Made by a program: the position numbers and the translations under genes. A DNA stretch of 64,000 nucleotides, from contig NZ_AOLN01000010.1 in NCBI RefSeq assembly GCF_000337815.1, positions 1 to 64,000 of the forward strand, written 5' to 3'. Below are positions 1 to 64,000 of this stretch, piece by piece (within the stretch, counting starts at the first letter, position 1; every line of letters starts with the position of its first letter). The notes under the pieces are model-generated. The model saw nothing but the letters and a program-made list of their open reading frames with translations, made no database searches and was not told where the DNA came from. The DNA comes from Haloferax mucosum ATCC BAA-1512 (GTDB lineage: Archaea; Halobacteriota; Halobacteria; Halobacteriales; Haloferacaceae).

Positions 1-19
1 GCAAAGTAAGATGTAGTTG

Positions 20-802
20 ATGCCCAGGAAATCTGACATCAATCGCAGAAGTGTGCTAAAAACAATCGGTGCTGCAGGCAGTGCAACGCTTCTTTCGTCC
101 ACAGCAAGTGCTTCAGGTGACACCCCTGAGTCTGATCGAGATATTGAGGAATTATCTCGCTCAGAGATTGATCAGACGATATCTATGATTCAGGCCGATA
201 GTGAGGCTAACAAACTTTTGGACTATATCTCTGACCATGGTTGGGGTTGCAATCTCAAGGATGGAACGTACAGAAAAATCGTTGTCCCAGATGGAGATGA
301 CTTTATAATTGTCGCGGTAATGCTATCAAACGTTGAAGAAGACGGTTCTGATGGTGTGTTCCGTTGGACTAGTACAGACGAAGAGCCGACAAGTGTTAAT
401 TTAATTAACACTTCAGAGCATACAGAAACTTCGGCTGTAGTAATTGATGGAACCGTAAAAGAGGAAACAAGCACGTTTGGGCATCCTGATTCCGATGATA
501 TCACTGATTCTGGTGGTATGGTTCAACCGATGGATAACACTGCGCCCCCTGGCAGTGGCGGTGTCTGCTACCGATGTGGTTGTGAAACCGTGGTATCCCG
601 CAACTGTACGAGCTATAACTGGGATTGTTTAATTATCGCAGGTAGCGTTTGGGGAGCAAGCTGCGCTGTAGGCAAGATCGGGTGCTTCCTATCTTCAAGT
701 GGTAATCTTGCGCTGTGGATCGTTGGCGATAACTGTAATATTTGTGACAATTACAAAGTATCGAGGGCTGAAATTGGATACGCCTGTACTCACGAGGACT
801 GA
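20..802 (+). CDS. Halocin C8-like precursor (Tat-exported, cysteine-rich)
   Basis: A 260-residue protein. A twin-arginine signal (NRRSVLK plus a hydrophobic stretch, residues 9-32) is followed by an acidic pro-region (about 33-178). The C-terminal ~80 residues hold ten cysteines (183, 186, 188, 196, 203, 215, 222, 239, 242, 256) after a PPGSGG linker. Halocin C8 precursors have the same plan: a Tat leader, an N-terminal part that acts as immunity protein, and a released C-terminal peptide of about 76 residues with ten cysteines. The likely role is therefore a secreted microhalocin plus self-protection, inferred from architecture rather than close identity. The TTG at 17 is in frame, but ATG 20 puts the Arg pair at the usual place. 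The promoter lies mostly outside the window. A decayed IS6-type element begins 18 bp after the stop. Confidence 0.72.
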   Translation: MPRKSDINRRSVLKTIGAAGSATLLSSTASASGDTPESDRDIEELSRSEIDQTISMIQADSEANKLLDYISDHGWGCNLKDGTYRKIVVPDGDDFIIVAVMLSNVEEDGSDGVFRWTSTDEEPTSVNLINTSEHTETSAVVIDGTVKEETSTFGHPDSDDITDSGGMVQPMDNTAPPGSGGVCYRCGCETVVSRNCTSYNWDCLIIAGSVWGASCAVGKIGCFLSSSGNLALWIVGDNCNICDNYKVSRAEIGYACTHED

Positions 803-820
803 ACTCAGGAACGGACAAAT

Positions 821-1302
821 GACACTGTCTATATAGGACCAAGCAGCTCGAAGAGCTAGCGACCTATACTACTCTCAGACCTGCTCAGAGAGACAGAATC
901 GGTTCTGTATCTCCTCAGCGTAGAACGTTCGTCCCAAGCAATTTTCAAGTAGGCACCTCGGTTAGCTGACAGGTTGCAGTCGACGAGGCTGCTGTCAAAC
1001 TCAACAGAGAGTAATCATGGTTATACGCTGCAGTAGACCTCGACAGAAAAGTGACTTTTGACGTTGCGTTATTTGAACGTCATTAGACTAATTTAGCTGC
1101 TGCGTTTCTACATGGACTCACGGAGAAACAGGACTGTTCAGAGGCGATGTTTCTTGTCGATGTATTTGGCTATTGGAATTCATGCGTATGTCTGCTGAAT
1201 CTCTGCCAATGGCTTGCAGTGTTCATCTATTACTATCACTTTCACCGACCGAGTCAGTTACTAAACCGAAGAATATCAGTTCTGGCGATCAACTAGACAG
1301 TG
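821..1302 (+). mobile_element. Degenerate IS6-type insertion element
   Basis: The left end reads GACACTGTCTATATAGG (821) and the right end AACTAGACAGTG (1291-1302). These match the terminal repeats of the two elements at 60.3 and 61.5 kb. Between about 1024 and 1210 one frame reads like the catalytic core of haloarchaeal IS6-family (ISH) transposases: YAAVDLDRKV, then FERH followed by a stop codon, then AAAFLHGLTEK and MFLVD.FGY. A weaker match to the C-terminal YYHFHRP region follows near 1235. The length (about 480 bp against about 800 for an intact copy), the in-frame stop and the missing segments make it inactive. No target duplication is visible. Confidence 0.75.
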
Positions 1303-1311
1303 ATAGTCAGG

Positions 1312-1680
1312 TTATAATGTAGCTGAGACGGAACGTTCACGCCGCTGTTCAGTGTATATTTTGAGAGTGATCCCAGACAAGCATAACCCTATACCATATA
1401 TCAATATTATTATTGATACACGTAGATCTGATCCTATCGGGAGGTCAGAGGTAACTCCTAAAAACGGTGCTAGGGTAATCGTGAGTACTAGTAGTGCAAT
1501 TGATGAATTGCTGGGTTTTTCTAGGGGAATTCGATACTGAACTAATAAAGATACACCGAGTAAATATGTTACAAACACCACTAAACCCAGCTTCAAATTC
1601 CAGAATGAACCATAGTACATGAGAAGTACCATAGCTGATGCGGACAATATTCCGAAAATCGGTGTTGGTATCTCGTCCAT
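1312..1680 (-). CDS. Small four-helix membrane protein
   Basis: A 122-residue protein with four predicted membrane segments (about 7-26, 30-48, 61-78 and 88-108) and a short basic C-terminal tail (EQRRERS). No family recognised. Its stop codon lies ten bases beyond the end of the degenerate IS element, so the element sits between this gene and the halocin-like gene, and the two genes converge. Small membrane proteins beside bacteriocin genes are often immunity factors, but nothing here shows that. The codon usage is AT-rich like the rest of the first 2 kb, unlike the GC-rich DNA that follows. Confidence 0.55.
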   Translation of the reverse strand: MDEIPTPIFGILSASAMVLLMYYGSFWNLKLGLVVFVTYLLGVSLLVQYRIPLEKPSNSSIALLVLTITLAPFLGVTSDLPIGSDLRVSIIILIYGIGLCLSGITLKIYTEQRRERSVSATL

Positions 1681-1990
1681 ATTTGACAGTGTTATTGCTT
1701 CAATATATAACTGGAGGATAGATGTCGGAAATGCCTCTTTACTGGTGGAAGACGGTACCTCTGCTCTGCTGAAATCTTCTTTACACCTGGTGACTTATTG
1801 AGGTTCGAATTTCCAACAGCATTCGCAGAAACCCCTGGAATAGCAACTCTTCACAATGTTTACGTTGAACGTTTTCAACGGAGACGAACTACTGGTACGC
1901 ATTCAACGATGACTTCAACACCATTGAGAACGCCTACCGACTTGATGCTTCAACCACCACCCATCAGTCACAGTAACTAAATAGACGCGA
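1681..1990. other. AT-rich gap, no gene seen
   Basis: No convincing reading frame in either direction. The right part runs into the broken 3' end of the DUF7342-like gene. The composition resembles the neighbouring IS remnant more than the GC-rich DNA after 2.4 kb. Confidence 0.4.
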
Positions 1991-2342
1991 CCTACGCACG
2001 CTTCGTAGTCTGCGATTTGGTCAGTCATTCACGAATTCGTTCTTGGAGTTCTCGACACTGTGTTCAGTCTGGAACCGCTCGATTCGCCGCCACTCGAAAG
2101 GCATCGTTGCGCTCGTAGGTAGCTGGGACGTCGCATGCTTTCTTCACGACGCCCAGTTCTGTGAGGAAGCGGAGGTACTTCTGTGCGGTACCGGGCGTGA
2201 CTTCTACTCGGTCTGCGATTGCAGCGACACGCAATGGCTCAGCGAGCTGGAGGGCGACATCGTATATGTTTTCGACCGCTGTCCGACGATTGAGCACTGT
2301 ATCCCACTCAGCCGCGAAATCTATCGACGGTGGATCGCTCAT
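1991..2342 (-). pseudogene. Broken winged-helix regulator (DUF7342-like)
   Basis: The first 80 residues from ATG 2342 are an intact winged-helix domain (AVENIYDVALQL, IADRVEVTPGTAQKYL, LGVVKK, TYERND) typical of haloarchaeal DUF7342 regulators. The frame then ends early at 2064. The expected C-terminal half is still readable in pieces: RRIERFQTEHSVE in a second frame, then LQERIRE and MTDQIADYEA in further frames towards 1995. At least two frameshifts and a stop therefore separate it from a full-length gene. An expressed 92-residue DNA-binding remnant remains possible. It lies 33 bp downstream of the gene ending at 2376 and was probably co-transcribed with it. Confidence 0.65.
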
Positions 2343-2375
2343 GATGCTCGTAAAGAAATTCGTTTGAGAGGCTTA

Positions 2376-2756
2376 TTACCCTTCCTGTGGGAGGCCCGTC
2401 GAGCCACCCGACCCCGACGCTGCCCCCAACGTCGTCAACGAACTCTTGAGACTAATTGCGAGCTGAATCTTGATGATCAGGGTCCACGCGTTAATCGTTA
2501 GGACGACGGTTGCAGCCGCCGACTGCACGGACGCTGCGTCGTCGAGACGGTCCTCAAACACACTGGCGTCGTTGGCAGCGACTCGCCCATACGCGGTTAT
2601 CGCCCGCAAGTAAGCGACGAGAGCCCAGGCGCGGACAGCGGGGTCGTCGTCACCGGCGTTCGCTGCCGACGACCGTACGGCCGAGGTGACGTCGCGAAGG
2701 CCGGCCTGCAGATCCCCGACGACATGCTCGGCTGTGTCTTGATCCGCAGCACCCAT
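2376..2756 (-). CDS. Conserved-looking hypothetical protein
   Basis: A 126-residue acidic, alanine-rich protein predicted to be mostly helical. A central segment (RAWALVAYLRAITAYGRV) and a hydrophobic stretch (TVVLTINAWTLIIKIQLAI, about 85-103) could pack into a bundle or a single membrane helix. The tail is Gly/Ser-rich. No family recognised. It is immediately upstream of the broken DUF7342 regulator on the same strand, and divergent from the large repeat protein starting at 2843, with which it shares an 86-bp promoter region. Its base composition is GC-rich like the downstream genes. The call rests on codon character and context only. Confidence 0.5.
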   Translation of the reverse strand: MGAADQDTAEHVVGDLQAGLRDVTSAVRSSAANAGDDDPAVRAWALVAYLRAITAYGRVAANDASVFEDRLDDAASVQSAAATVVLTINAWTLIIKIQLAISLKSSLTTLGAASGSGGSTGLPQEG

Positions 2757-2842
2757 CGATCCGAGTGCTTCGAGCGCTGCTTTTTTTCAATCGCAACAAG
2801 GCCATCACATTGTTTATTGTCAGCGGAATCTGATATCGGGTA

Positions 2843-5680
2843 ATGAACGGCGACGAGCCTCCCGCTGAAGCCACCCCTACCTCCTCCCCTCCGGCCAACG
2901 CTGAGATCGTGGAGGCGCTCCTCAGCGCACTCGATTCCGATACCGACGCGTTCCGCCAGTCACACGTCGACAGCATCCTGTCGCTGCTGTCGGACAACGC
3001 TGACGACGATAGTCAGTCGGCACTCGCCGACGCTCTCTTTGCAGCCATCGTCGATGCAATCAAAACCGGACAGTTCGAACAGCTCTCCGTTCCCCTCGAC
3101 CGTTTCGAGTCCATCGTCGCGCACACCCCTCGCGCTGACACGCTTCGACAGCTACTAGCTCGGACGCTGGTGCAAGCAATCGGGTATGACGGGGCATCAG
3201 GACGCGTCGAATCCATGGCGACCCACCTCGAACGCATGGAGTCACTGGCAGATGAATACGACAATGACGACAGGACCCAATATCTTCATTCACGCGCACT
3301 CTACACCGCTGCATATCATGAGGGAGAGGCCGGTCGATTCGACGACGCTCAGCGGTCACTCGACCGGCTGGAAGCCCACGCCCGTGCGCACCCGGACCAC
3401 AGAGGAGTTCAGTCCCAGTTCGCAACAGGCCTGTTCAATGCCGTGTATCATGCGACCGACGCCGACCAGCTCGACGTGCTTCAGACGCACCTTGACCGCC
3501 TCGATGCCCTCGCGATGGAGTATCCGACCACCGACGAGATACAGCTCCAACTCGCCAACGGACTGTACAACGCTGCAGGTGCGGAGGGCAAAGCCGGAGC
3601 ATTCGAGCGCCTCGACGCCCGCATCGACCGACTCGAACAGCTGTGCGACGCCACCCCGACTGAAGCGATTCACGTCCGCTATGCGAAGGGACTCTATAAC
3701 GCAGCGACGTACAATGCGAGCGCTGGGCGGTTCGAGGCGGTTCAATCCTACCTCGACGATCTCGACTCGGTCGTCTCCACGTATCCCAACAACGAAGCGA
3801 TTCAAACCCGCATCGGTGAGGCGCTCTATCACACCAGCTACTACCGGGGCGAAGCTGGTCGGCTCGACGCACAGCGAGCGGACCTTGAACAGCTCGCGGA
3901 ACTGGTCTCCGAGAATCCAGACACCGATGCCCTCCAGCGCAATCTCGCCAAGAGCCTGGCCAGTGCTGCCACGCACGCTGGGAGCCACGGCCAGTTCGAG
4001 GAACTCGACCACCTTCTCGACCGGCTCGAGACACTGGCCGACGACCAGCCCGACCACCAGGAGATACAGTCGAGGCTCAGTCTCGCGCTATTCAACGCCG
4101 TGACCGACGCGGGCCAAGCCGGTCGGTTCGAACACCAACGAAGACTCCTCGACTGGCTCGAAACCCTCGCTGAGAGCCACTCTGGCATCGAGAAGATTCA
4201 CGTCAGACTCGCAAAGGCGACCCTGAACGCGACGCAGAATCAGGGGGATGCCGGGCTACTCGTCGGTCTCCACGTCCATCTCGACCGTCTCGAAGCACTC
4301 GTCGCCGACTTCCCGAACAACGCAGAGATCCGAAGCGCGTTTGCCACCTCGCTGTACAACGCCGTCACGTTCATGGGAGAGGCCGGTCGGATGGACGACC
4401 TCACGACGGTCCTGTCGCGTCTCGAATCCGTCACCGAAGCCTCGACCGAGTTCGAGGCGGTACAACGCCAGTTCGCCGACACCCTCCGCGTGGTGGTGTA
4501 TTACATGGCAACCACCGGCCGATTCGAGGACGGACAGTATTACCTCAACCGCCTCCACCGCCTCGCCAGCAGCCATCGTGACGATACCGAAATCCAGTGT
4601 CACTACGCAAGAGCGCTGGAGACGGCTATTTCCCACGAGGGCGACGCCGGTCGAGTCGACGTGCTCCCGACGCGGCTCGACCAGCTCGAATCCATCGCAG
4701 CGGCCACTCCCGAGAGCGAGCGAATCCAACGTACGTTCGCTTCGGGGCTGCAGACTGCGATCCTCACCCAGCGGGAGGCAGGCCGATTCGAGCACGACCG
4801 GGACTATTTCGACCGTCTCGAAGCGCTCGCACGCGAACATCCGACCGACGAGGAGATACAGGTCGTCCTCGCGGACGTTCTCGCGAACGGCGGTTCGCTC
4901 GACCAGCTCGAATCACATGCTGGTGCATATCCCGCCGTCTCAGGCGTCCAGGCAGCGTTCGCGACGGCGCTCTGGAACGCCACATTCCACGCGGCCGAAG
5001 CCGGACGGACCGATGTTGTGGACACACAACTGGACCGTCTCGAAGCGCTGGCGACGGTGTATCCGAACGTCGAGACGGTACAGGAGCGACTCTCGAAAGC
5101 AGTCTTCACCACCGCACGATACCAAGCTGAGGACAGCCGATTCGACGCGTTCGAGCGGTCAGTCGACCGCCTCGAAACACTGGCTGCCGACAATCCCGCC
5201 ACCGATGCGATCCAGTCTGATTTCGCGCAGGTTCTGTTCAACGCGGTCTTTGCGTCGAGTGGTGCTTGGCAGTTCGAAGACGCAGGGGATTACCTCGACC
5301 GGCTCGAAGCCCACGCCACAGACCATCCCAATGCCGAGGAGATTCAGTCCGAGTTCGGTGCTGGGCTCTGTAAACTCATGGAACGGGAGGCGGCTGCTGG
5401 TCGACTCGACGACTTCCGAACGCGCCTCGACAGGCTCCAGACCCTCGCTCGGGACAATCCCGACAACCAGATGATCCAACGGCGACTCGCCTGGGCACTG
5501 GTTCACGCTATCAAAAATCAGGTGGGGACACCCGGCGACCGTCAGTCGGCTCTCGAACGGCTCGAACTGCTCGCCCACGACTTCCCCGACGACGAGGAGA
5601 TACAGTCACAGCTAACCAGTGCACTCCAGTTCGCTCCATTCGCCGAGTATGACGGGTTCGACGGCCCCTCGTCTACCTAA
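2843..5680 (+). CDS. Giant TPR-like helical repeat protein
   Basis: 945 residues made almost entirely of about 20 tandem units of roughly 43 residues. Each unit carries a GRFE/D...LDRLE(A/T)LA...HP motif followed by EIQ..(F/L)A..L.NA. This helix-turn-helix periodicity resembles tetratricopeptide solenoids. The unit around residues 685-705 is shortened (VLANGGSLDQLES). There is no signal peptide, membrane helix or catalytic motif, so a cytoplasmic protein-binding scaffold is the likeliest role. It starts at ATG 2843, divergent from the gene ending at 2376, and a DUF2262-like gene follows after nine bases, suggesting one transcript. The repeats are divergent, so the array is not a recent expansion. 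Confidence 0.85.
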   Translation: MNGDEPPAEATPTSSPPANAEIVEALLSALDSDTDAFRQSHVDSILSLLSDNADDDSQSALADALFAAIVDAIKTGQFEQLSVPLDRFESIVAHTPRADTLRQLLARTLVQAIGYDGASGRVESMATHLERMESLADEYDNDDRTQYLHSRALYTAAYHEGEAGRFDDAQRSLDRLEAHARAHPDHRGVQSQFATGLFNAVYHATDADQLDVLQTHLDRLDALAMEYPTTDEIQLQLANGLYNAAGAEGKAGAFERLDARIDRLEQLCDATPTEAIHVRYAKGLYNAATYNASAGRFEAVQSYLDDLDSVVSTYPNNEAIQTRIGEALYHTSYYRGEAGRLDAQRADLEQLAELVSENPDTDALQRNLAKSLASAATHAGSHGQFEELDHLLDRLETLADDQPDHQEIQSRLSLALFNAVTDAGQAGRFEHQRRLLDWLETLAESHSGIEKIHVRLAKATLNATQNQGDAGLLVGLHVHLDRLEALVADFPNNAEIRSAFATSLYNAVTFMGEAGRMDDLTTVLSRLESVTEASTEFEAVQRQFADTLRVVVYYMATTGRFEDGQYYLNRLHRLASSHRDDTEIQCHYARALETAISHEGDAGRVDVLPTRLDQLESIAAATPESERIQRTFASGLQTAILTQREAGRFEHDRDYFDRLEALAREHPTDEEIQVVLADVLANGGSLDQLESHAGAYPAVSGVQAAFATALWNATFHAAEAGRTDVVDTQLDRLEALATVYPNVETVQERLSKAVFTTARYQAEDSRFDAFERSVDRLETLAADNPATDAIQSDFAQVLFNAVFASSGAWQFEDAGDYLDRLEAHATDHPNAEEIQSEFGAGLCKLMEREAAAGRLDDFRTRLDRLQTLARDNPDNQMIQRRLAWALVHAIKNQVGTPGDRQSALERLELLAHDFPDDEEIQSQLTSALQFAPFAEYDGFDGPSST

Positions 5681-5689
5681 ACCGAAACG

Positions 5690-6190
5690 GTGCAATTAGG
5701 TCTGCCTCTATCGTACGGAAACAAAGTTGACGGCGAAACGCCCGGTTCCGGGCAATCACAGGAGCCCGAGACGTACGAAGACGAGCAATTCGGGACCTTC
5801 GAGAAGAAGCCGACCAGGAGCGGCTATTCTACGACCGCCGAATGGAACGGCAACGAGATAGAGCTGATCCTCTCGCCCACCGAAACCGGCGAGCGCCTGT
5901 CCGGACTCTCCGTCGCGAAAGAACTGTGGGACGACCAGTCGGCGTGGAACGAACGGATCCAGCAGTACGCGCTCGACGAGTTGCTCGAACTCAAGAACGT
6001 GGAGTGGATCAGAACAGACGAGGACACGGTGACCGCCGAAGAGTTCACGGACAGAATGGAACCGAAAACCGTCACCATCGGCCACGATGGCAGGTTCACG
6101 TTCTGGCATCGCGGCAATGGCCTGTTCTTCGACCACCGTATCAAGGTCTCTGGCACCCTCGAAGAGGGGATTACCGAGGCGTATCTGTGA
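5690..6190 (+). CDS. DUF2262-like protein
   Basis: A 166-residue protein from a GTG start nine bases after the repeat-protein stop. Its C-terminal two thirds match what I know of the DUF2262 pattern: WNERIQQYALDELLELKN, an acidic ...TAEEFTDRM segment, then TIGHDGRFTFWHRGNG and KVSGTLEEGI. The family's function is unknown. It is usually a stand-alone cytoplasmic protein. The first ~35 residues are low-complexity and could be untranslated if a later start were used, but no better in-frame ATG exists before the domain. Probably co-expressed with the upstream repeat protein. Confidence 0.7.
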   Translation: MQLGLPLSYGNKVDGETPGSGQSQEPETYEDEQFGTFEKKPTRSGYSTTAEWNGNEIELILSPTETGERLSGLSVAKELWDDQSAWNERIQQYALDELLELKNVEWIRTDEDTVTAEEFTDRMEPKTVTIGHDGRFTFWHRGNGLFFDHRIKVSGTLEEGITEAYL

Positions 6191-6225
6191 CCTGCACCGA
6201 CGACTGAAACCGGACATTCCGAACC

Positions 6226-6597
6226 ATGCATCTCGAACCGGCGGACAGCAGTATCGAATACCTCGAAGACTTGGCGACGGGCACGTTGACAGTCGAATCC
6301 GAGGACACGAGCTACACCATTGAACCGAGTGATCTGCTGGACATCGCGGAGTTGGACGCGCATCTTTCAGGGGTCTCCTCAGAGGAGATTTCGTCGTCTC
6401 TCGGACTCCCGGTGGACACGTTCGACGGGCAACCCGTGTATCGCGGCAGCGAGACCGGACTGGAACTGCACTACGCGGTTCTCGGTGGTGACCCTGACGA
6501 GCGATTCGCCGTGCTTTCGTTCGGTGAAGTGCAATCCGGGCGTTACGCGTACAAACTCGAAGCTGTGCTGTGGCCCGGTCGGCCGTCAGGTGACTGA
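6226..6597 (+). CDS. Hypothetical acidic protein
   Basis: A 123-residue soluble, acidic protein. A helical N-terminal half (SDLLDIAELDAHL, EEISSSLGLPVD) precedes a beta-rich C-terminal half (LELHYAVLGG, FAVLSFGEV, YKLEAVLWPG). No family recognised. It begins 35 bp after the DUF2262-like gene on the same strand and is likely the last gene of that operon. It converges with a broken methyltransferase gene. Confidence 0.6.
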   Translation: MHLEPADSSIEYLEDLATGTLTVESEDTSYTIEPSDLLDIAELDAHLSGVSSEEISSSLGLPVDTFDGQPVYRGSETGLELHYAVLGGDPDERFAVLSFGEVQSGRYAYKLEAVLWPGRPSGD

Positions 6598-6624
6598 GAT
6601 AGGACGCTCGGCGGCCACGCACAG

Positions 6625-7107
6625 TTACGACAGATACCCGACCCAAGTCCGTCGGCGTTCGGGCGACTGTGACCGGTCGCGTTCGTTGTACACGACGAAC
6701 AGCCCATCCTGTGTCGGGACGAAGCGCATCTTGTCGGCCACACCATGCAACACGGATTCAACGCCGCGAGTCCGTCAATGGCAACGCGTAGTCCGTCCTT
6801 GCCTGCCTCGTCGTCAACCATGTACAGAGCGTAGCTTGCGACGACGACATCCACCGGTTCCTCAACGTTCGGTTCACGAAACGACCCATGGTCGAACGAG
6901 ACGTTCTCGATACCGCGACACTCAGCCGTCTCACGGGCGTATCGGAGCCACTCGTCCTAGATGTCCTGCCCTAACACGTGGTCACACTTCGAGAGCTACG
7001 ATACCTGTTCCCGTACTGATATTGACCACGATATCATCGTGCTCGATTGGGGCGTGCGTGAGAAGATACCGAGAATTTCGTGAACTCGTCTTGAAATGTG
7101 TCGTTCA
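6625..7107 (-). pseudogene. Broken class I SAM-dependent methyltransferase
   Basis: Starting from ATG 7107, pieces of one methyltransferase can be read in several frames. They are MNDTFQDEFTKFSVSS, then THAPIEHDDIVV, the SAM-binding loop as STGTGIVALEV followed by a stop, then DHVLGQDI, another stop, DEWLRYARETAE, ENVSFDHGS and VDVVVASYALYMVDD. At least two frameshifts and two nonsense codons interrupt it. After about 6760 the match is lost. A further frame (VADKMRFVPTQDGLFVVYNE, ending at 6625) may be the C-terminus of another protein, which I do not recognise. The gene is dead and lies beside an IS remnant. Confidence 0.7.
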
Positions 7108-7146
7108 TAACATCAAGCGTGCCGCACCATAGCCAAATCAACCGCT

Positions 7147-7387
7147 GTATGGCGATTTACCAGCCGTTGAATTGGTCCCTTCGGCACTGGTGCCACCTGA
7201 CTACTGAATGAACACAGCGGCTTGCCCCTCGTGAGCGGTGGCACTATCTCTGGACGGAATATTCCGGCTGATTTCTGACAATCACCGAGAACTATCTAAA
7301 TTGGTCAAGTTCCCTAGCTCATTTTCCCAGATGTCTAGCCCAATTTCTCGACGAATCAACGCGAAAATTGTCCATCCTCAGAAACTA
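7147..7387 (+). mobile_element. Transposon right-end scar, copy A
   Basis: A ~190-bp sequence (about 7200-7387, ending TCAGAAACT) is shared with copies at 14.3 kb and, inverted, at 27.8 kb. Upstream of it a short frame ends VELVPSALVPPDY-stop at about 7205. In copy B the same position carries a recognisable transposase C-terminus. I therefore read the repeat as the non-coding right end of a DDE-type haloarchaeal transposon plus its last codons. The rest of the element is absent. Confidence 0.6.
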
Positions 7388-7406
7388 TGTTAGTCGTTTG
7401 CACTCG

Positions 7407-8456
7407 CTACTGCCAAGAGAGACCCTGAGAAACCGTTGGCGGCGCGAGCGGGCTCGACGGAAGCTCACCGCCCGGGTCGGGATCGTTGTATGCCTTCGGA
7501 GCTACGTCATTTGGTGCATTGGGATAGAACAGAGACGCAACTGCGTGGATGTGTTCGCGGCCTACGTCGAGTTCGAATTGCCCACCGCCGAACATCTGGA
7601 TATCATGCTCTCGGCAGTAATCGATTGTGTCGAAGAGCGACTGGACCGAGCCGAATCGAGATGGCTTGATGTTGAGCCACTTCGGTTCCCACGGGAGGTT
7701 TTCGACCGTCTCGACACCTCGAATCGGGTAATCCCACGTCACACGGGCTTTCTCATCTTCGAACAGTGGTCGCGTTTCCTCGTTGATTTCCGGGTCTTCG
7801 ATGAGTGCCTCGGGAAAGCCGTCGATGATTCGCTTGTAAAGTTCTGGATCAGCAGGCTGATCGACTGTCGTCCCGTGGTATTGCCCTTTGAGGTCGAGTG
7901 TTCGGACGGCGTCAGTTGCCGCGAGTCGCTCTATGACCTCTGTAGTCCACTCCGATGTCGGGTCGAGTTTGAACTCTAGCTCAGGGTTGCGGTCGAGCCA
8001 GTCGAGCACGATGTCGCCGGTCGGCGGATCCTCCAGACGCGTACTCACGACGAATCGAACGGGGTCGTACGTGCGGCCGAGGCAATCGGCGAGGTTCGTG
8101 TTGGACTGTTTCAATGCGAGGTCGAGCGCGGCGCTCTCGAACGCCCATTGTCGATAATTATGGAATATCGATTGGTCCGGTTCAGTACCGTGAAAGAGAT
8201 CGATCTCGGATACTTGGCCCGAAAACTCGTCGAGGGTGTATTCACCCGTTATGGGGAAGTCTCCTACGGAACCGTTGAGGGCTTCGTGGGCGTCGTTGTC
8301 GTACGTGACGTCCTCGCCACGCCCGGTTTCGCCATCGCCGTGTAACGAGACGATGGTCGTCGCTCGGGTGAAGCCACTGGACGTGTCCCGCTCGCGCTGT
8401 TCGAGATCGTAGTCCTCTAGTTCGAATTCCAGTTCGGAAACGTGATCGTACAACAT
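7407..8456 (-). CDS. Enolase-superfamily enzyme (MLE/MR-like)
   Basis: A 349-residue protein with the capping domain (about 1-125) and TIM-barrel of the mandelate racemase / muconate lactonizing enzyme group. The expected active-site set is present: Lys163 (FKLDP), metal ligands Asp188 (LDLKG), Glu220 (LIEDP) and Asp242 (WDYPI), and Lys264 (NIKPSR). This fits the dipeptide-epimerase / o-succinylbenzoate-synthase-like branch, but the substrate cannot be read from sequence. The C-terminus (PSSPLAPPTVSQGL) is loop-like. It stands alone, divergent from the YcaC-like hydrolase gene 296 bp away. An IS scar ends 19 bp beyond its stop. Confidence 0.8.
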   Translation of the reverse strand: MLYDHVSELEFELEDYDLEQRERDTSSGFTRATTIVSLHGDGETGRGEDVTYDNDAHEALNGSVGDFPITGEYTLDEFSGQVSEIDLFHGTEPDQSIFHNYRQWAFESAALDLALKQSNTNLADCLGRTYDPVRFVVSTRLEDPPTGDIVLDWLDRNPELEFKLDPTSEWTTEVIERLAATDAVRTLDLKGQYHGTTVDQPADPELYKRIIDGFPEALIEDPEINEETRPLFEDEKARVTWDYPIRGVETVENLPWEPKWLNIKPSRFGSVQSLFDTIDYCREHDIQMFGGGQFELDVGREHIHAVASLFYPNAPNDVAPKAYNDPDPGGELPSSPLAPPTVSQGLSWQ

Positions 8457-8675
8457 CGTGAGTCCTCCTTTGTCCCGACGCCATTAATAAGTGAGAGAGA
8501 CAATCGTAGAACCTGGTAGCATTCCTGTCATCCGCTCCTCTGTTCGGGTCGCGGTGGCCTGACCTTCTGGAGTCAAGGAATGTCCGGTTGGTCAACACTC
8601 AGCGCACGCGTCGGTCCCTTGGGGGGACTCCGAGCGCTGGCATCTACTGTGGCCGTCAGTATGGGATATGGGTTG

Positions 8676-8752
8676 GGAGTTGGCATCCTTGTCACCTGGT
8701 GTTGTTCCTGTCCGCAAGCACTTATTCCGGTGCGTGGACGAATTTAGATCCT
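8676..8752 (+). promoter_or_regulatory. Upstream block shared with the VOC dioxygenase promoter
   Basis: The 75 bp before the YcaC-like gene resemble the 80 bp before the VOC gene at 11476. Shared features are TTGGCAT/CTGGCAT, then TGTCACCTGGTGTTGT against TGTCACCTGGTGCTGT, then AGCACTTATTCCGGT against GGAGCTTATACCGGT. The core CACC-T-GGTG is a small dyad. The second copy lies next to an HxlR regulator gene, so a common operator with a TATA-like TTATWCC box downstream is plausible. Confidence 0.5.
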
Positions 8753-9385
8753 ATGGACAAGGTAACTGCTACTCCGAGCGATCAGTTGCTCACGCCCCAG
8801 AACTGTGCAATCACACTCATCGACCATCAGCCCGAGATGGTACTCGGAGTCAGTACCATCGAAACCGGGAAACTCCGGAATAACGTCGCCGGGTTGGCAA
8901 AGACCATCGACGCGTACGACCTCCCGGTGGTCCTCACAAGCATCGGCAGAGAGTACAACGGGCCTCTCTTTGAGGAGATCACGGAGACGTTACCGGACGA
9001 GGAGGTAATCGACCGAACGACGATGAACTCGTGGGAGGACGAGGCGTTCGTCGAAGCTGTCGAAGCCACCGGCCGTGACCGCTTGGTCATCGCTGGCCTC
9101 TGGACTGAAGTCTGTGTCTGCTTCGCTGCGCTCTCAGCGGTGGACGCGGGATACGACGTCTACGTCGTTGCCGATGCATCTGGCGGACAGACGACCCCAG
9201 ATCACGAATGTGCGATGGAGCGGATGATCGAAGCCGGTGTGACACCAGTCACGTGGTCGCAGGTCCTCTACGAACTGCAGCGCGACTGGGCAGCTGACGG
9301 TGCCGAACGAGCGCACCAGATCGCAAAAGATCACGGTGGCGACTTCGGGATGGCCGTCGAGTTCGCGGACTTCCTCTCCGAGTAG
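8753..9385 (+). CDS. Isochorismatase-like cysteine hydrolase (YcaC type)
   Basis: A 210-residue alpha/beta hydrolase of the isochorismatase-like superfamily. Asp24 (LIDHQPEM) and Cys121 (GLWTEVCVCF) are the expected catalytic pair, and the RTTMNSWED segment corresponds to the GNINAWD region of E. coli YcaC, the closest type I recognise. YcaC's physiological substrate is uncertain. The N-terminal extension upstream of ATG 8753 (frame open from 8588) is unlikely to be translated because the conserved promoter block lies there. Its promoter resembles that of the VOC dioxygenase at 11476, which ties it to the electrophile-stress cluster downstream. Confidence 0.8.
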   Translation: MDKVTATPSDQLLTPQNCAITLIDHQPEMVLGVSTIETGKLRNNVAGLAKTIDAYDLPVVLTSIGREYNGPLFEEITETLPDEEVIDRTTMNSWEDEAFVEAVEATGRDRLVIAGLWTEVCVCFAALSAVDAGYDVYVVADASGGQTTPDHECAMERMIEAGVTPVTWSQVLYELQRDWAADGAERAHQIAKDHGGDFGMAVEFADFLSE

Positions 9386-9401
9386 GATTACTCGGACAGG
9401 T

Positions 9402-9743
9402 TCAGGGGACCTTGATGTAGTGGTATCCGTCTTCCTGACGCCGCGTGAGTTCTCCGACGGACGTGGGGGCCGTCTCGGCGACGTCAAGGATGTCGTCTGG
9501 CGTCAGTCCAGCGGCCTGCATCGATTTCTCGCAGGCTACGAACTGGACAGCTCCCTCGGATAGTTCGGCGACTTCCTCGGCGTAGTCGGAGTCCGACCGA
9601 ACGAGTTCGATACCGGATGCGTTGACGACGACTGCGACAGCATCCATCTCGACGGATTCGTCGTGAAAGATACCCTTGGCGTATCGAATCGCCGCGTCTT
9701 GAATGTCGTCCGCTCCATCTGCCACGTGAAAGACGGTCTTCAT
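9402..9743 (-). CDS. DsrE/F-like family protein
   Basis: A 113-residue small alpha/beta protein with the DsrE/TusD-like pattern: MKTVFHVAD start, AIRYAKGIFHD helix, VAVVVNASGIELV strand, then VQFVACEKSMQAAGLTPDDIL. The cysteine in FVACEKSM sits where many family members carry their sulfur-relay cysteine. Sulfur transfer or thiol redox is the family theme, but the partner is not known. It converges with the YcaC-like gene (16 bp between stops) and precedes the LtrA gene on the opposite side, within a group of redox-related genes. Confidence 0.78.
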   Translation of the reverse strand: MKTVFHVADGADDIQDAAIRYAKGIFHDESVEMDAVAVVVNASGIELVRSDSDYAEEVAELSEGAVQFVACEKSMQAAGLTPDDILDVAETAPTSVGELTRRQEDGYHYIKVP

Positions 9744-9791
9744 ACCGATTTCATCGGACAGCGGTCGGTAAGTGTTTTCGCTGCCGTCGAT

Positions 9792-10958
9792 TCAGCTCCC
9801 TCGAACCGTTTGGCGAAATTCAGATCGGGCCGTCTCGAAGCCCGAGAGACCGACAAACAAAACCATCAGCGCAAACAGCGAAACAAGTGCTGAGACGTAG
9901 GTCGACAGCGGAATTATCAGACAGCTCCCGACAGCAACGACGAATCTAGGGATGCTGATCGTTCCGGTATCGCGGAATCGAAAGAGGTTGTGTCCGATCA
10001 AGTACAGTGCCCCACCGCCACCGAGCGCCACGGCTGGGATAACCCCAAGCGACTCTCCGACGTGTGCGAGCGTCTGCTCGATTCCGAGCGCGGTAAAGAT
10101 GATTCCCGCGACCATCGGGAGGTGGAGATAACTGTACGAATCCCGTGCCAGGGCCGCTCGCTCCGAACCGGTCGCCGAAACGAGTCGCCGTTCGGCAGCG
10201 AGCACGACGTAGTCGAAGTAGAGCCACCAGAGTGCGAATACGAGCAGGATTCCAGAGAGAGCGGCGACGATAACGCTCGGAGTGAGCGCCAGGTCACCGG
10301 CGTTGACGCCGACGCCGATTGCCACGATAGACTCGCCGAGTGCGATGATAAGGATCAGGCGATAGCGCTCAACGAAGTGGCTCGCCTGGATTTTGAAGCC
10401 GGACACACCTCGGACCAACGGGACGCCGTAGTCGACTGCGAGCGCAATGGTCCACAACAATGCTTGCATCGATCCATCGAGAAATCCCGCCGGGATGAGG
10501 AGTATCGGTCCAAATAAAAATCCAGGGGCGAGTCGCAAAATCGCATCTCGAGTCTCCGGATCGGTGGCAATCGCGTACAGCACTACATGCAATACCCGGA
10601 CAAGGAAGTACGCAAGGCCGAAGAGTACGCCGTCATCGCCGAAAGCGTCGGGAACAGCGAGTGCGACGATGAGCATTGCCGCCATCGCTGTGAGAAGCAC
10701 GAGTCGTGCCGGTAGTGCTTCCTCAGCGGGAATTGCGTTCGTCAACCAGGAATAGGTGACCCACGCCCACCACAGTACGGCGAGCAAGCCGACACCACGA
10801 ACGATTCCGACCCACGTCAGATGGTTGGCGAGGAAGCCACTCACCTGGGTCATGGCGAAGACGAAGACGAGGTCAAAAAATAACTCCAGTGGCGTTACTT
10901 CCTGTTCGCTCTCACCGACATTTGCGTGAGTCGAAAAGATGGATAGAGCCGATGTCAT
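9792..10958 (-). CDS. LtrA family membrane protein
   Basis: A 388-residue integral membrane protein with about ten helices. The N-terminal motif EVTPLELFFDLVFVFAMTQV and the central FVERYRLILIIALGESI are hallmarks of the low-temperature-requirement A (LtrA) family. Biochemical function is unknown; the family was named from a Listeria cold-growth phenotype. It is convergent with nothing and lies 48 bp upstream of the DsrE-like gene on the same strand, so the two may share a transcript. The start at 10958 leaves a short polar N-terminus before the first helix, as usual in the family. Confidence 0.85.
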   Translation of the reverse strand: MTSALSIFSTHANVGESEQEVTPLELFFDLVFVFAMTQVSGFLANHLTWVGIVRGVGLLAVLWWAWVTYSWLTNAIPAEEALPARLVLLTAMAAMLIVALAVPDAFGDDGVLFGLAYFLVRVLHVVLYAIATDPETRDAILRLAPGFLFGPILLIPAGFLDGSMQALLWTIALAVDYGVPLVRGVSGFKIQASHFVERYRLILIIALGESIVAIGVGVNAGDLALTPSVIVAALSGILLVFALWWLYFDYVVLAAERRLVSATGSERAALARDSYSYLHLPMVAGIIFTALGIEQTLAHVGESLGVIPAVALGGGGALYLIGHNLFRFRDTGTISIPRFVVAVGSCLIIPLSTYVSALVSLFALMVLFVGLSGFETARSEFRQTVRGS

Positions 10959-11042
10959 CTACCCTTTCGTTTCAGACGGCGGGGCTTCAATATTCAGGAG
11001 TTGCGTGCTCTCTAGGAGTGTTTGGCTCGGTGATACTGTTAC

Positions 11043-11399
11043 TCAATCAGAGCTGGACCGCGATTCGCCAGCCCATTCACTCGTCCACTCCTCTATTTTG
11101 TCGAACACCGGGCAAAGCGATTCGCCTTTCGTAGTGAGGCTGTAGAACGTAGCGACGGGTGCATCCTCTTCCAGACGCCGATTGACGTATCCTAACTCCT
11201 GGAGGGCATCCAAGACCCGGGAGAGGGTCCGGCCTGACGCACCGGTCGAGCGCTTGAGTTCGTTAAACCGTTTCTCAACCTACTGCAGGTCGTAGAGAAC
11301 GACCAGTCGCCACTTCGATTCGAGTTGGCTGAGCGAGTCGATCACGTTACACAAGTCGTCGCCGAGATCGGCCTCCGAATCTGACCGGGGTACTGGCAT
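11043..11399 (-). pseudogene. HxlR-type regulator with an internal amber codon
   Basis: A single frame from ATG 11399 to TGA 11043 encodes 118 codons of an HxlR winged-helix regulator: LCNVIDSLSQLESKWRLVVLYDLQ, stop, VEKRFNELKRSTGASGRTLS, then LQELGYVNRRLEED and YSLTTKGESL. The only lesion is one TAG (11280-11282) at the place where family members have a short turn before KRFNELKR. The downstream half is well preserved, so the mutation looks recent, or it could be a sequencing error or be suppressed. It is divergent from the VOC dioxygenase gene with 76 bp between starts, the usual place for the local regulator of that operon. Confidence 0.75.
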
Positions 11400-11475
11400 G
11401 ACTGTCACCTGGTGCTGTCGTTGTCTGCGGGAGCTTATACCGGTTCGGAAACGAAGTAGGTTACACAACGATACT
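11392..11475 (+). promoter_or_regulatory. Divergent promoter of HxlR and VOC genes
   Basis: Carries TGTCACCTGGTGCTGT with the dyad CACC-T-GGTG at about 11404-11412 and a TATA-like CTTATACC about 35 bp before ATG 11476. The same arrangement precedes the gene at 8753. It is inferred to be the HxlR operator and promoter region. Confidence 0.5.
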
Positions 11476-12111
11476 ATGATGAGCGATCAATCCACACTCA
11501 CGAAACCGCCGGTGACGGTCGAGACACCGGACAGTGCGCTCCACACGACTGGACTGGACCACGTCTCGATTATCGGAAGCAACGTCGAGGACACGATCGC
11601 GTTCTACCGTGACGTACTCGGGATGTCACTCGTCCTCAGGCAACCTAATCTCGACGCGCCGAACATCACACACCTGTTCTTCGATACGGGGGATGGACGC
11701 ATGCTGACGTTCTTCGTCGAAGACGGTCGAGAGACGAACGCGGGCCGCCTGCGAACACCGATTGGCGGTGTCCACCACGTCGCGTTCAGGTACGAGCCCG
11801 AACGGCTGGAAGAGACCCGTGCCGGGCTCGAAGAACACGGGCATCACTACAACGAGTTTGACCGTGGGATCTTCCACTCGCTGTATACAACCGATCACAA
11901 CGGTCTCGTCATCGAGCTGGCGACCGACAAATTCGAGATTCCCGACGATCGGCGCGGCGAAGTGCTGGCCCTCGCACAGGAAAAACGACTCCAAGACGGT
12001 GCCGAGTACGCCAAAGCGGAACATCTCGAAGCCGCACTCGACGAACTCGACATACCCGTCGAACGGAAGACACTCCCCGACGCGCAGTCTGGTGCTGGCG
12101 GATTCGACTAA
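11476..12111 (+). CDS. VOC family (glyoxalase/dioxygenase-like) protein
   Basis: 211 residues containing two beta-alpha-beta-beta-beta halves of the vicinal-oxygen-chelate fold. Candidate metal ligands are His28 or so in TTGLDHVSIIGSN, His in GGVHHVAFRY and Glu in LVIELATDKF. This matches extradiol dioxygenase / glyoxalase-type enzymes such as the Bacillus mhq products that cleave hydroquinones. The start is ATG 11476 (or 11479). A second dioxygenase and an esterase follow in the same direction, an arrangement like quinone-detoxification operons. A 40-residue fragment of a close paralogue lies at 40522. Confidence 0.8.
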   Translation: MMSDQSTLTKPPVTVETPDSALHTTGLDHVSIIGSNVEDTIAFYRDVLGMSLVLRQPNLDAPNITHLFFDTGDGRMLTFFVEDGRETNAGRLRTPIGGVHHVAFRYEPERLEETRAGLEEHGHHYNEFDRGIFHSLYTTDHNGLVIELATDKFEIPDDRRGEVLALAQEKRLQDGAEYAKAEHLEAALDELDIPVERKTLPDAQSGAGGFD

Positions 12112-12172
12112 GCTCGGCAGAACCCAGAGAAACGGAGCAAAGCCTCACGGCGCCCCTTCGCATACCACTCAC

Positions 12173-13126
12173 ATGCTCACTGATACATCCGGAATCCACC
12201 ACATCACAGGAATCGTTCGCAACGCCCAGGAGAACGTCGACTTCTACAGCGGCGTGCTCGGTCTTCGGCTCGTCAAACAAACGGTGAACTTCAACGACAA
12301 GTTCACCCGGCACCTCTTCTACGGTGACGAAACTGGCTCGCCAGGTACCGCCCTGACGTTCTTTCCGTACCCCGCCGAAGACGATGGTCGCCCCGGAAAG
12401 CCACAGATCAGCACCGCTGCGCTGACTATCCCGTCGAACTCGGTGTCCTACTGGCAGGACCGACTAGCCGAACACGACGTCACGGTTGAGGGACCACGCG
12501 ACCGGTTCGACGAGACAATCCTTCGGTTTTCCGACCCGGACGGCACACAACTCGAACTCGTCACCGGTGAGCCAGACGTAGAGCCGTGGGTGGACGGTCC
12601 GGTTCCAACTCAGCACGCGATTCGCGGTATCCACGGCGTAACGCTACTTTCGACGAGCGTCTTCGTCACTGCGAGCGTACTGGATACACTGGGATTCGAA
12701 CTCCTTGATCAAGCTGGTGACCGGGTTCGGTATCAGGCACAGGGGGACCATGCGACCGTCATCGATCTCCTCGACCGGGACGCCGAGTTTGGTCGGGAGG
12801 GTGCTGGATCCATCCATCACGTTGCCGTGCGGATTCCTGAAAAAGACCAACTCTATGAGTGGCACGACCTCTTCCGCGAGCGTGGATACGATGTGTCACG
12901 AGTGAAGGACCGTCATTTCTTCCACTCGCTGTACGTTCGTGGACCCAGTGGAATCCTGTTCGAACTCGCCACCGAGGTTCCCGGACTCACAGGTGAGGGT
13001 AATCTGGACACACTTGGGGAGTCGCTGTTTCTCCCACCGTGGCTCGAAGAAGACCGTGAGATGATCGAGGGGAAACTGCAGCCACTCGATTTCACTGTGG
13101 GGGGCGACGAATGGACGAGCGAGTAG
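12173..13126 (+). CDS. Ring-cleaving dioxygenase (MhqO/MhqA-like, VOC)
   Basis: 317 residues with two VOC modules. The N-terminal module is recognised by GIHHITGIVRNAQENVDFYSGVLGLRLVKQ segments and YWQDRL, the C-terminal one by SIHHVAVRIPEKDQLYEW, HFFHSLYVR and GILFELAT. The His-His-Glu ligand set (IHHIT, IHGVT/IHHVA, FELAT) fits a type I extradiol dioxygenase. Bacterial relatives named MhqO/MhqA/LinE cleave (methyl)hydroquinone-type compounds, which suggests quinone detoxification; the actual substrate is inferred only. It starts 61 bp after the first VOC gene and overlaps the esterase gene by 16 bp, so the three are one operon. Confidence 0.85.
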   Translation: MLTDTSGIHHITGIVRNAQENVDFYSGVLGLRLVKQTVNFNDKFTRHLFYGDETGSPGTALTFFPYPAEDDGRPGKPQISTAALTIPSNSVSYWQDRLAEHDVTVEGPRDRFDETILRFSDPDGTQLELVTGEPDVEPWVDGPVPTQHAIRGIHGVTLLSTSVFVTASVLDTLGFELLDQAGDRVRYQAQGDHATVIDLLDRDAEFGREGAGSIHHVAVRIPEKDQLYEWHDLFRERGYDVSRVKDRHFFHSLYVRGPSGILFELATEVPGLTGEGNLDTLGESLFLPPWLEEDREMIEGKLQPLDFTVGGDEWTSE

Positions 13127-13788
13127 ATTCCTCCGGAATAGACGAGCACCCGCACCAAGGACAACCAATCGAGACGGCGGGTGCACCCCCACAAGCTGCA
13201 GAAGCTGCAGTCGTCATGCTCCACGGACGCGGTTCGACTGCCAAGCAGATTCTCAGATTAGTTGACGAGATTAACCATCACGGCGTGGCCTACCTTGCCC
13301 CTCAAGCAGCGAACAGTACCTGGTATCCTCACTCAGGGTTCGCACCCTTCGAAGACAACGAACCGTGGTTCTCATCAGCACTCAACCATGTTTCGAGCGC
13401 ACTTGAGATGGCTGCTGATGCAGGGGTAGCGCCCGAGCGAACGATACTGCTCGGATTCTCACAAGGTGGTTGCCTTGCGAGTGAGTTCGTCGCTCGAAAT
13501 CCGCGTCGCTACGGCGGTCTCGTGGTGTTATCGGGAAGTCTCCTCGGGCCAGAGCCGAGAGATGACTACGTCGGGTCGATCGATTGCACACCGGTTTTTC
13601 TTGGCTGCGGTACCGATGATTCATGGGTCGCTGCCGAACGCGTTCACGAGACAGCGCGCGTGTTGGACGAGATTGGTGGCAACGTAACCAAGCAATTGTA
13701 CGAGGGAATGGGGCACACTATCAACGACGACGAGGTCCAGGTAATCAATACATTCATTGAACAGTTAACCTATATATCGCGTTCATAG
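13111..13788 (+). CDS. Phospholipase/carboxylesterase (MhqD-like)
   Basis: A 225-residue alpha/beta hydrolase. The catalytic triad is visible: Ser117 in GFSQGG, Asp169/170 in CGTDDSW and His202 in GMGHT. The oxyanion motif MLHGRGS is at 37-42. It belongs to the carboxylesterase/MhqD group that accompanies hydroquinone dioxygenases in Firmicutes. The start codon lies inside the last codons of the dioxygenase gene, in another frame, indicating translational coupling. Likely substrate: small esters or thioesters formed after ring cleavage (inference). Confidence 0.82.
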   Translation: MDERVDSSGIDEHPHQGQPIETAGAPPQAAEAAVVMLHGRGSTAKQILRLVDEINHHGVAYLAPQAANSTWYPHSGFAPFEDNEPWFSSALNHVSSALEMAADAGVAPERTILLGFSQGGCLASEFVARNPRRYGGLVVLSGSLLGPEPRDDYVGSIDCTPVFLGCGTDDSWVAAERVHETARVLDEIGGNVTKQLYEGMGHTINDDEVQVINTFIEQLTYISRS

Positions 13789-13879
13789 ATGTCTACACCT
13801 ATTTCAGCAGGCCACGGACCGAATTTGCCGAGCCAGATTCCAGCGATACACTGAGTGTCTGTCTCACGTTATTCGAAAT

Positions 13880-14131
13880 ATGCCGGTAGAAAACCCCGAC
13901 CAACCCCGTCAGATTCTTCGATATGACCGGGTTGCAGTCGTGGGGGCATCAACCTCTTACGAGAAAACTGCACACATCGTGTCGGCGTATCTCCAGCGGC
14001 ACGGGTACGAACTCCGACCAATCAATCCGACTGCAGACGAGATTTTTGGCACTCAGGCGTTCGAGTCACTCGCCAGCGCTCCCGAGACAGTTGACATCGT
14101 GGATATCTTCCGGCCGAGCGAAAATGTATGA
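13880..14131 (+). pseudogene. Truncated CoA-binding domain protein (YccU-like)
   Basis: 83 residues matching the N-terminal ~85 of the 135-145 residue CoA-binding (YccU/HcgN-type) Rossmann proteins: ILRYDRVAVVGAS, IVSAYLQRHGYELRPINP, IFGTQAFESL, VDIVDIFRPSENV. The frame stops exactly where the family continues with a helix and the VWLQ strand. The missing third is not found downstream. Instead a transposase C-terminal fragment and IS right end begin within 50 bp, so a rearrangement truncated the gene. Confidence 0.75.
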
Positions 14132-14174
14132 CACAAATGCCAATTCGCGTACGAGTTGATATTTTTTGCCGAAG

Positions 14175-14525
14175 GCATCTTCGAAGGGTTATCGAGTCCG
14201 ACTCTTCTACTTCCTCTTTGCCATCCTCTTGTACAATATCTGGCGACTCACTGATTTCCTGCTGAGAGTGAGACGACTGCGTCTGTGATAACCGCTGGTG
14301 AATGCGTTGAGCTGTTTCTTCGGCGCTACTTCACCCGACTAAGTGAATGAGCACGCTGGCTTGCCTCTCGTGGGCGGTGGCACTATCTACAGGTGGAATC
14401 TGTCGGCTGGGTTCTGACAATTATAATGAATTAACTGATTCGGACAGATTTTCTAGCTCACTTCCCGTAATCTTGCCTAATCACGGGGTAAATCAACGCT
14501 AAAATTGCCCATCCTCCGAAACTGT
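14175..14525 (+). mobile_element. Transposase C-terminus plus transposon right end, copy B
   Basis: At 14200-14260 one frame reads RLFYFLFAILLYNIWRLTDF, the membrane-like C-terminal helix of many haloarchaeal DDE transposases. A shifted frame then gives VITAGECVELF, ending near CACCCGACTAAG. The shared ~190-bp non-coding block follows (14336-14525, ending CCGAAACT). The 5' part of the transposon is gone. The last bases of the block lie inside the histidine kinase gene on the other strand and supply its final codons. Confidence 0.68.
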
Positions 14526-15659
14526 CGCTTCCGGTAGCTCAATTTTGAATATAGCGCCATGCGGTGTATTACTCTCGACTTCGACCGACCCGTCGTACCG
14601 TTCGACGAACGTTTCGACGAGGTAGAGACCGACGCCGACACCGGAGCTTTCTTGGGCCTTCTTCCCGCGGGTGAAAATCCGCTCGCGGTCCCCCGGAGGG
14701 ATGCCTGGCCCGTTGTCGGAGACGGTTAGCACGTATCTGTCGCGGCCGTCCGCCCCCGTCTCGGGGGCCTTTCGGACGACGACTTCGACCTCGGGGTCGG
14801 GGTTGTCGTTGTGAGAGACGGCGTTCGTGAGGAGGTTGCGGACGACAGAAGCGACGAAACTGTCCGCTTCGACGAGCGCCTCGTCCGGGCAGTCGGTTCT
14901 GAACTCGACGTCCGGGAACTGCGCTTCGGCGTCTGCAACCTCGTTGTGTACGGTATCGACCAGCGAGACGGCGGTCAACTGCGGTTCGTCCTCGGTCAAC
15001 GCTTCCAGCAAGTCGCCGACGGATTCGGTCAGTTCGACGATGTGTTCTGCGGCGCTCACGATTCGATTCACCGCCGTCTCGTTGGCGTCTGTCGCGTCCG
15101 AGTCGAGCGTTTGTGCCCACCCGAGGACGACCGCGGCGTCGTTTCGGATGTCGTGTCGAACCAGCCAGTTCAACATGGCGAGTTCCTGATTTTTGTTCTC
15201 CAGTTCGAGCGCGTTTCGCTTCCGGCCGATTGCGTACCGAACCGTCCGCGTGAGTACGCGGGGTGTGACGGTATCTTTGACGAGAAAATCTTGTGCGCCG
15301 CGTTCGACCGCCGTCGTTCCGGTGGTACCGTCGTCAACGCCGGTGAGGACGATAACCGCGGCCTCGGGCGCGTCGTCGAGAATCGCACTCACCGTGTCTA
15401 ATCCCTTCGAATCTGGGAGGTTCAAATCGAGGAGCACGACGTCGAAATCGGCGACAATCTCCCGCGCGGATTCGAGCGTCCCGACGTGTTGCAGGCGGAA
15501 CGGCGGGCCTTCGTCCGTCCCCGTCGCGGCGCTTTGCGGTTCGAGGAGCATCTTCTCGAAGAGTTTCGCGTCCGCCTCGTTGTCTTCGACGAGGAGCACG
15601 TCTATCGCATCTATCGTCTCTACCGTCGCCTGTGAGTCGTGTTCGGGCATGTTAGACAC
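14499..15659 (-). CDS. Response-regulator/histidine kinase hybrid
   Basis: 386 residues. An N-terminal receiver (about 18-140: LLVEDNEAD, phospho-acceptor Asp in FDVVLLDLNLPDS, Lys in FLVKD) joins a kinase with the H-box LNWLVRHDIRND, an N-box (LLTNAVSHND) and G-boxes (DNGPGIP, GVGVGLYLV). No membrane or PAS segment, so it is a cytosolic kinase fed through its receiver. The last seven codons (SEDGQF-stop) come from the right end of a transposon remnant, so the original C-terminus was replaced after the ATPase domain. It is the last gene of a four-gene signalling operon and overlaps the preceding receiver gene by 8 bp. Confidence 0.85.
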   Translation of the reverse strand: MSNMPEHDSQATVETIDAIDVLLVEDNEADAKLFEKMLLEPQSAATGTDEGPPFRLQHVGTLESAREIVADFDVVLLDLNLPDSKGLDTVSAILDDAPEAAVIVLTGVDDGTTGTTAVERGAQDFLVKDTVTPRVLTRTVRYAIGRKRNALELENKNQELAMLNWLVRHDIRNDAAVVLGWAQTLDSDATDANETAVNRIVSAAEHIVELTESVGDLLEALTEDEPQLTAVSLVDTVHNEVADAEAQFPDVEFRTDCPDEALVEADSFVASVVRNLLTNAVSHNDNPDPEVEVVVRKAPETGADGRDRYVLTVSDNGPGIPPGDRERIFTRGKKAQESSGVGVGLYLVETFVERYDGSVEVESNTPHGAIFKIELPEATVSEDGQF

Positions 15660-16146
15660 CGTGACGGTTGGGGAGCGCGGCCGCGTGCGCCCAAAAGTCG
15701 AACGTTCGTTCGAGCACCGACTGTAGCTCGGGATAGTGCATCGGCTTAATCAAGTACGCGTTCGCGTGCAACTCGTAGGCCCGCTGGATATCCGTCTGCG
15801 ACTCCGACCCGCTCAGAACGATGACGGGAAGGCTCCGACTTGCGGGCATCGACCGTATCTGTTCGAGGAGTTCGTAGCCGTCAGAATCGGGGAGGTTGAG
15901 GTCTAAAAGCACGAAATCAGGGCGGTCGGCCGTTCCGAGATCGAGGTCGCCTCGGAGGTACGCGAGCGCGTCCGAAGCGCAGGAAACCGCGGTGACCGAG
16001 AGATTGCGGTCCGACCGGCCAACGACTTGTTTGACGAGTTCGACGTCCGCGGGGTTGTCCTCGACGTGGAGGACGACGAACGGCCGCGAATCTCCGGTGG
16101 AGTCAGCACGCATCGCCGTGGGCCTTTCTTGTACTGGCGGCGTCAT
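15652..16146 (-). CDS. Single-domain response regulator
   Basis: A 164-residue protein with one receiver domain (about 22-150): VLHVEDNPAD acidic pair, Asp in FVLLDLNLPDSDG, Thr/Ser in VIVLSGSES, Lys in YLIKPM. No output domain. This Rcp1-type stand-alone receiver commonly shuttles phosphate between kinases, as in haloarchaeal PAS/GAF kinase operons. It overlaps the kinase gene upstream by 4 bp (ATGA) and the kinase downstream by 8 bp, so stoichiometric translation is likely. Confidence 0.88.
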   Translation of the reverse strand: MTPPVQERPTAMRADSTGDSRPFVVLHVEDNPADVELVKQVVGRSDRNLSVTAVSCASDALAYLRGDLDLGTADRPDFVLLDLNLPDSDGYELLEQIRSMPASRSLPVIVLSGSESQTDIQRAYELHANAYLIKPMHYPELQSVLERTFDFWAHAAALPNRHGV

Positions 16147-18599
16147 GAAGATACCTCCGCCAACGGGAGCGAGAACTTGACTGCCGTGCCTCCGCCGGCC
16201 GCATCGTCGAGTCGGATGTCGCCGCCGTGGCGCTCGACGATGCGGCGACAGAGCGTTAAACCGATTCCCGTTCCACCGTCACCGACGCGCCCGTCGAGGC
16301 GCTCGAAGACGTCGAACGCGCGTTCTCGCATCGACTCTTCGATTCCGACGCCGTTATCTGCGACTGTCACTTCACACCGGCCGTCGTCTATCGTCGCTGA
16401 AATGGAGACTGTCGGCGTTTCGCTGTCGTTGTATTTGATGGCGTTGTCGAGGAGGTTCTGGAACAGTTGGACGAGAAGTCGCAAGTCGCCGACGACGGTG
16501 GGGAGGTCGTCTGTGGTCACCGACGCGCCCGCCTCCTCGATTCTAACGGTGAGATTGAGCATCGCAAGTTCGAGCGCCTCGTCGAGTTCGACGGTCGAAT
16601 CAACGTTCGCGTGGGTTTCGACGCGTGAATACTGCAAGAGCGCGGTGACCATCTCCTGCATTCGTTCGGCGGCCTCGGTCGCGTACGACACGAATTCGAC
16701 GGCGTCGCTTCCAAGCGCCGCTTCGATATCGTAGCTCGATTCGAGAAGCGAGAGGTAACTCGAAACCGTCCGAAGCGGCTCTTTCAGGTCGTGTGAGGCG
16801 ATATAGGCGAACTGCTGGAGGTCTTCGTTTGACCGTTCCAACAACCGCCGCGCCTCGGTGAGTTCGCGCTTTCGTCGGGTGTTCTGTATCGCCGCCGTGA
16901 CGGTCGTAGCGAGAATTTCGACGAGCGCCTTGTCTCGCTCGGAAAACGTGTTCGTCTCCGTCGCGGCGGTGATGAGGACGCCAAAATCGCCCAGCGGGGC
17001 GATGACCTCGGTCTCGATGGCCGTCTCCGGGTCGTACACGTCGGGGTTCGACCGGAGATTCGGATGCACCTGTACGGTCCCACTGTCGAACGCGTCCCAG
17101 ACGACGCCGCGGGACCGGTCGAAGACGGGTGCGGGTCCGATAACCGACCTCACTTGCGGCGTTTCGGCGATTGGAATCAGCGTGTCGCTGTCGGCGTCGT
17201 AGCGCCACACGGCGGTCAATGGGAGACCGAACGCCTCGCTCGCAATCGCAACCGCTTCGTGCGCCGCGTCTTCGACGGTTTCGGCCTGCATCAGGTCGCT
17301 CGTCCGCGTCTGGAGCGTTTCGAGTGCCCGTTCATGCCGGACCTGTTGCGTCACGTCCCGCGTGCTCGTCGCGTAGCCACCGCCGACGGCGATTGGCTCG
17401 CCATTGCCGATCGATTCGACGAATCGCCACGTTCCGTCGGCGGCGAGCATCCGGTACCGAATGCGCTCTCGCGTCTTGGATGCGCGCGCTTTCTCGACCA
17501 CGTCGAGCACCGAAGACACGTCGTCGGGATGGATGTACCGGCCTCCCTTCGTTCCGATTAGCTCCTCCGGTTCGTAGCCGAGGACCGATGTGACGGACTC
17601 GCTGACGAAGCGTATCGTCCCGTCGGCGTCGTAGATGATGACCACGTCGGTCACCGCTTCGAGTATCGCTTCAAGGCGGGCCGAGGTCCGTCGAAGCTCC
17701 GTTTCGACCGTCTGTAAGTCGGTGATGTCGGAGACGACGCCGCGCATCACGACCGGGTCGCCATCAGACCCGTGTTCGAGTTGCCCGCGGGCGAGGAGCC
17801 ATCGCCACTCCTGTCCCGTCCACGCGCGGAATTCGATGCCGCCGCCGACGGTCCCGGTTTCGAGCGCGTTCGCAATTCGTTCGACCACCGGATTGACGTC
17901 CGCCGGATGAATCCGCTCTAAGAGGTCTTCGAGGTGTTCGGTGACGGTGAGATACGTCTTGTCGGACGGCGGGTCGTAGCCGAACACCGTCGCGGCGCTT
18001 CGGTGGACGACGAGTTCGTTCTCGACGAGGTCCCACTCCCAGATTCCTGTGCCGGTGCCGTCAACTGCGAGTTCGAGTCTGGTCTCCGCCGCGACCAACT
18101 GCTCGTCTCGCTTGACGCGCCAGAGCGCTTCTGCGACCGCGAGAGCGAGGAGTTCGAGCAACCGAACGTCCGTCTCGGAAAAGCCGGCTCGTTCGCGCGA
18201 AAACGCCGTGAAGACGCCTTGGTCGCCGAGCGGGACGACCACGCCGCTCCCGACGGGAAGTCCTCGAAGCGCGTCTATCTGCGTCGTGTCCGCGACGACC
18301 TGGGTCTCACCTGTCTCGAACGCGGTCCAAACGACCGAGTCGTCGCGGGGGTAGGCCGGTGGGTCGCCGCCGAATACGTCTACCACGCCCGCGGTGTAGG
18401 ATATCGGCGCCAACGCACCGTCGTCGAGCAGGCGAACCGCGACCAGTTCGAGCCCGAATATCTGTCGAGCTTCGTCCACGGCGACGGACGCGACGGCTTC
18501 GACCGACAACTGACGAAACAGTCGGCGACTCGCGGCCAGTACGCCGAGGAGTTTCGACTCGCGCTCGGCGTCGAACCCCGCGGCGTCCACGTCGCTCAC
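16143..18599 (-). CDS. GAF/PAS multi-sensor histidine kinase
   Basis: An 818-residue soluble sensor kinase. The order is: GAF (about 30-165, with LGDQGVFTAFSRER), two PAS domains (about 170-415, with GIWEWDLVENELVV, then VIIYDADGTIRFVSESV and TRDVTQQ), a second GAF (about 420-560, VIAPLGDFGVLITAA), HisKA with FAYIASHDLKEPLRT, and HATPase with NLLDNAIKYND, DNGVGIEE and GGTGIGLTLC. There are no transmembrane helices, so cytosolic redox, ligand or light cues through GAF/PAS are expected, but cofactors cannot be seen. It overlaps both neighbours by 4 bp. The regulator made just upstream is its probable partner. Confidence 0.9.
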   Translation of the reverse strand: MSDVDAAGFDAERESKLLGVLAASRRLFRQLSVEAVASVAVDEARQIFGLELVAVRLLDDGALAPISYTAGVVDVFGGDPPAYPRDDSVVWTAFETGETQVVADTTQIDALRGLPVGSGVVVPLGDQGVFTAFSRERAGFSETDVRLLELLALAVAEALWRVKRDEQLVAAETRLELAVDGTGTGIWEWDLVENELVVHRSAATVFGYDPPSDKTYLTVTEHLEDLLERIHPADVNPVVERIANALETGTVGGGIEFRAWTGQEWRWLLARGQLEHGSDGDPVVMRGVVSDITDLQTVETELRRTSARLEAILEAVTDVVIIYDADGTIRFVSESVTSVLGYEPEELIGTKGGRYIHPDDVSSVLDVVEKARASKTRERIRYRMLAADGTWRFVESIGNGEPIAVGGGYATSTRDVTQQVRHERALETLQTRTSDLMQAETVEDAAHEAVAIASEAFGLPLTAVWRYDADSDTLIPIAETPQVRSVIGPAPVFDRSRGVVWDAFDSGTVQVHPNLRSNPDVYDPETAIETEVIAPLGDFGVLITAATETNTFSERDKALVEILATTVTAAIQNTRRKRELTEARRLLERSNEDLQQFAYIASHDLKEPLRTVSSYLSLLESSYDIEAALGSDAVEFVSYATEAAERMQEMVTALLQYSRVETHANVDSTVELDEALELAMLNLTVRIEEAGASVTTDDLPTVVGDLRLLVQLFQNLLDNAIKYNDSETPTVSISATIDDGRCEVTVADNGVGIEESMRERAFDVFERLDGRVGDGGTGIGLTLCRRIVERHGGDIRLDDAAGGGTAVKFSLPLAEVSS

Positions 18600-19435
18600 A
18601 TCTCACCTCCGACGAGCTGTTCTTCGGGGTCGATATCGAGGTCGTCGCCGAGTTCTTCGAGGCGCTCTAGCGCGTCGCGGAACGCCGACGACGTCGCCGA
18701 CTGGTATGACGCGCTGTTGGTGCTGACCGACTCGACACGAGCGGCGAGCGCGCGGTACTCGCGTTCGCGCTCTGAGAGGTCGCTCCGCGCGATAACCGAC
18801 GCGACTGCCTCCCGGAGTTCGGCCGGCGAGATAGGTTTGACCAGATATTCGTCGATTGGAAGCGTCAAGACCGACGGGTCCGGCCGAAGCGACGTACAGA
18901 TGATGATCGGACAGTCGATACCGAGGTCGGCCCGTCGGGTTGCGACCTCAGAGCCGCTGAGTCCGGGCATCCGTCTATCGACGATGGCGAGGTCGATAGT
19001 CTCGTCCAGCATCCGAAGCGCCTCGCGGCCGTCACCCGCGGTGACGACGTCGTAGCGGTCGTCGAGGACGGTCGCATAGAGGTCGGCCATGTTCTCGTCG
19101 TCGTCGGCGACGAGGATTCGAGTTGCACCGTCGTTTCCGAGGTACTCGTCGTCCCACGCCGTGAGTTCCTGTTGTAACTCGTTGAGAGCCACGCCGCTTT
19201 CGGTCAGCGCGTATTCGACGCGTAGCGGGTCCTCCGAGAGCACTCGCCGTCTGACGATGCCGTACTCCTGGAGCGCATCGAGGTCGTTGGCGAGCACCTT
19301 GTTCGAGATGGATTCGAGTTCTCGCTTGAGGTCACCGAACCCGAGTGCGCCCGAATCGGCGAGCGTGCTGACGATATGAGGCTTCCACTTCGCGGCGACG
19401 ATGCTCGCCGCGACGGAGTTGGTGGTGGAGGACAT
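18596..19435 (-). CDS. HxlR-type wHTH fused to receiver and HalX domain
   Basis: 279 residues. Residues ~10-100 are an HxlR-like winged helix (KWKPHIVSTL, FGDLKREL..ISNKVLANDLDALQE, YGIVRRRV, YALTESGVALN). Then comes a receiver (ILVADDDENMADLY, Asp in LAIVDRRMPGLSG, Lys in YLVKPIS) and a C-terminal HalX coiled region (SEREREYRALAARVES). A DNA-binding domain N-terminal to the receiver is unusual; HalX receivers are normally not fused to HxlR. ATG 19435 is chosen because the frame upstream (to 19555) lies in AT-rich promoter-like DNA. First gene of the signalling operon. Confidence 0.85.
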   Translation of the reverse strand: MSSTTNSVAASIVAAKWKPHIVSTLADSGALGFGDLKRELESISNKVLANDLDALQEYGIVRRRVLSEDPLRVEYALTESGVALNELQQELTAWDDEYLGNDGATRILVADDDENMADLYATVLDDRYDVVTAGDGREALRMLDETIDLAIVDRRMPGLSGSEVATRRADLGIDCPIIICTSLRPDPSVLTLPIDEYLVKPISPAELREAVASVIARSDLSEREREYRALAARVESVSTNSASYQSATSSAFRDALERLEELGDDLDIDPEEQLVGGEM

Positions 19436-19558
19436 ATGTGTTGATTCGTAATCCGTTAAACAAGTAGATGTGCTGAAACGTATTGAACCTTGTACGTACC
19501 GATGGAATGAGGAGTTGTGATGCATCGAAAACAGAGAGAAGCGTCGAAACACCACGAA

Positions 19559-20671
19559 TCAGCGCGCTTCGTCGGCCGAGTTCGTTTCGGCGTCGTCGGG
19601 TTCGTTCTCGTCCGACTGAGTCGCCTCACCGACTGACACCGTCTTTCCCCCGTCAGTCGGGACCGCAGATTCGGCCACTGGCGGTTCGTACGTGTACACC
19701 GAGCCAGCGTCGAGAACGGCGTACACGCTCGACTCGGGGTCGTAGACGACTCGCTTTCTGGAATCGATTGCGACATCGACGAGGTCCCCGAGGCTACTGA
19801 CGAGGATTCGGTCGGCGGGGAGCGTTCCGAGCGTCCCGGTCGAAATCCACTCGCCGTACCGGTGTGTTCCCATCTCGGATTCGAGGTCCGAGAAGTCGTT
19901 CCTGCGGGCGACGAACGCGACGGCAACACCGGCGACGAGCAGGAGACTGCCGCCGGCGAGTTGGCCGCTGAAAGACGCCTCCCGCGGAACGGTGACGGTT
20001 CGTTCGACCGGCGTCGAGTGGGTCGTGGACGCGTTACGGGTATCGCCGAACTCGTAGCTATCCCCGGTGACGACGAGTGGCGTCATAACGGTCAGTTCGT
20101 CTGTGTAGCGGCCGGAGTCGATTGCCGATTCAGTGCGGACGAACACCTCGACGCGACCCGACGAACCGATTTCGGAGCGAACTTCGGCGAGTCGGTTCGT
20201 GCGGAACGCGGCGACGTCGAACGCCGTTTCGGTCGTGTAGGTGCCGTCAGTTACCTCCGCCGACTCGTCGGCGAGCACGTCGGTCTCCTCCCAGAACACC
20301 CGCTCGCCATCGACTGCGCGGACGACAAGTGAGATTCGCTGGTCGACCGTCACTGGGCGGTCCGATGGAACGGTCGTCGTCGCCGCGAGCGAGACGACAG
20401 GGGTTGCTTCGAGCAGGTACACCGGTGATTCTGTCAGCGTCGCGCCGTCTGCGAACAGCGTCGTATTGCCGGTGACGACGGCGCTCGTTCCGAGTGCGGT
20501 CTCGAACGTCTGGGCGTTGCTCGCCTCGACGACCGTCTGCGTCTGCGGTGGCGTCGCGTATGCGACGCCGACAGGCCCGAGGAGAACGAGACCGACGACG
20601 ACGAGAACGATAGCGGCGGACGTGCCCTTCGTTGCGAGGAACCATCGGACTCGCGGCGGGAGCACCGACAT
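19559..20671 (-). CDS. DUF5305 membrane-anchored protein
   Basis: 370 residues. A membrane helix near the N-terminus (about 18-38, AAIVLVVVGLVLLGPVGVAY) leads into a long extracellular beta-rich part. A second helix (about 236-255) is followed by a cytoplasmic tail. The pattern (TFETALGTSAVVTGNTTLF, SPVYLLEATPVVSL, YTDELTVMTPLVVTGDSYEF) matches haloarchaeal DUF5305 proteins, which occur beside signal peptidase I and DUF1102 proteins as here. It is probably involved in presenting or assembling surface proteins; mechanism unknown. Same strand as the three genes upstream but separated from them by 181 bp. Confidence 0.78.
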   Translation of the reverse strand: MSVLPPRVRWFLATKGTSAAIVLVVVGLVLLGPVGVAYATPPQTQTVVEASNAQTFETALGTSAVVTGNTTLFADGATLTESPVYLLEATPVVSLAATTTVPSDRPVTVDQRISLVVRAVDGERVFWEETDVLADESAEVTDGTYTTETAFDVAAFRTNRLAEVRSEIGSSGRVEVFVRTESAIDSGRYTDELTVMTPLVVTGDSYEFGDTRNASTTHSTPVERTVTVPREASFSGQLAGGSLLLVAGVAVAFVARRNDFSDLESEMGTHRYGEWISTGTLGTLPADRILVSSLGDLVDVAIDSRKRVVYDPESSVYAVLDAGSVYTYEPPVAESAVPTDGGKTVSVGEATQSDENEPDDAETNSADEAR

Positions 20672-20852
20672 CGCTACCGCACCTCGGTCGTGGGTGTCTC
20701 GGAGTAATTCATAGATAACAGAGTGTCTCGTTGGATGATAAACAGGAAATCACTCGGATGTTACCGAGCGCGTTACCCCGAGGTAACGGTCCCGAGACGC
20801 GGCCGAGCTAACGTGTCGAGAGAGTGGGGCTAACGCGTCGTGAAGTGCGAGT

Positions 20853-22040
20853 TCACTCCTCGTAGAGTGCTCGAACGTCCGCGTCGGAGAGTCGCCGGTC
20901 GTAGAGCCGAAGGTCGTCGATGTGGCCATCCCAGCGGTCGTTTTTCGAGCCTTGCCCGACGAGAATCCGGTCAGAACCGGTCGTCACACCGGTCGGGTAG
21001 TTCCCGAACGCGGGCGTTCCGCCGTCGTAGCCGAGAAAGAGCGCGGAAACCGGCTCGCCGTCTGCGTACAGTCGGAGCGGTTCGCCGCTTTCCCACGTCA
21101 ACACGAGGTGTTGCCAGTCGGTCGTCTGGAGGAACCGTTCGCTTTCGAACTGGAGGACTGCGCCGCCGACGCGGACGCTCGCTTTGACGATGTTCCGCGG
21201 ATAGAACACGCCGTTCGACCCCGCGAATGCACCGTCTCGGTCGTATCGCAGTCCGAGCACGTCGTCCCGCCCGTCGGGTCGCGCACCGAAGACGATGCCG
21301 CCGTCGTAGGAGGTCCGGTCGGATTTGACCCACACCGAGAGGGTGAACGCGTCGAGACCGTTGAGCGCGCCGTCTCGACGTTCGAGGTAGCCGTTGCCGC
21401 GGAGTTCGACCGCGGAGCCGATTCGGCCGCTGGACACGCGGACGTTTCCGGAGGCAGTCAGGTCGCGGCCGCCGATGACGTCCGGCGAGCGACCGCGCGA
21501 AATCGTGTCGAACGGCCAGCGAGCGATGAGACCGTCGATTCCGGTTCGTTCGACGGGGACCGACCGCGAGAGCCGTGCAGTCGTTCCATCGACGGTCGCC
21601 TCGACGACGAACGAGAGGACGCCGCCGACAGCGGGACTCGATTGTTCGACGGTGGCGTCAACGACGACCCGTTCGCCGCTCGTCAGCATCGTCGAAACCG
21701 ACGGACCGGTTTCCGTGTCTGTCGTGAGGGACACGCCAGGGGTCGAAACCGAGACGGTCGCCGTAATCGTCCGGCCGAAACGGTTTCGAACCGACACCAA
21801 TTCCGACCGACGGCCGGGCGACAGCTTCTCTACGGCGTCGATTTCGAGCAGTCCGTCGTCGTCGGTTGCGATGGGGAGACTGGAGCCGCGTGAGATGGCG
21901 GCCGTCGTGTACGCGTCCGAGCCATTCGGCCCGGCGAGTCCAACCCCGAGCAGTCCCGCGCCGGCGGCGAGGAACGCACGTCGGGAGAGACCTGAGTCGC
22001 CGCGACGAGCGGAGTTACGGTGTGTTCGTCGGGAACTCAT
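20853..22040 (-). CDS. Tat-exported LamG/concanavalin-like domain protein
   Basis: 395 residues. A Tat leader (LSRRAFLAAGAGLLGVGLAG) precedes an Ig-like beta region (about 60-165) and a C-terminal LamG/concanavalin A-like jelly roll (about 170-395: RWPFDTIS, YLERRDGALNGLDAFTLSVWVKSD, WQHLVLTWESGEPLRLYADGEPV, IDDLRLYDRRLSDADV). This is a secreted carbohydrate- or protein-binding surface protein. ATG 22040 overlaps the stop of the signal-peptidase gene (ATGA), showing coupling. The frame extends three codons further upstream, but the overlap start is typical. Confidence 0.82.
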   Translation of the reverse strand: MSSRRTHRNSARRGDSGLSRRAFLAAGAGLLGVGLAGPNGSDAYTTAAISRGSSLPIATDDDGLLEIDAVEKLSPGRRSELVSVRNRFGRTITATVSVSTPGVSLTTDTETGPSVSTMLTSGERVVVDATVEQSSPAVGGVLSFVVEATVDGTTARLSRSVPVERTGIDGLIARWPFDTISRGRSPDVIGGRDLTASGNVRVSSGRIGSAVELRGNGYLERRDGALNGLDAFTLSVWVKSDRTSYDGGIVFGARPDGRDDVLGLRYDRDGAFAGSNGVFYPRNIVKASVRVGGAVLQFESERFLQTTDWQHLVLTWESGEPLRLYADGEPVSALFLGYDGGTPAFGNYPTGVTTGSDRILVGQGSKNDRWDGHIDDLRLYDRRLSDADVRALYEE

Positions 22041-23131
22041 TGGAGCCACCGTTCGAGTATCCGGTTACCGGTCGTCCGCGGCAGTCGGAGCGGTAGCGAG
22101 CTATCGAACAACAACCAGTAGGCGACGGCGAAGGGCGCAAGCCCCGCACCGACCGAGACGACCGCCGCGACGACGGGGTGTACTCGGTGGAGCGTCACGA
22201 GCATCGATTCCGGAAGCGTCGCCGGGTAGGGGTACACGGCGAGGGACACCGCGACGGTCCCCGGCGCGTCCGGGGTCCGGACTGCGAACGGGACCTCGTA
22301 GGTCTGCCCCGTTACCACCGGTACCGTCGCCCCGATGACCGGCACGCGAACTGTCTGCCGCGATGTTTCGACCACGAACGGGTTCAGCGCCGAGGCGGGA
22401 ACGGTCGCGTCTTCGACGCCGACGACGCGCCCGCCCTCGCTCTCGACGATGAGCGTTGCAATCGGGGATTGGACGACCGAGACCGAGAGGTCGGAAACGA
22501 CATCGCTGGCGACCGGAAGCGAGTTTCCGACGCCCGTCTCGGTGACGACGGACGAGACGTCGTACGTGACCGCGCCAGTGGCGACGAACACGGCCGCGAC
22601 GACGAACGTCGTCAGCATGACGGGCCACACGACCTGGCCGGAGCGAAGCACGTCCCGGCGCGGACGGTCACGGCGGGTCAGTACCTCCCACGAGAGCGCG
22701 ACGGCGGCGAGTCCGCCGAGCAGGACGAGCAGGTACGACTGGACGAAGCCCGCGGCGAAACCGAGACCGGGGATGACGAGCGGCCGTCCTCGGGGTTCGA
22801 AGACGACGCCGACGATATCGGCATCGGTGACGAGCGGTTGGCCGACGGCCTGGTCGGTCGAGGGGTTTGCGTCCCCGCGGGTGACGTAGCCATCGGATTC
22901 GACAGCGACGACGCGGTGGGTGACGAGCGTGCCCGATTGGGGGGTTCGGTAGGTGATGATGTCACCGACGACGACGTCGGTCGCGGAGACGAGAATGAAG
23001 CCGTCGTCAACGGTGAGCGTCGGTTCCATGCTGTCGGAGTAGACGTATCCAAAACTAACTGGCCCCAATGCAGGGAGCGCGACGACGACGAGTGCCGCGA
23101 TGGCGAACGCAGGGAGGAGTTTCCGGAGCAT
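22037..23131 (-). CDS. Signal peptidase I (S26B/SipW-like) with long C-terminal extension
   Basis: 364 residues. Residues 1-140 are an archaeal/ER-type signal peptidase: an N-terminal helix, Ser34 in YSDSMEPTL, His72 in VTHRV, Asp87 in RGDANPSTD, then a second membrane helix (VQSYLLVLLGGLAAVALS). The C-terminal ~200 residues add another helix, a beta-rich exported segment and a final helix (VVAAVVSVGAGLAPFAVAYWLL), an extension absent from housekeeping enzymes. Its position between the DUF1102 gene and the LamG gene suggests a dedicated peptidase for these surface proteins, as SipW is for TasA in Bacillus. Confidence 0.85.
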   Translation of the reverse strand: MLRKLLPAFAIAALVVVALPALGPVSFGYVYSDSMEPTLTVDDGFILVSATDVVVGDIITYRTPQSGTLVTHRVVAVESDGYVTRGDANPSTDQAVGQPLVTDADIVGVVFEPRGRPLVIPGLGFAAGFVQSYLLVLLGGLAAVALSWEVLTRRDRPRRDVLRSGQVVWPVMLTTFVVAAVFVATGAVTYDVSSVVTETGVGNSLPVASDVVSDLSVSVVQSPIATLIVESEGGRVVGVEDATVPASALNPFVVETSRQTVRVPVIGATVPVVTGQTYEVPFAVRTPDAPGTVAVSLAVYPYPATLPESMLVTLHRVHPVVAAVVSVGAGLAPFAVAYWLLFDSSLPLRLPRTTGNRILERWLQ

Positions 23132-23196
23132 GAGTGTATGGGTTGTGAGTATGAAAATACGGTTACAATCGGTGCGCGAGTGACTTCAGCGGTGAT

Positions 23197-23778
23197 TTAC
23201 GCGGCATTGTCGTCAACGGTGAACGACAGGGTGCCGGATAGGTCGTCACCGCTCCCGAGCACCTCTGAGACGCCGTGTCCGGTGTCAACCGTAACGACCA
23301 CGTAGAACGTCTCACCAGCGCCGGCGCTGAAGGACTGCGCGTCGGTCTCCTCGGAGAGGGTTGCGACCGCGTCGCCGTCGGCGTCGAAGACGACAAACTC
23401 GACGTTATCGTCGTCGTTCGAGTCGGTCTGGGTGGCGACGTACTGGACGGAGACGTCGTGTGCTTCGCCGTCGTTGTTGGTCACCGTGAAGGCGTGCTCG
23501 TCTTTCGAGTCATTCGCGTCGCCGAGGACGAACTCGGCGTCAACGTTCGCACCGGTTGCGGTTCCCTGCGCGAAGTCGATTGCGAGTTGTTCGTCGTTGT
23601 AGTAGACGAGTGGGCCGGAGGTGCCGTCGGTGAGCGCGAGCAGACCGTTCTGGTCGGCCACGACGTCGATGTTCGCGGAGCGGTCCACGCTCGCCGCGGT
23701 GAATGCACTCGTGCTGAGCGATGCGGCGGTGATGACGAGAATCAACGCAACGGTTACCGTTGTGAATAGCCGGGACAT
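23197..23778 (-). CDS. DUF1102 / TasA-SipW-type secreted protein
   Basis: 193 residues from ATG 23778. The signal sequence SRLFTTVTVALILVITAASLSTSAFTAA resembles SipW-dependent leaders, and an acidic beta-rich domain follows (IDVVADQNGLLALTDG, AFTVTNNDGEAHDVSVQYV, FVVFDADGDAVATLS, GETFYVVVTVDTG). Archaeal DUF1102 proteins resemble bacterial TasA/CalY matrix proteins in size and layout. It is the first gene of the operon with the signal peptidase, so it is probably the main substrate: a small abundant surface or fibre subunit (inference). Confidence 0.75.
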   Translation of the reverse strand: MSRLFTTVTVALILVITAASLSTSAFTAASVDRSANIDVVADQNGLLALTDGTSGPLVYYNDEQLAIDFAQGTATGANVDAEFVLGDANDSKDEHAFTVTNNDGEAHDVSVQYVATQTDSNDDDNVEFVVFDADGDAVATLSEETDAQSFSAGAGETFYVVVTVDTGHGVSEVLGSGDDLSGTLSFTVDDNAA

Positions 23779-23908
23779 TACAATATTCAGGAAGTCCTGA
23801 CAGTATATGAACAACGAGTAACCACGAGGTCGAACTGCTGGTTACCTCACTGTAACCTCGGGTCGAAACGAGCGGGAAAACGAGACGACGGCGCTACTGT
23901 CCCGGCTT

Positions 23909-24050
23909 GCTAATTCGCTGTGCCGACGAGAACCGGGATAGCGAACTCGGATAAACCTGCCGTGACTGCAATATTGCCCGTGAAGACGAGGTCCCACCAC
24001 GGCGCCCCGATGCCTTCAAAGCCGATGCCGACGGCGGGTGGTGCGCCGCT
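23909..24050 (-). pseudogene. Unrecognised C-terminal membrane-protein fragment
   Basis: On the minus strand a frame without a start reads GIGFEGIGAPWWDLVFTGNI and then VTAGLSEFAIPVLVGTAN-stop at about 23911. It looks like the natural end of a membrane protein, with Trp-Trp and conserved-looking glycines. It lies between two intact genes with no upstream coding region, so it is a gene remnant of unknown family. Confidence 0.35.
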
Positions 24051-24106
24051 TTGTGCTCTGTGGTGCGCCGACTGGCCGTCGCTCCGCTCCGCCTCCCGCG
24101 GGATAC

Positions 24107-24487
24107 TTATGCGCCGTCCTCCGTCTCGACTGAGCGACCGACCGTCGAACCGGCCTCGTTGCCAGCGATAGTATTGTCAGACTGCGCGTCAGAGACCGCT
24201 TCATCCTCCGGTGTGTGTTCACTCGGCGGCCCTCCAACCGAGTCGTCGTGTTTCGCCCACGCGAACCGGCCGGTTCGGTATAGAATGTAGCTAAACACGG
24301 CGAATGCGGCGAGTTCGATGACGTAGAGTTCGACGAGTTCGAACGCCGTGAGCTGGCCGATAAGCTCGGTTTGTGTCAGGCTCAACACCGCGAACGCGAC
24401 GACGAGCGTGAGCGCTGGCATCGTGACGAGAACGAGTGCGAAGAGCAGTGCCCATCGCCGGTCGCCGTCGGCCGACTGTCGGCTCAT
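24107..24487 (-). CDS. Small two-helix membrane protein
   Basis: 126 residues with two membrane segments (about 12-36 and 49-70) separated by a short polar loop, then an acidic, probably cytoplasmic tail of 50 residues. No family recognised. It is an isolated gene between the surface-protein operon and remnants of an antiporter operon. The Arg/Lys-rich junction after helix two (YRTGRFAWAKHD) suggests both termini are inside. Confidence 0.5.
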   Translation of the reverse strand: MSRQSADGDRRWALLFALVLVTMPALTLVVAFAVLSLTQTELIGQLTAFELVELYVIELAAFAVFSYILYRTGRFAWAKHDDSVGGPPSEHTPEDEAVSDAQSDNTIAGNEAGSTVGRSVETEDGA

Positions 24488-24782
24488 CGACTCACCTCGG
24501 TGGGCCGCACGGTCGACCGTGACTGTACTGTTCAGATGGACCGTAGCTTGCGTCCATGTCTACCCATATTCCCACAGAAGCATAAAGAACCGCATTATCT
24601 TACCAATATGGTCAAATAACTCTGGTAGGATACCAATATGTGATTATTTTGGTCGAGTTCGTCCGTCAGCGGGATGCAGTACGTCCCGGAGTGCTGGCTG
24701 GAGCCGATTTAGCCGCGGGGGTCTCGACGATGCGCAGGGGTAGCTCTCGCAACGGCGGCGACAGCGCTCGTCCGAACGCTGT
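24488..24782. other. Intergenic, AT-rich in part
   Basis: No gene seen. 24590-24650 is AT-rich (ACCAATATG repeated twice, at about 24603 and 24631) and may hold the promoter of the gene that ends at 24107, or old insertion debris. Confidence 0.3.
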
Positions 24783-25455
24783 TGACGACTCTCGCGTCGT
24801 TTAGCGTCTACAGCTCGGTCTCGCAGTCGTCTGGCTCGTCTTCCGCGCCCTCGACGTCGCGGTCACCGAAGCCGCGGTCGGCGCGGGCGTGACGACCGCG
24901 CTGTCCCTCATCGTCGTGAGTCGGACCGTCGGCTTCGGCTCAGCGATCGAATTCGAGACGAACGGCGACCGGACAGGGGGTGCGACACGTTCCAGTTCTC
25001 ATGCACACTCGGACAACTAGAATAATTTAGATAGTGCTGATAACTCAGCCATTTCAAGTAATCCAAATAATCTAACGAACCCAGTCAATTCAACGTACGC
25101 AGATGGTACGGACGCTGTAGCCGACACGAACGTCGTACCCAACACGGACGACGTAGCCGATGCCGACCACGTGGACTCCCGAACGAGGGGGCAACGACGG
25201 AGTTCTACCTCGCCGATTCGGCCGCTCACGGCATCAAAAACGTCGTCTCCGTTCTCGCTGTCCTTCGTGGCGGAGACAACGCCGGGTGTGAATAGCCGTG
25301 AGCCGGTCCGTACCGCACGTCCCCGCCGACAGCCCGGCCGTGACGGCGACGGTCCACCTGCTCGCACCATTCGTGTTGACGTTCGTGCTGTTCACGCTCT
25401 TTCACGGAACGTCATCGGTCGGCGGTGGGTTCCAAGGCGGCGTCGTCACGGCCGT
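24783..25455 (+). pseudogene. Remnants of an Mrp (Mnh) Na+/H+ antiporter operon
   Basis: Three consecutive fragments keep the order of an Mrp operon. First, LTTLASFSVY and, after a frameshift, LGLAVVWLVFRALDVAVTEA with VGAGVTTALSLIVV: a DUF4040/MbhD-type segment. Second, ATEFYLADSAAHGIKNVVS then VLAVLRGGD, ending TAG at about 25294: an MbhE-like segment. Third, GTG 25298 starts an MnhB-like protein (LLAPFVLTFVLFTLFHGTSS, GGGFQGGVV). The third runs into the 3' end of the sensor kinase on the other strand near 25455 and loses its match. Frameshift plus truncation means no functional subunit. The rest of the antiporter is absent from the window. Confidence 0.65.
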
Positions 25456-27230
25456 TTCGGCTGTCGGTCCGAATCGGATTCAGACTGGTTCAGTGCGACG
25501 CGACCGAGTTCAACCCGTCTGGATTCCGGCTTCTCGAATCTAACGACGAAGACGGAGCCACGAGGCGCGTTGTCTTCGACCCACACGTCGCCGCCGTAAC
25601 CGCTGACGATCGTATCGACGAGATAGAGGCCGAGCCCCGTCCCCGGACTTTCGAAACCCTTCTCTCCGCGTCCGAACACTTCGTGTTTACGGTCGTCGGG
25701 GATTCCAGGACCGTTGTCCGCGATTTTGACGAGTACGTCGTCCTGACGCGATTCGACTGAGATACGCACGGTCGGTTCGGGAGTGTCGTTGTGGCGAATT
25801 GCGTTGGTGAGCAGGTTCCGGAAGACGGTTCCGAGCATGTCGTCGGCGAGAACCGTCGCGTCGGGTCGCTCGTCTGGAAGTTTGACAGTCGCATTCGGGT
25901 TCCCATCGCGCACCTCAGTCGCTTCGTCCCAGAGTACCCCATCGATCGACGTTGCCCGCGAGGTCTCTTCGTCTTCGAGCATCGTCTTCATCAGATTTCG
26001 AACCGTCTCCGTCAGTTCGGCCGTGTGCTCGCTGTTCCGAATAATCGTCTCCAGTCGCGTACGCGCTCGCTCGTCGTCTACCATCTCCTCGACGAGGCGC
26101 GCGTTGCCGAGGACGACGGCCGTATCGTTTCGAATGTCGTGTCGAACAATTTGATTGAGCAGTCTGAGTTTCTCGTTTTGGTCGAGGACCACCTGTTTTT
26201 GTCGGTGGAGTTCCGTGACGTCTCGAAGGACGATGACCCAGCCGACGACCTGATTTTGCCGGACGAGCCGTTGAGACCGCACGCTGAGGAACATCGGCAC
26301 GTCGTCGTTGTCCACGCGGACGCTGTCGTTGTGCGGCGTCCTCGGGTCGAGCATCGGGGAGACGTCCGTCACGAAGTCGCCAACTTCCGAACCGAACCGG
26401 TCGAGAAAGTCGGCTCCTCGGTCGTTGACGTGGACGATTCGCTCGTTGGGACCGAGAACGAGGACGCTGTCGGGTGACGCCTCCATCGCGGTGGTGTACG
26501 CGAGCGGTGGCAGTTCGAGGAACCGGTATCTGAAGATTGCGATGCCGATAGCTAACGCCGTGACTGCCGCGGACGTCGGCACGAGATTGACGCCCTCGGG
26601 GTTGAACGGCGGCACGCCGAGCGACGAACAGAACGCGAACACGAACGGTGCCGCGATACCGATGCTGACCAACACGGCCTGCTGGATGTACGACCGGCCC
26701 AGTCGGAACGCCTCGTAGAGGATAATTCCAACCGCCGCGATGGAGAGAATCGCGTTGTAGAGGAGTTGTAGCACGACATGTGCCGGGCCGACAGTGACCC
26801 GGAGGATGACCAACCCGTCCGCAGTGGTGACGACGTTCGTAGATTGAATCGTGAGGCCGCCCGGATTCGTGAATAACAGGACTAAGAAGACGAACGGCAG
26901 GCTCAGAAGAACTGCGAGCAGTCGCGGCCGTATCTTACGAACGCGGTCCGTGTGCACGAGAACGAAGAGAAACACGAGCGGACCGAGCGGTGCGACGCCG
27001 AGATACAACGCCCGGTAGAACGCGAGCTTCACCGCCGGGTCTGTGTGGAGGAGTTTGAGCGCCGAAAACCCCGTCCAGAGTACGAGTCCGATGTCCACCG
27101 CGAAAAATGCCGAGAGAACTGGTGACCGACCGTTGGTTCGGATGTGGTGGAGACTGTAGACACCCAACAGTATCGAGACGACCATCGCAAAGAGCGTCGG
27201 GAGCGCTAAAGCCGTGTATTGCCAACTCAT
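25446..27230 (-). CDS. 7TM sensor histidine kinase with PAS domain
   Basis: 594 residues. Seven membrane helices (about 5-225) form the N-terminal 7TM receptor-like region common in haloarchaeal kinases. A PAS domain follows (about 240-350, MEASPDSVLVLGPNERIVHVND, with VGWVIVLRDVTE). Then come HisKA (RLLNQIVRHDIRNDTAVVLG) and HATPase (NLLTNAIRHND, DNGPGIPDD, GTGLGLYLV). The membrane signal is unknown. The C-terminal ~20 residues (NQSESDSDRQPKRP) are read through the truncated MnhB sequence, so the natural end was probably lost. No partner regulator is adjacent. Confidence 0.87.
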   Translation of the reverse strand: MSWQYTALALPTLFAMVVSILLGVYSLHHIRTNGRSPVLSAFFAVDIGLVLWTGFSALKLLHTDPAVKLAFYRALYLGVAPLGPLVFLFVLVHTDRVRKIRPRLLAVLLSLPFVFLVLLFTNPGGLTIQSTNVVTTADGLVILRVTVGPAHVVLQLLYNAILSIAAVGIILYEAFRLGRSYIQQAVLVSIGIAAPFVFAFCSSLGVPPFNPEGVNLVPTSAAVTALAIGIAIFRYRFLELPPLAYTTAMEASPDSVLVLGPNERIVHVNDRGADFLDRFGSEVGDFVTDVSPMLDPRTPHNDSVRVDNDDVPMFLSVRSQRLVRQNQVVGWVIVLRDVTELHRQKQVVLDQNEKLRLLNQIVRHDIRNDTAVVLGNARLVEEMVDDERARTRLETIIRNSEHTAELTETVRNLMKTMLEDEETSRATSIDGVLWDEATEVRDGNPNATVKLPDERPDATVLADDMLGTVFRNLLTNAIRHNDTPEPTVRISVESRQDDVLVKIADNGPGIPDDRKHEVFGRGEKGFESPGTGLGLYLVDTIVSGYGGDVWVEDNAPRGSVFVVRFEKPESRRVELGRVALNQSESDSDRQPKRP

Positions 27231-27778
27231 ATATCAGACGTCCTAATAGACGGGAGCGAAGGCATGAATGGGTGTTTTGAGCGGATTCTGATGCATAAAA
27301 ATACCTGTTCAGCACGCAGTCGTCCCCGAACTCCTGCGGAGAAAGTACCTCAATCATACTCCCGACTGACAAATATTGCCGGGGAGAGTATTCGAACCGC
27401 CACCACACACTAGGAGTCCGGACTTCGGCTAGAGCTAACTCTACCGTCGTTGTGTGACCTTATCTCGGGCCATCATCACGTCGTGGATTTCCTATCAGTT
27501 GTCCGTCGCCCACTCATTTGCGTCCGGTTGTGAGTGAGATTGTGGTCGATTGTCGTTCTCACACTGAGTATCGTCCGTAGAATCCGACTCACTCCGGACT
27601 ACGCTGGTTTTGTGTCCGTGTTTTCTGGAAGTATGAGACAAAAGATTCACAATTTGATATTTTTAATTAGCTCGTTGTCCGAGACAGACAATGAGGATTA
27701 GCGAATTTGGGCTCGGATAAGAGACTGAACGAATATATTGTATAACGCTATATTAAATACTTCTCGCAGAGGACTCAG
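27231..27778. other. Gene-free AT-rich gap
   Basis: No supported reading frame. The stretch 27640-27770 is very AT-rich (TTTTTAATTAGC, ATATATTGTATAACG) and leads into transposon scar copy C. Probably decayed mobile DNA upstream of the sensor kinase promoter. Confidence 0.4.
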
Positions 27779-27975
27779 AGTTTCGGAGAATGGGCAGTTT
27801 TGGCGTTACCTCTCCGCCATATTCGGCAAGATTACGGGAAGAGTGGGCTAGAAATCTTGTCTGAGTTAGTTAATTATTCGTGATCGTCAGAAATAGACCG
27901 AAAAATCCCGCCCAGAGATAGTGCCACCGCTCACGAGGGGCAAGCCGGAGTGCCCATTCACTTAGTCCGTCGAGC
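27779..27975 (-). mobile_element. Transposon right-end scar, copy C (inverted)
   Basis: The reverse complement matches copies A and B over about 190 bp: GACTAAGTGAATGGGCAC, GAGCGGTGGCACTATCTC, TTTCTGAC, CATTCTCCGAAACT. No transposase C-terminus is recognisable at its upstream edge (27975-28020). All three copies end at GAAACT, which marks the true element end. Confidence 0.6.
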
Positions 27976-28209
27976 GCTTGATGCGGCCGTGCGAGCGCTT
28001 AACCAACAAAAGACGGTTACACACTGTCTCTGTTTCAGGAAGGTTCCTCTGAGAGAAAAGAATGAGATTGTCACGAATCTCGTACCGTATTCAGCACGAC
28101 CAACGAACGACCAGTGACTGGAGATTCGAACGGAGTCGAACACCACTATCATTCCGAGATATTCCACCCCACGAAACCAGAGCCACGAATACGACGGTTC
28201 GTTGTGTGT

Positions 28210-29103
28210 TTACGAGAGATGGTCGAGCAGTGCGTCGGTCACCGCTTCACGCTCGTGGTGCACCCAATGCGAAGTGTCGGGGAACATTCGTAGCTGACTA
28301 TCGTCGCAGTAGTCAGCGCTCTGTTCTGCCATCGAGGGAACGAGCGCGATGTCGTCTTCGCCCCAACAGATGAGGGTCGGTTGAGAAACGGTGTCGCGCG
28401 GTGGGTTTTCCGACCGTCGGAATCCACGATACCAGTTTACCCTCGGACCGACGCCGGTGTGACGCCAGGCCGCCAGGTAACGACGGATGGTTTCGTCGTC
28501 GAACGTTCCGGGGTTCGACGTCACTTCGAGCGAAGCGACCATGTTATCCATCCCATTTCGGCTCAACAGCCATTCGGGAAGTTTCGGCACCTGATAGAAC
28601 CAGACGTACCAGCTCCGGACAATCTGTTGAAGACTGGACCGCACGGTCTGTCGGTACACAGTCGGATGGGGAACGTTACAGATACTGAGCCGATCGACGA
28701 TAGACGGGTAACGGAGCGCCACGTGCCACGCGACGAAACCGCCGAAGTCGTGTCCGACAACGTGCGCCGAATCCCGTCCTTCACCGTGTATCAATGCGCG
28801 TACGTCGTCGGCTAACCTTGACGCCCGATAGGAGTCGATGCCTTCGGGAGCATCGCTCAGGTTGCAACCCCGCTGGTCAGGGACGATTACGCGGAAGCCG
28901 GCTTCGACGAGCGGAAGTATCTGTGCGCGCCACCCGTACCAAAAATCGGGATGCCCGTGTAGTAAAACGACGAGTGGAGCGTCGGGGTTACCCGCGGTCA
29001 CGACGTGTAACGTGACGCCGTTGACGTCGCGGTAGGACGACTCAAGCCGCTGGTCGGCAAGTAGCGATGCATCAGTTTTCGGGGCAGTCGTTGTCTCTGT
29101 CAT
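28210..29103 (-). CDS. Alpha/beta hydrolase (epoxide hydrolase-like)
   Basis: 297 residues of the alpha/beta fold. Oxyanion HGHPD (49-53), nucleophile Asp119 in VVGHDFGG, acid in WGEDDIAL and His in DTSHWVHHE. An Asp nucleophile with HGxP is the signature of epoxide hydrolases and haloalkane dehalogenases. The cap (about 150-215, YQVPKLPEW, NMVASLEVTSNPG) carries candidate tyrosines. It probably opens epoxides; substrate unknown. It neighbours an HTH_10 regulator and a luciferase-like monooxygenase, so the three could act on the same class of hydrocarbon-derived compounds. Confidence 0.83.
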   Translation of the reverse strand: MTETTTAPKTDASLLADQRLESSYRDVNGVTLHVVTAGNPDAPLVVLLHGHPDFWYGWRAQILPLVEAGFRVIVPDQRGCNLSDAPEGIDSYRASRLADDVRALIHGEGRDSAHVVGHDFGGFVAWHVALRYPSIVDRLSICNVPHPTVYRQTVRSSLQQIVRSWYVWFYQVPKLPEWLLSRNGMDNMVASLEVTSNPGTFDDETIRRYLAAWRHTGVGPRVNWYRGFRRSENPPRDTVSQPTLICWGEDDIALVPSMAEQSADYCDDSQLRMFPDTSHWVHHEREAVTDALLDHLS

Positions 29104-29299
29104 CGGTATCGGACTGACTCGGTAACCGGGTTCAGCAGTTGTATCGCGTACATGGAACGGAAGCGTGAGTGAGTGAGAATAACCGCCGCAACTGGATGTG
29201 GATACTGCCGCAGGTGTGGGGTCGTTTTTAACTCACACGACCCGGAGGGGAGACTACGTCGGTAAAGAGTCATCCTGCGTGTATTTGAAAGCGACCGCG

Positions 29300-29956
29300 T
29301 CAGCGGACGATTTCGCTGAACACACGCCGTTCGATCTTTCGAAGATGTTCGCTTACAGTCGTTGGAGTAATTCCGAATATCTCGGCGACGTCTTCGAGTG
29401 CCGCTTGGCGAGGAACGTCGTAATACCCCAACTCAACTGCCGCCTCTAGCACTTCTTCTTGCCGAGCGGTGAGCATTCTCCCGAACGATGATTCGTCCGG
29501 CTCGAAGTCACCCATCTCGAGAAGCTCGAACGAAACCGAATCCACTTCGACAATCTCGTCGAACAGTGTTTCGAACGCTTCGTCGGTCCCTAAGCACGTT
29601 ATCTTCAGTTCTCCGTCAGACGTGAAGTGAATCGGTGTCTCAAGTATCAGGTGAGACTCTCGTTGTAGTTTCAGTGTTCGGCGAGGGACTTCCGTCGGTT
29701 CAAATTGACTCACGGCCATCCAGCGGTCGTCACCGGAGACGAGATAGTCGATGACGTGCGGAGAATCGTCCATAATCTCGTTATAGCGCTTTTGACTGCC
29801 GCTTGCCTCGGCGAACAGCAACACGGTATCATCAGAGAGCAGTTCGACGTGATGGATGGCTCTCCGTTCGATAGACGGTTCAGCTGTCAACTGTCCCCCG
29901 AGCGGATGGAATGCACCAGACCCGCTTGGTTTGGCCAGAACCGTGAGGTATCGCAT
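29300..29956 (-). CDS. HTH_10 (bacterio-opsin activator type) regulator
   Basis: 218 residues from ATG 29956. The N-terminal ~155 residues form the sensor half seen in BAT-type proteins (MRYLTVLAKPSGSGAFHPLG, HHVELLSDDTVLLFAEASG, YLVSGDDRWMAVSQFEPTE). The C-terminal HTH_10 domain reads LTARQEEVLEAAVELGYYD, then LEDVAEIFGITPTTVSEHL. The longer frame to 30034 enters the promoter shared with the divergent luciferase-like gene (127 bp between starts) and is less likely. It probably regulates that gene and the hydrolase. Confidence 0.85.
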   Translation of the reverse strand: MRYLTVLAKPSGSGAFHPLGGQLTAEPSIERRAIHHVELLSDDTVLLFAEASGSQKRYNEIMDDSPHVIDYLVSGDDRWMAVSQFEPTEVPRRTLKLQRESHLILETPIHFTSDGELKITCLGTDEAFETLFDEIVEVDSVSFELLEMGDFEPDESSFGRMLTARQEEVLEAAVELGYYDVPRQAALEDVAEIFGITPTTVSEHLRKIERRVFSEIVR

Positions 29957-30083
29957 ATAACGGCTTGGGTTGCGTTGGTTTAAATCATCGCGGGTGACCG
30001 ACATCATCGGTTGCTGAAGTCTGAAAGCAAGCAAGGGTTCCGGCTAGCCAAACCGTTATTCATCGCAATCGCAGAAGCCGGGT

Positions 30084-31112
30084 ATGAAACTCTCCATCGT
30101 TGACTTGTCTCCGGTGCCCAACGGCGGAACCGCAACGGAAGCCTACGAGAATACGGTCGAGGCCGCAACGCAAGCCGAGAAACTCGGGTACACACGGTTC
30201 TGGGTGGCGGAACACCACGGGATGGCGAATACCATCGCGGGGACGACACCCGAGGTGTTGCTCGGTCGCCTCGCCGGTGAAACGGATTCGATTCGACTCG
30301 GGTCGGGTGCGGTGCTTCTCAACCACTACAGTCCGTTCAAAGTCGCGGAGGCGTTTGGCACGCTGGATGGGCTCGCACCGGGGCGTATCGACGCTGGACT
30401 TGGCCGAGCAAACGGCTCGCCGGCGGCAGACCGAGCACTCGGCACGGAGCGACACGTCCAGAACCCCGACGAAGACCACACGGAAAAGATCGAAGCCGTC
30501 GTCAACCACCTCTACGACGACTACCCCGAGTCGCATCCGTACGACGGCCTCTCGATTCCCCGGTCGGGCCGTCAACTACCGACGCCGTGGGTTCTCGGGT
30601 CAAGTCCGTCGAGTGCGGCGATTGCAGGCGAACTCGGGTTACGGTACTGTTTCGCGGCATTCATCCGCCCGCAGTTCGCTACTCACGCCTTCGAGGAATA
30701 CCGCGAGCGATTCCAAGCCTCGCAGTTGGCCGGAAGCGTCGAAGAACCAGAAGGGATCGTCGCGGTGAACGCGGTCTGTGCCGAAACCGACAAAAAAGCG
30801 GCCCGACTGCGAGCGGTGGCAGAAGCGTCGTACAAACGGATGCAACGCGGACGCGTCGGAACGAAACCATCTGTAGAGGCGGCCATCGACGAACTCGGCG
30901 GTGTCCCCGAACCGACGCCCGCCACGCTCGACGACGACGAGTGGCCGCGGGCACTGTCAGGAAGCCCGGATACGCTTGCAAGTCTCTTCGAACAACTCGC
31001 CGACCGCGTCGGCGTGAACGAGGTGATGGTCCAGCATATCGTGCCAACCCACGACGACGGTCTCCGGTCGCACGAGCTACTAGCCGACGGTATCGGTCTT
31101 ACATCCCGATAG
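30084..31112 (+). CDS. LLM-class flavin-dependent oxidoreductase
   Basis: 342 residues, luciferase-like TIM barrel. Recognised by LSIVDLSPVPNGGTATEAYE, the FWVAEHHGM motif, LGSGAVLLNHYSPFKVAEAF, LAPGRIDAGLGRA and the P-W-VLGSSPSSA flavin-phosphate region. The family uses reduced flavin to oxidise alkanes, aldehydes, sulfonates or related substrates, and some members use F420; the cofactor cannot be told here. It is divergent from the HTH_10 regulator. A TTATT box about 30 bp before ATG 30084 fits a haloarchaeal TATA element. Confidence 0.85.
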   Translation: MKLSIVDLSPVPNGGTATEAYENTVEAATQAEKLGYTRFWVAEHHGMANTIAGTTPEVLLGRLAGETDSIRLGSGAVLLNHYSPFKVAEAFGTLDGLAPGRIDAGLGRANGSPAADRALGTERHVQNPDEDHTEKIEAVVNHLYDDYPESHPYDGLSIPRSGRQLPTPWVLGSSPSSAAIAGELGLRYCFAAFIRPQFATHAFEEYRERFQASQLAGSVEEPEGIVAVNAVCAETDKKAARLRAVAEASYKRMQRGRVGTKPSVEAAIDELGGVPEPTPATLDDDEWPRALSGSPDTLASLFEQLADRVGVNEVMVQHIVPTHDDGLRSHELLADGIGLTSR

Positions 31113-31242
31113 GCTCTCGTCTCGGTTCTATGTTCGATGTTTGAGGGGAGTCACGTTGGTTTTGAAATTTCAGCACGTGACGTCCGACCTACGGACCGAC
31201 TCACATCCGGAATCAGCGATAATCGCCGATACAGATGTCGTT

Positions 31243-32145
31243 TTAGTTAGTAGTGTGATTTCGATTATGAAGGTGCTGTTCCAGGTCCGTGATGACAGCT
31301 TCTTCGGTGGCGATTCCTCGACGCGAAAATCGGACGTCAATGTTAGGGAGGCGTCGGTGGAGAACGACCGAGTCACCAGTCACGCTGAAGCCCTCAAATT
31401 GCGACCACGGTATGATTCGACGAGAGGCAAGCCACTTTGACTCGTTACGCAGTTCGAGACCCGCCGGTGTGACACGATAGGTGCGTTCGGACACGAAAGC
31501 GGACACTCCGACTACAGATACGAATCCAATAGCCGACGTAATCACACCCCAAGAACCCAGCTGCCAGATACTCAGTCCGATGAGAACGACGACAGTGATG
31601 AGCGTGCTGACCACGAGCTTGAATCGGTCTCGACGCGACCACCCAGCAGTCCACTCACTACTGACGGTCCCGTTGTCAATCGTGGCGTCCACCAGCCGCC
31701 TGCGAGCCATGTAGACGAGAACACCACCCAGACACGAAGCCGCCATTCCCAACACAAACCCAGCAGTTCCGATGAGATGAGCAGTCGTCTCGGCTTGGAG
31801 AGTCGAAATAGAAAAGCCGAGATAGAGAACCACATCGATAAAATACGCAAATATCGGGAGGACACCAATCGCGGGGATAAGAATCGCCAGCCACGTTGAA
31901 TTAAACCACGCTACGATTCCCCCATGACCCGTAACCCACCACGCAACGACGGCCGTAAGGAGTCCTCCAGTTGCTCCGAGGAGACCGAGAGCAAGTTGGT
32001 CGCTTCCCAACGAGAACCACTGTATTCCGACGAGTAGGAGCGCTGGCGAGACCAACGTCGCGGTGTAAAGGCCAGCCACGACTCCGAAGCGAGTATCTAA
32101 TCGGCGTGGTGTCTGAAGAGTTGCTCCACCGGGGTGCACGTTCAT
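31243..32145 (-). CDS. Polytopic membrane protein with PH-like tail
   Basis: 300 residues from ATG 32145. About six membrane helices (25-48, 52-72, 85-108, 120-145, 185-205, 208-228) are followed by a soluble C-terminal domain (YRVTPAGLELRNESKW, IIPWSQFEGFSVTGDSVVLH) that resembles bacterial PH/DUF304-type domains. Function unknown. The frame continues upstream to 32346, but that part is encoded by a 50-bp microsatellite, so ATG 32145 is preferred. Expression is probably governed by the repeat tract immediately upstream. Confidence 0.75.
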   Translation of the reverse strand: MNVHPGGATLQTPRRLDTRFGVVAGLYTATLVSPALLLVGIQWFSLGSDQLALGLLGATGGLLTAVVAWWVTGHGGIVAWFNSTWLAILIPAIGVLPIFAYFIDVVLYLGFSISTLQAETTAHLIGTAGFVLGMAASCLGGVLVYMARRRLVDATIDNGTVSSEWTAGWSRRDRFKLVVSTLITVVVLIGLSIWQLGSWGVITSAIGFVSVVGVSAFVSERTYRVTPAGLELRNESKWLASRRIIPWSQFEGFSVTGDSVVLHRRLPNIDVRFSRRGIATEEAVITDLEQHLHNRNHTTN

Positions 32146-32165
32146 ATGTCTATCTACGGGTTTAG

Positions 32166-32215
32166 ATATAATATAATATAATATAATATAATATGATATG
32201 ATATGATATGATATT
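32166..32215 (-). repeat. Pentanucleotide tandem repeat in a promoter
   Basis: Ten uninterrupted 5-bp units on the plus strand: five ATATA, four ATATG and one ATATT. The tract ends 20 bp before the start codon of the membrane-protein gene at 32145, where the TATA box and transcription start should lie. A change in unit number would move or remake the TATA box. Confidence 0.9.
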
Positions 32216-32591
32216 AACTGTAGTGTGCTCTCGGAGAAAACAGATATAGATGGATGATTCTGCTGTCGGCGGGCAACGAACACCCCGCCTCGGGAGTTAC
32301 ACGGGATTGTCCACCTCCCACTCCTCCAACGAGTACTCGTGAACACACAGCGCTGAGCGTCACACTCGCGGACCAGTATGATAACTCACCACATGCGGTG
32401 CGGACGTGGTAATGGCACCCGAAAAACAGTCGTTCTGAGACAGACGAGTGGGGTCTATCCTATACATTCACCCTTCTGACAACAATTAATGTCAACTGTG
32501 TTGATTTTTGAAGTGGTGGGCCTCGCGTAGAGTGGTTGGACGGCATCGAGGAGGAGGCGGAACGGGCCTCACAGAAAGAGAGATATCGAGA
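32216..32591. other. Intergenic region between divergent genes
   Basis: No gene seen. It holds the promoters of the membrane-protein gene (left) and of the subtilisin-like gene (right). The frame open from 32508 into the protease is not preceded by a better start than ATG 32592. Confidence 0.3.
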
Positions 32592-34322
32592 ATGAATCCG
32601 AACACAAACGAACCAGAAGAGATCCGAGGCGAACCAGAACTCGTCATGGTCGCCAAGCCCGACGTCAAGTTACGGGCTCGACCGGAGGGGTTGACATCGG
32701 CCGCAAACGCCGATATTAGCCCGTTATCCGACGTCCTCGACGAGGAAGGTGCGACTATCGAACCGCTCTTTGGAGCGACCGAAGAGCGGTTGCGTGCCGA
32801 CGTCGAATCCGTCGCGTCCCAGTCGGACACGGACGTACCGGACCTGTCGTTGTATTACGCCGTTCACACGGATGCAGAACGAATGGAGTCGATGGCCGAG
32901 CGGTTGAACGAACTCGATGCGGTCGAATCCGCCTACGTGAAACCACCGGCCGAACCAGCGGACGCGGTCGGAGAAATCGAAGTCGGCGAACTCAACGCGA
33001 TGACGCCGACAGACGACGCGCCGCCCGTGAATACGCCAAACTTCGTATCCCGGCAGGGATTCCTCGACGCCGCTCCAGAAGGCGTTGACGCCCACTACGC
33101 GTGGAATTTTGCTGGCGGTAGGGGCGACGGCGTCGAGGTAATCGACTTAGAGTGGGGATGGAATTTCAGTCACGAAGACCATCAACACAACCAAGGCGGC
33201 GTCGTTGGCGGCACCAACTCGTCCAACGACAACCACGGAACTGCCGTCATCGGGGAAATCGGCGGTGACGAAAACGACTACGGAGTCACCGGCATCGCGG
33301 CCGACGCGAATATCAGTGCCGTCGCCTTCTCGATGCCCACAGCACGGGCGATTCGATTGGCGGCGGACCGGTTGGCTCGTGGCGACATCATGTTGCTGGA
33401 GATTCATCGACCGGGACCGCGCAACGACTTCGAGAGTCGTGCGGACCAAGACGGCTATATCGCCATCGAATGGTGGCCTGACGACTGGGCGGCCATCCGA
33501 TATGCCGTCGCAAAAGGCGTCCTCGTCGTCGAAGCCGCAGGGAACGGCGACGAGAATCTCGACGATTCGATTTACGACACCAAACCGTCGTGGTTCCCCG
33601 CTGACTGGGAGAATCCGTTCCGGCGAGGAGACCGAGATTCGGGTGCAATTGTCGTCGGAGCGGGCGCGCCGCCGCCGGGAACGCACGGGAGCAACTGGGG
33701 ACCAGACCGGTCGCGCCTCGGCTTCTCGAACTACGGGCGCATCATCGACGCCCAAGGGTGGGGTCGAGAGGTGACCACCACGGGATACGGCGACCTCCAA
33801 GGCGGTTCGGACAAACGCGAGTGGTACACCGACAGGTTCAGCGGAACGTCGAGTGCATCACCCATCGTCGTCGGTGCCCTCGCCTGTGTCCAAGGAATCC
33901 TTCGACGGGACAGACAGCCCCAGCTGAGTCCACTGCGAGCGCGGGAACTGCTCCGTTCGACGGGGTCGCCCCAACAGGACGCTCCCGGACGACCGAGCTC
34001 TCAGCGTATCGGGAACCGACCGAACCTCCGGGAACTGGTACCACGCGCGCGAGAGACGCAAAGTTGGACCGGTGTCCAGTTCCGTGGGACTATCCCCGCA
34101 AACAGCACGCGTCGCTGGTTCACGTGGGGCTGGCCAGCACAGTGGCACGTCCTGTGGAGTGTCGTTCCGACGACACCCGGCAGTGGCGGTCCACAACTCA
34201 GCTGGAACGTCGAGGTCGAACGAGCCACCCACGAGAATATCACGTACTGGATTAGCATCACGAACAAGACGGGGTCGACGATCGAGGCGGAAGCCCGCTA
34301 CGCCGTCCTTGGAGAGTCGTAA
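32592..34322 (+). CDS. Subtilisin-like serine protease with C-terminal beta domain
   Basis: 576 residues. The S8 catalytic domain (about 150-475) has Asp185 (VIDLEWGW), His215 (NDNHGTAV), oxyanion Asn318 (AAGNGD) and Ser420 (SGTSSASP). Residues 15-130 form an N-terminal domain that may act as propeptide or regulator (VMVAKPDVKLRARPEG, ERMESMAERLNELDAVESAY). Residues ~500-576 are a beta-sandwich-like domain (GVQFRGTIPANSTRRWFTWG) that recurs alone in the next gene. No signal peptide or membrane helix is visible, so it is either intracellular or exported by an unusual route. First gene of a three-gene run. Confidence 0.85.
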   Translation: MNPNTNEPEEIRGEPELVMVAKPDVKLRARPEGLTSAANADISPLSDVLDEEGATIEPLFGATEERLRADVESVASQSDTDVPDLSLYYAVHTDAERMESMAERLNELDAVESAYVKPPAEPADAVGEIEVGELNAMTPTDDAPPVNTPNFVSRQGFLDAAPEGVDAHYAWNFAGGRGDGVEVIDLEWGWNFSHEDHQHNQGGVVGGTNSSNDNHGTAVIGEIGGDENDYGVTGIAADANISAVAFSMPTARAIRLAADRLARGDIMLLEIHRPGPRNDFESRADQDGYIAIEWWPDDWAAIRYAVAKGVLVVEAAGNGDENLDDSIYDTKPSWFPADWENPFRRGDRDSGAIVVGAGAPPPGTHGSNWGPDRSRLGFSNYGRIIDAQGWGREVTTTGYGDLQGGSDKREWYTDRFSGTSSASPIVVGALACVQGILRRDRQPQLSPLRARELLRSTGSPQQDAPGRPSSQRIGNRPNLRELVPRARETQSWTGVQFRGTIPANSTRRWFTWGWPAQWHVLWSVVPTTPGSGGPQLSWNVEVERATHENITYWISITNKTGSTIEAEARYAVLGES

Positions 34323-34384
34323 CGGATGAACGAGTGCACGAACGCGAGCAGTGACGCCGAGCAGAGAGACACGGAGACACAACC

Positions 34385-34639
34385 ATGACAACAGGAGTTC
34401 AATTCCGCGGCACCGTCCCGGCAAACAGCAGTCGGCGCTGGTTCACGTGGGGCTGGCCCGAAGACTGGCACGTCACGTGGTACGTCGTGCCGACCACACC
34501 AGAACAGGGCGGCCCGCAGATCGACTGGGACGTAGAAGTAGAACGCGCATCGAGTGACGACGTCACGTACTGGCTCTCGATTCAAAACACCACCAACGAG
34601 AGCGTCCAAGTCGAAGCCAGATACGCGGTGTTGAACTAG
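34385..34639 (+). CDS. Stand-alone copy of the protease C-terminal domain
   Basis: 84 residues nearly superimposable on the last ~80 of the preceding protease: GVQFRGTVPANSSRRWFTWG, WHVTWYVVPTTP, GGPQIDWDVEVERAS, TYWLSIQNTTNESV. Trp-rich, all beta, no signal. It is probably a binding module for the same ligand or partner as the protease tail, or a competitor or inhibitor of it; neither is shown. It starts 62 bp after the protease stop and is followed within 10 bp by the next gene, so the three are co-transcribed. Confidence 0.8.
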   Translation: MTTGVQFRGTVPANSSRRWFTWGWPEDWHVTWYVVPTTPEQGGPQIDWDVEVERASSDDVTYWLSIQNTTNESVQVEARYAVLN

Positions 34640-34649
34640 GTGAATAGAG

Positions 34650-35249
34650 ATGCGAATCATAATCGAAGTTGACGACGAAGACCGAAAAGCGACGACAGCT
34701 GAGGTTCACGAATCGGCCGGCGTGACGACACGCGAAGGCGCGGGCAACACGAACAGAGGCGGCCCGGCACCCTCAGCAGGCACATCGAGCCAACGGTCAG
34801 CACCGGGAGAACCACAACGGCAGTCAGACCAAGCCATCGATGGAGGAGGTGCTCCCCAGTCGCTTACGGCATCGCCAGCCAAAGACAGGAGCGGCACCGT
34901 CACGCGCCAAGCGACCGAGGCCGGTGCGGCACCGGTCTCGAAGTCGGAGTCAACGAGAGACCCCTCGATAAACGGTGGGCCGTCTACTCGGGGTGAAAGC
35001 CACCCACGAGCGTCAGAACAGCCACCAAAGACGGTGAGTAGTGCCGGCTCTCCACCGATTTCGACACACCGGTCGGAGACCGTTTCCGGGGCTGAGATGG
35101 ACTACGAAGCCATCGTCTCGGGAACCGTCGAAGAAGTCAAAGACCGCGTCAAGCAGGGACACCTCGACATAACGAGGCTCATCGAAGCCGAGCGGGCCGG
35201 AAGCGACCGGAACACGCTCATCGAGTGGTTAGAAGGGCGGCAATCGTAG
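34650..35249 (+). CDS. Hypothetical protein with disordered centre
   Basis: 199 residues. A short N-terminal strand (MRIIIEVDDEDRK) and a long Ser/Pro/Gly/Gln-rich, probably disordered stretch (20-150) lead to a helical C-terminal module (YEAIVSGTVEEVKDRVKQG, ITRLIEAERAG..RNTLIEWLEGR). The last part resembles small helical tails of some phage and structural proteins, but I cannot name a family. Its position behind the protease and the stand-alone domain suggests a linker or adaptor in the same system. Confidence 0.65.
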   Translation: MRIIIEVDDEDRKATTAEVHESAGVTTREGAGNTNRGGPAPSAGTSSQRSAPGEPQRQSDQAIDGGGAPQSLTASPAKDRSGTVTRQATEAGAAPVSKSESTRDPSINGGPSTRGESHPRASEQPPKTVSSAGSPPISTHRSETVSGAEMDYEAIVSGTVEEVKDRVKQGHLDITRLIEAERAGSDRNTLIEWLEGRQS

Positions 35250-35486
35250 CTGTCGAGCACGGTTACAACCAAGTACTACGTTATTTCGACACGAGTTCAC
35301 GTGTAGTCCGCTAGGGGCGATCGGACAGTCTACGGAACGTTGGACACCAGCGGAACGCGGTTAACAGACAGAAGCGAATCGAGGCAGGAACGTTCGACGC
35401 AAGTGCCTGCGAAAATACTGTAAACGAACGTTCAATTTCCGACGTCAATCACAACATCTATCCTAAAACTGTTCAGTTGTCCCTCC

Positions 35487-36524
35487 ATGGACCGAGCCGT
35501 ACTTCTACTCTGTTTCCTCGTTTTATTCGCTGGCTGTGTGGGACAAGGGTCTCCATCGACTCCCAATTCGACCGCCGCCGCGACGCCGGAATCCGTCACG
35601 ACACAGGCACCGACACCGACTATGACACCGACACCGACACCGCCCGAAAACCCATTCGGGACCGAACAGATTCGTGTCGGCTACGCCGTGGCCGAGGACG
35701 CCAAGAACCGGTCGTACGAACGGGCGGTCGTGGGCGCACTCGATTTCTGGAACAATCGGACAGCGGGTTCGTACGATGCGAACTACACGTTCGTCAGCGA
35801 CCCCGACGAGGCACAGATTCTGATTCGGTTCGTCGATACCATCACCTACTGTAACGGCTACGACAATTTGACGGTCGGGTGCGCACCGATTCTCACGAAA
35901 TCTGACACGGCCGTGTCGCCGGAGACCGTCACTATCGAAGACGACTACGCGGTTTCGAGTACTCGGGAGATTATCATCCACGAATTAGGACACACCCGAG
36001 GGCTCGACCACGAGAATCACTCCGAAATCCCGGCCATGAACGCGACAGTTGATACGTTACTCATCCCGGAGCAGGACCTCGAAAACCGGTCGTACGGGTG
36101 GAATACGACCGACTTCCGTGTCTACTTCGATACGGCTGGCTCAGTTTCCAGCACGGAGGAGTCTGACTACCGCCGGGAAATTCGGGAGGGCTGGAAGTAC
36201 TGGAGCACCGAAACCGACCACCTCGAAGCACAACCCGCTTTCAGATTCGTCGATAGCAAACAGGAGGCGAACATCGTCGTCAAAATCGACGGTCACGAAG
36301 GGGTTCGCTGGGAGTCGTGGGCGCTCAACACAGACAGCGACGACAGTCTCGAAGTGTACGAAAACGTCACTCTCTACGTCGGCGAACGCAACCCGGAGTA
36401 CATAGACTATAACACCGCCCTCGCTTTGGGATACCTTCTTTTAAACCCGGAGAACGAGACGCAACTCCCGGAGCCATTCGACGGTGACGACGAATTCGGG
36501 AAGGCGGAACGCTGGTCGGACTAA
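35487..36524 (+). CDS. Lipoprotein metzincin-type metalloprotease
   Basis: 345 residues. Signal peptide with lipobox LFAGC (Cys17), then a Thr/Pro-rich linker (18-55) as in haloarchaeal lipoproteins. The catalytic domain carries HELGHTRGLDH (His165, Glu166, His169, His175) and a following Met (IPAMN, Met184), the metzincin zinc site and Met-turn. Residues ~205-345 look like a second copy of the fold (FRVYFDTAG, EIREGWKYWSTE, FRFVDSKQEANIVVKIDG, ALALGYLL) in which the zinc motif is missing. The protease is expected on the outer face of the membrane. 237 bp separate it from the subtilisin operon. Confidence 0.8.
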   Translation: MDRAVLLLCFLVLFAGCVGQGSPSTPNSTAAATPESVTTQAPTPTMTPTPTPPENPFGTEQIRVGYAVAEDAKNRSYERAVVGALDFWNNRTAGSYDANYTFVSDPDEAQILIRFVDTITYCNGYDNLTVGCAPILTKSDTAVSPETVTIEDDYAVSSTREIIIHELGHTRGLDHENHSEIPAMNATVDTLLIPEQDLENRSYGWNTTDFRVYFDTAGSVSSTEESDYRREIREGWKYWSTETDHLEAQPAFRFVDSKQEANIVVKIDGHEGVRWESWALNTDSDDSLEVYENVTLYVGERNPEYIDYNTALALGYLLLNPENETQLPEPFDGDDEFGKAERWSD

Positions 36525-36653
36525 CCCACTGTTTCGTCGCACTAATTCCAAATATGGTGCACGACTGTTGGGCGGTTAACTCGGACTCGCGCGGGGAAGA
36601 ACTCACGGCGTTCCTCCAGAATATCACGCTTTTCGGTGCCGCAATCGCGTTCT

Positions 36654-36951
36654 TCAAGCAGGCTGGCAAGGACTCCTAAACGGTTTTTCGACTTCGCTTC
36701 GGCTCGTTCCGGTTTCGAGAACCGACAGGGAAAGCGGCCAAAAGGGGTATCTGTAGTATTTGACGACGGCGATGAACAGCGTGACAGTGGCGAACGAGAG
36801 GAGAAGCGTAATTACGGGAGTCAAGAACCCCAGAAGCTATCTAACAGATCGCCCACAGGACAAGCGCAGCGAACAACAGACCGAGAACTGGGAGTGGTTC
36901 GTCAAGGTCGTCGATGAGAGAACGCACAAGTCGTTCTACGTATTTATTCAT
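36654..36951 (-). pseudogene. Possible broken small membrane protein
   Basis: From ATG 36951, 36 codons read MNKYVERLVRSLIDDLDEPL, then a hydrophobic helix (LGLLFAALVLWAIC) and a stop. A shifted frame continues with LLGFLTPVITLLLSFATVTL and FIAVVKYYRYPFWPL to a stop at 36654. Together they would make a ~95-residue two-helix protein with one frameshift. Alternatively the short 36-residue product is real. The rest of the 36.5-37.1 kb gap holds nothing I can support. Confidence 0.35.
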
Positions 36952-37090
36952 CACTACCGATATTTTCTCCCGGAGAGTAAAATTCCAGCGAACGTGTAGA
37001 TGCGCCTACCTAACGGGTGTTCTAAAGCCAGCGTGTCGAACTCGTAGGATACCGACAACGCCGGAAAATGCCAGCCGGGTGTGACTGGCG

Positions 37091-38215
37091 TTAGCTTCGA
37101 ATTGCTTCGACAGGTCGCTTGTTAGCCGCTTTCCACGCCGGGTAGATTCCGCTGAGCACGCTTGCGAACGCGCCGAAACAGAACCCGACGATGAGATAGC
37201 GAGCACTCGCCCACCGGAAGACGAGAAGCGGGTCGCTGTAAAGCGTATCGTACAGGAGCGCGCCGATTCCCGCCGAGAGGACTGCACCGACTGCCCCGCC
37301 GATGACACCCAACAGCGTCGCTTCCGCGAGAATCATCCGGAGGACGTCCTTGCGTCGGACGCCGACCGCTCGGAGTACACCAATCTCGCTCCGGCGCTCG
37401 ATGGTGCTCATCAGCATGACGTTGAGAATGCTGACGCCGGCGACGACGAGCGATATCGAACCGATGCCGAGGAGGACTAAGTTCAGCGTGCTGAAAAGCG
37501 AGCCAACTCGCTGGTTGAGTCCCCCGTACGACGAGGTTCGGACGACCTCCCCTTCGGTGTTGAAGTGGTCTTTCGTCGCGTTAGCGAGGTACTGGGCGGC
37601 GTCGCCGTCTTCGGCGATAATCATCACCGACGAGTAACCCTGTTTCGAGAGCGCCGGCGGCGAGACGACGACGCGACTGTCGCGGTAGCCGATACCGCCG
37701 TCCGAGATAATCGCGCGCACTTTGTACGACTGGTCGCCGACGATTATCAGGTCACCAATCGTGACGTTCAGATACGCCGCCGTTTCGTTGTTGATCAGGA
37801 CGCCAGTCCGAAACGGCTGTGGTATCGTTCCTTTGTGCGCGCTGTACAACTCGCGTGGCTTCGTCACCTGATCGACGCTCGCATACGACTCTCCAGTGTG
37901 TGACGAAATCGTAACTCGGCCCTGCTTGACGGGTATCACCGTCGCGTTCGAGGCGACGCCTCTGATAGATTGGACCTGTGATTCCGTCAGATACCGCTGT
38001 TCGGCGTCTTCACCGGGCATGACCGTCGCTTGATTCGTGATATCGCTGAACTGCTGGGCGGTACCGTAGCGGAGTGCGGACCCGGTGATTCCGAGTCCGG
38101 CGATGGCGATAACGCCGATGACGATGCCGAGCGCCGCCAGTATCGTTCGAAGCCTGTTTCGCCATAGGTTTCGCCAAGCCATGACGAGACTCGGTAGTCT
38201 GCGACTGGCATCCAT
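37091..38215 (-). CDS. ABC transporter permease (MacB/FtsX type)
   Basis: 374 residues. An N-terminal helix (about 21-45, RTILAALGIVIGVIAIAGLG) is followed by a ~200-residue extracellular MacB periplasmic-core-like domain and three C-terminal helices (LVLLGIGSISLVVAGVSIL, ATLLGVIGGAVGAVLSAGIG, FCFGAFASVLSGIYPAW) in the FtsX arrangement. The conserved cytoplasmic motif RRSEIGVLRAVGVRRKDVLR is present. Such permeases usually work as mechanotransmission or lipoprotein/peptide export devices. It starts 5 bp after its ATPase gene and ends the operon. Confidence 0.88.
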   Translation of the reverse strand: MDASRRLPSLVMAWRNLWRNRLRTILAALGIVIGVIAIAGLGITGSALRYGTAQQFSDITNQATVMPGEDAEQRYLTESQVQSIRGVASNATVIPVKQGRVTISSHTGESYASVDQVTKPRELYSAHKGTIPQPFRTGVLINNETAAYLNVTIGDLIIVGDQSYKVRAIISDGGIGYRDSRVVVSPPALSKQGYSSVMIIAEDGDAAQYLANATKDHFNTEGEVVRTSSYGGLNQRVGSLFSTLNLVLLGIGSISLVVAGVSILNVMLMSTIERRSEIGVLRAVGVRRKDVLRMILAEATLLGVIGGAVGAVLSAGIGALLYDTLYSDPLLVFRWASARYLIVGFCFGAFASVLSGIYPAWKAANKRPVEAIRS

Positions 38216-38220
38216 TCAGA

Positions 38221-38883
38221 TCACCGTCTCACTCCATCGACTAGTTCGACCGTCCGGTCGGCGTAGTCGGTCAGTTGCGTATCGTGTGTGACTGCCGCGA
38301 TTGCGACGTTCTCCTCGTTTTTGATCCGCGTCAACTCGTCGAGAATCGTCGCACCGGTATCTTGGTCGAGGTTTCCTGTCGGCTCGTCGGCGAGGATGAT
38401 ATGCGGTTCGTTGACGAGCGCGCGAGCGATGGCCACGCGCTGTTTCTGGCCGCCAGAGAGCTGATTCGGCTTGTGCGTGAGTCGGTCACCGAGACCGACG
38501 CGACGAAGGAGGTCTTCGGCGCGGTCTTTCCGGTCAACGGTCGAATCCCACATCGAAGGCACTTGGACGTTTTCGACCGCGGTGAAGATGGGCAAGAGGT
38601 GATACGCTTGGAAGACGAACCCGATGCTCTCGCGGCGATGTTCGGTGAGTCCGTCGGTCCCGAGGTCCGTCACGTCCCGTCCGTCAAGGGTAACCGTCCC
38701 CTCGGTGGGCGTGTCGAGCAGGCCGATGACGTTCAATAGCGTGCTCTTTCCGGACCCCGAAGGGCCGACGATAGCGACCATCTCCCCGCGGTTGACGGTG
38801 AAATCGACATCGTCCAAGGCGGCGATTTCCTCGTCACCGTTGGTGTAGCGTTTCACCACGCCGTCGAGTTCGATGACGCTCAT
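38221..38883 (-). CDS. ABC transporter ATP-binding protein (LolD/MacB type)
   Basis: 220 residues with Walker [11 protein letters not shown]-loop [18 protein letters not shown], signature [15 protein letters not shown], Walker [13 protein letters not shown] and H-loop VTHD. It clearly belongs to the LolD/MacB/FtsE subgroup that pairs with FtsX-type permeases, and the permease gene follows at 5 bp. Its start overlaps the upstream surface-protein stop (ATGA). Confidence 0.93.
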
Positions 38884-40124
38884 CGTCGTTTCCAGAGAGT
38901 GTAGACACCACCGACGAGACCAACGACGACGAGCAGAGGAACGACGATGCCGCCGAAGTTGAAAGAGCCGCCGGAAGACGAGGTATCACGAACTTGAGAC
39001 GGGCGCTCCGGAGGCTCTCTGTCCATCTGTGGAGCCGGTCGTGAGGGGCCCTGGGCCGAACTGAGGTTGACCCGGACGGTCTCTGTCTTCTGTTCGCCAT
39101 CGACGAGATATCTGACGCGGATGGGAATCTCGGTCGCATTGCTCTCCGTTCGGGCGATTAGTTCGAACGTGTCGAACTTGCTGTCGTTGACCGCGCCGAC
39201 GAAGTACTCGCCAGAGGCACCCATCGGACTCACGGACTTCGTGTCCTTGACTCGTAGCAGGACTGACTTGACGTTCGAGCCACCGACGTTCGCGGCGTCA
39301 CCTTGGACGGTGACGATACCAGAACCGGACGCTTCGACGCCGACGAGTCTGATTTTCCCGTCGATTCGGTTTCCGGTGCCTGCCGATTCGTTGACGACAT
39401 CGAACGTCGTCTCGTCAGTGACCGTCTTGATGGTACCTCCGCTCGTCTTGTAGGTCACGTTCGCAGAGAGCGTCTGCGCTCCGGGGTCGTCGAACGTCAC
39501 GTTATATCGGAATGAGCGGTCCACACCCGGTTCGATAGAACCAGTGATGCGTTTGGGGTCCGTTGCCGAGCCGTTCCCCGAGAGTTGCACCTCAACAGAC
39601 GAGATCGGCTTAGCGTCGCCGTTGGCGACTGTGACGTTGACTGGAGTTTCAGACTCGGCGGCCGACTCAGACGCTTGCACCGAGACCAACACCGGTTCGT
39701 GGTCTGTGACCGTCACTAACACCGGGTACTCGAAATGCCGGTGGCCGCCGTTGCGCGTTTTGACGACGGCGTGAACCCGGAGATAATGGCTCCCCGTTTC
39801 GTCGAGGGAAAGCGAGACGGGGACAGAAATCGTATTGCCCGGCGCGATAGAACCGACATTCTCGACGCGGCCGTGCTCGTCGGTACCGCCGGGACCGCGA
39901 ACGTACACGTCAGTCAGTTCAACTGCCTGCCCGCTACTGCCCATATTCGAGATGTTCGCCGTCACGGTGAAATCCTGTCCCGGTGACGGACTCGTCGGTG
40001 CGGTCCGAACACCCGAGATCGAAACGCTCGTTTGGTCTGCCGACGCAACATCGACACCGGCGAGACCAGCATTCAACGCGACTGCGCAGAGAACGACGAG
40101 AGACAACAGTCGAACGCGTTTCAT
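38880..40124 (-). CDS. Membrane-anchored surface protein with CARDB-like repeats
   Basis: 414 residues. A Sec signal (about 1-29, LLSLVVLCAVALNAGLAGVDVASA), three or four Ig/CARDB-like beta domains (VSISGVRTAPTSPSPGQDFT, VLVSVQASESAAESETPVNV, LVGVEASGSGIVTVQGDAAN), a Pro/Ser-rich stalk and a C-terminal helix followed by KRR. This topology places it outside with one anchor, like archaeal COG1361-type proteins. In operon with the LolD/MacB-like transporter, it may be the extracellular adaptor of that exporter (inference). Confidence 0.82.
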   Translation of the reverse strand: MKRVRLLSLVVLCAVALNAGLAGVDVASADQTSVSISGVRTAPTSPSPGQDFTVTANISNMGSSGQAVELTDVYVRGPGGTDEHGRVENVGSIAPGNTISVPVSLSLDETGSHYLRVHAVVKTRNGGHRHFEYPVLVTVTDHEPVLVSVQASESAAESETPVNVTVANGDAKPISSVEVQLSGNGSATDPKRITGSIEPGVDRSFRYNVTFDDPGAQTLSANVTYKTSGGTIKTVTDETTFDVVNESAGTGNRIDGKIRLVGVEASGSGIVTVQGDAANVGGSNVKSVLLRVKDTKSVSPMGASGEYFVGAVNDSKFDTFELIARTESNATEIPIRVRYLVDGEQKTETVRVNLSSAQGPSRPAPQMDREPPERPSQVRDTSSSGGSFNFGGIVVPLLVVVGLVGGVYTLWKRR

Positions 40125-40521
40125 GCGTGAACACTCCTAACAACGCGACACGGTGAAACAGTACATTCGCACGAAGCAAGGCGCGCCCGTCGAATCAGGC
40201 GTCGCTCGGAGGGTCTTTCGGGACATTTATCCCACATTACTCGCAGATAACATATCTCGTATTATGAATTTTCTGATGTGCGTGCGATGACATCAGTTGG
40301 TCGGGACCGACATCGCTCGTGTCTCGGCGATAGCTCCGTTTCCGTCTCCGCCTCTGCCTCCGTTCCATCCGTATCTGTATGGCTCGACCGTCCAAGTCTG
40401 GAACACACGATTCGAAAGCGGGTAGCCGACGTAACCACACTAACATCGACGTTACCTGATTGTCTCACCGGCCGCGAGGAATTAACGAGTTCGTAACCGA
40501 ACTACCTAACATAGTTTAACT
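40125..40521. other. Intergenic, no gene seen
   Basis: Divergent promoter space. A pyrimidine-rich run (CCGTTTCCGTCTCCGCCTCT, about 40336-40355) is the only conspicuous feature. The open frames here have no protein-like character. Confidence 0.3.
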
Positions 40522-40680
40522 ATGGCCTCTGACCAATCCACACTATCCGACCCGACGATTACCGCGACGCCCCCGGAGAGCGCGTTCCGCGTGACCGGGA
40601 CGACCCACATCTCGATTATCGGAAGCAACGCGCAGACGAACGCCGAGTCCTATACAGACACCCAGCCGGCTATTTGCGCG
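40522..40680 (+). pseudogene. N-terminal fragment of a VOC dioxygenase paralogue
   Basis: The first ~40 codons parallel the VOC gene at 11476: ASDQSTLSDPTITATPPESA against SDQSTLTKPPVTVETPDSAL, then TTHISIIGSN against LDHVSIIGSN. After NAQTNAESYTDT the match ends and the frame stops at 40728 with unrelated sequence. The remaining ~170 residues are missing, so this is a truncated duplicate or an independently acquired, decayed copy. Confidence 0.7.
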
Positions 40681-40810
40681 TCCAACGACAGGTGGCTCGT
40701 GAGGATGCACGTTCTTCCCGCATCGTGATCATGTCAAACAGACGGTGGCGTAGGACTACTCCTGAGTTGGGGGTTCGACGGGTGTGTGACCCGTCACATC
40801 CCGCTGTTTA

Positions 40811-42412
40811 TCACCGGAAGGCAGCCTTTGCGGTGTTCAAAAGCACATCCGGCTCGTACTGGTGGGTACTTACCGGAGGCACCTCTTTTTCAACGTCGAG
40901 GAACTCGTAGACGGCAAGCATCGCCGACCGGACCGAATACTCGACAGTAAACACGACATCGTCGGGGATTTCGGCGAACTGACCGAGGAACGCCAGATTA
41001 TTCGACCCTGTCGGAACGACATCTGGACGGTCTCCGGGTGTCCGCGGCATGAACTGGCTGGTGATAAAGGGCATCATGCAGGAGATACAAGTCGAAGTTT
41101 CGCGGAGGTCATCGACGTGTTCGGTGTAATCGAGATGATAGCAAAGTTCTTCGAGGAGTTCCTCACCCGTGCAGTCTTCCATCTTCTTCTCGACGTAGTT
41201 CCCCTTCTCCTCAGGGAAGAGACCGTAGCCCCAGACGACTTTCACGTCGTCCGGCTGGTTCTCGAAATGAGGCTGGGCGGCAGTGACGATGGACATGAGC
41301 CAGTTCGACTCGGTAAACGTCACGAGAGCGTTGCCGGGTTCTTCGCGCGTGACCTCGACGATATGTTCAAGGAAGTCTGGTTCGCGGAGCGTGAGCGTGA
41401 ACGACTCCCATTTCGACTCAGGAACGTGGTCAGCAAACGCGCTGGGTGTCCCGAGTTCAGGGTAGTCCTCAGTGAGTGATCTCCACAACTCGAAGGACGT
41501 CCCTCTGGACTTGAGGTCGGGAGCTTCCGTCATCGACCCGAGACTCAGGCCGTCGGTCATCGAACCGTTCGTGACGAAGACGAGATCATCGGAATTGACA
41601 GGAATCTCTTTCGCCGTGCTGTCGGCACCTTCGTAGTGAATCGTCTCGACAGTCTTCCCCGAGCGCGATGGGACGACATCGAGGTCAGTCACAGTGTGGT
41701 TAGTGCGGAAATCGACGCCGTGGTTGTCGAGCCACTGTCGAAGCGGGCGGACGATAGAGTCGTACTGGTTGTATTTCGTACGTGCGACACCGCTGAGCGT
41801 GTGCAGACGTGGGAATTCCTGCGTGAAACGCTGCATGTATCGGCGCATCTCCGCAACACTATGCCACGGTTGGAAGGCGAACGTCGTCGCCCACAGATAC
41901 CAGAAGTTCGTGTCGAAAAACGAGTCGGAGAACCATTCTTCGATTCGAGTGTCGCCAAGTGTCGCCTCAGGCGTAAGCAAGAGGCGAATCATCGAAAGGC
42001 GGTGTTGGGTCTCGAAGCCGTAAGAGGAAACATCGAGTATCTCTTGGTCTGACCCCACGAGTCGCGTCTCAGCGTACGTGCTGTACCGTTCGTTGAACTC
42101 GTCCATTTCGGCTTTAATACTGGTTTCGGGGTCTTCGAGCGAGGGAATCGAATCGAGGAGATTCCACGTGCACTCGTAGGTCGGGAAGTTAAACATGCGG
42201 CCGCCGGGAAGGACGTATCCCTCCTCGGGGACACCTCGACCGTCGAGTGCACCGCCGAACACCTCCCGCTTTTCGAGGATATGGACGTTCTCGCCAAGCA
42301 TCCCAGTGTCCCGGACCAGGAATGCGGCCCCGGCAAGTGAAGCGATACCGCCCCCAACGAAGTAGGCCTCTCGCTCCGCAACAGCCGTCTTCTGTGTGTC
42401 GGTATCACTCAT
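40811..42412 (-). CDS. ohyA: Oleate hydratase
   Basis: 533 residues from ATG 42412 (a start at 42448 would add 12). FAD-binding motif YFVGGGIASLAGAAFLVRD at the N-terminus, ILEKREVFGGALDG, and the family-typical GGRMFNFPTYECTWNLLDSI, FWYLWATTFAFQPWHSVAEM and MPFITSQFMPR segments. Oleate hydratases add water across the cis-9 double bond of free unsaturated fatty acids using FAD structurally. In an archaeon with ether lipids the substrate would be exogenous fatty acid, so detoxification or scavenging is likely. It stands alone; the decayed VOC fragment lies beyond its 3' end. Confidence 0.9.
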   Translation of the reverse strand: MSDTDTQKTAVAEREAYFVGGGIASLAGAAFLVRDTGMLGENVHILEKREVFGGALDGRGVPEEGYVLPGGRMFNFPTYECTWNLLDSIPSLEDPETSIKAEMDEFNERYSTYAETRLVGSDQEILDVSSYGFETQHRLSMIRLLLTPEATLGDTRIEEWFSDSFFDTNFWYLWATTFAFQPWHSVAEMRRYMQRFTQEFPRLHTLSGVARTKYNQYDSIVRPLRQWLDNHGVDFRTNHTVTDLDVVPSRSGKTVETIHYEGADSTAKEIPVNSDDLVFVTNGSMTDGLSLGSMTEAPDLKSRGTSFELWRSLTEDYPELGTPSAFADHVPESKWESFTLTLREPDFLEHIVEVTREEPGNALVTFTESNWLMSIVTAAQPHFENQPDDVKVVWGYGLFPEEKGNYVEKKMEDCTGEELLEELCYHLDYTEHVDDLRETSTCISCMMPFITSQFMPRTPGDRPDVVPTGSNNLAFLGQFAEIPDDVVFTVEYSVRSAMLAVYEFLDVEKEVPPVSTHQYEPDVLLNTAKAAFR

Positions 42413-42744
42413 AAGCTCGTCCTCCCGTTCGAGTCGAGCGTATCCCATCTGTGCACCACATTCGAACGCCGAAAGTCGATAGTAGGTTGTATTATTTCTC
42501 TCATAGTGTCTTCTCAGTTGAACATCGAAACCAAGAAGAGATAAACACGGTGCGCGTTCTCAGTTTATGAGGAAGGATATTGGGTCGTCGAAGAACGTCG
42601 GGTTCACGAAAACTCGTCGAACGGCTCGGCTGAGTCGAACACCGGGAGGCGACGAAAACGGTGCGCCGATTCTATCGACGCACTGCCGAACGACAGGTGT
42701 GCTACCAATGTTCTTACGCTTCCCGCGCGTACATCGACGCGGAG
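42413..42744. other. Divergent promoter region with a short lanM-like scar
   Basis: No intact gene. On the minus strand, 42570-42612 reads VFVNPTFFDD, and 23 bp (TCGAAGAACGTCGGGTTCAC and flanks) match, with one mismatch, the lanthipeptide synthetase fragment at 44774. Nothing else of that gene is visible here. Confidence 0.35.
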
Positions 42745-43035
42745 ATGAGTGAAGACGACCCCTTCGAAGACCTCGATATCCCCGACGACCCGCTCGACGA
42801 CCTCGACCGTGCCACACAGCAGCTCACGGTACGGACCGAAAAGCGACGATACGGAAAACACATGGTACTCATCGACGGGTTCCGAGGAGACACCGACCTC
42901 GGCTCTCTCGGGAGCGACCTCAAATCGGCGCTCGGCACCGGTGGAACAGTCAAAGACGAGCATATCGAGATTCAAGGAGATCACGAACAGCGAGTTCGGG
43001 AACTCCTCCGCGAGCGTGGGTTCGAGATCGAATGA
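42745..43035 (+). CDS. SUI1/eIF1-like translation factor
   Basis: 96 residues. An acidic N-terminus (DPFEDLDIPDDPLDDL) leads into the SUI1 domain: LTVRTEKRRYGKHMVLIDGF, LGSLGSDLKSALGTGGTVKD, IEIQGDHEQRVRELL. The domain order fits archaeal aIF1/YciH, which monitors start-codon selection on the small ribosomal subunit. ATG 42745 gives the usual length; the frame upstream to 42661 has no family character. Monocistronic, with a HEAT-repeat gene 117 bp further on. Confidence 0.88.
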   Translation: MSEDDPFEDLDIPDDPLDDLDRATQQLTVRTEKRRYGKHMVLIDGFRGDTDLGSLGSDLKSALGTGGTVKDEHIEIQGDHEQRVRELLRERGFEIE

Positions 43036-43152
43036 TAACCGAGACGACCGCGTTCTGAGTAGGTAGCGAACCGATCGACAAGCCCGTCTTCGTATCCGCC
43101 CGCGTCCCTGATTTTATTAGCAGACGGACCGGTAGTTGAGCTGATTGGAACG

Positions 43153-44178
43153 ATGGATAAATCGGGACGGCCGTCAACGACTGACCGCCTCCGGACCCAA
43201 ATCGAGGCGGGCGAGTACGAACATATCACGGCGTCGCTCGAACGACTCGAAGGAGCCGAGGGACGGGCGAAACAAGAGGCACTTCGGCAACTCCGCGCCG
43301 TTGGAAACGAGAAACTACGTGCGATTTCCGAGCACTCGCCAGCGTTGACGCCGTTTTTAGTCGATGACGAGCGACCGGTGAGATTGGCGACCGCGAAACT
43401 ATTCGTTGCCCTCGCGGAAGTGAGAGCCGAGCGTCTCGACGCGGTCGTCCCCGCGCTGGCAGACCGATTGGCCGACGAAGAGGAATTTTACTACGTTCGC
43501 GCCCGCTCTGCCGAGGCCCTCGGGTATATCGCTCGTGCCCATCCCGAGATGGTCGCCTCTCCCGAGACGCTGGCTGACCTCCGCGTCGGGCTGTCGTTCG
43601 ACGAACCCGAAGTCAAAGAGAAACTGGCGAAGGCGCTGGAATACGTCGCCGGCGGCGACCCACGCCGACTTCGACACCACGTACCGACGCTCGGAGACCA
43701 CCTCAGCGACGAGAACGAACTCGTTCGCTATCACCTTGCGACGGCGCTGGTTATAGTCGGCTGTGAGTATCCCGAGCGGCTCGCTGCTGTGACGGACGCG
43801 CTCGGTGCACGACTAGTGGACGAGAACGCGTTCATCCGCGGGCGAGCGGCGGAAGCCCTCGGCGTATTCGCTCGGAGAGCGTGCGAAGCGTGCGACGAGC
43901 GCGCACTTCCAACGGCAACACTCGGAGAGATGGCGACGGACGACGAAGAAGAGTCGTTTGCCGCCAATCGAGCGCGGTTTGCGCGTGAAGCGGTCGATGC
44001 AACGGGAAAACCGGCGTCATCGGACGAAATCGGGAGCGTATCGGGTGTTCGAGCGACGACCAGCGAGGCGGTCGATGAGATTACGGCACCCGAAACCGAC
44101 GGCGAGTGTCCGCTTTGTGGGTTCGAACTGCCGAGAGACGGGCCGAAGATGTGCCCGCAGTGTGGTGCTCCGTACTGA
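43153..44178 (+). CDS. HEAT-repeat protein with C-terminal zinc ribbon
   Basis: 341 residues. About six HEAT/armadillo-like helical pairs (RPVRLATAKLFVALAEVRAE, YYVRARSAEALGYIARAHPE, EVKEKLAKALEYVAGGDPRR, ELVRYHLATALVIVGCEYPE, AFIRGRAAEALGVFARRACE) span residues 50-270. The C-terminal ribbon has two CxxC knuckles (CPLCGF, CPQCGAPY). Probably a scaffold protein; partner unknown. The spacing after the SUI1 gene leaves room for its own promoter. Confidence 0.8.
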   Translation: MDKSGRPSTTDRLRTQIEAGEYEHITASLERLEGAEGRAKQEALRQLRAVGNEKLRAISEHSPALTPFLVDDERPVRLATAKLFVALAEVRAERLDAVVPALADRLADEEEFYYVRARSAEALGYIARAHPEMVASPETLADLRVGLSFDEPEVKEKLAKALEYVAGGDPRRLRHHVPTLGDHLSDENELVRYHLATALVIVGCEYPERLAAVTDALGARLVDENAFIRGRAAEALGVFARRACEACDERALPTATLGEMATDDEEESFAANRARFAREAVDATGKPASSDEIGSVSGVRATTSEAVDEITAPETDGECPLCGFELPRDGPKMCPQCGAPY

Positions 44179-44320
44179 ACGAACGGAGCATATGCGACTG
44201 GCTACACGCCCGCTCGTACGATGGCGTTCGGTCGAGTGTACACTAACCTAGAGCGACGATACCAAGTCAAGAACAGGTCGCCGACACGACGCGGGGGTTC
44301 TGCGACGTCTCGAAACCGAC

Positions 44321-44357
44321 CGGCTAACCGGCTGACCAGCCGACGGACGGCTAGCCG
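44321..44357. repeat. Nested GC-rich hairpin
   Basis: Outer arms CGGCTA/TAGCCG and inner arms CCGGCT/AGCCG around a GACC loop, in a run of repeated CGGCT/AGCCG words. It lies 140 bp after the HEAT gene and could act as an RNA processing or termination structure. Confidence 0.45.
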
Positions 44358-44620
44358 ACCGACCAACTAGTAGCGGACGGGTGTTCGACGTCGATGCCGT
44401 GAAAAATAACGAAGCCGGAGTCGAACGGGCTTATCCCAGCCCGAGAACGGACTGCACGCAAAGCGCACGCTTCGTGGGTATCTGGCTTCGTCTCAGGTGC
44501 CTCACCACCGACGGGGACGTGGGCAAACTCGCTGTCGTACTACGCCTTGTTACCGGAGTCGTTTTTGATCGGGGCTGGCATTTCAGAATCAATTGATATT
44601 AACAAACATATTAGCTCTTT

Positions 44621-44638
44621 ATGTCTTATTCAAGACAT
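44621..44638. repeat. Perfect inverted repeat ATGTCTT-N4-AAGACAT
   Basis: Seven-bp arms with a 4-bp loop in AT-rich DNA 60 bp beyond the end of the lanM-like fragment. It may be an operator or a terminator hairpin; no T-run follows on either strand beyond TTTGTTT. Confidence 0.5.
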
Positions 44639-44698
44639 GATTTGTTTATAATGTGCATGTCAAACTCACCTCCGATTTCGAATAGGTACGGTCCCACC

Positions 44699-44968
44699 TT
44701 ATTCGAGTAAGAGCACGCAGGGAAGCGCGTCGGGGTCGCGTAAACGAAGGAGGTGTAAGCGGGACCGGAGACCATCGAAGAACGTTGGGTTCACGAACTC
44801 GGCCACGAGCGCGTCGTCGTTGAGGTGCTCACCCATGGCGAGTCGAGCGAGTGCCATCCCCGTCCGGCCGTGACACATGCCATCTCCCAAGACGGTATCC
44901 AGGTACGTGAGTCGTCTAAGTGGTTCGCTCGTGTCGTTTAGCGGTGGCTGTGTTCCATACTGGACCCT
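44699..44968 (-). pseudogene. C-terminal fragment of a LanM-type lanthipeptide synthetase
   Basis: About 89 codons without a start. LRRLTYLDTVLGDGMCHGRT then GMALARLA resembles the zinc-binding Cys-His-Gly segment of the LanC-like cyclase domain. VNPTFFDGL..RLHLLRLRDP then DALPCVLLLE-stop resembles the highly conserved end of LanM proteins (DPG.MxGLAGIGYGLLRL..P..VPSVLLLE). The ~60 residues normally between these two motifs are deleted, and the N-terminal ~900 residues are absent. LanM enzymes dehydrate and cyclise class II lanthipeptides. No precursor peptide gene is visible nearby. Confidence 0.6.
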
Positions 44969-44971
44969 ATC

Positions 44972-45334
44972 TCACTCGGGACGGCGGTTCGCCATCCGCA
45001 CCCACCCGTATATGAGTAGAACCGCGACCGAGAGAGCACCCCAAGTGACGAGGTCAGACTCGCTCACCGGCTCGCCGTTGACGACCACGTCCCAAGCGAC
45101 AAGCCCGAACCCGAGGAAGCAGACCGTGCCGACGAGAATATCGTCCCGTCGAGGAGAGAGATGATTCGGAAGTCCCTTCCAGAGGATGTATCCGCTGAAC
45201 ATGACCGCACCCACGATGGCCTTGGCTGGCCCAAGCCCGGTATCGGACAGACCCAAGAACACGAAGCCGACAAAAACGAGAACCGAAAGCCCGCCGATGA
45301 AACCAACCCGAACGCGCATCGCGGAATCGCTCAT
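44972..45334 (-). CDS. Small four-helix membrane protein (paralogue of 47635-47967)
   Basis: 120 residues, four helices (about 9-28, 36-54, 66-84, 94-112). The motif FVFLGLSDTGLGPAKAIVGA corresponds to FFTVVGFTDGGWGPLEGVGF in the protein encoded at 47635-47967, and both have a charged loop after helix two, so the two are paralogues. No family named. The lanM-like fragment continues in the same frame directly after its stop. Together with the neighbouring small membrane protein it may belong to a transport or immunity set around the ABC exporter. Confidence 0.65.
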   Translation of the reverse strand: MSDSAMRVRVGFIGGLSVLVFVGFVFLGLSDTGLGPAKAIVGAVMFSGYILWKGLPNHLSPRRDDILVGTVCFLGFGLVAWDVVVNGEPVSESDLVTWGALSVAVLLIYGWVRMANRRPE

Positions 45335-45356
45335 ACTCGATATTCCGACGGTGCGT

Positions 45357-45638
45357 TTACATTAACTCTACGCAACGGGGCAACCGACCGGTGTCGGCGA
45401 AAAAGACGAGAGTAAAGGCCCCGAGACCACCCATGATGCCACCGAGTCGCCGACGGTTTGTATCGCTCGGGGAGAGCACATACCACGAGTCAACGAGCAC
45501 GAGCGCAATCGTGAACGCGTACACCAGAAATATCGAGGGGTAGATCATGAAGTACGCATCGCCGAAGTAGTGACTCGTCACCGCCGTGAGCAGGAACGCC
45601 AGAGTGAGTCCGATAGCGTATCGGAAGACGCCGTTCAT
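45357..45638 (-). CDS. Small three-helix membrane protein
   Basis: 93 residues from ATG 45638. Helices at about 5-24, 31-50 and 66-84 (FRYAIGLTLAFLLTAV, IYPSIFLVYAFTIALVLVDS, GGIMGGLGAFTLVFF). No family recognised. Ends 22 bp before the start of the next small membrane protein on the same strand, so the two form an operon. The frame extends to 45710, but that part is AT-rich promoter DNA shared with the divergent ABC transporter genes. Confidence 0.6.
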   Translation of the reverse strand: MNGVFRYAIGLTLAFLLTAVTSHYFGDAYFMIYPSIFLVYAFTIALVLVDSWYVLSPSDTNRRRLGGIMGGLGAFTLVFFADTGRLPRCVELM

Positions 45639-45809
45639 GTCCAGAGAACTGACCGAGGGGTGAAAATAGTATATTTTTGAGATTGAATGAGATTCTATAC
45701 GGGTCCCCACCTATATTCTGATTTATGGTGAACGATTGGCTTCAGCAATTTTCTGAGCCAGAAAAATACGAACCCTCACTATATCCCCCCACAACAGAGG
45801 ATAGGTCGT

Positions 45810-46739
45810 ATGTCGAATACCCCTGCAATACAGTTCGACGACGTCACCAAGCAGTTTGGTGACGTCACGGCCCTCCACGGCCTCGACCTCACGGTCGAAC
45901 AAGGCGAGATATACGGTTTCCTCGGTCCCAACGGGGCCGGCAAGTCTACGGCGATTAATATTCTTCTCGACTTCCTCCCCCCGACGGCGGGAGATGTAAC
46001 GGTACTCGGCCACGACGCGCAAGCCGAGTCGGCGACGATTCGAGAACACATCGGCGTCCTCCCAGACGCGTTCCGCCCCTACGAACGCCTGACCGGGAGA
46101 CAACATCTCGACTTCGCAATCGAATCGAAGAACGCCGACGACGACCCCGAAGAACTCCTCGACCGAGTCGGTATTCTCGGTGCGGCGGACAGAAAAGCCG
46201 GTGGCTACTCGAAGGGGATGACACAGCGACTCGTCCTTGCGATGGCGCTCGTCGGGAATCCCGAATTGATCATCCTCGACGAACCGTCTACCGGACTCGA
46301 CCCCAACGGTGCGCTGGAGATGCGCGAGATAATTCTCGAAGAGAACCGCCGTGGGGCGACGATTTTCTTTTCGAGCCACATCCTCGAACAAGTCGAGGCC
46401 ATCTGCGACCGTGTCGGAATCCTCCGAGACGGCAGACTCGTCGCCGAAAACTCGATTAGCGACCTCCAAGCGCAGACCAACTCCGAGTCGGTCCTGACGG
46501 TAGCCGTTTCGGCGGTCACAGACGAGAGCGTCGCCGCGGTGCAGTCGGTCGATGGCGTCACGAACGTCCAGACCACCGGAGCCGACGAACTCGTCGTCAA
46601 ATTGGACGCCAACTCGAAGTTCTCCGTCCTCGAAGCAATCGACGCGACCGGCGTCGAAGTCCGCGACTTCGACACGGACGAAGAGTCGCTCGAAGACCTG
46701 TTCAGCGCGTACACGAACGGAAAGGTGACCGCGGAATGA
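45810..46739 (+). CDS. ABC transporter ATP-binding protein (ABC-2 type exporter)
   Basis: 309 residues. Walker A GPNGAGKST, signature YSKGMTQRLVLAMAL, Walker B LIILDEPSTGLD and H-loop FFSSHI, followed by a ~80-residue C-terminal domain (VLTVAVSAVTDESVAAVQSV) as in DRA/CcmA-type drug and peptide exporters. It overlaps the permease gene by 4 bp. Such pairs export antibiotics, lipids or peptides; the lanM-like relic next door makes a lanthipeptide immunity/export origin possible, but generic paralogues are common in haloarchaea. Confidence 0.92.
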   Translation: MSNTPAIQFDDVTKQFGDVTALHGLDLTVEQGEIYGFLGPNGAGKSTAINILLDFLPPTAGDVTVLGHDAQAESATIREHIGVLPDAFRPYERLTGRQHLDFAIESKNADDDPEELLDRVGILGAADRKAGGYSKGMTQRLVLAMALVGNPELIILDEPSTGLDPNGALEMREIILEENRRGATIFFSSHILEQVEAICDRVGILRDGRLVAENSISDLQAQTNSESVLTVAVSAVTDESVAAVQSVDGVTNVQTTGADELVVKLDANSKFSVLEAIDATGVEVRDFDTDEESLEDLFSAYTNGKVTAE

Positions 46740-47554
46740 GCGTCGTTACAATCGCAAAAAAGGACGTACAGGACGCGATTCGGTCGTGGCGACTGCTCGG
46801 TCTGGTAGCCGCGTTCGTCGTCTTCTTCGTCGGACTGTCCGCGCTCTTCACCAAAGTTGGGACGTTCTTGGGCGGTGAGTTAGGAGCGGCGGCGTTCACG
46901 GCCGCAATCGTGTCGCCAATCGGCTTCCTGCTTCCCGTCATCGGGATGTTCATCGGCTACCGGTCGGTCGTCGGCGAACGGTCGAGCGGGAGTATCAAGC
47001 TCTTGTTGTCACTGCCACACACGCGTTCCGACGTCGTGCTGGGCAAATTCCTCGGCCGAACGGCAATCGTCTCGGTCGCCACTGTCGTCGGTGCGCTTGC
47101 CGGCGGCATCACGATGTTCGCTCTCGGTGGGTCGTTTGCACCGATGGACTACGTCGGAGTGTTGCTCCTCGCGCTCGTGTTGGGTGCGACCTTCGTCAGC
47201 GTGAGCATCGGGCTGTCGTCCAGCATCAACTCCGAGAGTATCGTCGTCGGTATCGGCTTCAGTCTCGTAGTCTTGTTCACCTTGGTCTGGGGGATGTTCA
47301 CCTTCGGCCTGAGTATCGTGCTCGCCAGATACGACGTCGGTACCGAAGCCCTTCGAGACCAACTCGTGGGATTCATCGGTGCCGTCAACCCGAAAAGCGC
47401 GTTTTCGACGCTGACATCGACGATTCTTGGCTCCGGCGGCGCGCCCACTTCGGTGTGGTCTGAATGGTGGTTCGCCGCGCTGGTGCTCCTCTGTTGGCTC
47501 GTGTTGCCGCTGGCGTTCGGTCTCTGGCGGTTCGAGCGGACGGAACTCTCGTAA
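46736..47554 (+). CDS. ABC-2 type permease
   Basis: 272 residues with six membrane helices (about 18-40, 48-72, 103-127, 138-160, 175-200, 245-265). The N-terminal VVTIAKKDVQDAIRSWRLLG and the SVVGERSSGSIKLLLSLPHTRSDV amphipathic segment are typical of ABC-2 (NosY/DrrB-like) permeases. The start codon overlaps the ATPase stop (ATGA). It is the probable membrane half of an exporter homodimer. Confidence 0.88.
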   Translation: MSVVTIAKKDVQDAIRSWRLLGLVAAFVVFFVGLSALFTKVGTFLGGELGAAAFTAAIVSPIGFLLPVIGMFIGYRSVVGERSSGSIKLLLSLPHTRSDVVLGKFLGRTAIVSVATVVGALAGGITMFALGGSFAPMDYVGVLLLALVLGATFVSVSIGLSSSINSESIVVGIGFSLVVLFTLVWGMFTFGLSIVLARYDVGTEALRDQLVGFIGAVNPKSAFSTLTSTILGSGGAPTSVWSEWWFAALVLLCWLVLPLAFGLWRFERTELS

Positions 47555-47634
47555 AACACCACCACTATTTTATCGGTGACTGAAACCACCGGACACACCC
47601 TGTGGACGACGACGTGCCAAGCCCAGTTCGGGAG

Positions 47635-47967
47635 TCACACATCCCAATAGAGGAACCCGGCAATAGCCACGAGGCAACCAATGAATAAGGCGACGAGTTC
47701 AATATCTACGGCACCGCCCTCTATGAGAGCGACGACTCCGAGACAGCCGGAGGCATAGGCGGCGAGCACAAGTCCCTCCTGTACGGTAGTGAGGTAGTCT
47801 TCCGTGATACGGACGAGGCCCCACCCACCGGCGACAACTGCAAATCCGACTCCTTCGAGCGGTCCCCAGCCCCCGTCAGTGAATCCGACGACGGTGAAAA
47901 ACACGATACAGAGGGCAATCACAGAAACACCAATCCACCGCTGTCGTCGAGTCAGCTGTGCTGTCAT
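47635..47967 (-). CDS. Small four-helix membrane protein
   Basis: 110 residues from ATG 47967, four helices (about 8-27, 33-48, 60-80, 85-105). Paralogous to the product of 44972-45334 (GFTDGGWGP against GLSDTGLGP). It converges with the ABC-2 permease gene and is divergent from the DAACS symporter. The two paralogues thus flank the ABC exporter. Confidence 0.6.
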   Translation of the reverse strand: MTAQLTRRQRWIGVSVIALCIVFFTVVGFTDGGWGPLEGVGFAVVAGGWGLVRITEDYLTTVQEGLVLAAYASGCLGVVALIEGGAVDIELVALFIGCLVAIAGFLYWDV

Positions 47968-48263
47968 CCCGTGTGGATGTCGCGGTGCCAAGTTGTAAAT
48001 GGAGTGACTTGGCGGAGCCGAGTTCGGACACAATCCGGCAACACTTGCAGTCGTCTGCGAGTTTCACACAGCCACGTAAATCGGAGAACTCACAGCCAGA
48101 GCCTCGACGAGTGTCAAACCCGGGTCCGACAAGGCCGTTTATCGAGAGATGGTTGGAGTCGAGAGCGGTTCCGGACACACGCAGTGCGTACAAAGGCGTC
48201 GTAGTCGGTTACAAATACGTACGAGACGGGAGGCGCTTTGAAGTCCACGCTATTACCGGGGGT

Positions 48264-49568
48264 ATGTACTCGACACTCAGTTCGGTTTGGAGGCAGTATC
48301 GGTCGGTCCAGTTGATTTACCGGATCGCATTCGCGTTCGTCCTTGGGTCTCTCGCCGGTATCGTATTCGGCGAGGAGATGCGCGTTCTCGCTCCGCTCGG
48401 GGACGTGTTCCTCCGCCTTCTCAACATGCTCGTCGTCCCGATCATCATCGTCACGCTGTTGACCGGGATTCGACAACTCTCACCCGCCCGCCTCGGTCGC
48501 ATCGGCGGCACGACCGTCGGCTTGTATGCGGTTACGACGACGATAGCCGGTCTCATCGGTCTCCTCGTCGCAAACGTGCTCCAACCCGGCCGCGGAGTGG
48601 CGTTCACGGGCGGTGAAGCGAAATCACAGGTCCCACCCTCGCTCACCGAAGTCCTCCTCGGTATCATTCCGAGTAATCCGATTGCCGCCATGGCCGACGG
48701 GAACCTCTTGGCGACGGTCTTTTTCGTCATCGTATTTGGAATCGCGCTCACGTACGTTCGCGCCCGAAACGACTCTCTCGCCGACCGCGTCGATTCGGTG
48801 TTCGAGGCGTTCGAAGTCGGAACGGAGGCGATGTTCGTTATCGTCCGAGGCGTCCTCGAATACGGCGTCGTCGGCGTCTTCGCACTCATGGCTTCCGGCA
48901 TCGGGACCGAAGGTGTCGGCGTGTTCTCGTCGCTCGGCGAACTCGTCTTCGGCGTCGCCGTCGCGGTCGTTCTCCACGTCGTCGTCACCTACCTGTTCGG
49001 TCTCATGACACTCGTCGTGGGCGTGTCTCCGTGGTCGTTTCTCGCCGGGGCGAAAGACGCGATGGTGACCGCGTTCGCCACGCGCTCGTCGAGTGGGACC
49101 CTCCCCGTGACGATGACGAACGCGGAAGACGACCTCCGCATCGACGAGCGCGTCTACTCGTTTGTCCTCCCAGTCGGAGCCACCGCAAATATGGACGGTG
49201 CGGCGATTCGACAGGCGTTGACTGTCGTCTTCGCCGCGAACGTCGTCGGGCAACCGCTCGTCTTTTCGGAGCAAGTGATAGTCCTGCTCGTCGCCGTCCT
49301 CATCAGCATCGGCACCGCCGGCGTTCCCGGTGCCGGACTCGTCATGCTTACCGTCGTCCTCAATCAGGTCGGCCTTCCGCTGACGGTCGTCGGGTTCGTC
49401 GCCGGCGTAGACCCGATTCTCGGGCGCATCGCAACCATGAGCAACGTCACTGGTGACCTCGCGGTCGCAACAGTCGTCGGCAAGTGGAACGACGCTGTCG
49501 AGTTCGGAGACGGCGTCTGGGCCGAACCCGCGTCCGGTGTCGGTGCGCTTACTCCCAGTGACGACTGA
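48264..49568 (+). CDS. Dicarboxylate/amino acid:cation symporter (DAACS)
   Basis: 434 residues. The GltPh/DctA fold is evident: IYRIAFAFVLGSLAGIVFGE, RLLNMLVVPIIIVTLLTGI, the hairpin-1 serine motif TRSSSGTLPVTM, FVLPVGATANMDGAAI (NMDG) and hairpin 2 AGVPGAGLVMLTVVL, then GVDPILGRIATMSNVTGDL. It transports glutamate, aspartate or C4-dicarboxylates with Na+ or H+. ATG 48264 leaves a normal N-terminus; the frame runs back to 47958 but lacks family similarity there. Monocistronic. Confidence 0.9.
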   Translation: MYSTLSSVWRQYRSVQLIYRIAFAFVLGSLAGIVFGEEMRVLAPLGDVFLRLLNMLVVPIIIVTLLTGIRQLSPARLGRIGGTTVGLYAVTTTIAGLIGLLVANVLQPGRGVAFTGGEAKSQVPPSLTEVLLGIIPSNPIAAMADGNLLATVFFVIVFGIALTYVRARNDSLADRVDSVFEAFEVGTEAMFVIVRGVLEYGVVGVFALMASGIGTEGVGVFSSLGELVFGVAVAVVLHVVVTYLFGLMTLVVGVSPWSFLAGAKDAMVTAFATRSSSGTLPVTMTNAEDDLRIDERVYSFVLPVGATANMDGAAIRQALTVVFAANVVGQPLVFSEQVIVLLVAVLISIGTAGVPGAGLVMLTVVLNQVGLPLTVVGFVAGVDPILGRIATMSNVTGDLAVATVVGKWNDAVEFGDGVWAEPASGVGALTPSDD

Positions 49569-49701
49569 CTAGCTTCGTTCGCGGGACGTAGACGTTTTTT
49601 CGTTCGGGTCTGAGTACGGGTTCGGGTTCAGATTCGGACGGCGCTGTAGTTTTCGGCAGGCAGATACGAAGTGAAACCAGACAGAGTCCGTTGGCCCGAC
49701 T

Positions 49702-50691
49702 TCAGGCTTCGGCGTCGGGGAGTTGGTGCTCAAAGAGGCGTTCACCGGAGTCTTCGCAAGTGACAGCGATAACCTTGTGCGAACTACAGCAGGACTCGAC
49801 GGTTTCTTCGCCCATCTGGATGTCGCCACCCGTCGTTGGACACGTTTCGAGGAACATCCGAAGACCGTTGAGAATTGGCCCCTTCTCTTCGGGGTCGTAG
49901 GCGTCCCATCCCACCACGTCCGACTGGAGCACGCGACTGGCGGCAATGTCGGCGATAAGCGCGGCACGAGAGGGCCACTGACCAAGCCACGTCGAGTCGG
50001 CCTGCAGAATTTGTGCGTCGTCGCGGGCGACGAGTTCGAGGTCCTGGCCGTCGTCGGTCGAGATGCCGAACGCCTCCGCGACCATCTCGGCCGTAATCTC
50101 CGAATCGACGAGCGGGTCGGTCTCGGCCGCCCACGCCGACTCGAACTCGTCGGTCAAACAGAGGTCGTCTGCGTCCTCGCACGGTTCGAGGATGCCCTGT
50201 TCGACGAAAAACACCTCCAGTTCGTCGCCTGCGGCGACGCCCTCGTCGGACGTGTCGGCGACGTCGTCGGATGCGTCCGCATCGCCGGTCTCGTCTGTGT
50301 CGTCGGCGAGCGACCCATTTTCTGCCGCTTCGTCGGCTCCCGACGAGACGGCGTGGGTGCTCGAATCCGCGGTCTCCGAAGCGGGTGTGGTCGGTGCGCC
50401 GCCGCCGAAGCCGGATGCAAGCTCCGGTTCTGGGTCCTTGCCGAACCACGTGAGAACTTCTGGCGGAAGGTACCGCTTCGTCAGCGTCGGCGTTCCGGGC
50501 ACGAGATAACCACGGAGATAGATGAGAGCGATAGAGACACCGAACGCGACGGCACCGGCGAGTTTCGATTTCCGCGCGACGGCAGAGCCGAGCACCGCCG
50601 CGATAAACAGGTTCAGCAACGTACACGGCTCACACCGATTTTTACCAGTGTATTCCGGCTGGTGGAGCGTGTCAACCACATCGATTTTCAT
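49702..50691 (-). CDS. Haloarchaeal membrane protein with acidic linker
   Basis: 329 residues from ATG 50691. The N-terminus (KIDVVDTLHQPEYTGKNRCEPCT) contains a CxxC pair and leads into two helices (LLNLFIAAVLGSAVARKSKLAGAVAFGVSIALIYL, about 28-60). A very acidic low-complexity linker (about 95-160) and a soluble C-terminal domain follow (LEVFFVEQGILEPCEDADDL, DYDPEEKGPILNGLRMFLET, CCSSHKVIAVTCED) with several cysteines. It resembles uncharacterised conserved haloarchaeal proteins I cannot name. The cysteine pairs suggest metal or disulfide chemistry. Confidence 0.7.
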   Translation of the reverse strand: MKIDVVDTLHQPEYTGKNRCEPCTLLNLFIAAVLGSAVARKSKLAGAVAFGVSIALIYLRGYLVPGTPTLTKRYLPPEVLTWFGKDPEPELASGFGGGAPTTPASETADSSTHAVSSGADEAAENGSLADDTDETGDADASDDVADTSDEGVAAGDELEVFFVEQGILEPCEDADDLCLTDEFESAWAAETDPLVDSEITAEMVAEAFGISTDDGQDLELVARDDAQILQADSTWLGQWPSRAALIADIAASRVLQSDVVGWDAYDPEEKGPILNGLRMFLETCPTTGGDIQMGEETVESCCSSHKVIAVTCEDSGERLFEHQLPDAEA

Positions 50692-50782
50692 GTAGCTCCG
50701 ATAAAGAGTCAATCTGTTATCTATTTTTTGCAACGCGGCGAGGAAGAAACGTACTCCGAGAGAGATACGAGTCGAAGCGCGC

Positions 50783-51484
50783 TCACCAACCCTGTCGCAG
50801 GAGGAAGATAGCATTCACGAACAGAACAAGCAGTACGCTCCACGAATACGCAGGGTGCCAAATGAACGCGGCGCACACCGGGAGTATCCCCAGGAAGACT
50901 CCGGTGACGGCGCACCGTCCCCACACCCAATCAGTCGAGTCTCCTTCTGGCGCTCCGTCAATCGAGACATCGTGACGCTTGAGGACCCTCCGAAACTCCC
51001 AGTCTTTGTCCGGTGGAATGAGAAACGCAGTCGGCTTGGTGCTGAACGCTCTCGGGTGGTGTAATCGGACCATCGTATGGCCGGCAAACGACAAAAATCG
51101 AGCGGCCTCGACGTCTTCGAGCAAGATTGTCGTCTGCTCGCCGCCGCGGAAGAGACTGGGGTTTCCCAAGTGGTAGGTGGTTTCGAGTTCGCCGGTCTCC
51201 CGGCCGAATTCGATTGTCGTATGTATGAATCGTTCCGACATCTGTGAGAGAAACAATATCATCACAGCGGCGTACATGCTGTAGAAATAGTTGGTTTCGT
51301 CGCCGACGACCACTGCGACGACGAGCAAAACAAGTGGGACGACAGTCAGTGCAGACCACCACAACGAACGGCTGAAGTCAGCAACGTTGAACAGGTGTCG
51401 GAGTGGAAGCCCTCGAAATCCACGCAACTGCGTCGTCCACGTCACAGTCGTCTGCTCGTCACCGATTTTTTCGTGCGAATCCAT
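50783..51484 (-). CDS. Membrane protein, four helices
   Basis: 233 residues from ATG 51484. Two helices (about 45-62 and 70-88), a soluble central part (about 90-180, EFGRETGELETTYHLGNPSL, FRRVLKRHDVSIDG) and two C-terminal helices (TGVFLGILPVCAAFIWHP, WSVLLVLFVNAIFLL). The central part resembles the PH-like middle of some bacterial membrane proteins, but no family is named. The frame open to 51625 upstream lies in the promoter region. Confidence 0.65.
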   Translation of the reverse strand: MDSHEKIGDEQTTVTWTTQLRGFRGLPLRHLFNVADFSRSLWWSALTVVPLVLLVVAVVVGDETNYFYSMYAAVMILFLSQMSERFIHTTIEFGRETGELETTYHLGNPSLFRGGEQTTILLEDVEAARFLSFAGHTMVRLHHPRAFSTKPTAFLIPPDKDWEFRRVLKRHDVSIDGAPEGDSTDWVWGRCAVTGVFLGILPVCAAFIWHPAYSWSVLLVLFVNAIFLLRQGW

Positions 51485-51630
51485 CTGCTTTTGTGTGAAT
51501 GGCAACCGAGGCCGAAAATAGGGGTGTCGGTTCACTATGCGAGAGGGTCCACTATGCAAGGGAGGACGCTTCCAGCATGGGGGCGCGTTCTCGCTGGGAG
51601 ACCGCTCCGCCGGGAGCGACGACAACCGGC

Positions 51631-53865
51631 CTATTCCGACGAGGACTGCGGCGCGTCGATAGTCGGGCTATCGATTGCCCAGAACCCATCGGCGCTGGAA
51701 GCGGTCAGCCGCCACGCGACTGTCATGGTGCTTGCCTCGGCCGGAACCGACACGTCGAGGCTCTCGGTGCGGCTCGACGTATCGTCATCAGAGCCGTCGT
51801 ACCGGAGTCGTTCGGTCTGTGAACCGCCATCGAACGAAACGAACACCTGTGCAATCTGCCCACCGGTGCCGCGGTAGTGAGACCGGAATTCGACGGAGAC
51901 GGTCTCACGACCGGAGACGTCGAACGCCGAAGATTCGAGGGTCGTCTGGAACTCGAAGCCGTCGTCGATAGGGTTCCCACCGCTGTTCCATTTTTCCGGG
52001 TCGGCGACGGCAACCACGTCCCTCGCTCGAACGAAATTCTGCCGGCCGTCCAGGTTGCGACGCGCCCAGAACTCGTCCGAGACGAACGACCAACCGCGGT
52101 ACTCCGTGGTTCCGCGCTCCGCCATCTGCGAGGCGAAACCGACGCTCCATCCAGTCGGTGGCGTGCGCGTCCATCCAAGGACCGACGAGTCGATATCGAC
52201 TGTTTCAGCCGGCTTGAGCTGGTTTTTCAGGTCGTCGAAGGGGTCGTTGGAGGGCGTCCCCAAGACGATGCCGTCGAGGTCCCACCCCGGGGCGGGGGTG
52301 ACGCCAACGTGGTCGAGCGCTGTGTGCGCGATATCGACGGCTTCGGGTTGTCTCTCCGGGGTCTGTCCCGAGATACTGTCACCGATAGCGTACACAAACG
52401 ACGTTCGCTCTTGGATGGTGTTACCGCCGTGGCCGAAGCCTTCGAACCCGTGGTCGGTGGTGACGACGACGAGCCAGTCCTCTTCGCTCCGGGTCTCACG
52501 CGCCTCGATTGCGTCCAAGAGCGTTCCGAGCCACGCGTCGCTCTGTTCGATTGCCTCAATATAATCGTCGGAGCCGACGCTCTTCGTGTGTCCAACCATA
52601 TCAACCAACACCCAGTAGACGAAGAGCGCGTCTGGGTTCTGATTTCGAAGGCGGTCACGGGCGGTGGCGACGATTCGTTCACCACTGTCCCACCAACTCA
52701 GCGACGATTCGACCGGGGCTTTCACGTCGATTGCGTCGGAAAACGTCCCTTGCTCGCTCAGCGGGTCCCAGTCCATAATCGCAAACGTGCTCAGGTCAGG
52801 GTTTTCCCGCTCCATCAGCGTGAGGAAGTCCGGGTAGGTGTCGTACTGCTTGCCCTCGAAACTATTGTCGGTGACGCCGTGTTTGTCAGGCCAGACGCCC
52901 GTCGCAATCGTGGACCAGCCGGGACCGCTCGACGAGTCGGCGAGAGGCGGCCCGTACAGTTGCGACGGACCACCGATACCGTCTTCACGAATCCTGTCGA
53001 AGACCGGCGTATTCGCCTGTCGGAGTTTATCCCAGCGAACGCCGTCGAGTCCGAGTACGAGCACCTTCTCGTCGCTCGTCCCGTCCGGCGAGTCCGGTAG
53101 CTGAATCGGGTCTGGTCCCGGTTTCGGACCGCCGTCGAAAGGTTCGCTAGCCACTCGAACGACGTCAATCGCCCAGTACCAGTCGTTTCTGGCGTTCGAA
53201 AGTCGCCACTCGACGACCATCGTCTGCGCCCCGTCTGGAACGGAAACCTCGACGACCGGGTAGGCATTCCGCACGTCGTCGCCCCCGTTATCAGAGTCAG
53301 CCGCACCGTCGTAGTGGAGCACGGTCTGTTCGTCACCCGTATCGAACGAGACCACCACGTCTGCGGTCTGCCCGTCTTCTTGTCGGTAGTGGGACGCGAA
53401 TCCGAGATAAACAGACGCTTCGTCCGGTAGGTCGATAGACTTCGAGACGAGCGTACTGTCGAACGTGCCCTCACTGGCAGGAGAGTCCGTATCGTCCCAC
53501 TCGTCGGGGTCGGCGACGGCGAAGACGCTGTCGGCGCGCGTGAACTCGCTTCGACCCTGGCCCGCGGCGGCGGTCCAAAACGCATCGGTCGTGAAACTCC
53601 AGCCCTGCCACTCGGTCGTTCCCTGTGGCATGTCGGCCGCCAGCTCGACGGACCAGCCTTCCGGCGGTGTGTGGGTCCACCCTCGAACCGAGTCGTCGAT
53701 GTACTCGTCGGATGCGGGTTTGAGAGCGGACGCGAGTTCGTCGAAAGTCTCTTCGAAGAGATAGCTCCCGGTGTCTTGCGTTTCGGCGGTACTCAAGCCT
53801 GTGCTACCGAGCGAGCTAAGCGGGATGCCAGCCGCGAGCGCGGAGAGATACGATCTTCGTCGCAT
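51631..53865 (-). CDS. Tat-exported phosphodiesterase flanked by two beta modules
   Basis: 744 residues. Tat leader (RRRSYLSALAAGIPLSSLG). A beta-sandwich module (about 52-240, SVRGWTHTPPEGWSV) is followed by a type I phosphodiesterase/nucleotide pyrophosphatase domain of the alkaline phosphatase superfamily (about 265-540) and a second copy of the beta module (SSVLGWTRTPPTGWSV to the end). Metal and catalytic residues visible: Asp274 (LGLDGVRWD), Ser/Thr318-320 (PGWSTIATG), His329 (DKHGVTDN), VDMVGHT, TTDHGFEG. It probably cleaves extracellular phosphodiesters or phosphate esters. Monocistronic. Confidence 0.85.
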   Translation of the reverse strand: MRRRSYLSALAAGIPLSSLGSTGLSTAETQDTGSYLFEETFDELASALKPASDEYIDDSVRGWTHTPPEGWSVELAADMPQGTTEWQGWSFTTDAFWTAAAGQGRSEFTRADSVFAVADPDEWDDTDSPASEGTFDSTLVSKSIDLPDEASVYLGFASHYRQEDGQTADVVVSFDTGDEQTVLHYDGAADSDNGGDDVRNAYPVVEVSVPDGAQTMVVEWRLSNARNDWYWAIDVVRVASEPFDGGPKPGPDPIQLPDSPDGTSDEKVLVLGLDGVRWDKLRQANTPVFDRIREDGIGGPSQLYGPPLADSSSGPGWSTIATGVWPDKHGVTDNSFEGKQYDTYPDFLTLMERENPDLSTFAIMDWDPLSEQGTFSDAIDVKAPVESSLSWWDSGERIVATARDRLRNQNPDALFVYWVLVDMVGHTKSVGSDDYIEAIEQSDAWLGTLLDAIEARETRSEEDWLVVVTTDHGFEGFGHGGNTIQERTSFVYAIGDSISGQTPERQPEAVDIAHTALDHVGVTPAPGWDLDGIVLGTPSNDPFDDLKNQLKPAETVDIDSSVLGWTRTPPTGWSVGFASQMAERGTTEYRGWSFVSDEFWARRNLDGRQNFVRARDVVAVADPEKWNSGGNPIDDGFEFQTTLESSAFDVSGRETVSVEFRSHYRGTGGQIAQVFVSFDGGSQTERLRYDGSDDDTSSRTESLDVSVPAEASTMTVAWRLTASSADGFWAIDSPTIDAPQSSSE

Positions 53866-54088
53866 GCGCTTTGGACACTAAAGAGAACCGGGTTAGCACT
53901 TGGCTGGGTAATATACGGACCCAAATTGGATAACGAAGAGACATCTAACACGAAAATTCGAGGAACATAGTATCAGCAATGATACGTATTTCAGCACTAG
54001 TACTCGACGGATTTTATCGACCGACAGAGTCCGACCGACGACGAACAGTCCCGAAAGAATTACACTTTCGTAAACCTCGACTAGCATC

Positions 54089-55204
54089 GTGGTTTACGAG
54101 ACAGGTAACCGAACGGTCGATGACGCGGTCGCAACGATACTCGACGGCGGCGAACTCGACCGAACAGACGCGCTGGCGCTGATAGCGCAACCCGTTGCAG
54201 ACCTCGCGCCCGCCGCCGACGTCGTTCGGTCGTATTTCGGCGACGACACCGTAGACGCATGTAGCATCGTCAACGCGAAAGCCGGCAACTGCGCAGAAGA
54301 CTGCGGCTTTTGTGCGCAGTCGGTGCACTTCGACACCGGCATCGAAACCTACGGCTTTCTCGACCCCGAGGAGATTCTCGACGCGGCAAAGCGCGCCGAG
54401 CGCGACGGCGCACAGCGATTCGGAATCGTCGTCGCCGAGAAAGGCGTCAGCAAAAGAAAGCGCCCGGACGAGTGGGACGACGTTATCCGGGCGATTCGAC
54501 TCGTCCGCGACGAGACGGACGTGGAAGTAGACGCGAGCCTCGGCATCCTCACCCGAGAGGAGGCCGAAATTCTCGCTGACGAGGGAATCAACCACTACAA
54601 TCACAATATCGAAACCTCGCCTCGGTACTTTCCGAACGTCGTCTCGACGCACTCGTTCGACGACCGCGTGAAGACACTCGAACGCGCGAAATCGGTCGGG
54701 ATGGACCTCTGTGCCGGGGTCATCCTCGGGATGGGAGAGTCGCCGACCGACAGAGTCGATGCCGCGCTCGCCCTCCGCGACATCGGCATTTCGTCGCTTC
54801 CGGTAAACGTTCTGAACCCCGTTGCCGGAACGCCGCTCGGCGAGGAGATAGCATCCGAAATCACGACCGAGGAGATTATCAAAACCATCGCGGTCTACCG
54901 GATGCTCCACCCCGAGGTGCGCGTCAGACTCACTGGCGGACGAGAGGTGAACCTCGACGCAGACGAACAGCACCTCCCGTTCGAGGCCGGCGCGGACGGA
55001 ATTCTCACCGGCGACTACCTCACCACCGAGGGCCAGTCCCCCGGCGACGACATCGAGATTATCGAACGCGCAGGACTCGAACCGAACATGGAAGCAAACG
55101 AGTTCGACCCGGAGCGTGTCAAATCCGGACGAACAGACGAGGACTCGGCGGTCGAAACGGCCGCCGGGACCGCGGTAACCAACACACGCATAACTGAAGA
55201 CTAA
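54089..55204 (+). CDS. bioB: Biotin synthase
   Basis: 371 residues. Radical SAM enzyme with the 4Fe-4S motif CAEDCGFC (Cys68, Cys72, Cys75), the NAKAGNC and YNHNIETSPRYF segments and the substrate-binding VRLTGGREVNL. Inserts sulfur into dethiobiotin. The C-terminal ~50 residues are an acidic haloarchaeal extension. Translation starts at GTG 54089; no upstream Shine-Dalgarno, consistent with a leaderless mRNA. First gene of bioB-bioU-bioF-bioD. Confidence 0.95.
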   Translation: MVYETGNRTVDDAVATILDGGELDRTDALALIAQPVADLAPAADVVRSYFGDDTVDACSIVNAKAGNCAEDCGFCAQSVHFDTGIETYGFLDPEEILDAAKRAERDGAQRFGIVVAEKGVSKRKRPDEWDDVIRAIRLVRDETDVEVDASLGILTREEAEILADEGINHYNHNIETSPRYFPNVVSTHSFDDRVKTLERAKSVGMDLCAGVILGMGESPTDRVDAALALRDIGISSLPVNVLNPVAGTPLGEEIASEITTEEIIKTIAVYRMLHPEVRVRLTGGREVNLDADEQHLPFEAGADGILTGDYLTTEGQSPGDDIEIIERAGLEPNMEANEFDPERVKSGRTDEDSAVETAAGTAVTNTRITED

Positions 55205-55210
55205 GCTGAG

Positions 55211-56290
55211 ATGGACGACATCAACTTCGCAGTACTCGGAACAGGAGGTATCGGACGGCGAACGCTCGAAGTCAGCACCCACAAAGACGGACTGACGCCC
55301 GTCGCGGCCTGCGACCGACACGGCGTCGCCGTCAACCACGACGGACTCGACGTCGCAGAACTGCTCGATGCGACCGAAGGGAACATCGCTGGCGACGGGA
55401 CCGGTGACACCGACTCGGAAACCAGAGCGAACGACGACCGCGTAACCGACGGCGGGACGGCCGTCAAACAACACGGCGACGGCGCGGGAATCGTCGCCTC
55501 GACGCAGGGGACACCGACTGAGACCCCGATAGACGACATTATCGACGAAAGCGAGGATATCGACGCGGTGTTGCTCGCACTGCCGAACCTCGAACACGAC
55601 TTCATCCCGCGTATCGCAGAGCGGTTCGCTGACGCCGAGTTCGAAGGCGTGCTCATCGACGTGCTGAAACGCTCTCGCGTTATCGGCATGCTCGACGAAC
55701 GGGAGGCAACGCTCACCGACGCTGGAATCACGTTCGTCTGCGGTGCCGGGGCGACTCCCGGACTCCTCACCGGCGCGGCGGCGCTCGCCGCCCAATCGTT
55801 CGTCGAAGTCGAGGAAGTCGAGATTTGGTGGGGTGTCGGCCTCAAATCCGGCTACGAGGACAACCGCGGGACCGTCCGCGAGGACATCGCGCACCTCGAC
55901 GGCTACGACATCGAGACCGCCCGCGAGATGGACGAATCGGAAATCGAGGCGGTCATCGAAGCGCACGACGGCGTTCTCGAATTCGACGACATGGAACACG
56001 CCGACGACGTGCTTCTCGAACGCGCGGGCATCTGCGACGGTGACGACGTAACCGTCGGCGGAGTTCTCGATATTCGACAGGACGAAAAGCCGACTACGAC
56101 GACGGTCCGTGTAACCGGTCGAACGTTCGACGGTGAGCGCGGAACCAACACGTTCCAACTGGACGACGCGACCAGCATGGCCGCCAACGTCAACGGGCCG
56201 GCGTTGGGCTATCTGAAAGCCGCCGTCCGCCGAAACCGCGCCGGCGACTACGGCGTGTTCGGTCCGGCAGAACTGATGCCCGGCTTCTGA
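55211..56290 (+). CDS. bioU: BioU-like (S)-8-amino-7-oxononanoate carboxylating dehydrogenase
   Basis: 359 residues. Rossmann start FAVLGTGGIGRRTLE, an acidic insert (about 55-115) and a region AVLLALPNLEHDFIPRIAER then GVLIDVLKRSRVIGMLD, where Lys153 is placed like the catalytic suicide lysine of cyanobacterial BioU (Lys124). Then FVCGAGATPGLLTGAAALAA and VEIWWGVGLKSGYEDNRGTV. BioU converts 8-amino-7-oxononanoate to the carbamate of diaminononanoate, consuming its own lysine, and replaces BioA. The gene sits between bioB and bioF with no bioA in the window. Identification is by motif and context; a generic saccharopine-dehydrogenase-like protein is the alternative. Confidence 0.75.
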   Translation: MDDINFAVLGTGGIGRRTLEVSTHKDGLTPVAACDRHGVAVNHDGLDVAELLDATEGNIAGDGTGDTDSETRANDDRVTDGGTAVKQHGDGAGIVASTQGTPTETPIDDIIDESEDIDAVLLALPNLEHDFIPRIAERFADAEFEGVLIDVLKRSRVIGMLDEREATLTDAGITFVCGAGATPGLLTGAAALAAQSFVEVEEVEIWWGVGLKSGYEDNRGTVREDIAHLDGYDIETAREMDESEIEAVIEAHDGVLEFDDMEHADDVLLERAGICDGDDVTVGGVLDIRQDEKPTTTTVRVTGRTFDGERGTNTFQLDDATSMAANVNGPALGYLKAAVRRNRAGDYGVFGPAELMPGF

Positions 56291-56293
56291 AAC

Positions 56294-57493
56294 ATGGACT
56301 CGGATACGACGGAAACATCGACGCGAGACCACGGCTTCGACCTCGAAGCCGACCTCGAAACCCGGGAGCGGTACGGTCTGCGCCGGACGCTAGAACCCGC
56401 CGCCGACGTGAGCGCCCGAACCCGAATCGACAGCCGAGAGCGATACGTCTTCGCCGCGAACAACTACCTCGGACTGGCGACCGACCCGCGAGTCCAGCGG
56501 GCCGCGTCCGAGGCCGCTCGCGCGGTCGGAACCGGCTCGGGTGCGAGTCGGCTCATCACCGGCGACACCGAACTCCACCGCGAACTCGAAGACGACCTCG
56601 CGGCGGTGAAACACACCGACAGAACGCTCCTGTTCTCGTCGGGCTACGCCGCGAACGTCGGAACGATTGCGGCGCTCGACCCCGACGTGATTTTCTCGGA
56701 CGAACTCAACCACGCGAGCATCATCGACGGCTGTCGCCTCGCCGCCGCCGAAACGGTAGTCTACGACCACTGCGATGCGGCGTCGCTCGCGGTGAAACTC
56801 CGTAGTCGGTCGATGGACGCGGCCGACGACGAGCGCTGGCTCATCGTGACAGATACAGTCTTTAGCATGGACGGCGACGTCGCTCCGCTGGCGGCCATCT
56901 GCGACCTCGCGGCACAGTACGGCGCGTGGACGTTAGTCGATGAAGCGCACGCGACGGGCCTGTACGAAGACGGCGGCGGAATCGTCCAGCGCGACGGACT
57001 GAGCGACAGCATCGACGTGCAAGTTGGGACGCTCTCGAAGGCGCTGGCGAGTCAGGGCGGCTACGTCGCGGGGTCGGACACGCTCGTCGAGTATCTCGTC
57101 AATGAGGCCCGGTCGTTCGTCTTTTCGACGGGCTTGGCACCCCCCGCCGTCGGTGCGAGTCGCACGGCCTTGCAAATCGCCCGCGACGGAGCGCGGCGGG
57201 CGTCGCTATGGGAGAACGTCGAGACCCTTCGGGAGGGACTCGATTCGGTGGGCTATCGCGTCCTCGGAGAGACGAACGTCTTGCCGGTCCTACTCGGTGA
57301 GAGAGTGGATGCAATCGAACTCGACCGACGACTGCGAGAGCAGGATATCGTCGCGCCGGTGATTCGGCCGCCGACCGTCCCCGACGGGACGAGTCGCATC
57401 CGAGTCGCCCCGATGGCAACTCACTCCGACGCGGCTATCGAGCGGTGTCTATCAGCGTTCGAGACCGCCGGAAGAGATCTCGGGCTCATCTAA
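56294..57493 (+). CDS. bioF: 8-amino-7-oxononanoate synthase
   Basis: 399 residues. PLP-dependent alpha-oxoamine synthase: NNYLGLATDPRV, GSGASRLITGD, SGYAANVGTIAAL, substrate/PLP Asp-His pair in LVDEAHATGLYE and the Schiff-base lysine in VGTLSKALASQGGY. Condenses pimeloyl thioester with alanine. Separated from bioU by 3 bp, and bioD starts immediately after its stop, so the operon is tightly coupled. Confidence 0.92.
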   Translation: MDSDTTETSTRDHGFDLEADLETRERYGLRRTLEPAADVSARTRIDSRERYVFAANNYLGLATDPRVQRAASEAARAVGTGSGASRLITGDTELHRELEDDLAAVKHTDRTLLFSSGYAANVGTIAALDPDVIFSDELNHASIIDGCRLAAAETVVYDHCDAASLAVKLRSRSMDAADDERWLIVTDTVFSMDGDVAPLAAICDLAAQYGAWTLVDEAHATGLYEDGGGIVQRDGLSDSIDVQVGTLSKALASQGGYVAGSDTLVEYLVNEARSFVFSTGLAPPAVGASRTALQIARDGARRASLWENVETLREGLDSVGYRVLGETNVLPVLLGERVDAIELDRRLREQDIVAPVIRPPTVPDGTSRIRVAPMATHSDAAIERCLSAFETAGRDLGLI

Positions 57494-58240
57494 ATGGAGA
57501 CGATGGTTACTTCAAAACTCAACGTCGCGGTCGTCGGAACCGACACCGGCGTCGGAAAGACGGTCGTCACCGCTGGAGTCGTCGGGTGGCTTCGAGCGGC
57601 CGGGTACGACGCTCGCGCAGTCAAACCGGTGCAGACCGGACATCCGCCGGACGACGATGCTGGATTCGTCGCGGCGGCGTGCGGAACCCACGCGGCGGCA
57701 ACCTGCGGCCCGCGACTCGAACCAGCGCTCGCCCCCGCGGTCGCCGCCGACGTTGCCGACCGAACGCTCGAATATTCGGCGATTCGCGGGACGTGCGAGA
57801 CCGAGCGCGATCGGGACGGACCGTGCGTAATCGAAGGAATCGGCGGGCTTCGGGTGCCACTCGCCGACGGACAGGAAGTTATCGACTTGGTCGCCGACCT
57901 CGGCGTCCCGGCGATTCTCGTCGGCCGGTCCGGTCTCGGGACGCTGAATCACACCGCTCTCTCCGTGGCGGCGCTTCGTCGGCGAGGCGTCGCAGTCGCA
58001 GGAGTCGTGCTGAACCAGTACGAGGGGAGCACGACTGCCGAGCGAACGAACCCCGAGATTATCGAGGATATGACTGAGTGTCCAGTGTACGCGCTTTCAC
58101 CGGTCTCGATGGAGACCCCCGAAGACGTAGTCGCTGGCGTCCGCGAAGAGCTACCAGTCGAACAGTTGCTACAGACGGTCGCATCGGCAGAAGCGGACGG
58201 AAATGAGGTATCTAGGAACCCGACCGAATTCGAGAGCTAA
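57494..58240 (+). CDS. bioD: Dethiobiotin synthetase
   Basis: 248 residues. P-loop GTDTGVGKT, KPVQTGHPP substrate motif, EGIGGLRVPLADGQEV and ILVGRSGLGTLNHTALS. Normally uses diaminononanoate and CO2. If BioU supplies the already carboxylated intermediate, as in cyanobacteria, this enzyme performs ring closure with ATP only. The start follows the bioF stop without a gap; ATG 57503 is a possible alternative. Last gene of the operon. Confidence 0.92.
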   Translation: METMVTSKLNVAVVGTDTGVGKTVVTAGVVGWLRAAGYDARAVKPVQTGHPPDDDAGFVAAACGTHAAATCGPRLEPALAPAVAADVADRTLEYSAIRGTCETERDRDGPCVIEGIGGLRVPLADGQEVIDLVADLGVPAILVGRSGLGTLNHTALSVAALRRRGVAVAGVVLNQYEGSTTAERTNPEIIEDMTECPVYALSPVSMETPEDVVAGVREELPVEQLLQTVASAEADGNEVSRNPTEFES

Positions 58241-58651
58241 AACGTCCTCTCAGTACGCTATTTTCGGCGGGTCTACGACGGATGCGTGATTGGAGTTGGA
58301 GCTACCGCATCGATTCGCATCCGTAAGTAGTAACACAGGGGGATGTAACAATGTCCGAACTCGACCACCCCGTGTTGCAGGAACTCATCTGGAAATCGTT
58401 GCAACCAGCGTCCCGTGTCAGCGGAACGCATTCAATTCTATTCTTGCCAACATATTAATTCTGTCTATCTATTCTTTAGATTAGATATGTCTAAAGAAAT
58501 TATGAGTCGAGTATTTCATTCGGCGCTGGCGCACGGTGGACCACCACAACGAGGGAACCCCCAGCGTGCCGTCGTCGACTCGGCCGTCGGTAATTGGGGT
58601 TCCCGAGTTGCCACTCGATTGGAATAGTATTTTACTGACACCACCACATTT
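58241..58651. other. Gap with two very short frames
   Basis: Two short frames begin with ATG: 58351 (35 codons, MSELDHPVLQELIWKSLQP) and 58487 (46 codons, MSKEIMSRVFHSALAHGGPP). The first has a plausible protein-like beginning and may be the relic of a longer gene; neither can be assigned. The rest is AT-rich. Confidence 0.3.
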
Positions 58652-59494
58652 ATGCCATCATGGTCTGTCGATTCCGATATGGCAATTGGTAAAGCCCTCC
58701 AATCCGTTCCAGGCGCGCTGGCACGGAACCCCCTCATCGTTGCCCTGTTCGGCCTGTTGGGACTCCTCCAGTCCGCTCCGACCGTCACACAGCAAATAAA
58801 CCCGATTATCGGTATCACAGTGACTGGTGTATTCCTCCTTGGAATGCTTCTCGGACTGCCGTTCATCCACGGCGGCCTAATCAAAATGGCCGACGAAGCT
58901 CTCCGCGGAACGACCTCGTTGCGCACGTTCATCAGTGCGGGGAAGGAAAATTACGTCCCGCTATTGGTTGCTATGCTCGTCGTCTTCGGCGTGAACATCG
59001 TACTCGGAGTGGTCTTCTGGATCGCCGTCATGATGGGTCTCGGAGTCGGGTTCGCGGTCGGAAACGACGCCGGGCTAATCGTCGCGGGACTCATCGGTCT
59101 CGTCATCGGGCTCCTGTATCTGGTGTTCGTTTTCTTCATCCAGTTTTACTCGCAGGAGATCGTTCTCAACGACGCTAGCGCGCTCGGTAGTCTCAAACAG
59201 AGCGCGTCACTCGTCCGCGCACACCTTCTGAGCACGTTCGGATACATGGTGGTTGGCGGCATCGGCGGCGGCATACTCGGCGGTGCAGCGGGTGGAGCCG
59301 GCGCGCTGTTGCTCCCCGCACCAACGGCCGAAAGCCAGTCGTTTTCGACGGATATGCTCCTTGGAATGGGCGGCTACACCGTGATAATCGTGCTCTCGTC
59401 GATGCTTCTCGGAAGTCTGCTGACGGTGTTCTCGGTCGCGTTCTACCGCGAAATTCAGACGCCACAGCGTGGAAGTCAGCCGATGAGCACCTGA
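58652..59494 (+). CDS. Glycine-rich polytopic membrane protein
   Basis: 280 residues (or 271 from ATG 58679). Five or six membrane segments rich in Gly, Val and Leu (IVALFGLLGLLQ, IIGITVTGVFLLGMLLGLPF, PLLVAMLVVFGVNIVLGVVF, LIVAGLIGLVIGLLYLVFVF, IGGGILGGAAGGAGALLLP, VIIVLSSMLLGSLLTVF) typical of uncharacterised haloarchaeal DUF7847-like proteins. The conserved-looking QFYSQEIVLNDASALGSLKQ segment precedes the last helices. Function unknown; monocistronic. Confidence 0.72.
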   Translation: MPSWSVDSDMAIGKALQSVPGALARNPLIVALFGLLGLLQSAPTVTQQINPIIGITVTGVFLLGMLLGLPFIHGGLIKMADEALRGTTSLRTFISAGKENYVPLLVAMLVVFGVNIVLGVVFWIAVMMGLGVGFAVGNDAGLIVAGLIGLVIGLLYLVFVFFIQFYSQEIVLNDASALGSLKQSASLVRAHLLSTFGYMVVGGIGGGILGGAAGGAGALLLPAPTAESQSFSTDMLLGMGGYTVIIVLSSMLLGSLLTVFSVAFYREIQTPQRGSQPMST

Positions 59495-59656
59495 TAGGCC
59501 CGGTCTCGAATCGAACCCGAACCTGTTTTTTGACGCGTCCTGTTCTACGTCGCTGTGAGGAGTGGGGACGAGACCTGCGAGCGTCGCAGTGGCCATACAG
59601 TCGCACTGCGCCCACCAGCCGAACAATTCACAATAGAGCGTGCTTTCCGTACCAGT

Positions 59657-60151
59657 ATGCCCTCCCGAAGAACCATCCTCGGCGCACTCGGTGCGACTGC
59701 GGTGAGTAGTGTGGTTGGCTACCGGTGGCTCAACCGCGTGACGGGATACGTCCAAGAGAAATCAGTCGAAGTCAGGTACCGCGAAGACGACCGATGGCAC
59801 GGTGAATCGGTGATTACGGTTGCCCTCAATTTGTCGGCCGAGTCCGACCAACCAGATTTGCACTGGCTACACGACGACTGGGAAGACCGCTTCGAGACGC
59901 CACACACGCCCGTTGTTTCCGACACGCTTCACGAAGACCTCCAACGAGAATACGAAACCGTCCGGTATGTCGTCGGGGTGTGTAGTCCCGAATGGGAGAC
60001 AGACGAGGACCGAATCGGCTGTCGCAACGCGAACGTGAGTCGAGCGGACTTCAACCGCGTGCAGGCCCACGACCGCGTAAAGGCCTCGTACGACTCGTTG
60101 GGTCTCTCGATTCACGACGTCGAAGGAACGTGGTCGTTCGACGAACGCTAA
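59657..60151 (+). CDS. Exported hypothetical protein
   Basis: 164 residues from ATG 59657. Twin-arginine type N-terminus (PSRRTILGALGATAVSSVVG) and a soluble domain with an HWLHDDWEDRF segment and two cysteines (VGVCSPEWE, IGCRNANVSRADFNRVQAHD). No family recognised. The frame upstream to 59555 is unlikely to be coding because the Arg pair should lie near the N-terminus. Isolated gene; an IS6-derived element begins 180 bp downstream. Confidence 0.65.
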   Translation: MPSRRTILGALGATAVSSVVGYRWLNRVTGYVQEKSVEVRYREDDRWHGESVITVALNLSAESDQPDLHWLHDDWEDRFETPHTPVVSDTLHEDLQREYETVRYVVGVCSPEWETDEDRIGCRNANVSRADFNRVQAHDRVKASYDSLGLSIHDVEGTWSFDER

Positions 60152-60331
60152 AACGACCGGAGACGCTCTGTTTCCATTGACTTAGCGCAATCGAGTGAAT
60201 CGAACAGCAAAATAGCATCTAGCGAGGTGAGAAAACTAACAGAGCCACCATATGTTAGAGAAAATATATGAGGGAAGGATAAACAAGTTAAAGACGCATA
60301 TATTATAGATGTCTGAGATATAGAATTGCCC

Positions 60332-60778
60332 GGCACTGTCTAGTTAGGCCAACGTGAGAAGTGAGCAGGTCGTTGAGTGAATTGGTTAGAATGCTCACAG
60401 GACTGCTCAACGAGTGCGTTGCGACGGATTATGAAGAGACGTGGGAGCGTGAGCGGACGGCGACGTCCCAAACTCGCAGAGCGAGTTTGTGGGCTCGAAA
60501 GACGCTTGCGTCTTTCGAACGTGACGAGACGCAACGCGTCTCGTGCGCACACCAGAAATCGAAGATTTCTGGGGGCGTTCACGAGAGCGAAACCTCATCG
60601 AGAAGTGGTTTCAGACTCACATAATGCGAATCGACCACTCCCATAATTCGTGGGTGGGCAGTCATGCGAACGTCCGCGAGTGGTTCATACAATTTGCGCA
60701 ATACTATGATTTTCAAAGACCGTATCAAGCAACCGGTGGACGAACTCCGATCGAGGAGGTCACTAACTAGACAGTGCA
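60332..60778 (+). mobile_element. Internally deleted IS6-type element, left copy
   Basis: Ends are GGCACTGTCTAGTTAGGCC (60332) and CTAACTAGACAGTGC (to 60777). The terminal GGCACTGT is typical of IS6/IS26-family ends. The last 180 bp encode the C-terminal transposase part (RNLIEKWFQTHIMRIDHSHN, WVGSHANVREWFIQFAQYYD, FQRPYQATGGRTPIEEVTN). The N-terminal region keeps LSELVRMLTGLLNECVATD, but the catalytic core is missing and replaced by a hairpin cluster. Not mobile by itself; it could be mobilised in trans. Confidence 0.82.
60470..60572. repeat. Four consecutive perfect hairpins
   Basis: Within 103 bp lie AAACTCGC-aga-GCGAGTTT (60470-60488), an 11-bp stem TCGAAAGACGC/GCGTCTTTCGA with a TT loop (60495-60518), ACGAGACGC-aac-GCGTCTCGT (60524-60544) and CCAGAAATC-gaa-GATTTCTGG (60552-60572). 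All stems are perfect and loops are 2-3 nt. They fill the interior of the deleted IS element and are absent from the other two copies. Confidence 0.9.
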
Positions 60779-60836
60779 CTAACCGAATCGTTGCGGAAGC
60801 ACAGATATAACTGAGCCGCTCATATAGTCTCCTCGC

Positions 60837-61334
60837 TTAATATACTTCTCTCTTCTGGGTGTAATAGACGCCCTCGACGCTAACCTTTCCGTCTTCCACG
60901 GTGAGTTCGAGGATGGTTTCGGTCTCTATGGTGACCGGGAAGTCTTGTCCGTTGGTTGCTGACCCCGTGGCAACAACGGTGTACGCGCCGTCGCTCTCGA
61001 TAGGGAACCGATACGTGGTCTTGTCGAACACAGGCGTCCGTTCGGTCTTCCACTCGCCGTCGCTCAGGAGAACGAGTGCGGATGATTTCACGAACCCTCT
61101 ACCTTTCTCTCGGATGTTAAGTTTCTTGTGCGTATCGATGACGAGTTCGTCGGAGGTTCCATCGCCACCAGAGGTGAGCCGTGCGCTCTTGTAGAACTTA
61201 GAGCTGCTAATCTTGAGCATGTCTTCGTCCGTGGAGTCGCCGGACGTTATCTTCTTACGCGTCTTGTTCATACATCCTGCGAGAGAACTCGTGGCTAGGA
61301 GCCCCACGCTAGCGAGTACGCTACGTCGGTTCAT
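60837..61334 (-). CDS. Small Tat/lipoprotein
   Basis: 165 residues from ATG 61334. NRRSVLASVGLLATSSLAGC gives a twin-arginine leader with lipobox (Cys21). The following domain is beta-rich (MLKISSSKFYKSARLTSGGD, LVLLSDGEWKTERTPVFDKT, YRFPIESDGAYTVVATGSAT, ILELTVEDGKVSVEGVYYTQ). No family named. The gene lies between two inverted copies of an IS6-derived element, so it looks like cargo of a composite structure. The frame upstream to 61361 lacks the leader logic. Confidence 0.7.
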   Translation of the reverse strand: MNRRSVLASVGLLATSSLAGCMNKTRKKITSGDSTDEDMLKISSSKFYKSARLTSGGDGTSDELVIDTHKKLNIREKGRGFVKSSALVLLSDGEWKTERTPVFDKTTYRFPIESDGAYTVVATGSATNGQDFPVTIETETILELTVEDGKVSVEGVYYTQKREVY

Positions 61335-61480
61335 AACTGCTGAAAAGAAATGCCTCGGCATAATCGTGTTGGTATATTGAAGTACTCTTGCAGTCTTGTA
61401 ATTTGCTGAGATTCTAGTTTTGCAGTGGATTCGTAGAACCCGATAGAAAGAGCGGCCCTACGCAATGCCAACGCTGAAGA

Positions 61481-61723
61481 GCACTGTCTAGTTAGCGGTC
61501 TCCACAACCAGCGTTCGTCCGTCGAGCGACTGATGCGTCGGTGGAAGTTATAGTATTGCGCAAATTGTATGATGGTCAACTGGTCGCGTGAAGCTGGACG
61601 GCGAACGCCCCCACGTTTCTTCTAAATCCGCCGCAACGCACTCGCTGAGCAGGTCTGCGAGCATTCTAACCAATTCACTCAACGGCCTGCCCGTTCCTCA
61701 CACTGGCCTAACTAGACAGTGCC
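61481..61723 (-). mobile_element. Internally deleted IS6-type element, right copy (inverted)
   Basis: Ends are GCACTGTCTAGTTAGCGG (61481) and CTAACTAGACAGTGCC (to 61723). Read on the minus strand, it starts with GGCACTGTCTAGTTAGGCC and LSELVRMLADLLSECVA, then jumps to IIQFAQYYNFHR near the C-terminus, so most of the transposase is deleted (243 bp in all). Same family as the copy at 60332 but with a different deletion, in opposite orientation. Confidence 0.8.
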
Positions 61724-61829
61724 CAGTAGACCGAATAGTAATCTATCTGTCTTTTCAACACAGAATAGTCACTTCGTGAATATGAATCACCACTCGTCGA
61801 GAGAAGAGAGTCCGTACGACAAGAGAGAA

Positions 61830-62846
61830 CTAAAATTGGACCGTCTCAAGGATTCCCTCCTGAATCCGCACGGCCTGCGGTAGATAGAAATCCTCGATTG
61901 CGTGAAGCGGCATCGGCGTGTCGAAGCCGGTGATACGCTTGATGGGCGCCTCTTGATGTAAGAGGGCCTCTTCCTGAATCGTCGAGGAGATTTCGGCACC
62001 GAGACCGCCGGTCTTCGGGGCTTCGTGAACGACGGCGGCGCGACCGGTCTTCTTGAACGACTCGACAATCGTGTCGATGTCGAGAGGAGACAACGTGCGC
62101 AAGTCCACGACTTCGACATCGACGCCGTGTTCGTCTGCGAGGTTGTCCGCGGCGATAAGCGTCGGGCGCGTCATCGCACCCCACGTATACACCGAAATGT
62201 CGCTTCCTTCCCGCCGAACCGAAGCGTCGGAGAGCGGGACCTCGTACTCGCCGGTCGGGACGGCTTGTTTGAACGCGCGGTAGATGAGTTTCGGTTCGAG
62301 GAAAATGACCGGGTCTGGGTCTCGAAGGGACGCGATGAGAAGCCCCTTCGCGTCGTACGGCGTGCTCGGCGAGACGACCTTCAGCCCGGGTTCGTGCACG
62401 AAAAAGGCCTCTTTCGACTCCGAGTGGTGTTCGGGTGCGTGGATACCACCGCCGTACGGCGCTCGAACGACCATCGGCACCGAATACTGCCCGTGGCTCC
62501 GACTCCGTAATCGGGCGGCGTGGCTCACGAGCTGATCGAACGCGGGATAGATGAATCCCATAAACTGCATCTCGGCTACCGGGCGCATCCCGGAGAGGGC
62601 GAGACCGATTGCGGACCCGACGATGCCGGCCTCCGCGAGCGGCGTATCGATGACGCGCTCGTCGCCGAACTCCTCGTAGAGACCGGCTGTCGCACGGAAC
62701 ACGCCGCCGTTTTTTCCCACGTCTTCGCCCAACACGACGACACTGTCGTCGCGGGACATTTCGGTGTAGAGACCGTCGCAGACCGCCTCAACGAGAGTGA
62801 GCTTCTCGATTGGCGTGTCGGCGTCCGGTGCGGTCGCCGAACTCAT
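61830..62846 (-). CDS. 2-oxoacid dehydrogenase E1 component, beta subunit
   Basis: 338 residues. Transketolase-like pyrimidine-binding and C-terminal domains: LVEAVCDGLYTEMSRDDSVV, LGEDVGKNGGVFRATAGL, IDTPLAEAGIVGSAIGLALS, MQFMGFIYPAFDQLVSHAAR, PYGGGIHAPEHHSESKEAFF, then FLEPKLIYR and GFDTPMPLHAIEDFYLP. It forms the alpha2beta2 E1 with the next gene (4-bp overlap). In haloarchaea such E1 genes belong to pyruvate-like or branched-chain 2-oxoacid dehydrogenase complexes whose substrate is often uncertain, since pyruvate is oxidised by ferredoxin oxidoreductases. E2/E3 genes are not in the window. Confidence 0.92.
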   Translation of the reverse strand: MSSATAPDADTPIEKLTLVEAVCDGLYTEMSRDDSVVVLGEDVGKNGGVFRATAGLYEEFGDERVIDTPLAEAGIVGSAIGLALSGMRPVAEMQFMGFIYPAFDQLVSHAARLRSRSHGQYSVPMVVRAPYGGGIHAPEHHSESKEAFFVHEPGLKVVSPSTPYDAKGLLIASLRDPDPVIFLEPKLIYRAFKQAVPTGEYEVPLSDASVRREGSDISVYTWGAMTRPTLIAADNLADEHGVDVEVVDLRTLSPLDIDTIVESFKKTGRAAVVHEAPKTGGLGAEISSTIQEEALLHQEAPIKRITGFDTPMPLHAIEDFYLPQAVRIQEGILETVQF

Positions 62847-63991
62847 TCTAACACCCCGTCGAACGCACCGTCGCCGTACTTTTCGCGGAGCGCGTCGAGT
62901 TCGGCCCGCTGTTCTCGAAGCCGGTCGGGCATCTCGTCGTACACGTATTCGAATAGCTGGTTGGGGTCGGATTCCGCCTGTTCGGCCGCCTCGATTGCAT
63001 CGCTAATCGTCGCCTCGATGCGGGCATCCATCTCGGCTTCGAGACGCTCGTCGAGAAGGCCCTGCTTGTACAAGAACTTCCCAAATCGGTCAACTGGGTC
63101 CTTGGCTTTCCATTCGTTCGCTTCGTCCTCGTCTCGGTACGCGGACGGGTCGTCGGCCGTCGTGTGGGCACCGAAGCGATACAGGACCGCCTCGATGAGC
63201 GTCGGACGTCGTTCACCGGCCGCCGGTGCCTTAGCCTTGTTGAGCGCCTCGTTCGTGACCTGATACATCGCAAGCGGGTCGAGTCCGTCCACGCGGACGC
63301 CCTCGATACCATACGACTGGGCTTTCTGTGCGATAGTTTCACTCGCCGTCTGCCGCTCTCGGGGAACGGAAATCGCCCACTGGTTGTTGTTGCAGACGAA
63401 GACCGCTGGCACGTCGAAGACACCGGCGAAGTTCAGTCCCTCGTGGAAGTCACCCTCGGAGGTCGCGCCGTCGCCGAGATGACAGAGGACCGCGTGGTCG
63501 GCCTTCCCCTGTAGTTTGTGCCCCCAAGCCATGCCCATCGCTTGCGGCACCTGCGTTGCGATGGGGATGTACTCGGGCATGACGTTGACACCGTCGGGGA
63601 CTGCATAGCCGTCTCGAATCCCGCGAAGTGGCTTCAGTAGTGACGCCAACTGGACGCCATGCACGTACTTCGCCGCGTGTTCGCGGTACGTCGGAAACAG
63701 CCAGTCCTGTTCGTCCAACGCATAGCTCGTTGCGACCTGTGCACCCTCTTGGCCCGTCATGGGCGCGTAGGTTGCGATTCGGCCCTGACGCTGTAAACTG
63801 ATTGCGCGCTCGTCGAACCGACGGGCGAGTTTGATGTCCTCGTACATCGAGACGAGCGTTTCGTCTGAGAGGTCCGGGAGCGTTGCGTTCGGGCAGACGT
63901 TGCCGTCCGCATCCAATACCTGAACTGGTTGCTCAGCGATCGTCACGGGACTGCTGGTGTCTTGCTGGTCGAGTTCCTTTTGTGCGCTCAT
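62843..63991 (-). CDS. 2-oxoacid dehydrogenase E1 component, alpha subunit
   Basis: 382 residues. The thiamine-diphosphate motif spans HLGDGATSEGDFHEGLNFAG to CNNNQWAIS (GDG...NN). Also DIKLARRFDERAISLQRQGR, MTGQEGAQVATSYAL, and the phosphorylation-loop-like region RFGAHTTADDPSAYRDEDE. The N-terminal extension (SAQKELDQQDTSSPVTIAEQ) is typical of archaeal/Bacillus forms. ATG 63991 is nine bases from the window edge, so the promoter is not visible. Translationally coupled to the beta subunit. Confidence 0.92.
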   Translation of the reverse strand: MSAQKELDQQDTSSPVTIAEQPVQVLDADGNVCPNATLPDLSDETLVSMYEDIKLARRFDERAISLQRQGRIATYAPMTGQEGAQVATSYALDEQDWLFPTYREHAAKYVHGVQLASLLKPLRGIRDGYAVPDGVNVMPEYIPIATQVPQAMGMAWGHKLQGKADHAVLCHLGDGATSEGDFHEGLNFAGVFDVPAVFVCNNNQWAISVPRERQTASETIAQKAQSYGIEGVRVDGLDPLAMYQVTNEALNKAKAPAAGERRPTLIEAVLYRFGAHTTADDPSAYRDEDEANEWKAKDPVDRFGKFLYKQGLLDERLEAEMDARIEATISDAIEAAEQAESDPNQLFEYVYDEMPDRLREQRAELDALREKYGDGAFDGVLE

Positions 63992-64000
63992 TGGTGGTGG

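What the first reader, a model, noticed from the sequence alone, without database searches (positions are those of the whole stretch)
20..802. Ten-cysteine halocin C8-like precursor with low apparent similarity to HalC8
The gene has the three-part plan of a halocin C8 precursor (Tat leader, acidic pro-region, ~80-residue core with exactly ten cysteines), but the core motifs (CYRCGC, NICDNYK) are not those of HalC8. It may be a divergent microhalocin with its own immunity region.
Basis: partly seen in the sequence, partly recalled or inferred. Interest (0 to 1): 0.62.

Follow-up and report, generated by a model that had tools for sequence, protein, structure and literature searches.

The report
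Halocin-type toxin precursor, unfamiliar cysteine core
A salt-loving archaeon carries a gene for a secreted protein whose front part is related to the precursor of the antimicrobial peptide halocin C8, but whose cysteine-rich end piece is of a different type, and next to it lies a small membrane protein that probably protects the producer, so this looks like an undescribed branch of archaeal antimicrobials.

Summary
The gene is real: 260 aa, complete, with a Tat leader, an acidic pro-region (net -25) and a 78-residue core holding ten of the eleven cysteines. It is under purifying selection against a 55% identical homologue. It is not a halocin C8 family member by the curated profile TIGR04449 (no hit at E<=10; the HalC8 core hits at 1e-16), and its cysteine spacing differs. 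Yet with the Tat leader removed, its pro-domain family is homologous to that of halocin-C8-like precursors (hhalign 95%, E 5e-8), while the cores do not recognise each other: same precursor chassis, different core. About 20 haloarchaeal relatives share the plan, with 8-12 cysteines, so "exactly ten" is coincidental. A decayed IS6-type transposase separates the pair here. Across 24 loci, pairs with cores 58% or more identical have homologous membrane partners (7 of 7); pairs without core similarity never do (0 of 228). This is what a peptide/immunity pair would show. Antimicrobial activity, cleavage and immunity are inferred, not shown.

The parts
20..802 (+). Precursor gene, 260 aa: halocin-C8-type chassis with a non-HalC8 cysteine-rich core
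   Evidence: Complete ORF; full-length relative 55% identical in G122 and more distant ones in other haloarchaea; codon-position bias 0.31/0.27/0.64
20..115 (+). Tat leader, residues 1-32 (INRRSVLKTIGAAGSATLLSSTASAS)
   Evidence: RR motif plus hydrophobic stretch read directly; PF10518 E=0.0017, below its curated cut-off
116..541 (+). Acidic pro-domain, residues 33-174, net charge about -25
   Evidence: Tat-stripped family profile hits TIGR04449 pro-domains at up to 5e-8, 11 of 25 above all shuffled and reversed decoys; search of 2060 ORFs
143..244 (+). Predicted helix-loop-helix of the pro-domain (residues 42-75, IEELSRSEIDQTISMIQADSEANKLLDYISDHGW), within the stretch aligned with halocin-C8-like pro-domains
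   Evidence: hhalign columns 8-103 cover it. The single-sequence AF2 model puts helices at 47-55 and 62-72 but with pLDDT under 50, so this is only a hint
542..565 (+). Pro/Gly linker APPGSGGV before the core; candidate processing hinge
   Evidence: P..GG or GGG within 16 residues before the core in 6 of 12 family members and 0 of 25 TIGR04449 precursors; cleavage itself is inferred
566..799 (+). 78-residue cysteine-rich core (10 Cys; spacing 2,1,7,6,11,6,16,2,13), proposed mature peptide
   Evidence: Closer relatives share C-x7-C-x6-C-x10/11-C-x6..14-C-x16-C-x2-C-x10..13-C; no cross-match with HalC8-type cores
884..1281 (+). Decayed IS6-type transposase remnant between precursor and membrane-protein gene
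   Evidence: tblastn with a haloarchaeal transposase from L038: 39% over 141 aa plus a second piece, E=1e-25, with stops and a frame change
1312..1680 (-). 122-aa multi-pass membrane protein; proposed cognate immunity protein, convergent with the precursor
   Evidence: 52-54% identical to L032:7386-7751, which lies 17 bp from the homologous precursor in the same convergent order; partner similarity follows core similarity
1703..1710 (-). Candidate TATA box TTATATAT, 22 nt before the ATG of the membrane-protein gene
   Evidence: Same octamer at the same 22-nt distance upstream of the G122 homologue (sequences printed); function inferred

Best explanation
This is a two-gene archaeocin module. 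The precursor is exported folded by the Tat pathway. Its acidic pro-domain, homologous to the pro part of halocin-C8-like precursors, keeps the hydrophobic disulfide-rich core quiet and soluble. An extracellular protease cuts near the Pro/Gly linker and releases a roughly 78-residue peptide that attacks the membrane of related haloarchaea. The small multi-pass membrane protein encoded at 1312-1680 (-) protects the producer. Shown here: the gene anatomy, homology of the pro-domain, non-recognition of the cores, the conserved partner gene and its co-segregation with core subtype. Inferred: export, cleavage, killing and immunity.
For: The pro-domain without Tat is homologous to halocin-C8-like precursors (hmmsearch up to 5e-8 above all decoys; hhalign 94.8%, E 5e-8; 2060-ORF search). 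The 7-sequence family profile reaches the precursor with the exact HalC8 core, G004:C4, at 8.8e-10 over positions 3-138, Tat leader included. A small multi-TM ORF lies within 600 bp in 12 of 21 family loci and 15 of 29 TIGR04449 loci against 0 of 17 Tat-only controls (p=2e-4 each). Partner homology follows core similarity: 7 of 7 pairs at 58% core identity or more, 0 of 228 pairs without core similarity; 9 of 48 core-similar pairs overall, p=7e-8. Distribution is patchy, with one carrier among 170 genomes of its own family, and GC is low (46% and 40% against 59%), as for horizontally moved genes.
Against: No activity, cleavage or immunity data exist for this family. With the HalC8-type pro profile as query the window protein alone scores only 7.8 bits, and the HalC8 precursor's pro-domain scores 4.5 bits against the family profile, within decoys, so the link runs through intermediates. 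The close homologue of the membrane protein is known from only one other genome. Its weaker relatives are orphan chromosomal genes not next to halocins. The IS remnant now separates the pair in this genome.
Confidence: 0.7

Rival explanations
1. It is a true halocin C8 family member whose core has diverged beyond recognition.
For: Homologous pro-domain; both cores are about 78 residues, rather hydrophobic and cysteine-rich, and both start with a short cysteine cluster followed by C-x7-C.
Against: No TIGR04449 match at E<=10 for the window protein or at E<=1 for nine relatives. Core profiles of the two families do not cross-match in 2060 ORFs at E<1, and hhalign gives 0.3%. HalC8-type spacing near 2-7-3-7-13-7-8-8-5 is kept by most TIGR04449 cores examined and is not shared.
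Confidence: 0.3
2. The secreted peptide is a signal and the membrane protein its receptor, not toxin and immunity.
For: A secreted, proteolytically releasable peptide with a co-varying membrane partner also fits a pheromone/receptor pair.
Against: The chassis is shared with precursors of a known antimicrobial; the partners are only about 60-145 aa with no Pfam match above cut-off in the seven tested, so no output domain is seen; several relatives carry broken precursors, as expected for arms-race genes.
Confidence: 0.1
3. The pro-domain gives immunity as reported for HalI, and the membrane protein does something else, such as export or disulfide formation.
For: The pro-domain aligns over the helix-loop-helix region; the title of the 2008 HalI paper names that motif as essential for immunity (cited in PMC11509114; paper not held). 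HalC8-clade loci have no small membrane neighbour.
Against: The membrane protein has one cysteine and no CxxC, so it is not a DsbB or VKOR type oxidase; partners differ between core subtypes, unlike a general export or folding factor.
Confidence: 0.2
4. The locus is a dead remnant: the IS remnant and contig end show a decaying island.
For: Decayed transposase between the genes; broken precursors in some relatives.
Against: Both ORFs are intact with strong third-position bias against the G122 homologues (0.64 and 0.62), and the candidate TATA box is kept.
Confidence: 0.1

Closest known systems
Halocin C8 / ProC8 and NCBIfam TIGR04449 halocin_C8_dom precursors
   Same: Tat leader, homologous pro-domain, C-terminal cysteine-rich core of about 70-80 residues; about half of the TIGR04449 loci examined also have a small multi-TM neighbour
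   Different: Core fails the family profile, different cysteine spacing, Pro/Gly linker, separate membrane partner where the HalC8 clade itself has none
Halocin H4 and HFX_0892 of Haloferax mediterranei
   Same: Secreted precursors activated outside the cell by a serine protease (PMC12893001); proposed here by analogy
   Different: No sequence comparison made here; HFX_0892 releases its active part from the N-terminus, while this core is C-terminal
Bacterial bacteriocins with small membrane immunity proteins
   Same: Works-like comparison from general knowledge: peptide plus a small multi-pass membrane protein specific to the peptide subtype
   Different: Tat export, large acidic pro-domain, archaeal; no homology claimed
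Expanded halocin C8 family of Makarova et al. 2019 (mBio, 10.1128/mBio.00715-19)
   Same: From memory, that survey enlarged the halocin C8 family widely; it may already include this branch
   Different: Paper not held, so overlap could not be checked

Membership tests
Halocin C8 family (TIGR04449) | Core matches the curated halocin_C8_dom profile (cut-off 24 bits) | tested here: not met
   No hit at E<=10; HalC8 core scores 61.5 bits in the same library; nine relatives also without a hit at E<=1
Halocin C8 family (TIGR04449) | Ten core cysteines with spacing near 2-7-3-7-13-7-8-8-5 | tested here: not met
   Ten present but spacing 2-1-7-6-11-6-16-2-13; relatives hold 8-12
Halocin C8 family (TIGR04449) | Tat leader | tested here: met
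   RR motif with hydrophobic stretch in the sequence; PF10518 E=0.0017 though below its cut-off
Halocin C8 family (TIGR04449) | Homologous pro-domain between leader and core | tested here: met
   Family level; the window protein alone is too weak (7.8 bits)
Halocin C8 family (TIGR04449) | Pro-region (HalI) acts as immunity protein | not testable with these tools
   Needs an immunity assay
Halocin C8 family (TIGR04449) | C-terminal core released by cleavage and active against haloarchaea | not testable with these tools
   Needs mass spectrometry and growth-inhibition assays
Peptide/immunity two-gene module | Conserved adjacent gene specific to the peptide subtype | tested here: met
   G122 pair 17 bp apart
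Peptide/immunity two-gene module | Adjacent gene protects against the peptide | not testable with these tools
   Needs expression in a sensitive laboratory strain

The most novel reading that the evidence does not exclude
Haloarchaea use one Tat-exported precursor chassis to carry at least two unrelated disulfide-rich killer cores, each core subtype paired with its own unrelated small membrane immunity protein; the window gene belongs to a second core family absent from the curated libraries searched.
Probability: 0.4. Interest if true: 0.6.

Novelty: new variant of a known kind. Interest (0 to 1): 0.47.

Why it matters
Few halocins are known at sequence level, and PMC11509114 calls C8 the best described. 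A second core family on the same precursor, with a candidate dedicated immunity gene, would enlarge the searchable set of archaeal antimicrobials. It would also make the question of how haloarchaea protect themselves directly testable with a two-gene construct in a laboratory strain.

Tried and rejected
AlphaFold2 without an alignment on the whole protein and on the core: pLDDT 34, unusable, so no fold search was made. No helpful PDB sequence match, no PADLOC match and no PHROGs match of note, no Rfam match in 1-3000. Rejected that the membrane protein is a DsbB/VKOR oxidase (one cysteine, no CxxC). Rejected that the long gap to the membrane gene speaks against a pair: it holds an IS remnant. 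The key survey paper (mBio 2019) and the HalI paper are not held. The hydropathy-based TM detector missed the G122 partner at its strict threshold, so 12 of 21 is a low count. Full scoring was limited to 6 candidates per genome in the class searches with the protein and with A1, so family counts are lower bounds.

Full report
Window 20-802 (+) is a complete ORF of 260 codons with a stop directly upstream in frame. It has a Tat leader, an acidic pro-region of net charge -25 and a 78-residue core with ten of the protein's eleven cysteines; by chance, 10 or more of 11 would fall there with p=3e-5. The window starts at the end of a 222-kb contig, so nothing upstream can be read.

Known libraries do not recognise the protein. 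Pfam and NCBIfam give only weak hits, mostly to Tat signals, while the HalC8 core hits TIGR04449 at 1.1e-16 in the same library. PADLOC and PHROGs give nothing for it. The plasmid relative on pHTS138 is annotated as hypothetical.

Relatives exist in other haloarchaea. The closest, in G122, is 55% identical over the full length; others at 22-33% share the whole plan. A profile of seven finds further members in about 20 genomes of 391 (my count from the listed matches and the proteins read). No other genome among 170 of its own taxonomic family has a match at E<=1e-7. GC of the two genes is 46% and 40% against 59% for the rest of the window. This fits horizontal transfer.

Key test: pro-domain against core. 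Tat leaders were removed and each precursor split at the first cysteine of the core cluster. The pro-domain profile of this family hits 11 of 25 TIGR04449 pro-domains above every shuffled or reversed decoy, best 4.6e-8; profile-profile comparison gives 94.8% probability, E=5e-8. Against 2060 ORFs from the loci held then, all matches of the family pro profile at E<1 are precursors of one or the other type, if one counts L024, whose protein also matches TIGR04449 (G180:C3). The core profiles, in contrast, do not cross: the family core profile finds no TIGR04449 protein at E<1 and the HalC8-type core profile finds no member of this core family; hhalign gives 0.3%. Caveat: with the HalC8-type pro profile the window protein alone scores only 7.8 bits, and HalC8's own pro-domain scores within decoys against the family profile, so the link rests on the families and their intermediates.

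Core anatomy. Most HalC8-type cores have spacing near 2-7-3-7-13-7-8-8-5. The window core has 2-1-7-6-11-6-16-2-13; its closer relatives share 7-6-10/11-6..14-16-2-10..13, and the family holds 8 to 12 cysteines. The G122 homologue has lost one (CNIC to CNVY). A Pro/Gly linker stands before the core in 6 of 12 family members and 0 of 25 TIGR04449 precursors; it is a candidate cleavage hinge.

The partner gene. Window 1312-1680 (-) encodes a 122-aa multi-pass membrane protein. G122 has a homologue (52-54% identical) that converges on the homologous precursor with a 17-bp gap. In the window the gap is 510 bp and holds a decayed IS6-type transposase. Both homologues keep TTATATAT exactly 22 nt before the ATG. 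A small multi-TM ORF lies within 600 bp in 12 of 21 family loci and 15 of 29 TIGR04449 loci, and in 0 of 17 loci with other Tat proteins. Across 24 loci with both parts, all seven pairs of loci with cores at least 58% identical have homologous membrane partners; of the 41 other core-similar pairs only two do, and none of 228 pairs without core similarity do. A partner specific to the core subtype is what an immunity protein would show, and is not expected of a general export or folding factor. Relatedness of whole loci could contribute to this pattern. The HalC8 clade itself has no such neighbour in the loci seen, in line with the reported immunity role of its own pro-region HalI (PMC11509114).

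Mechanism. By analogy with halocins C8 and H4, whose C-terminal parts are released by proteolysis (PMC12893001), the precursor is probably exported by Tat, cut outside the cell near the linker, and its core acts on the membranes of competitors while the small membrane protein protects the producer. Every functional step is inferred.

Verdict. It is a new variant of a known kind. It may overlap the enlarged halocin C8 family published in 2019, which could not be read here.

Noticed in passing
window 884-1281 (+): Decayed IS6-type transposase between the precursor and membrane-protein genes; it explains the 510-bp gap.
   Followed up: yes
L103-L108 (matches near 1440-1920): Orphan chromosomal 4-TM proteins with a G.H.DLP motif, weakly similar (25-33%) to the proposed immunity protein and not next to halocins; a possible ancestor or decoy of the immunity gene.
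   Followed up: partly
L036/L079, L038/L083, L081, L040/L088: Relatives of the precursor broken by stops or truncated, some still next to an intact small membrane-protein gene, as if immunity outlives the peptide.
   Followed up: partly
L044 1498-2718 (-): A precursor with the exact halocin C8 core; HalC8-clade loci L044-L047 and L054 lack the small membrane neighbour that many other TIGR04449 loci have.
   Followed up: partly
L057 2476-2703 and L065 2673-2894: Small 2-3 TM ORFs, homologous to each other, lie divergently upstream of halocin-C8-like precursors instead of downstream.
   Followed up: no
window 2843-5680 (+): 945-aa repeat protein with a DUF6584 match, of unknown role, near the module.
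   Followed up: no
window 7389-8530: Stretch about 91% identical to two unannotated haloarchaeal plasmids (H3, H4), likely a mobile piece; holds a 349-aa ORF without a Pfam match.
   Followed up: no
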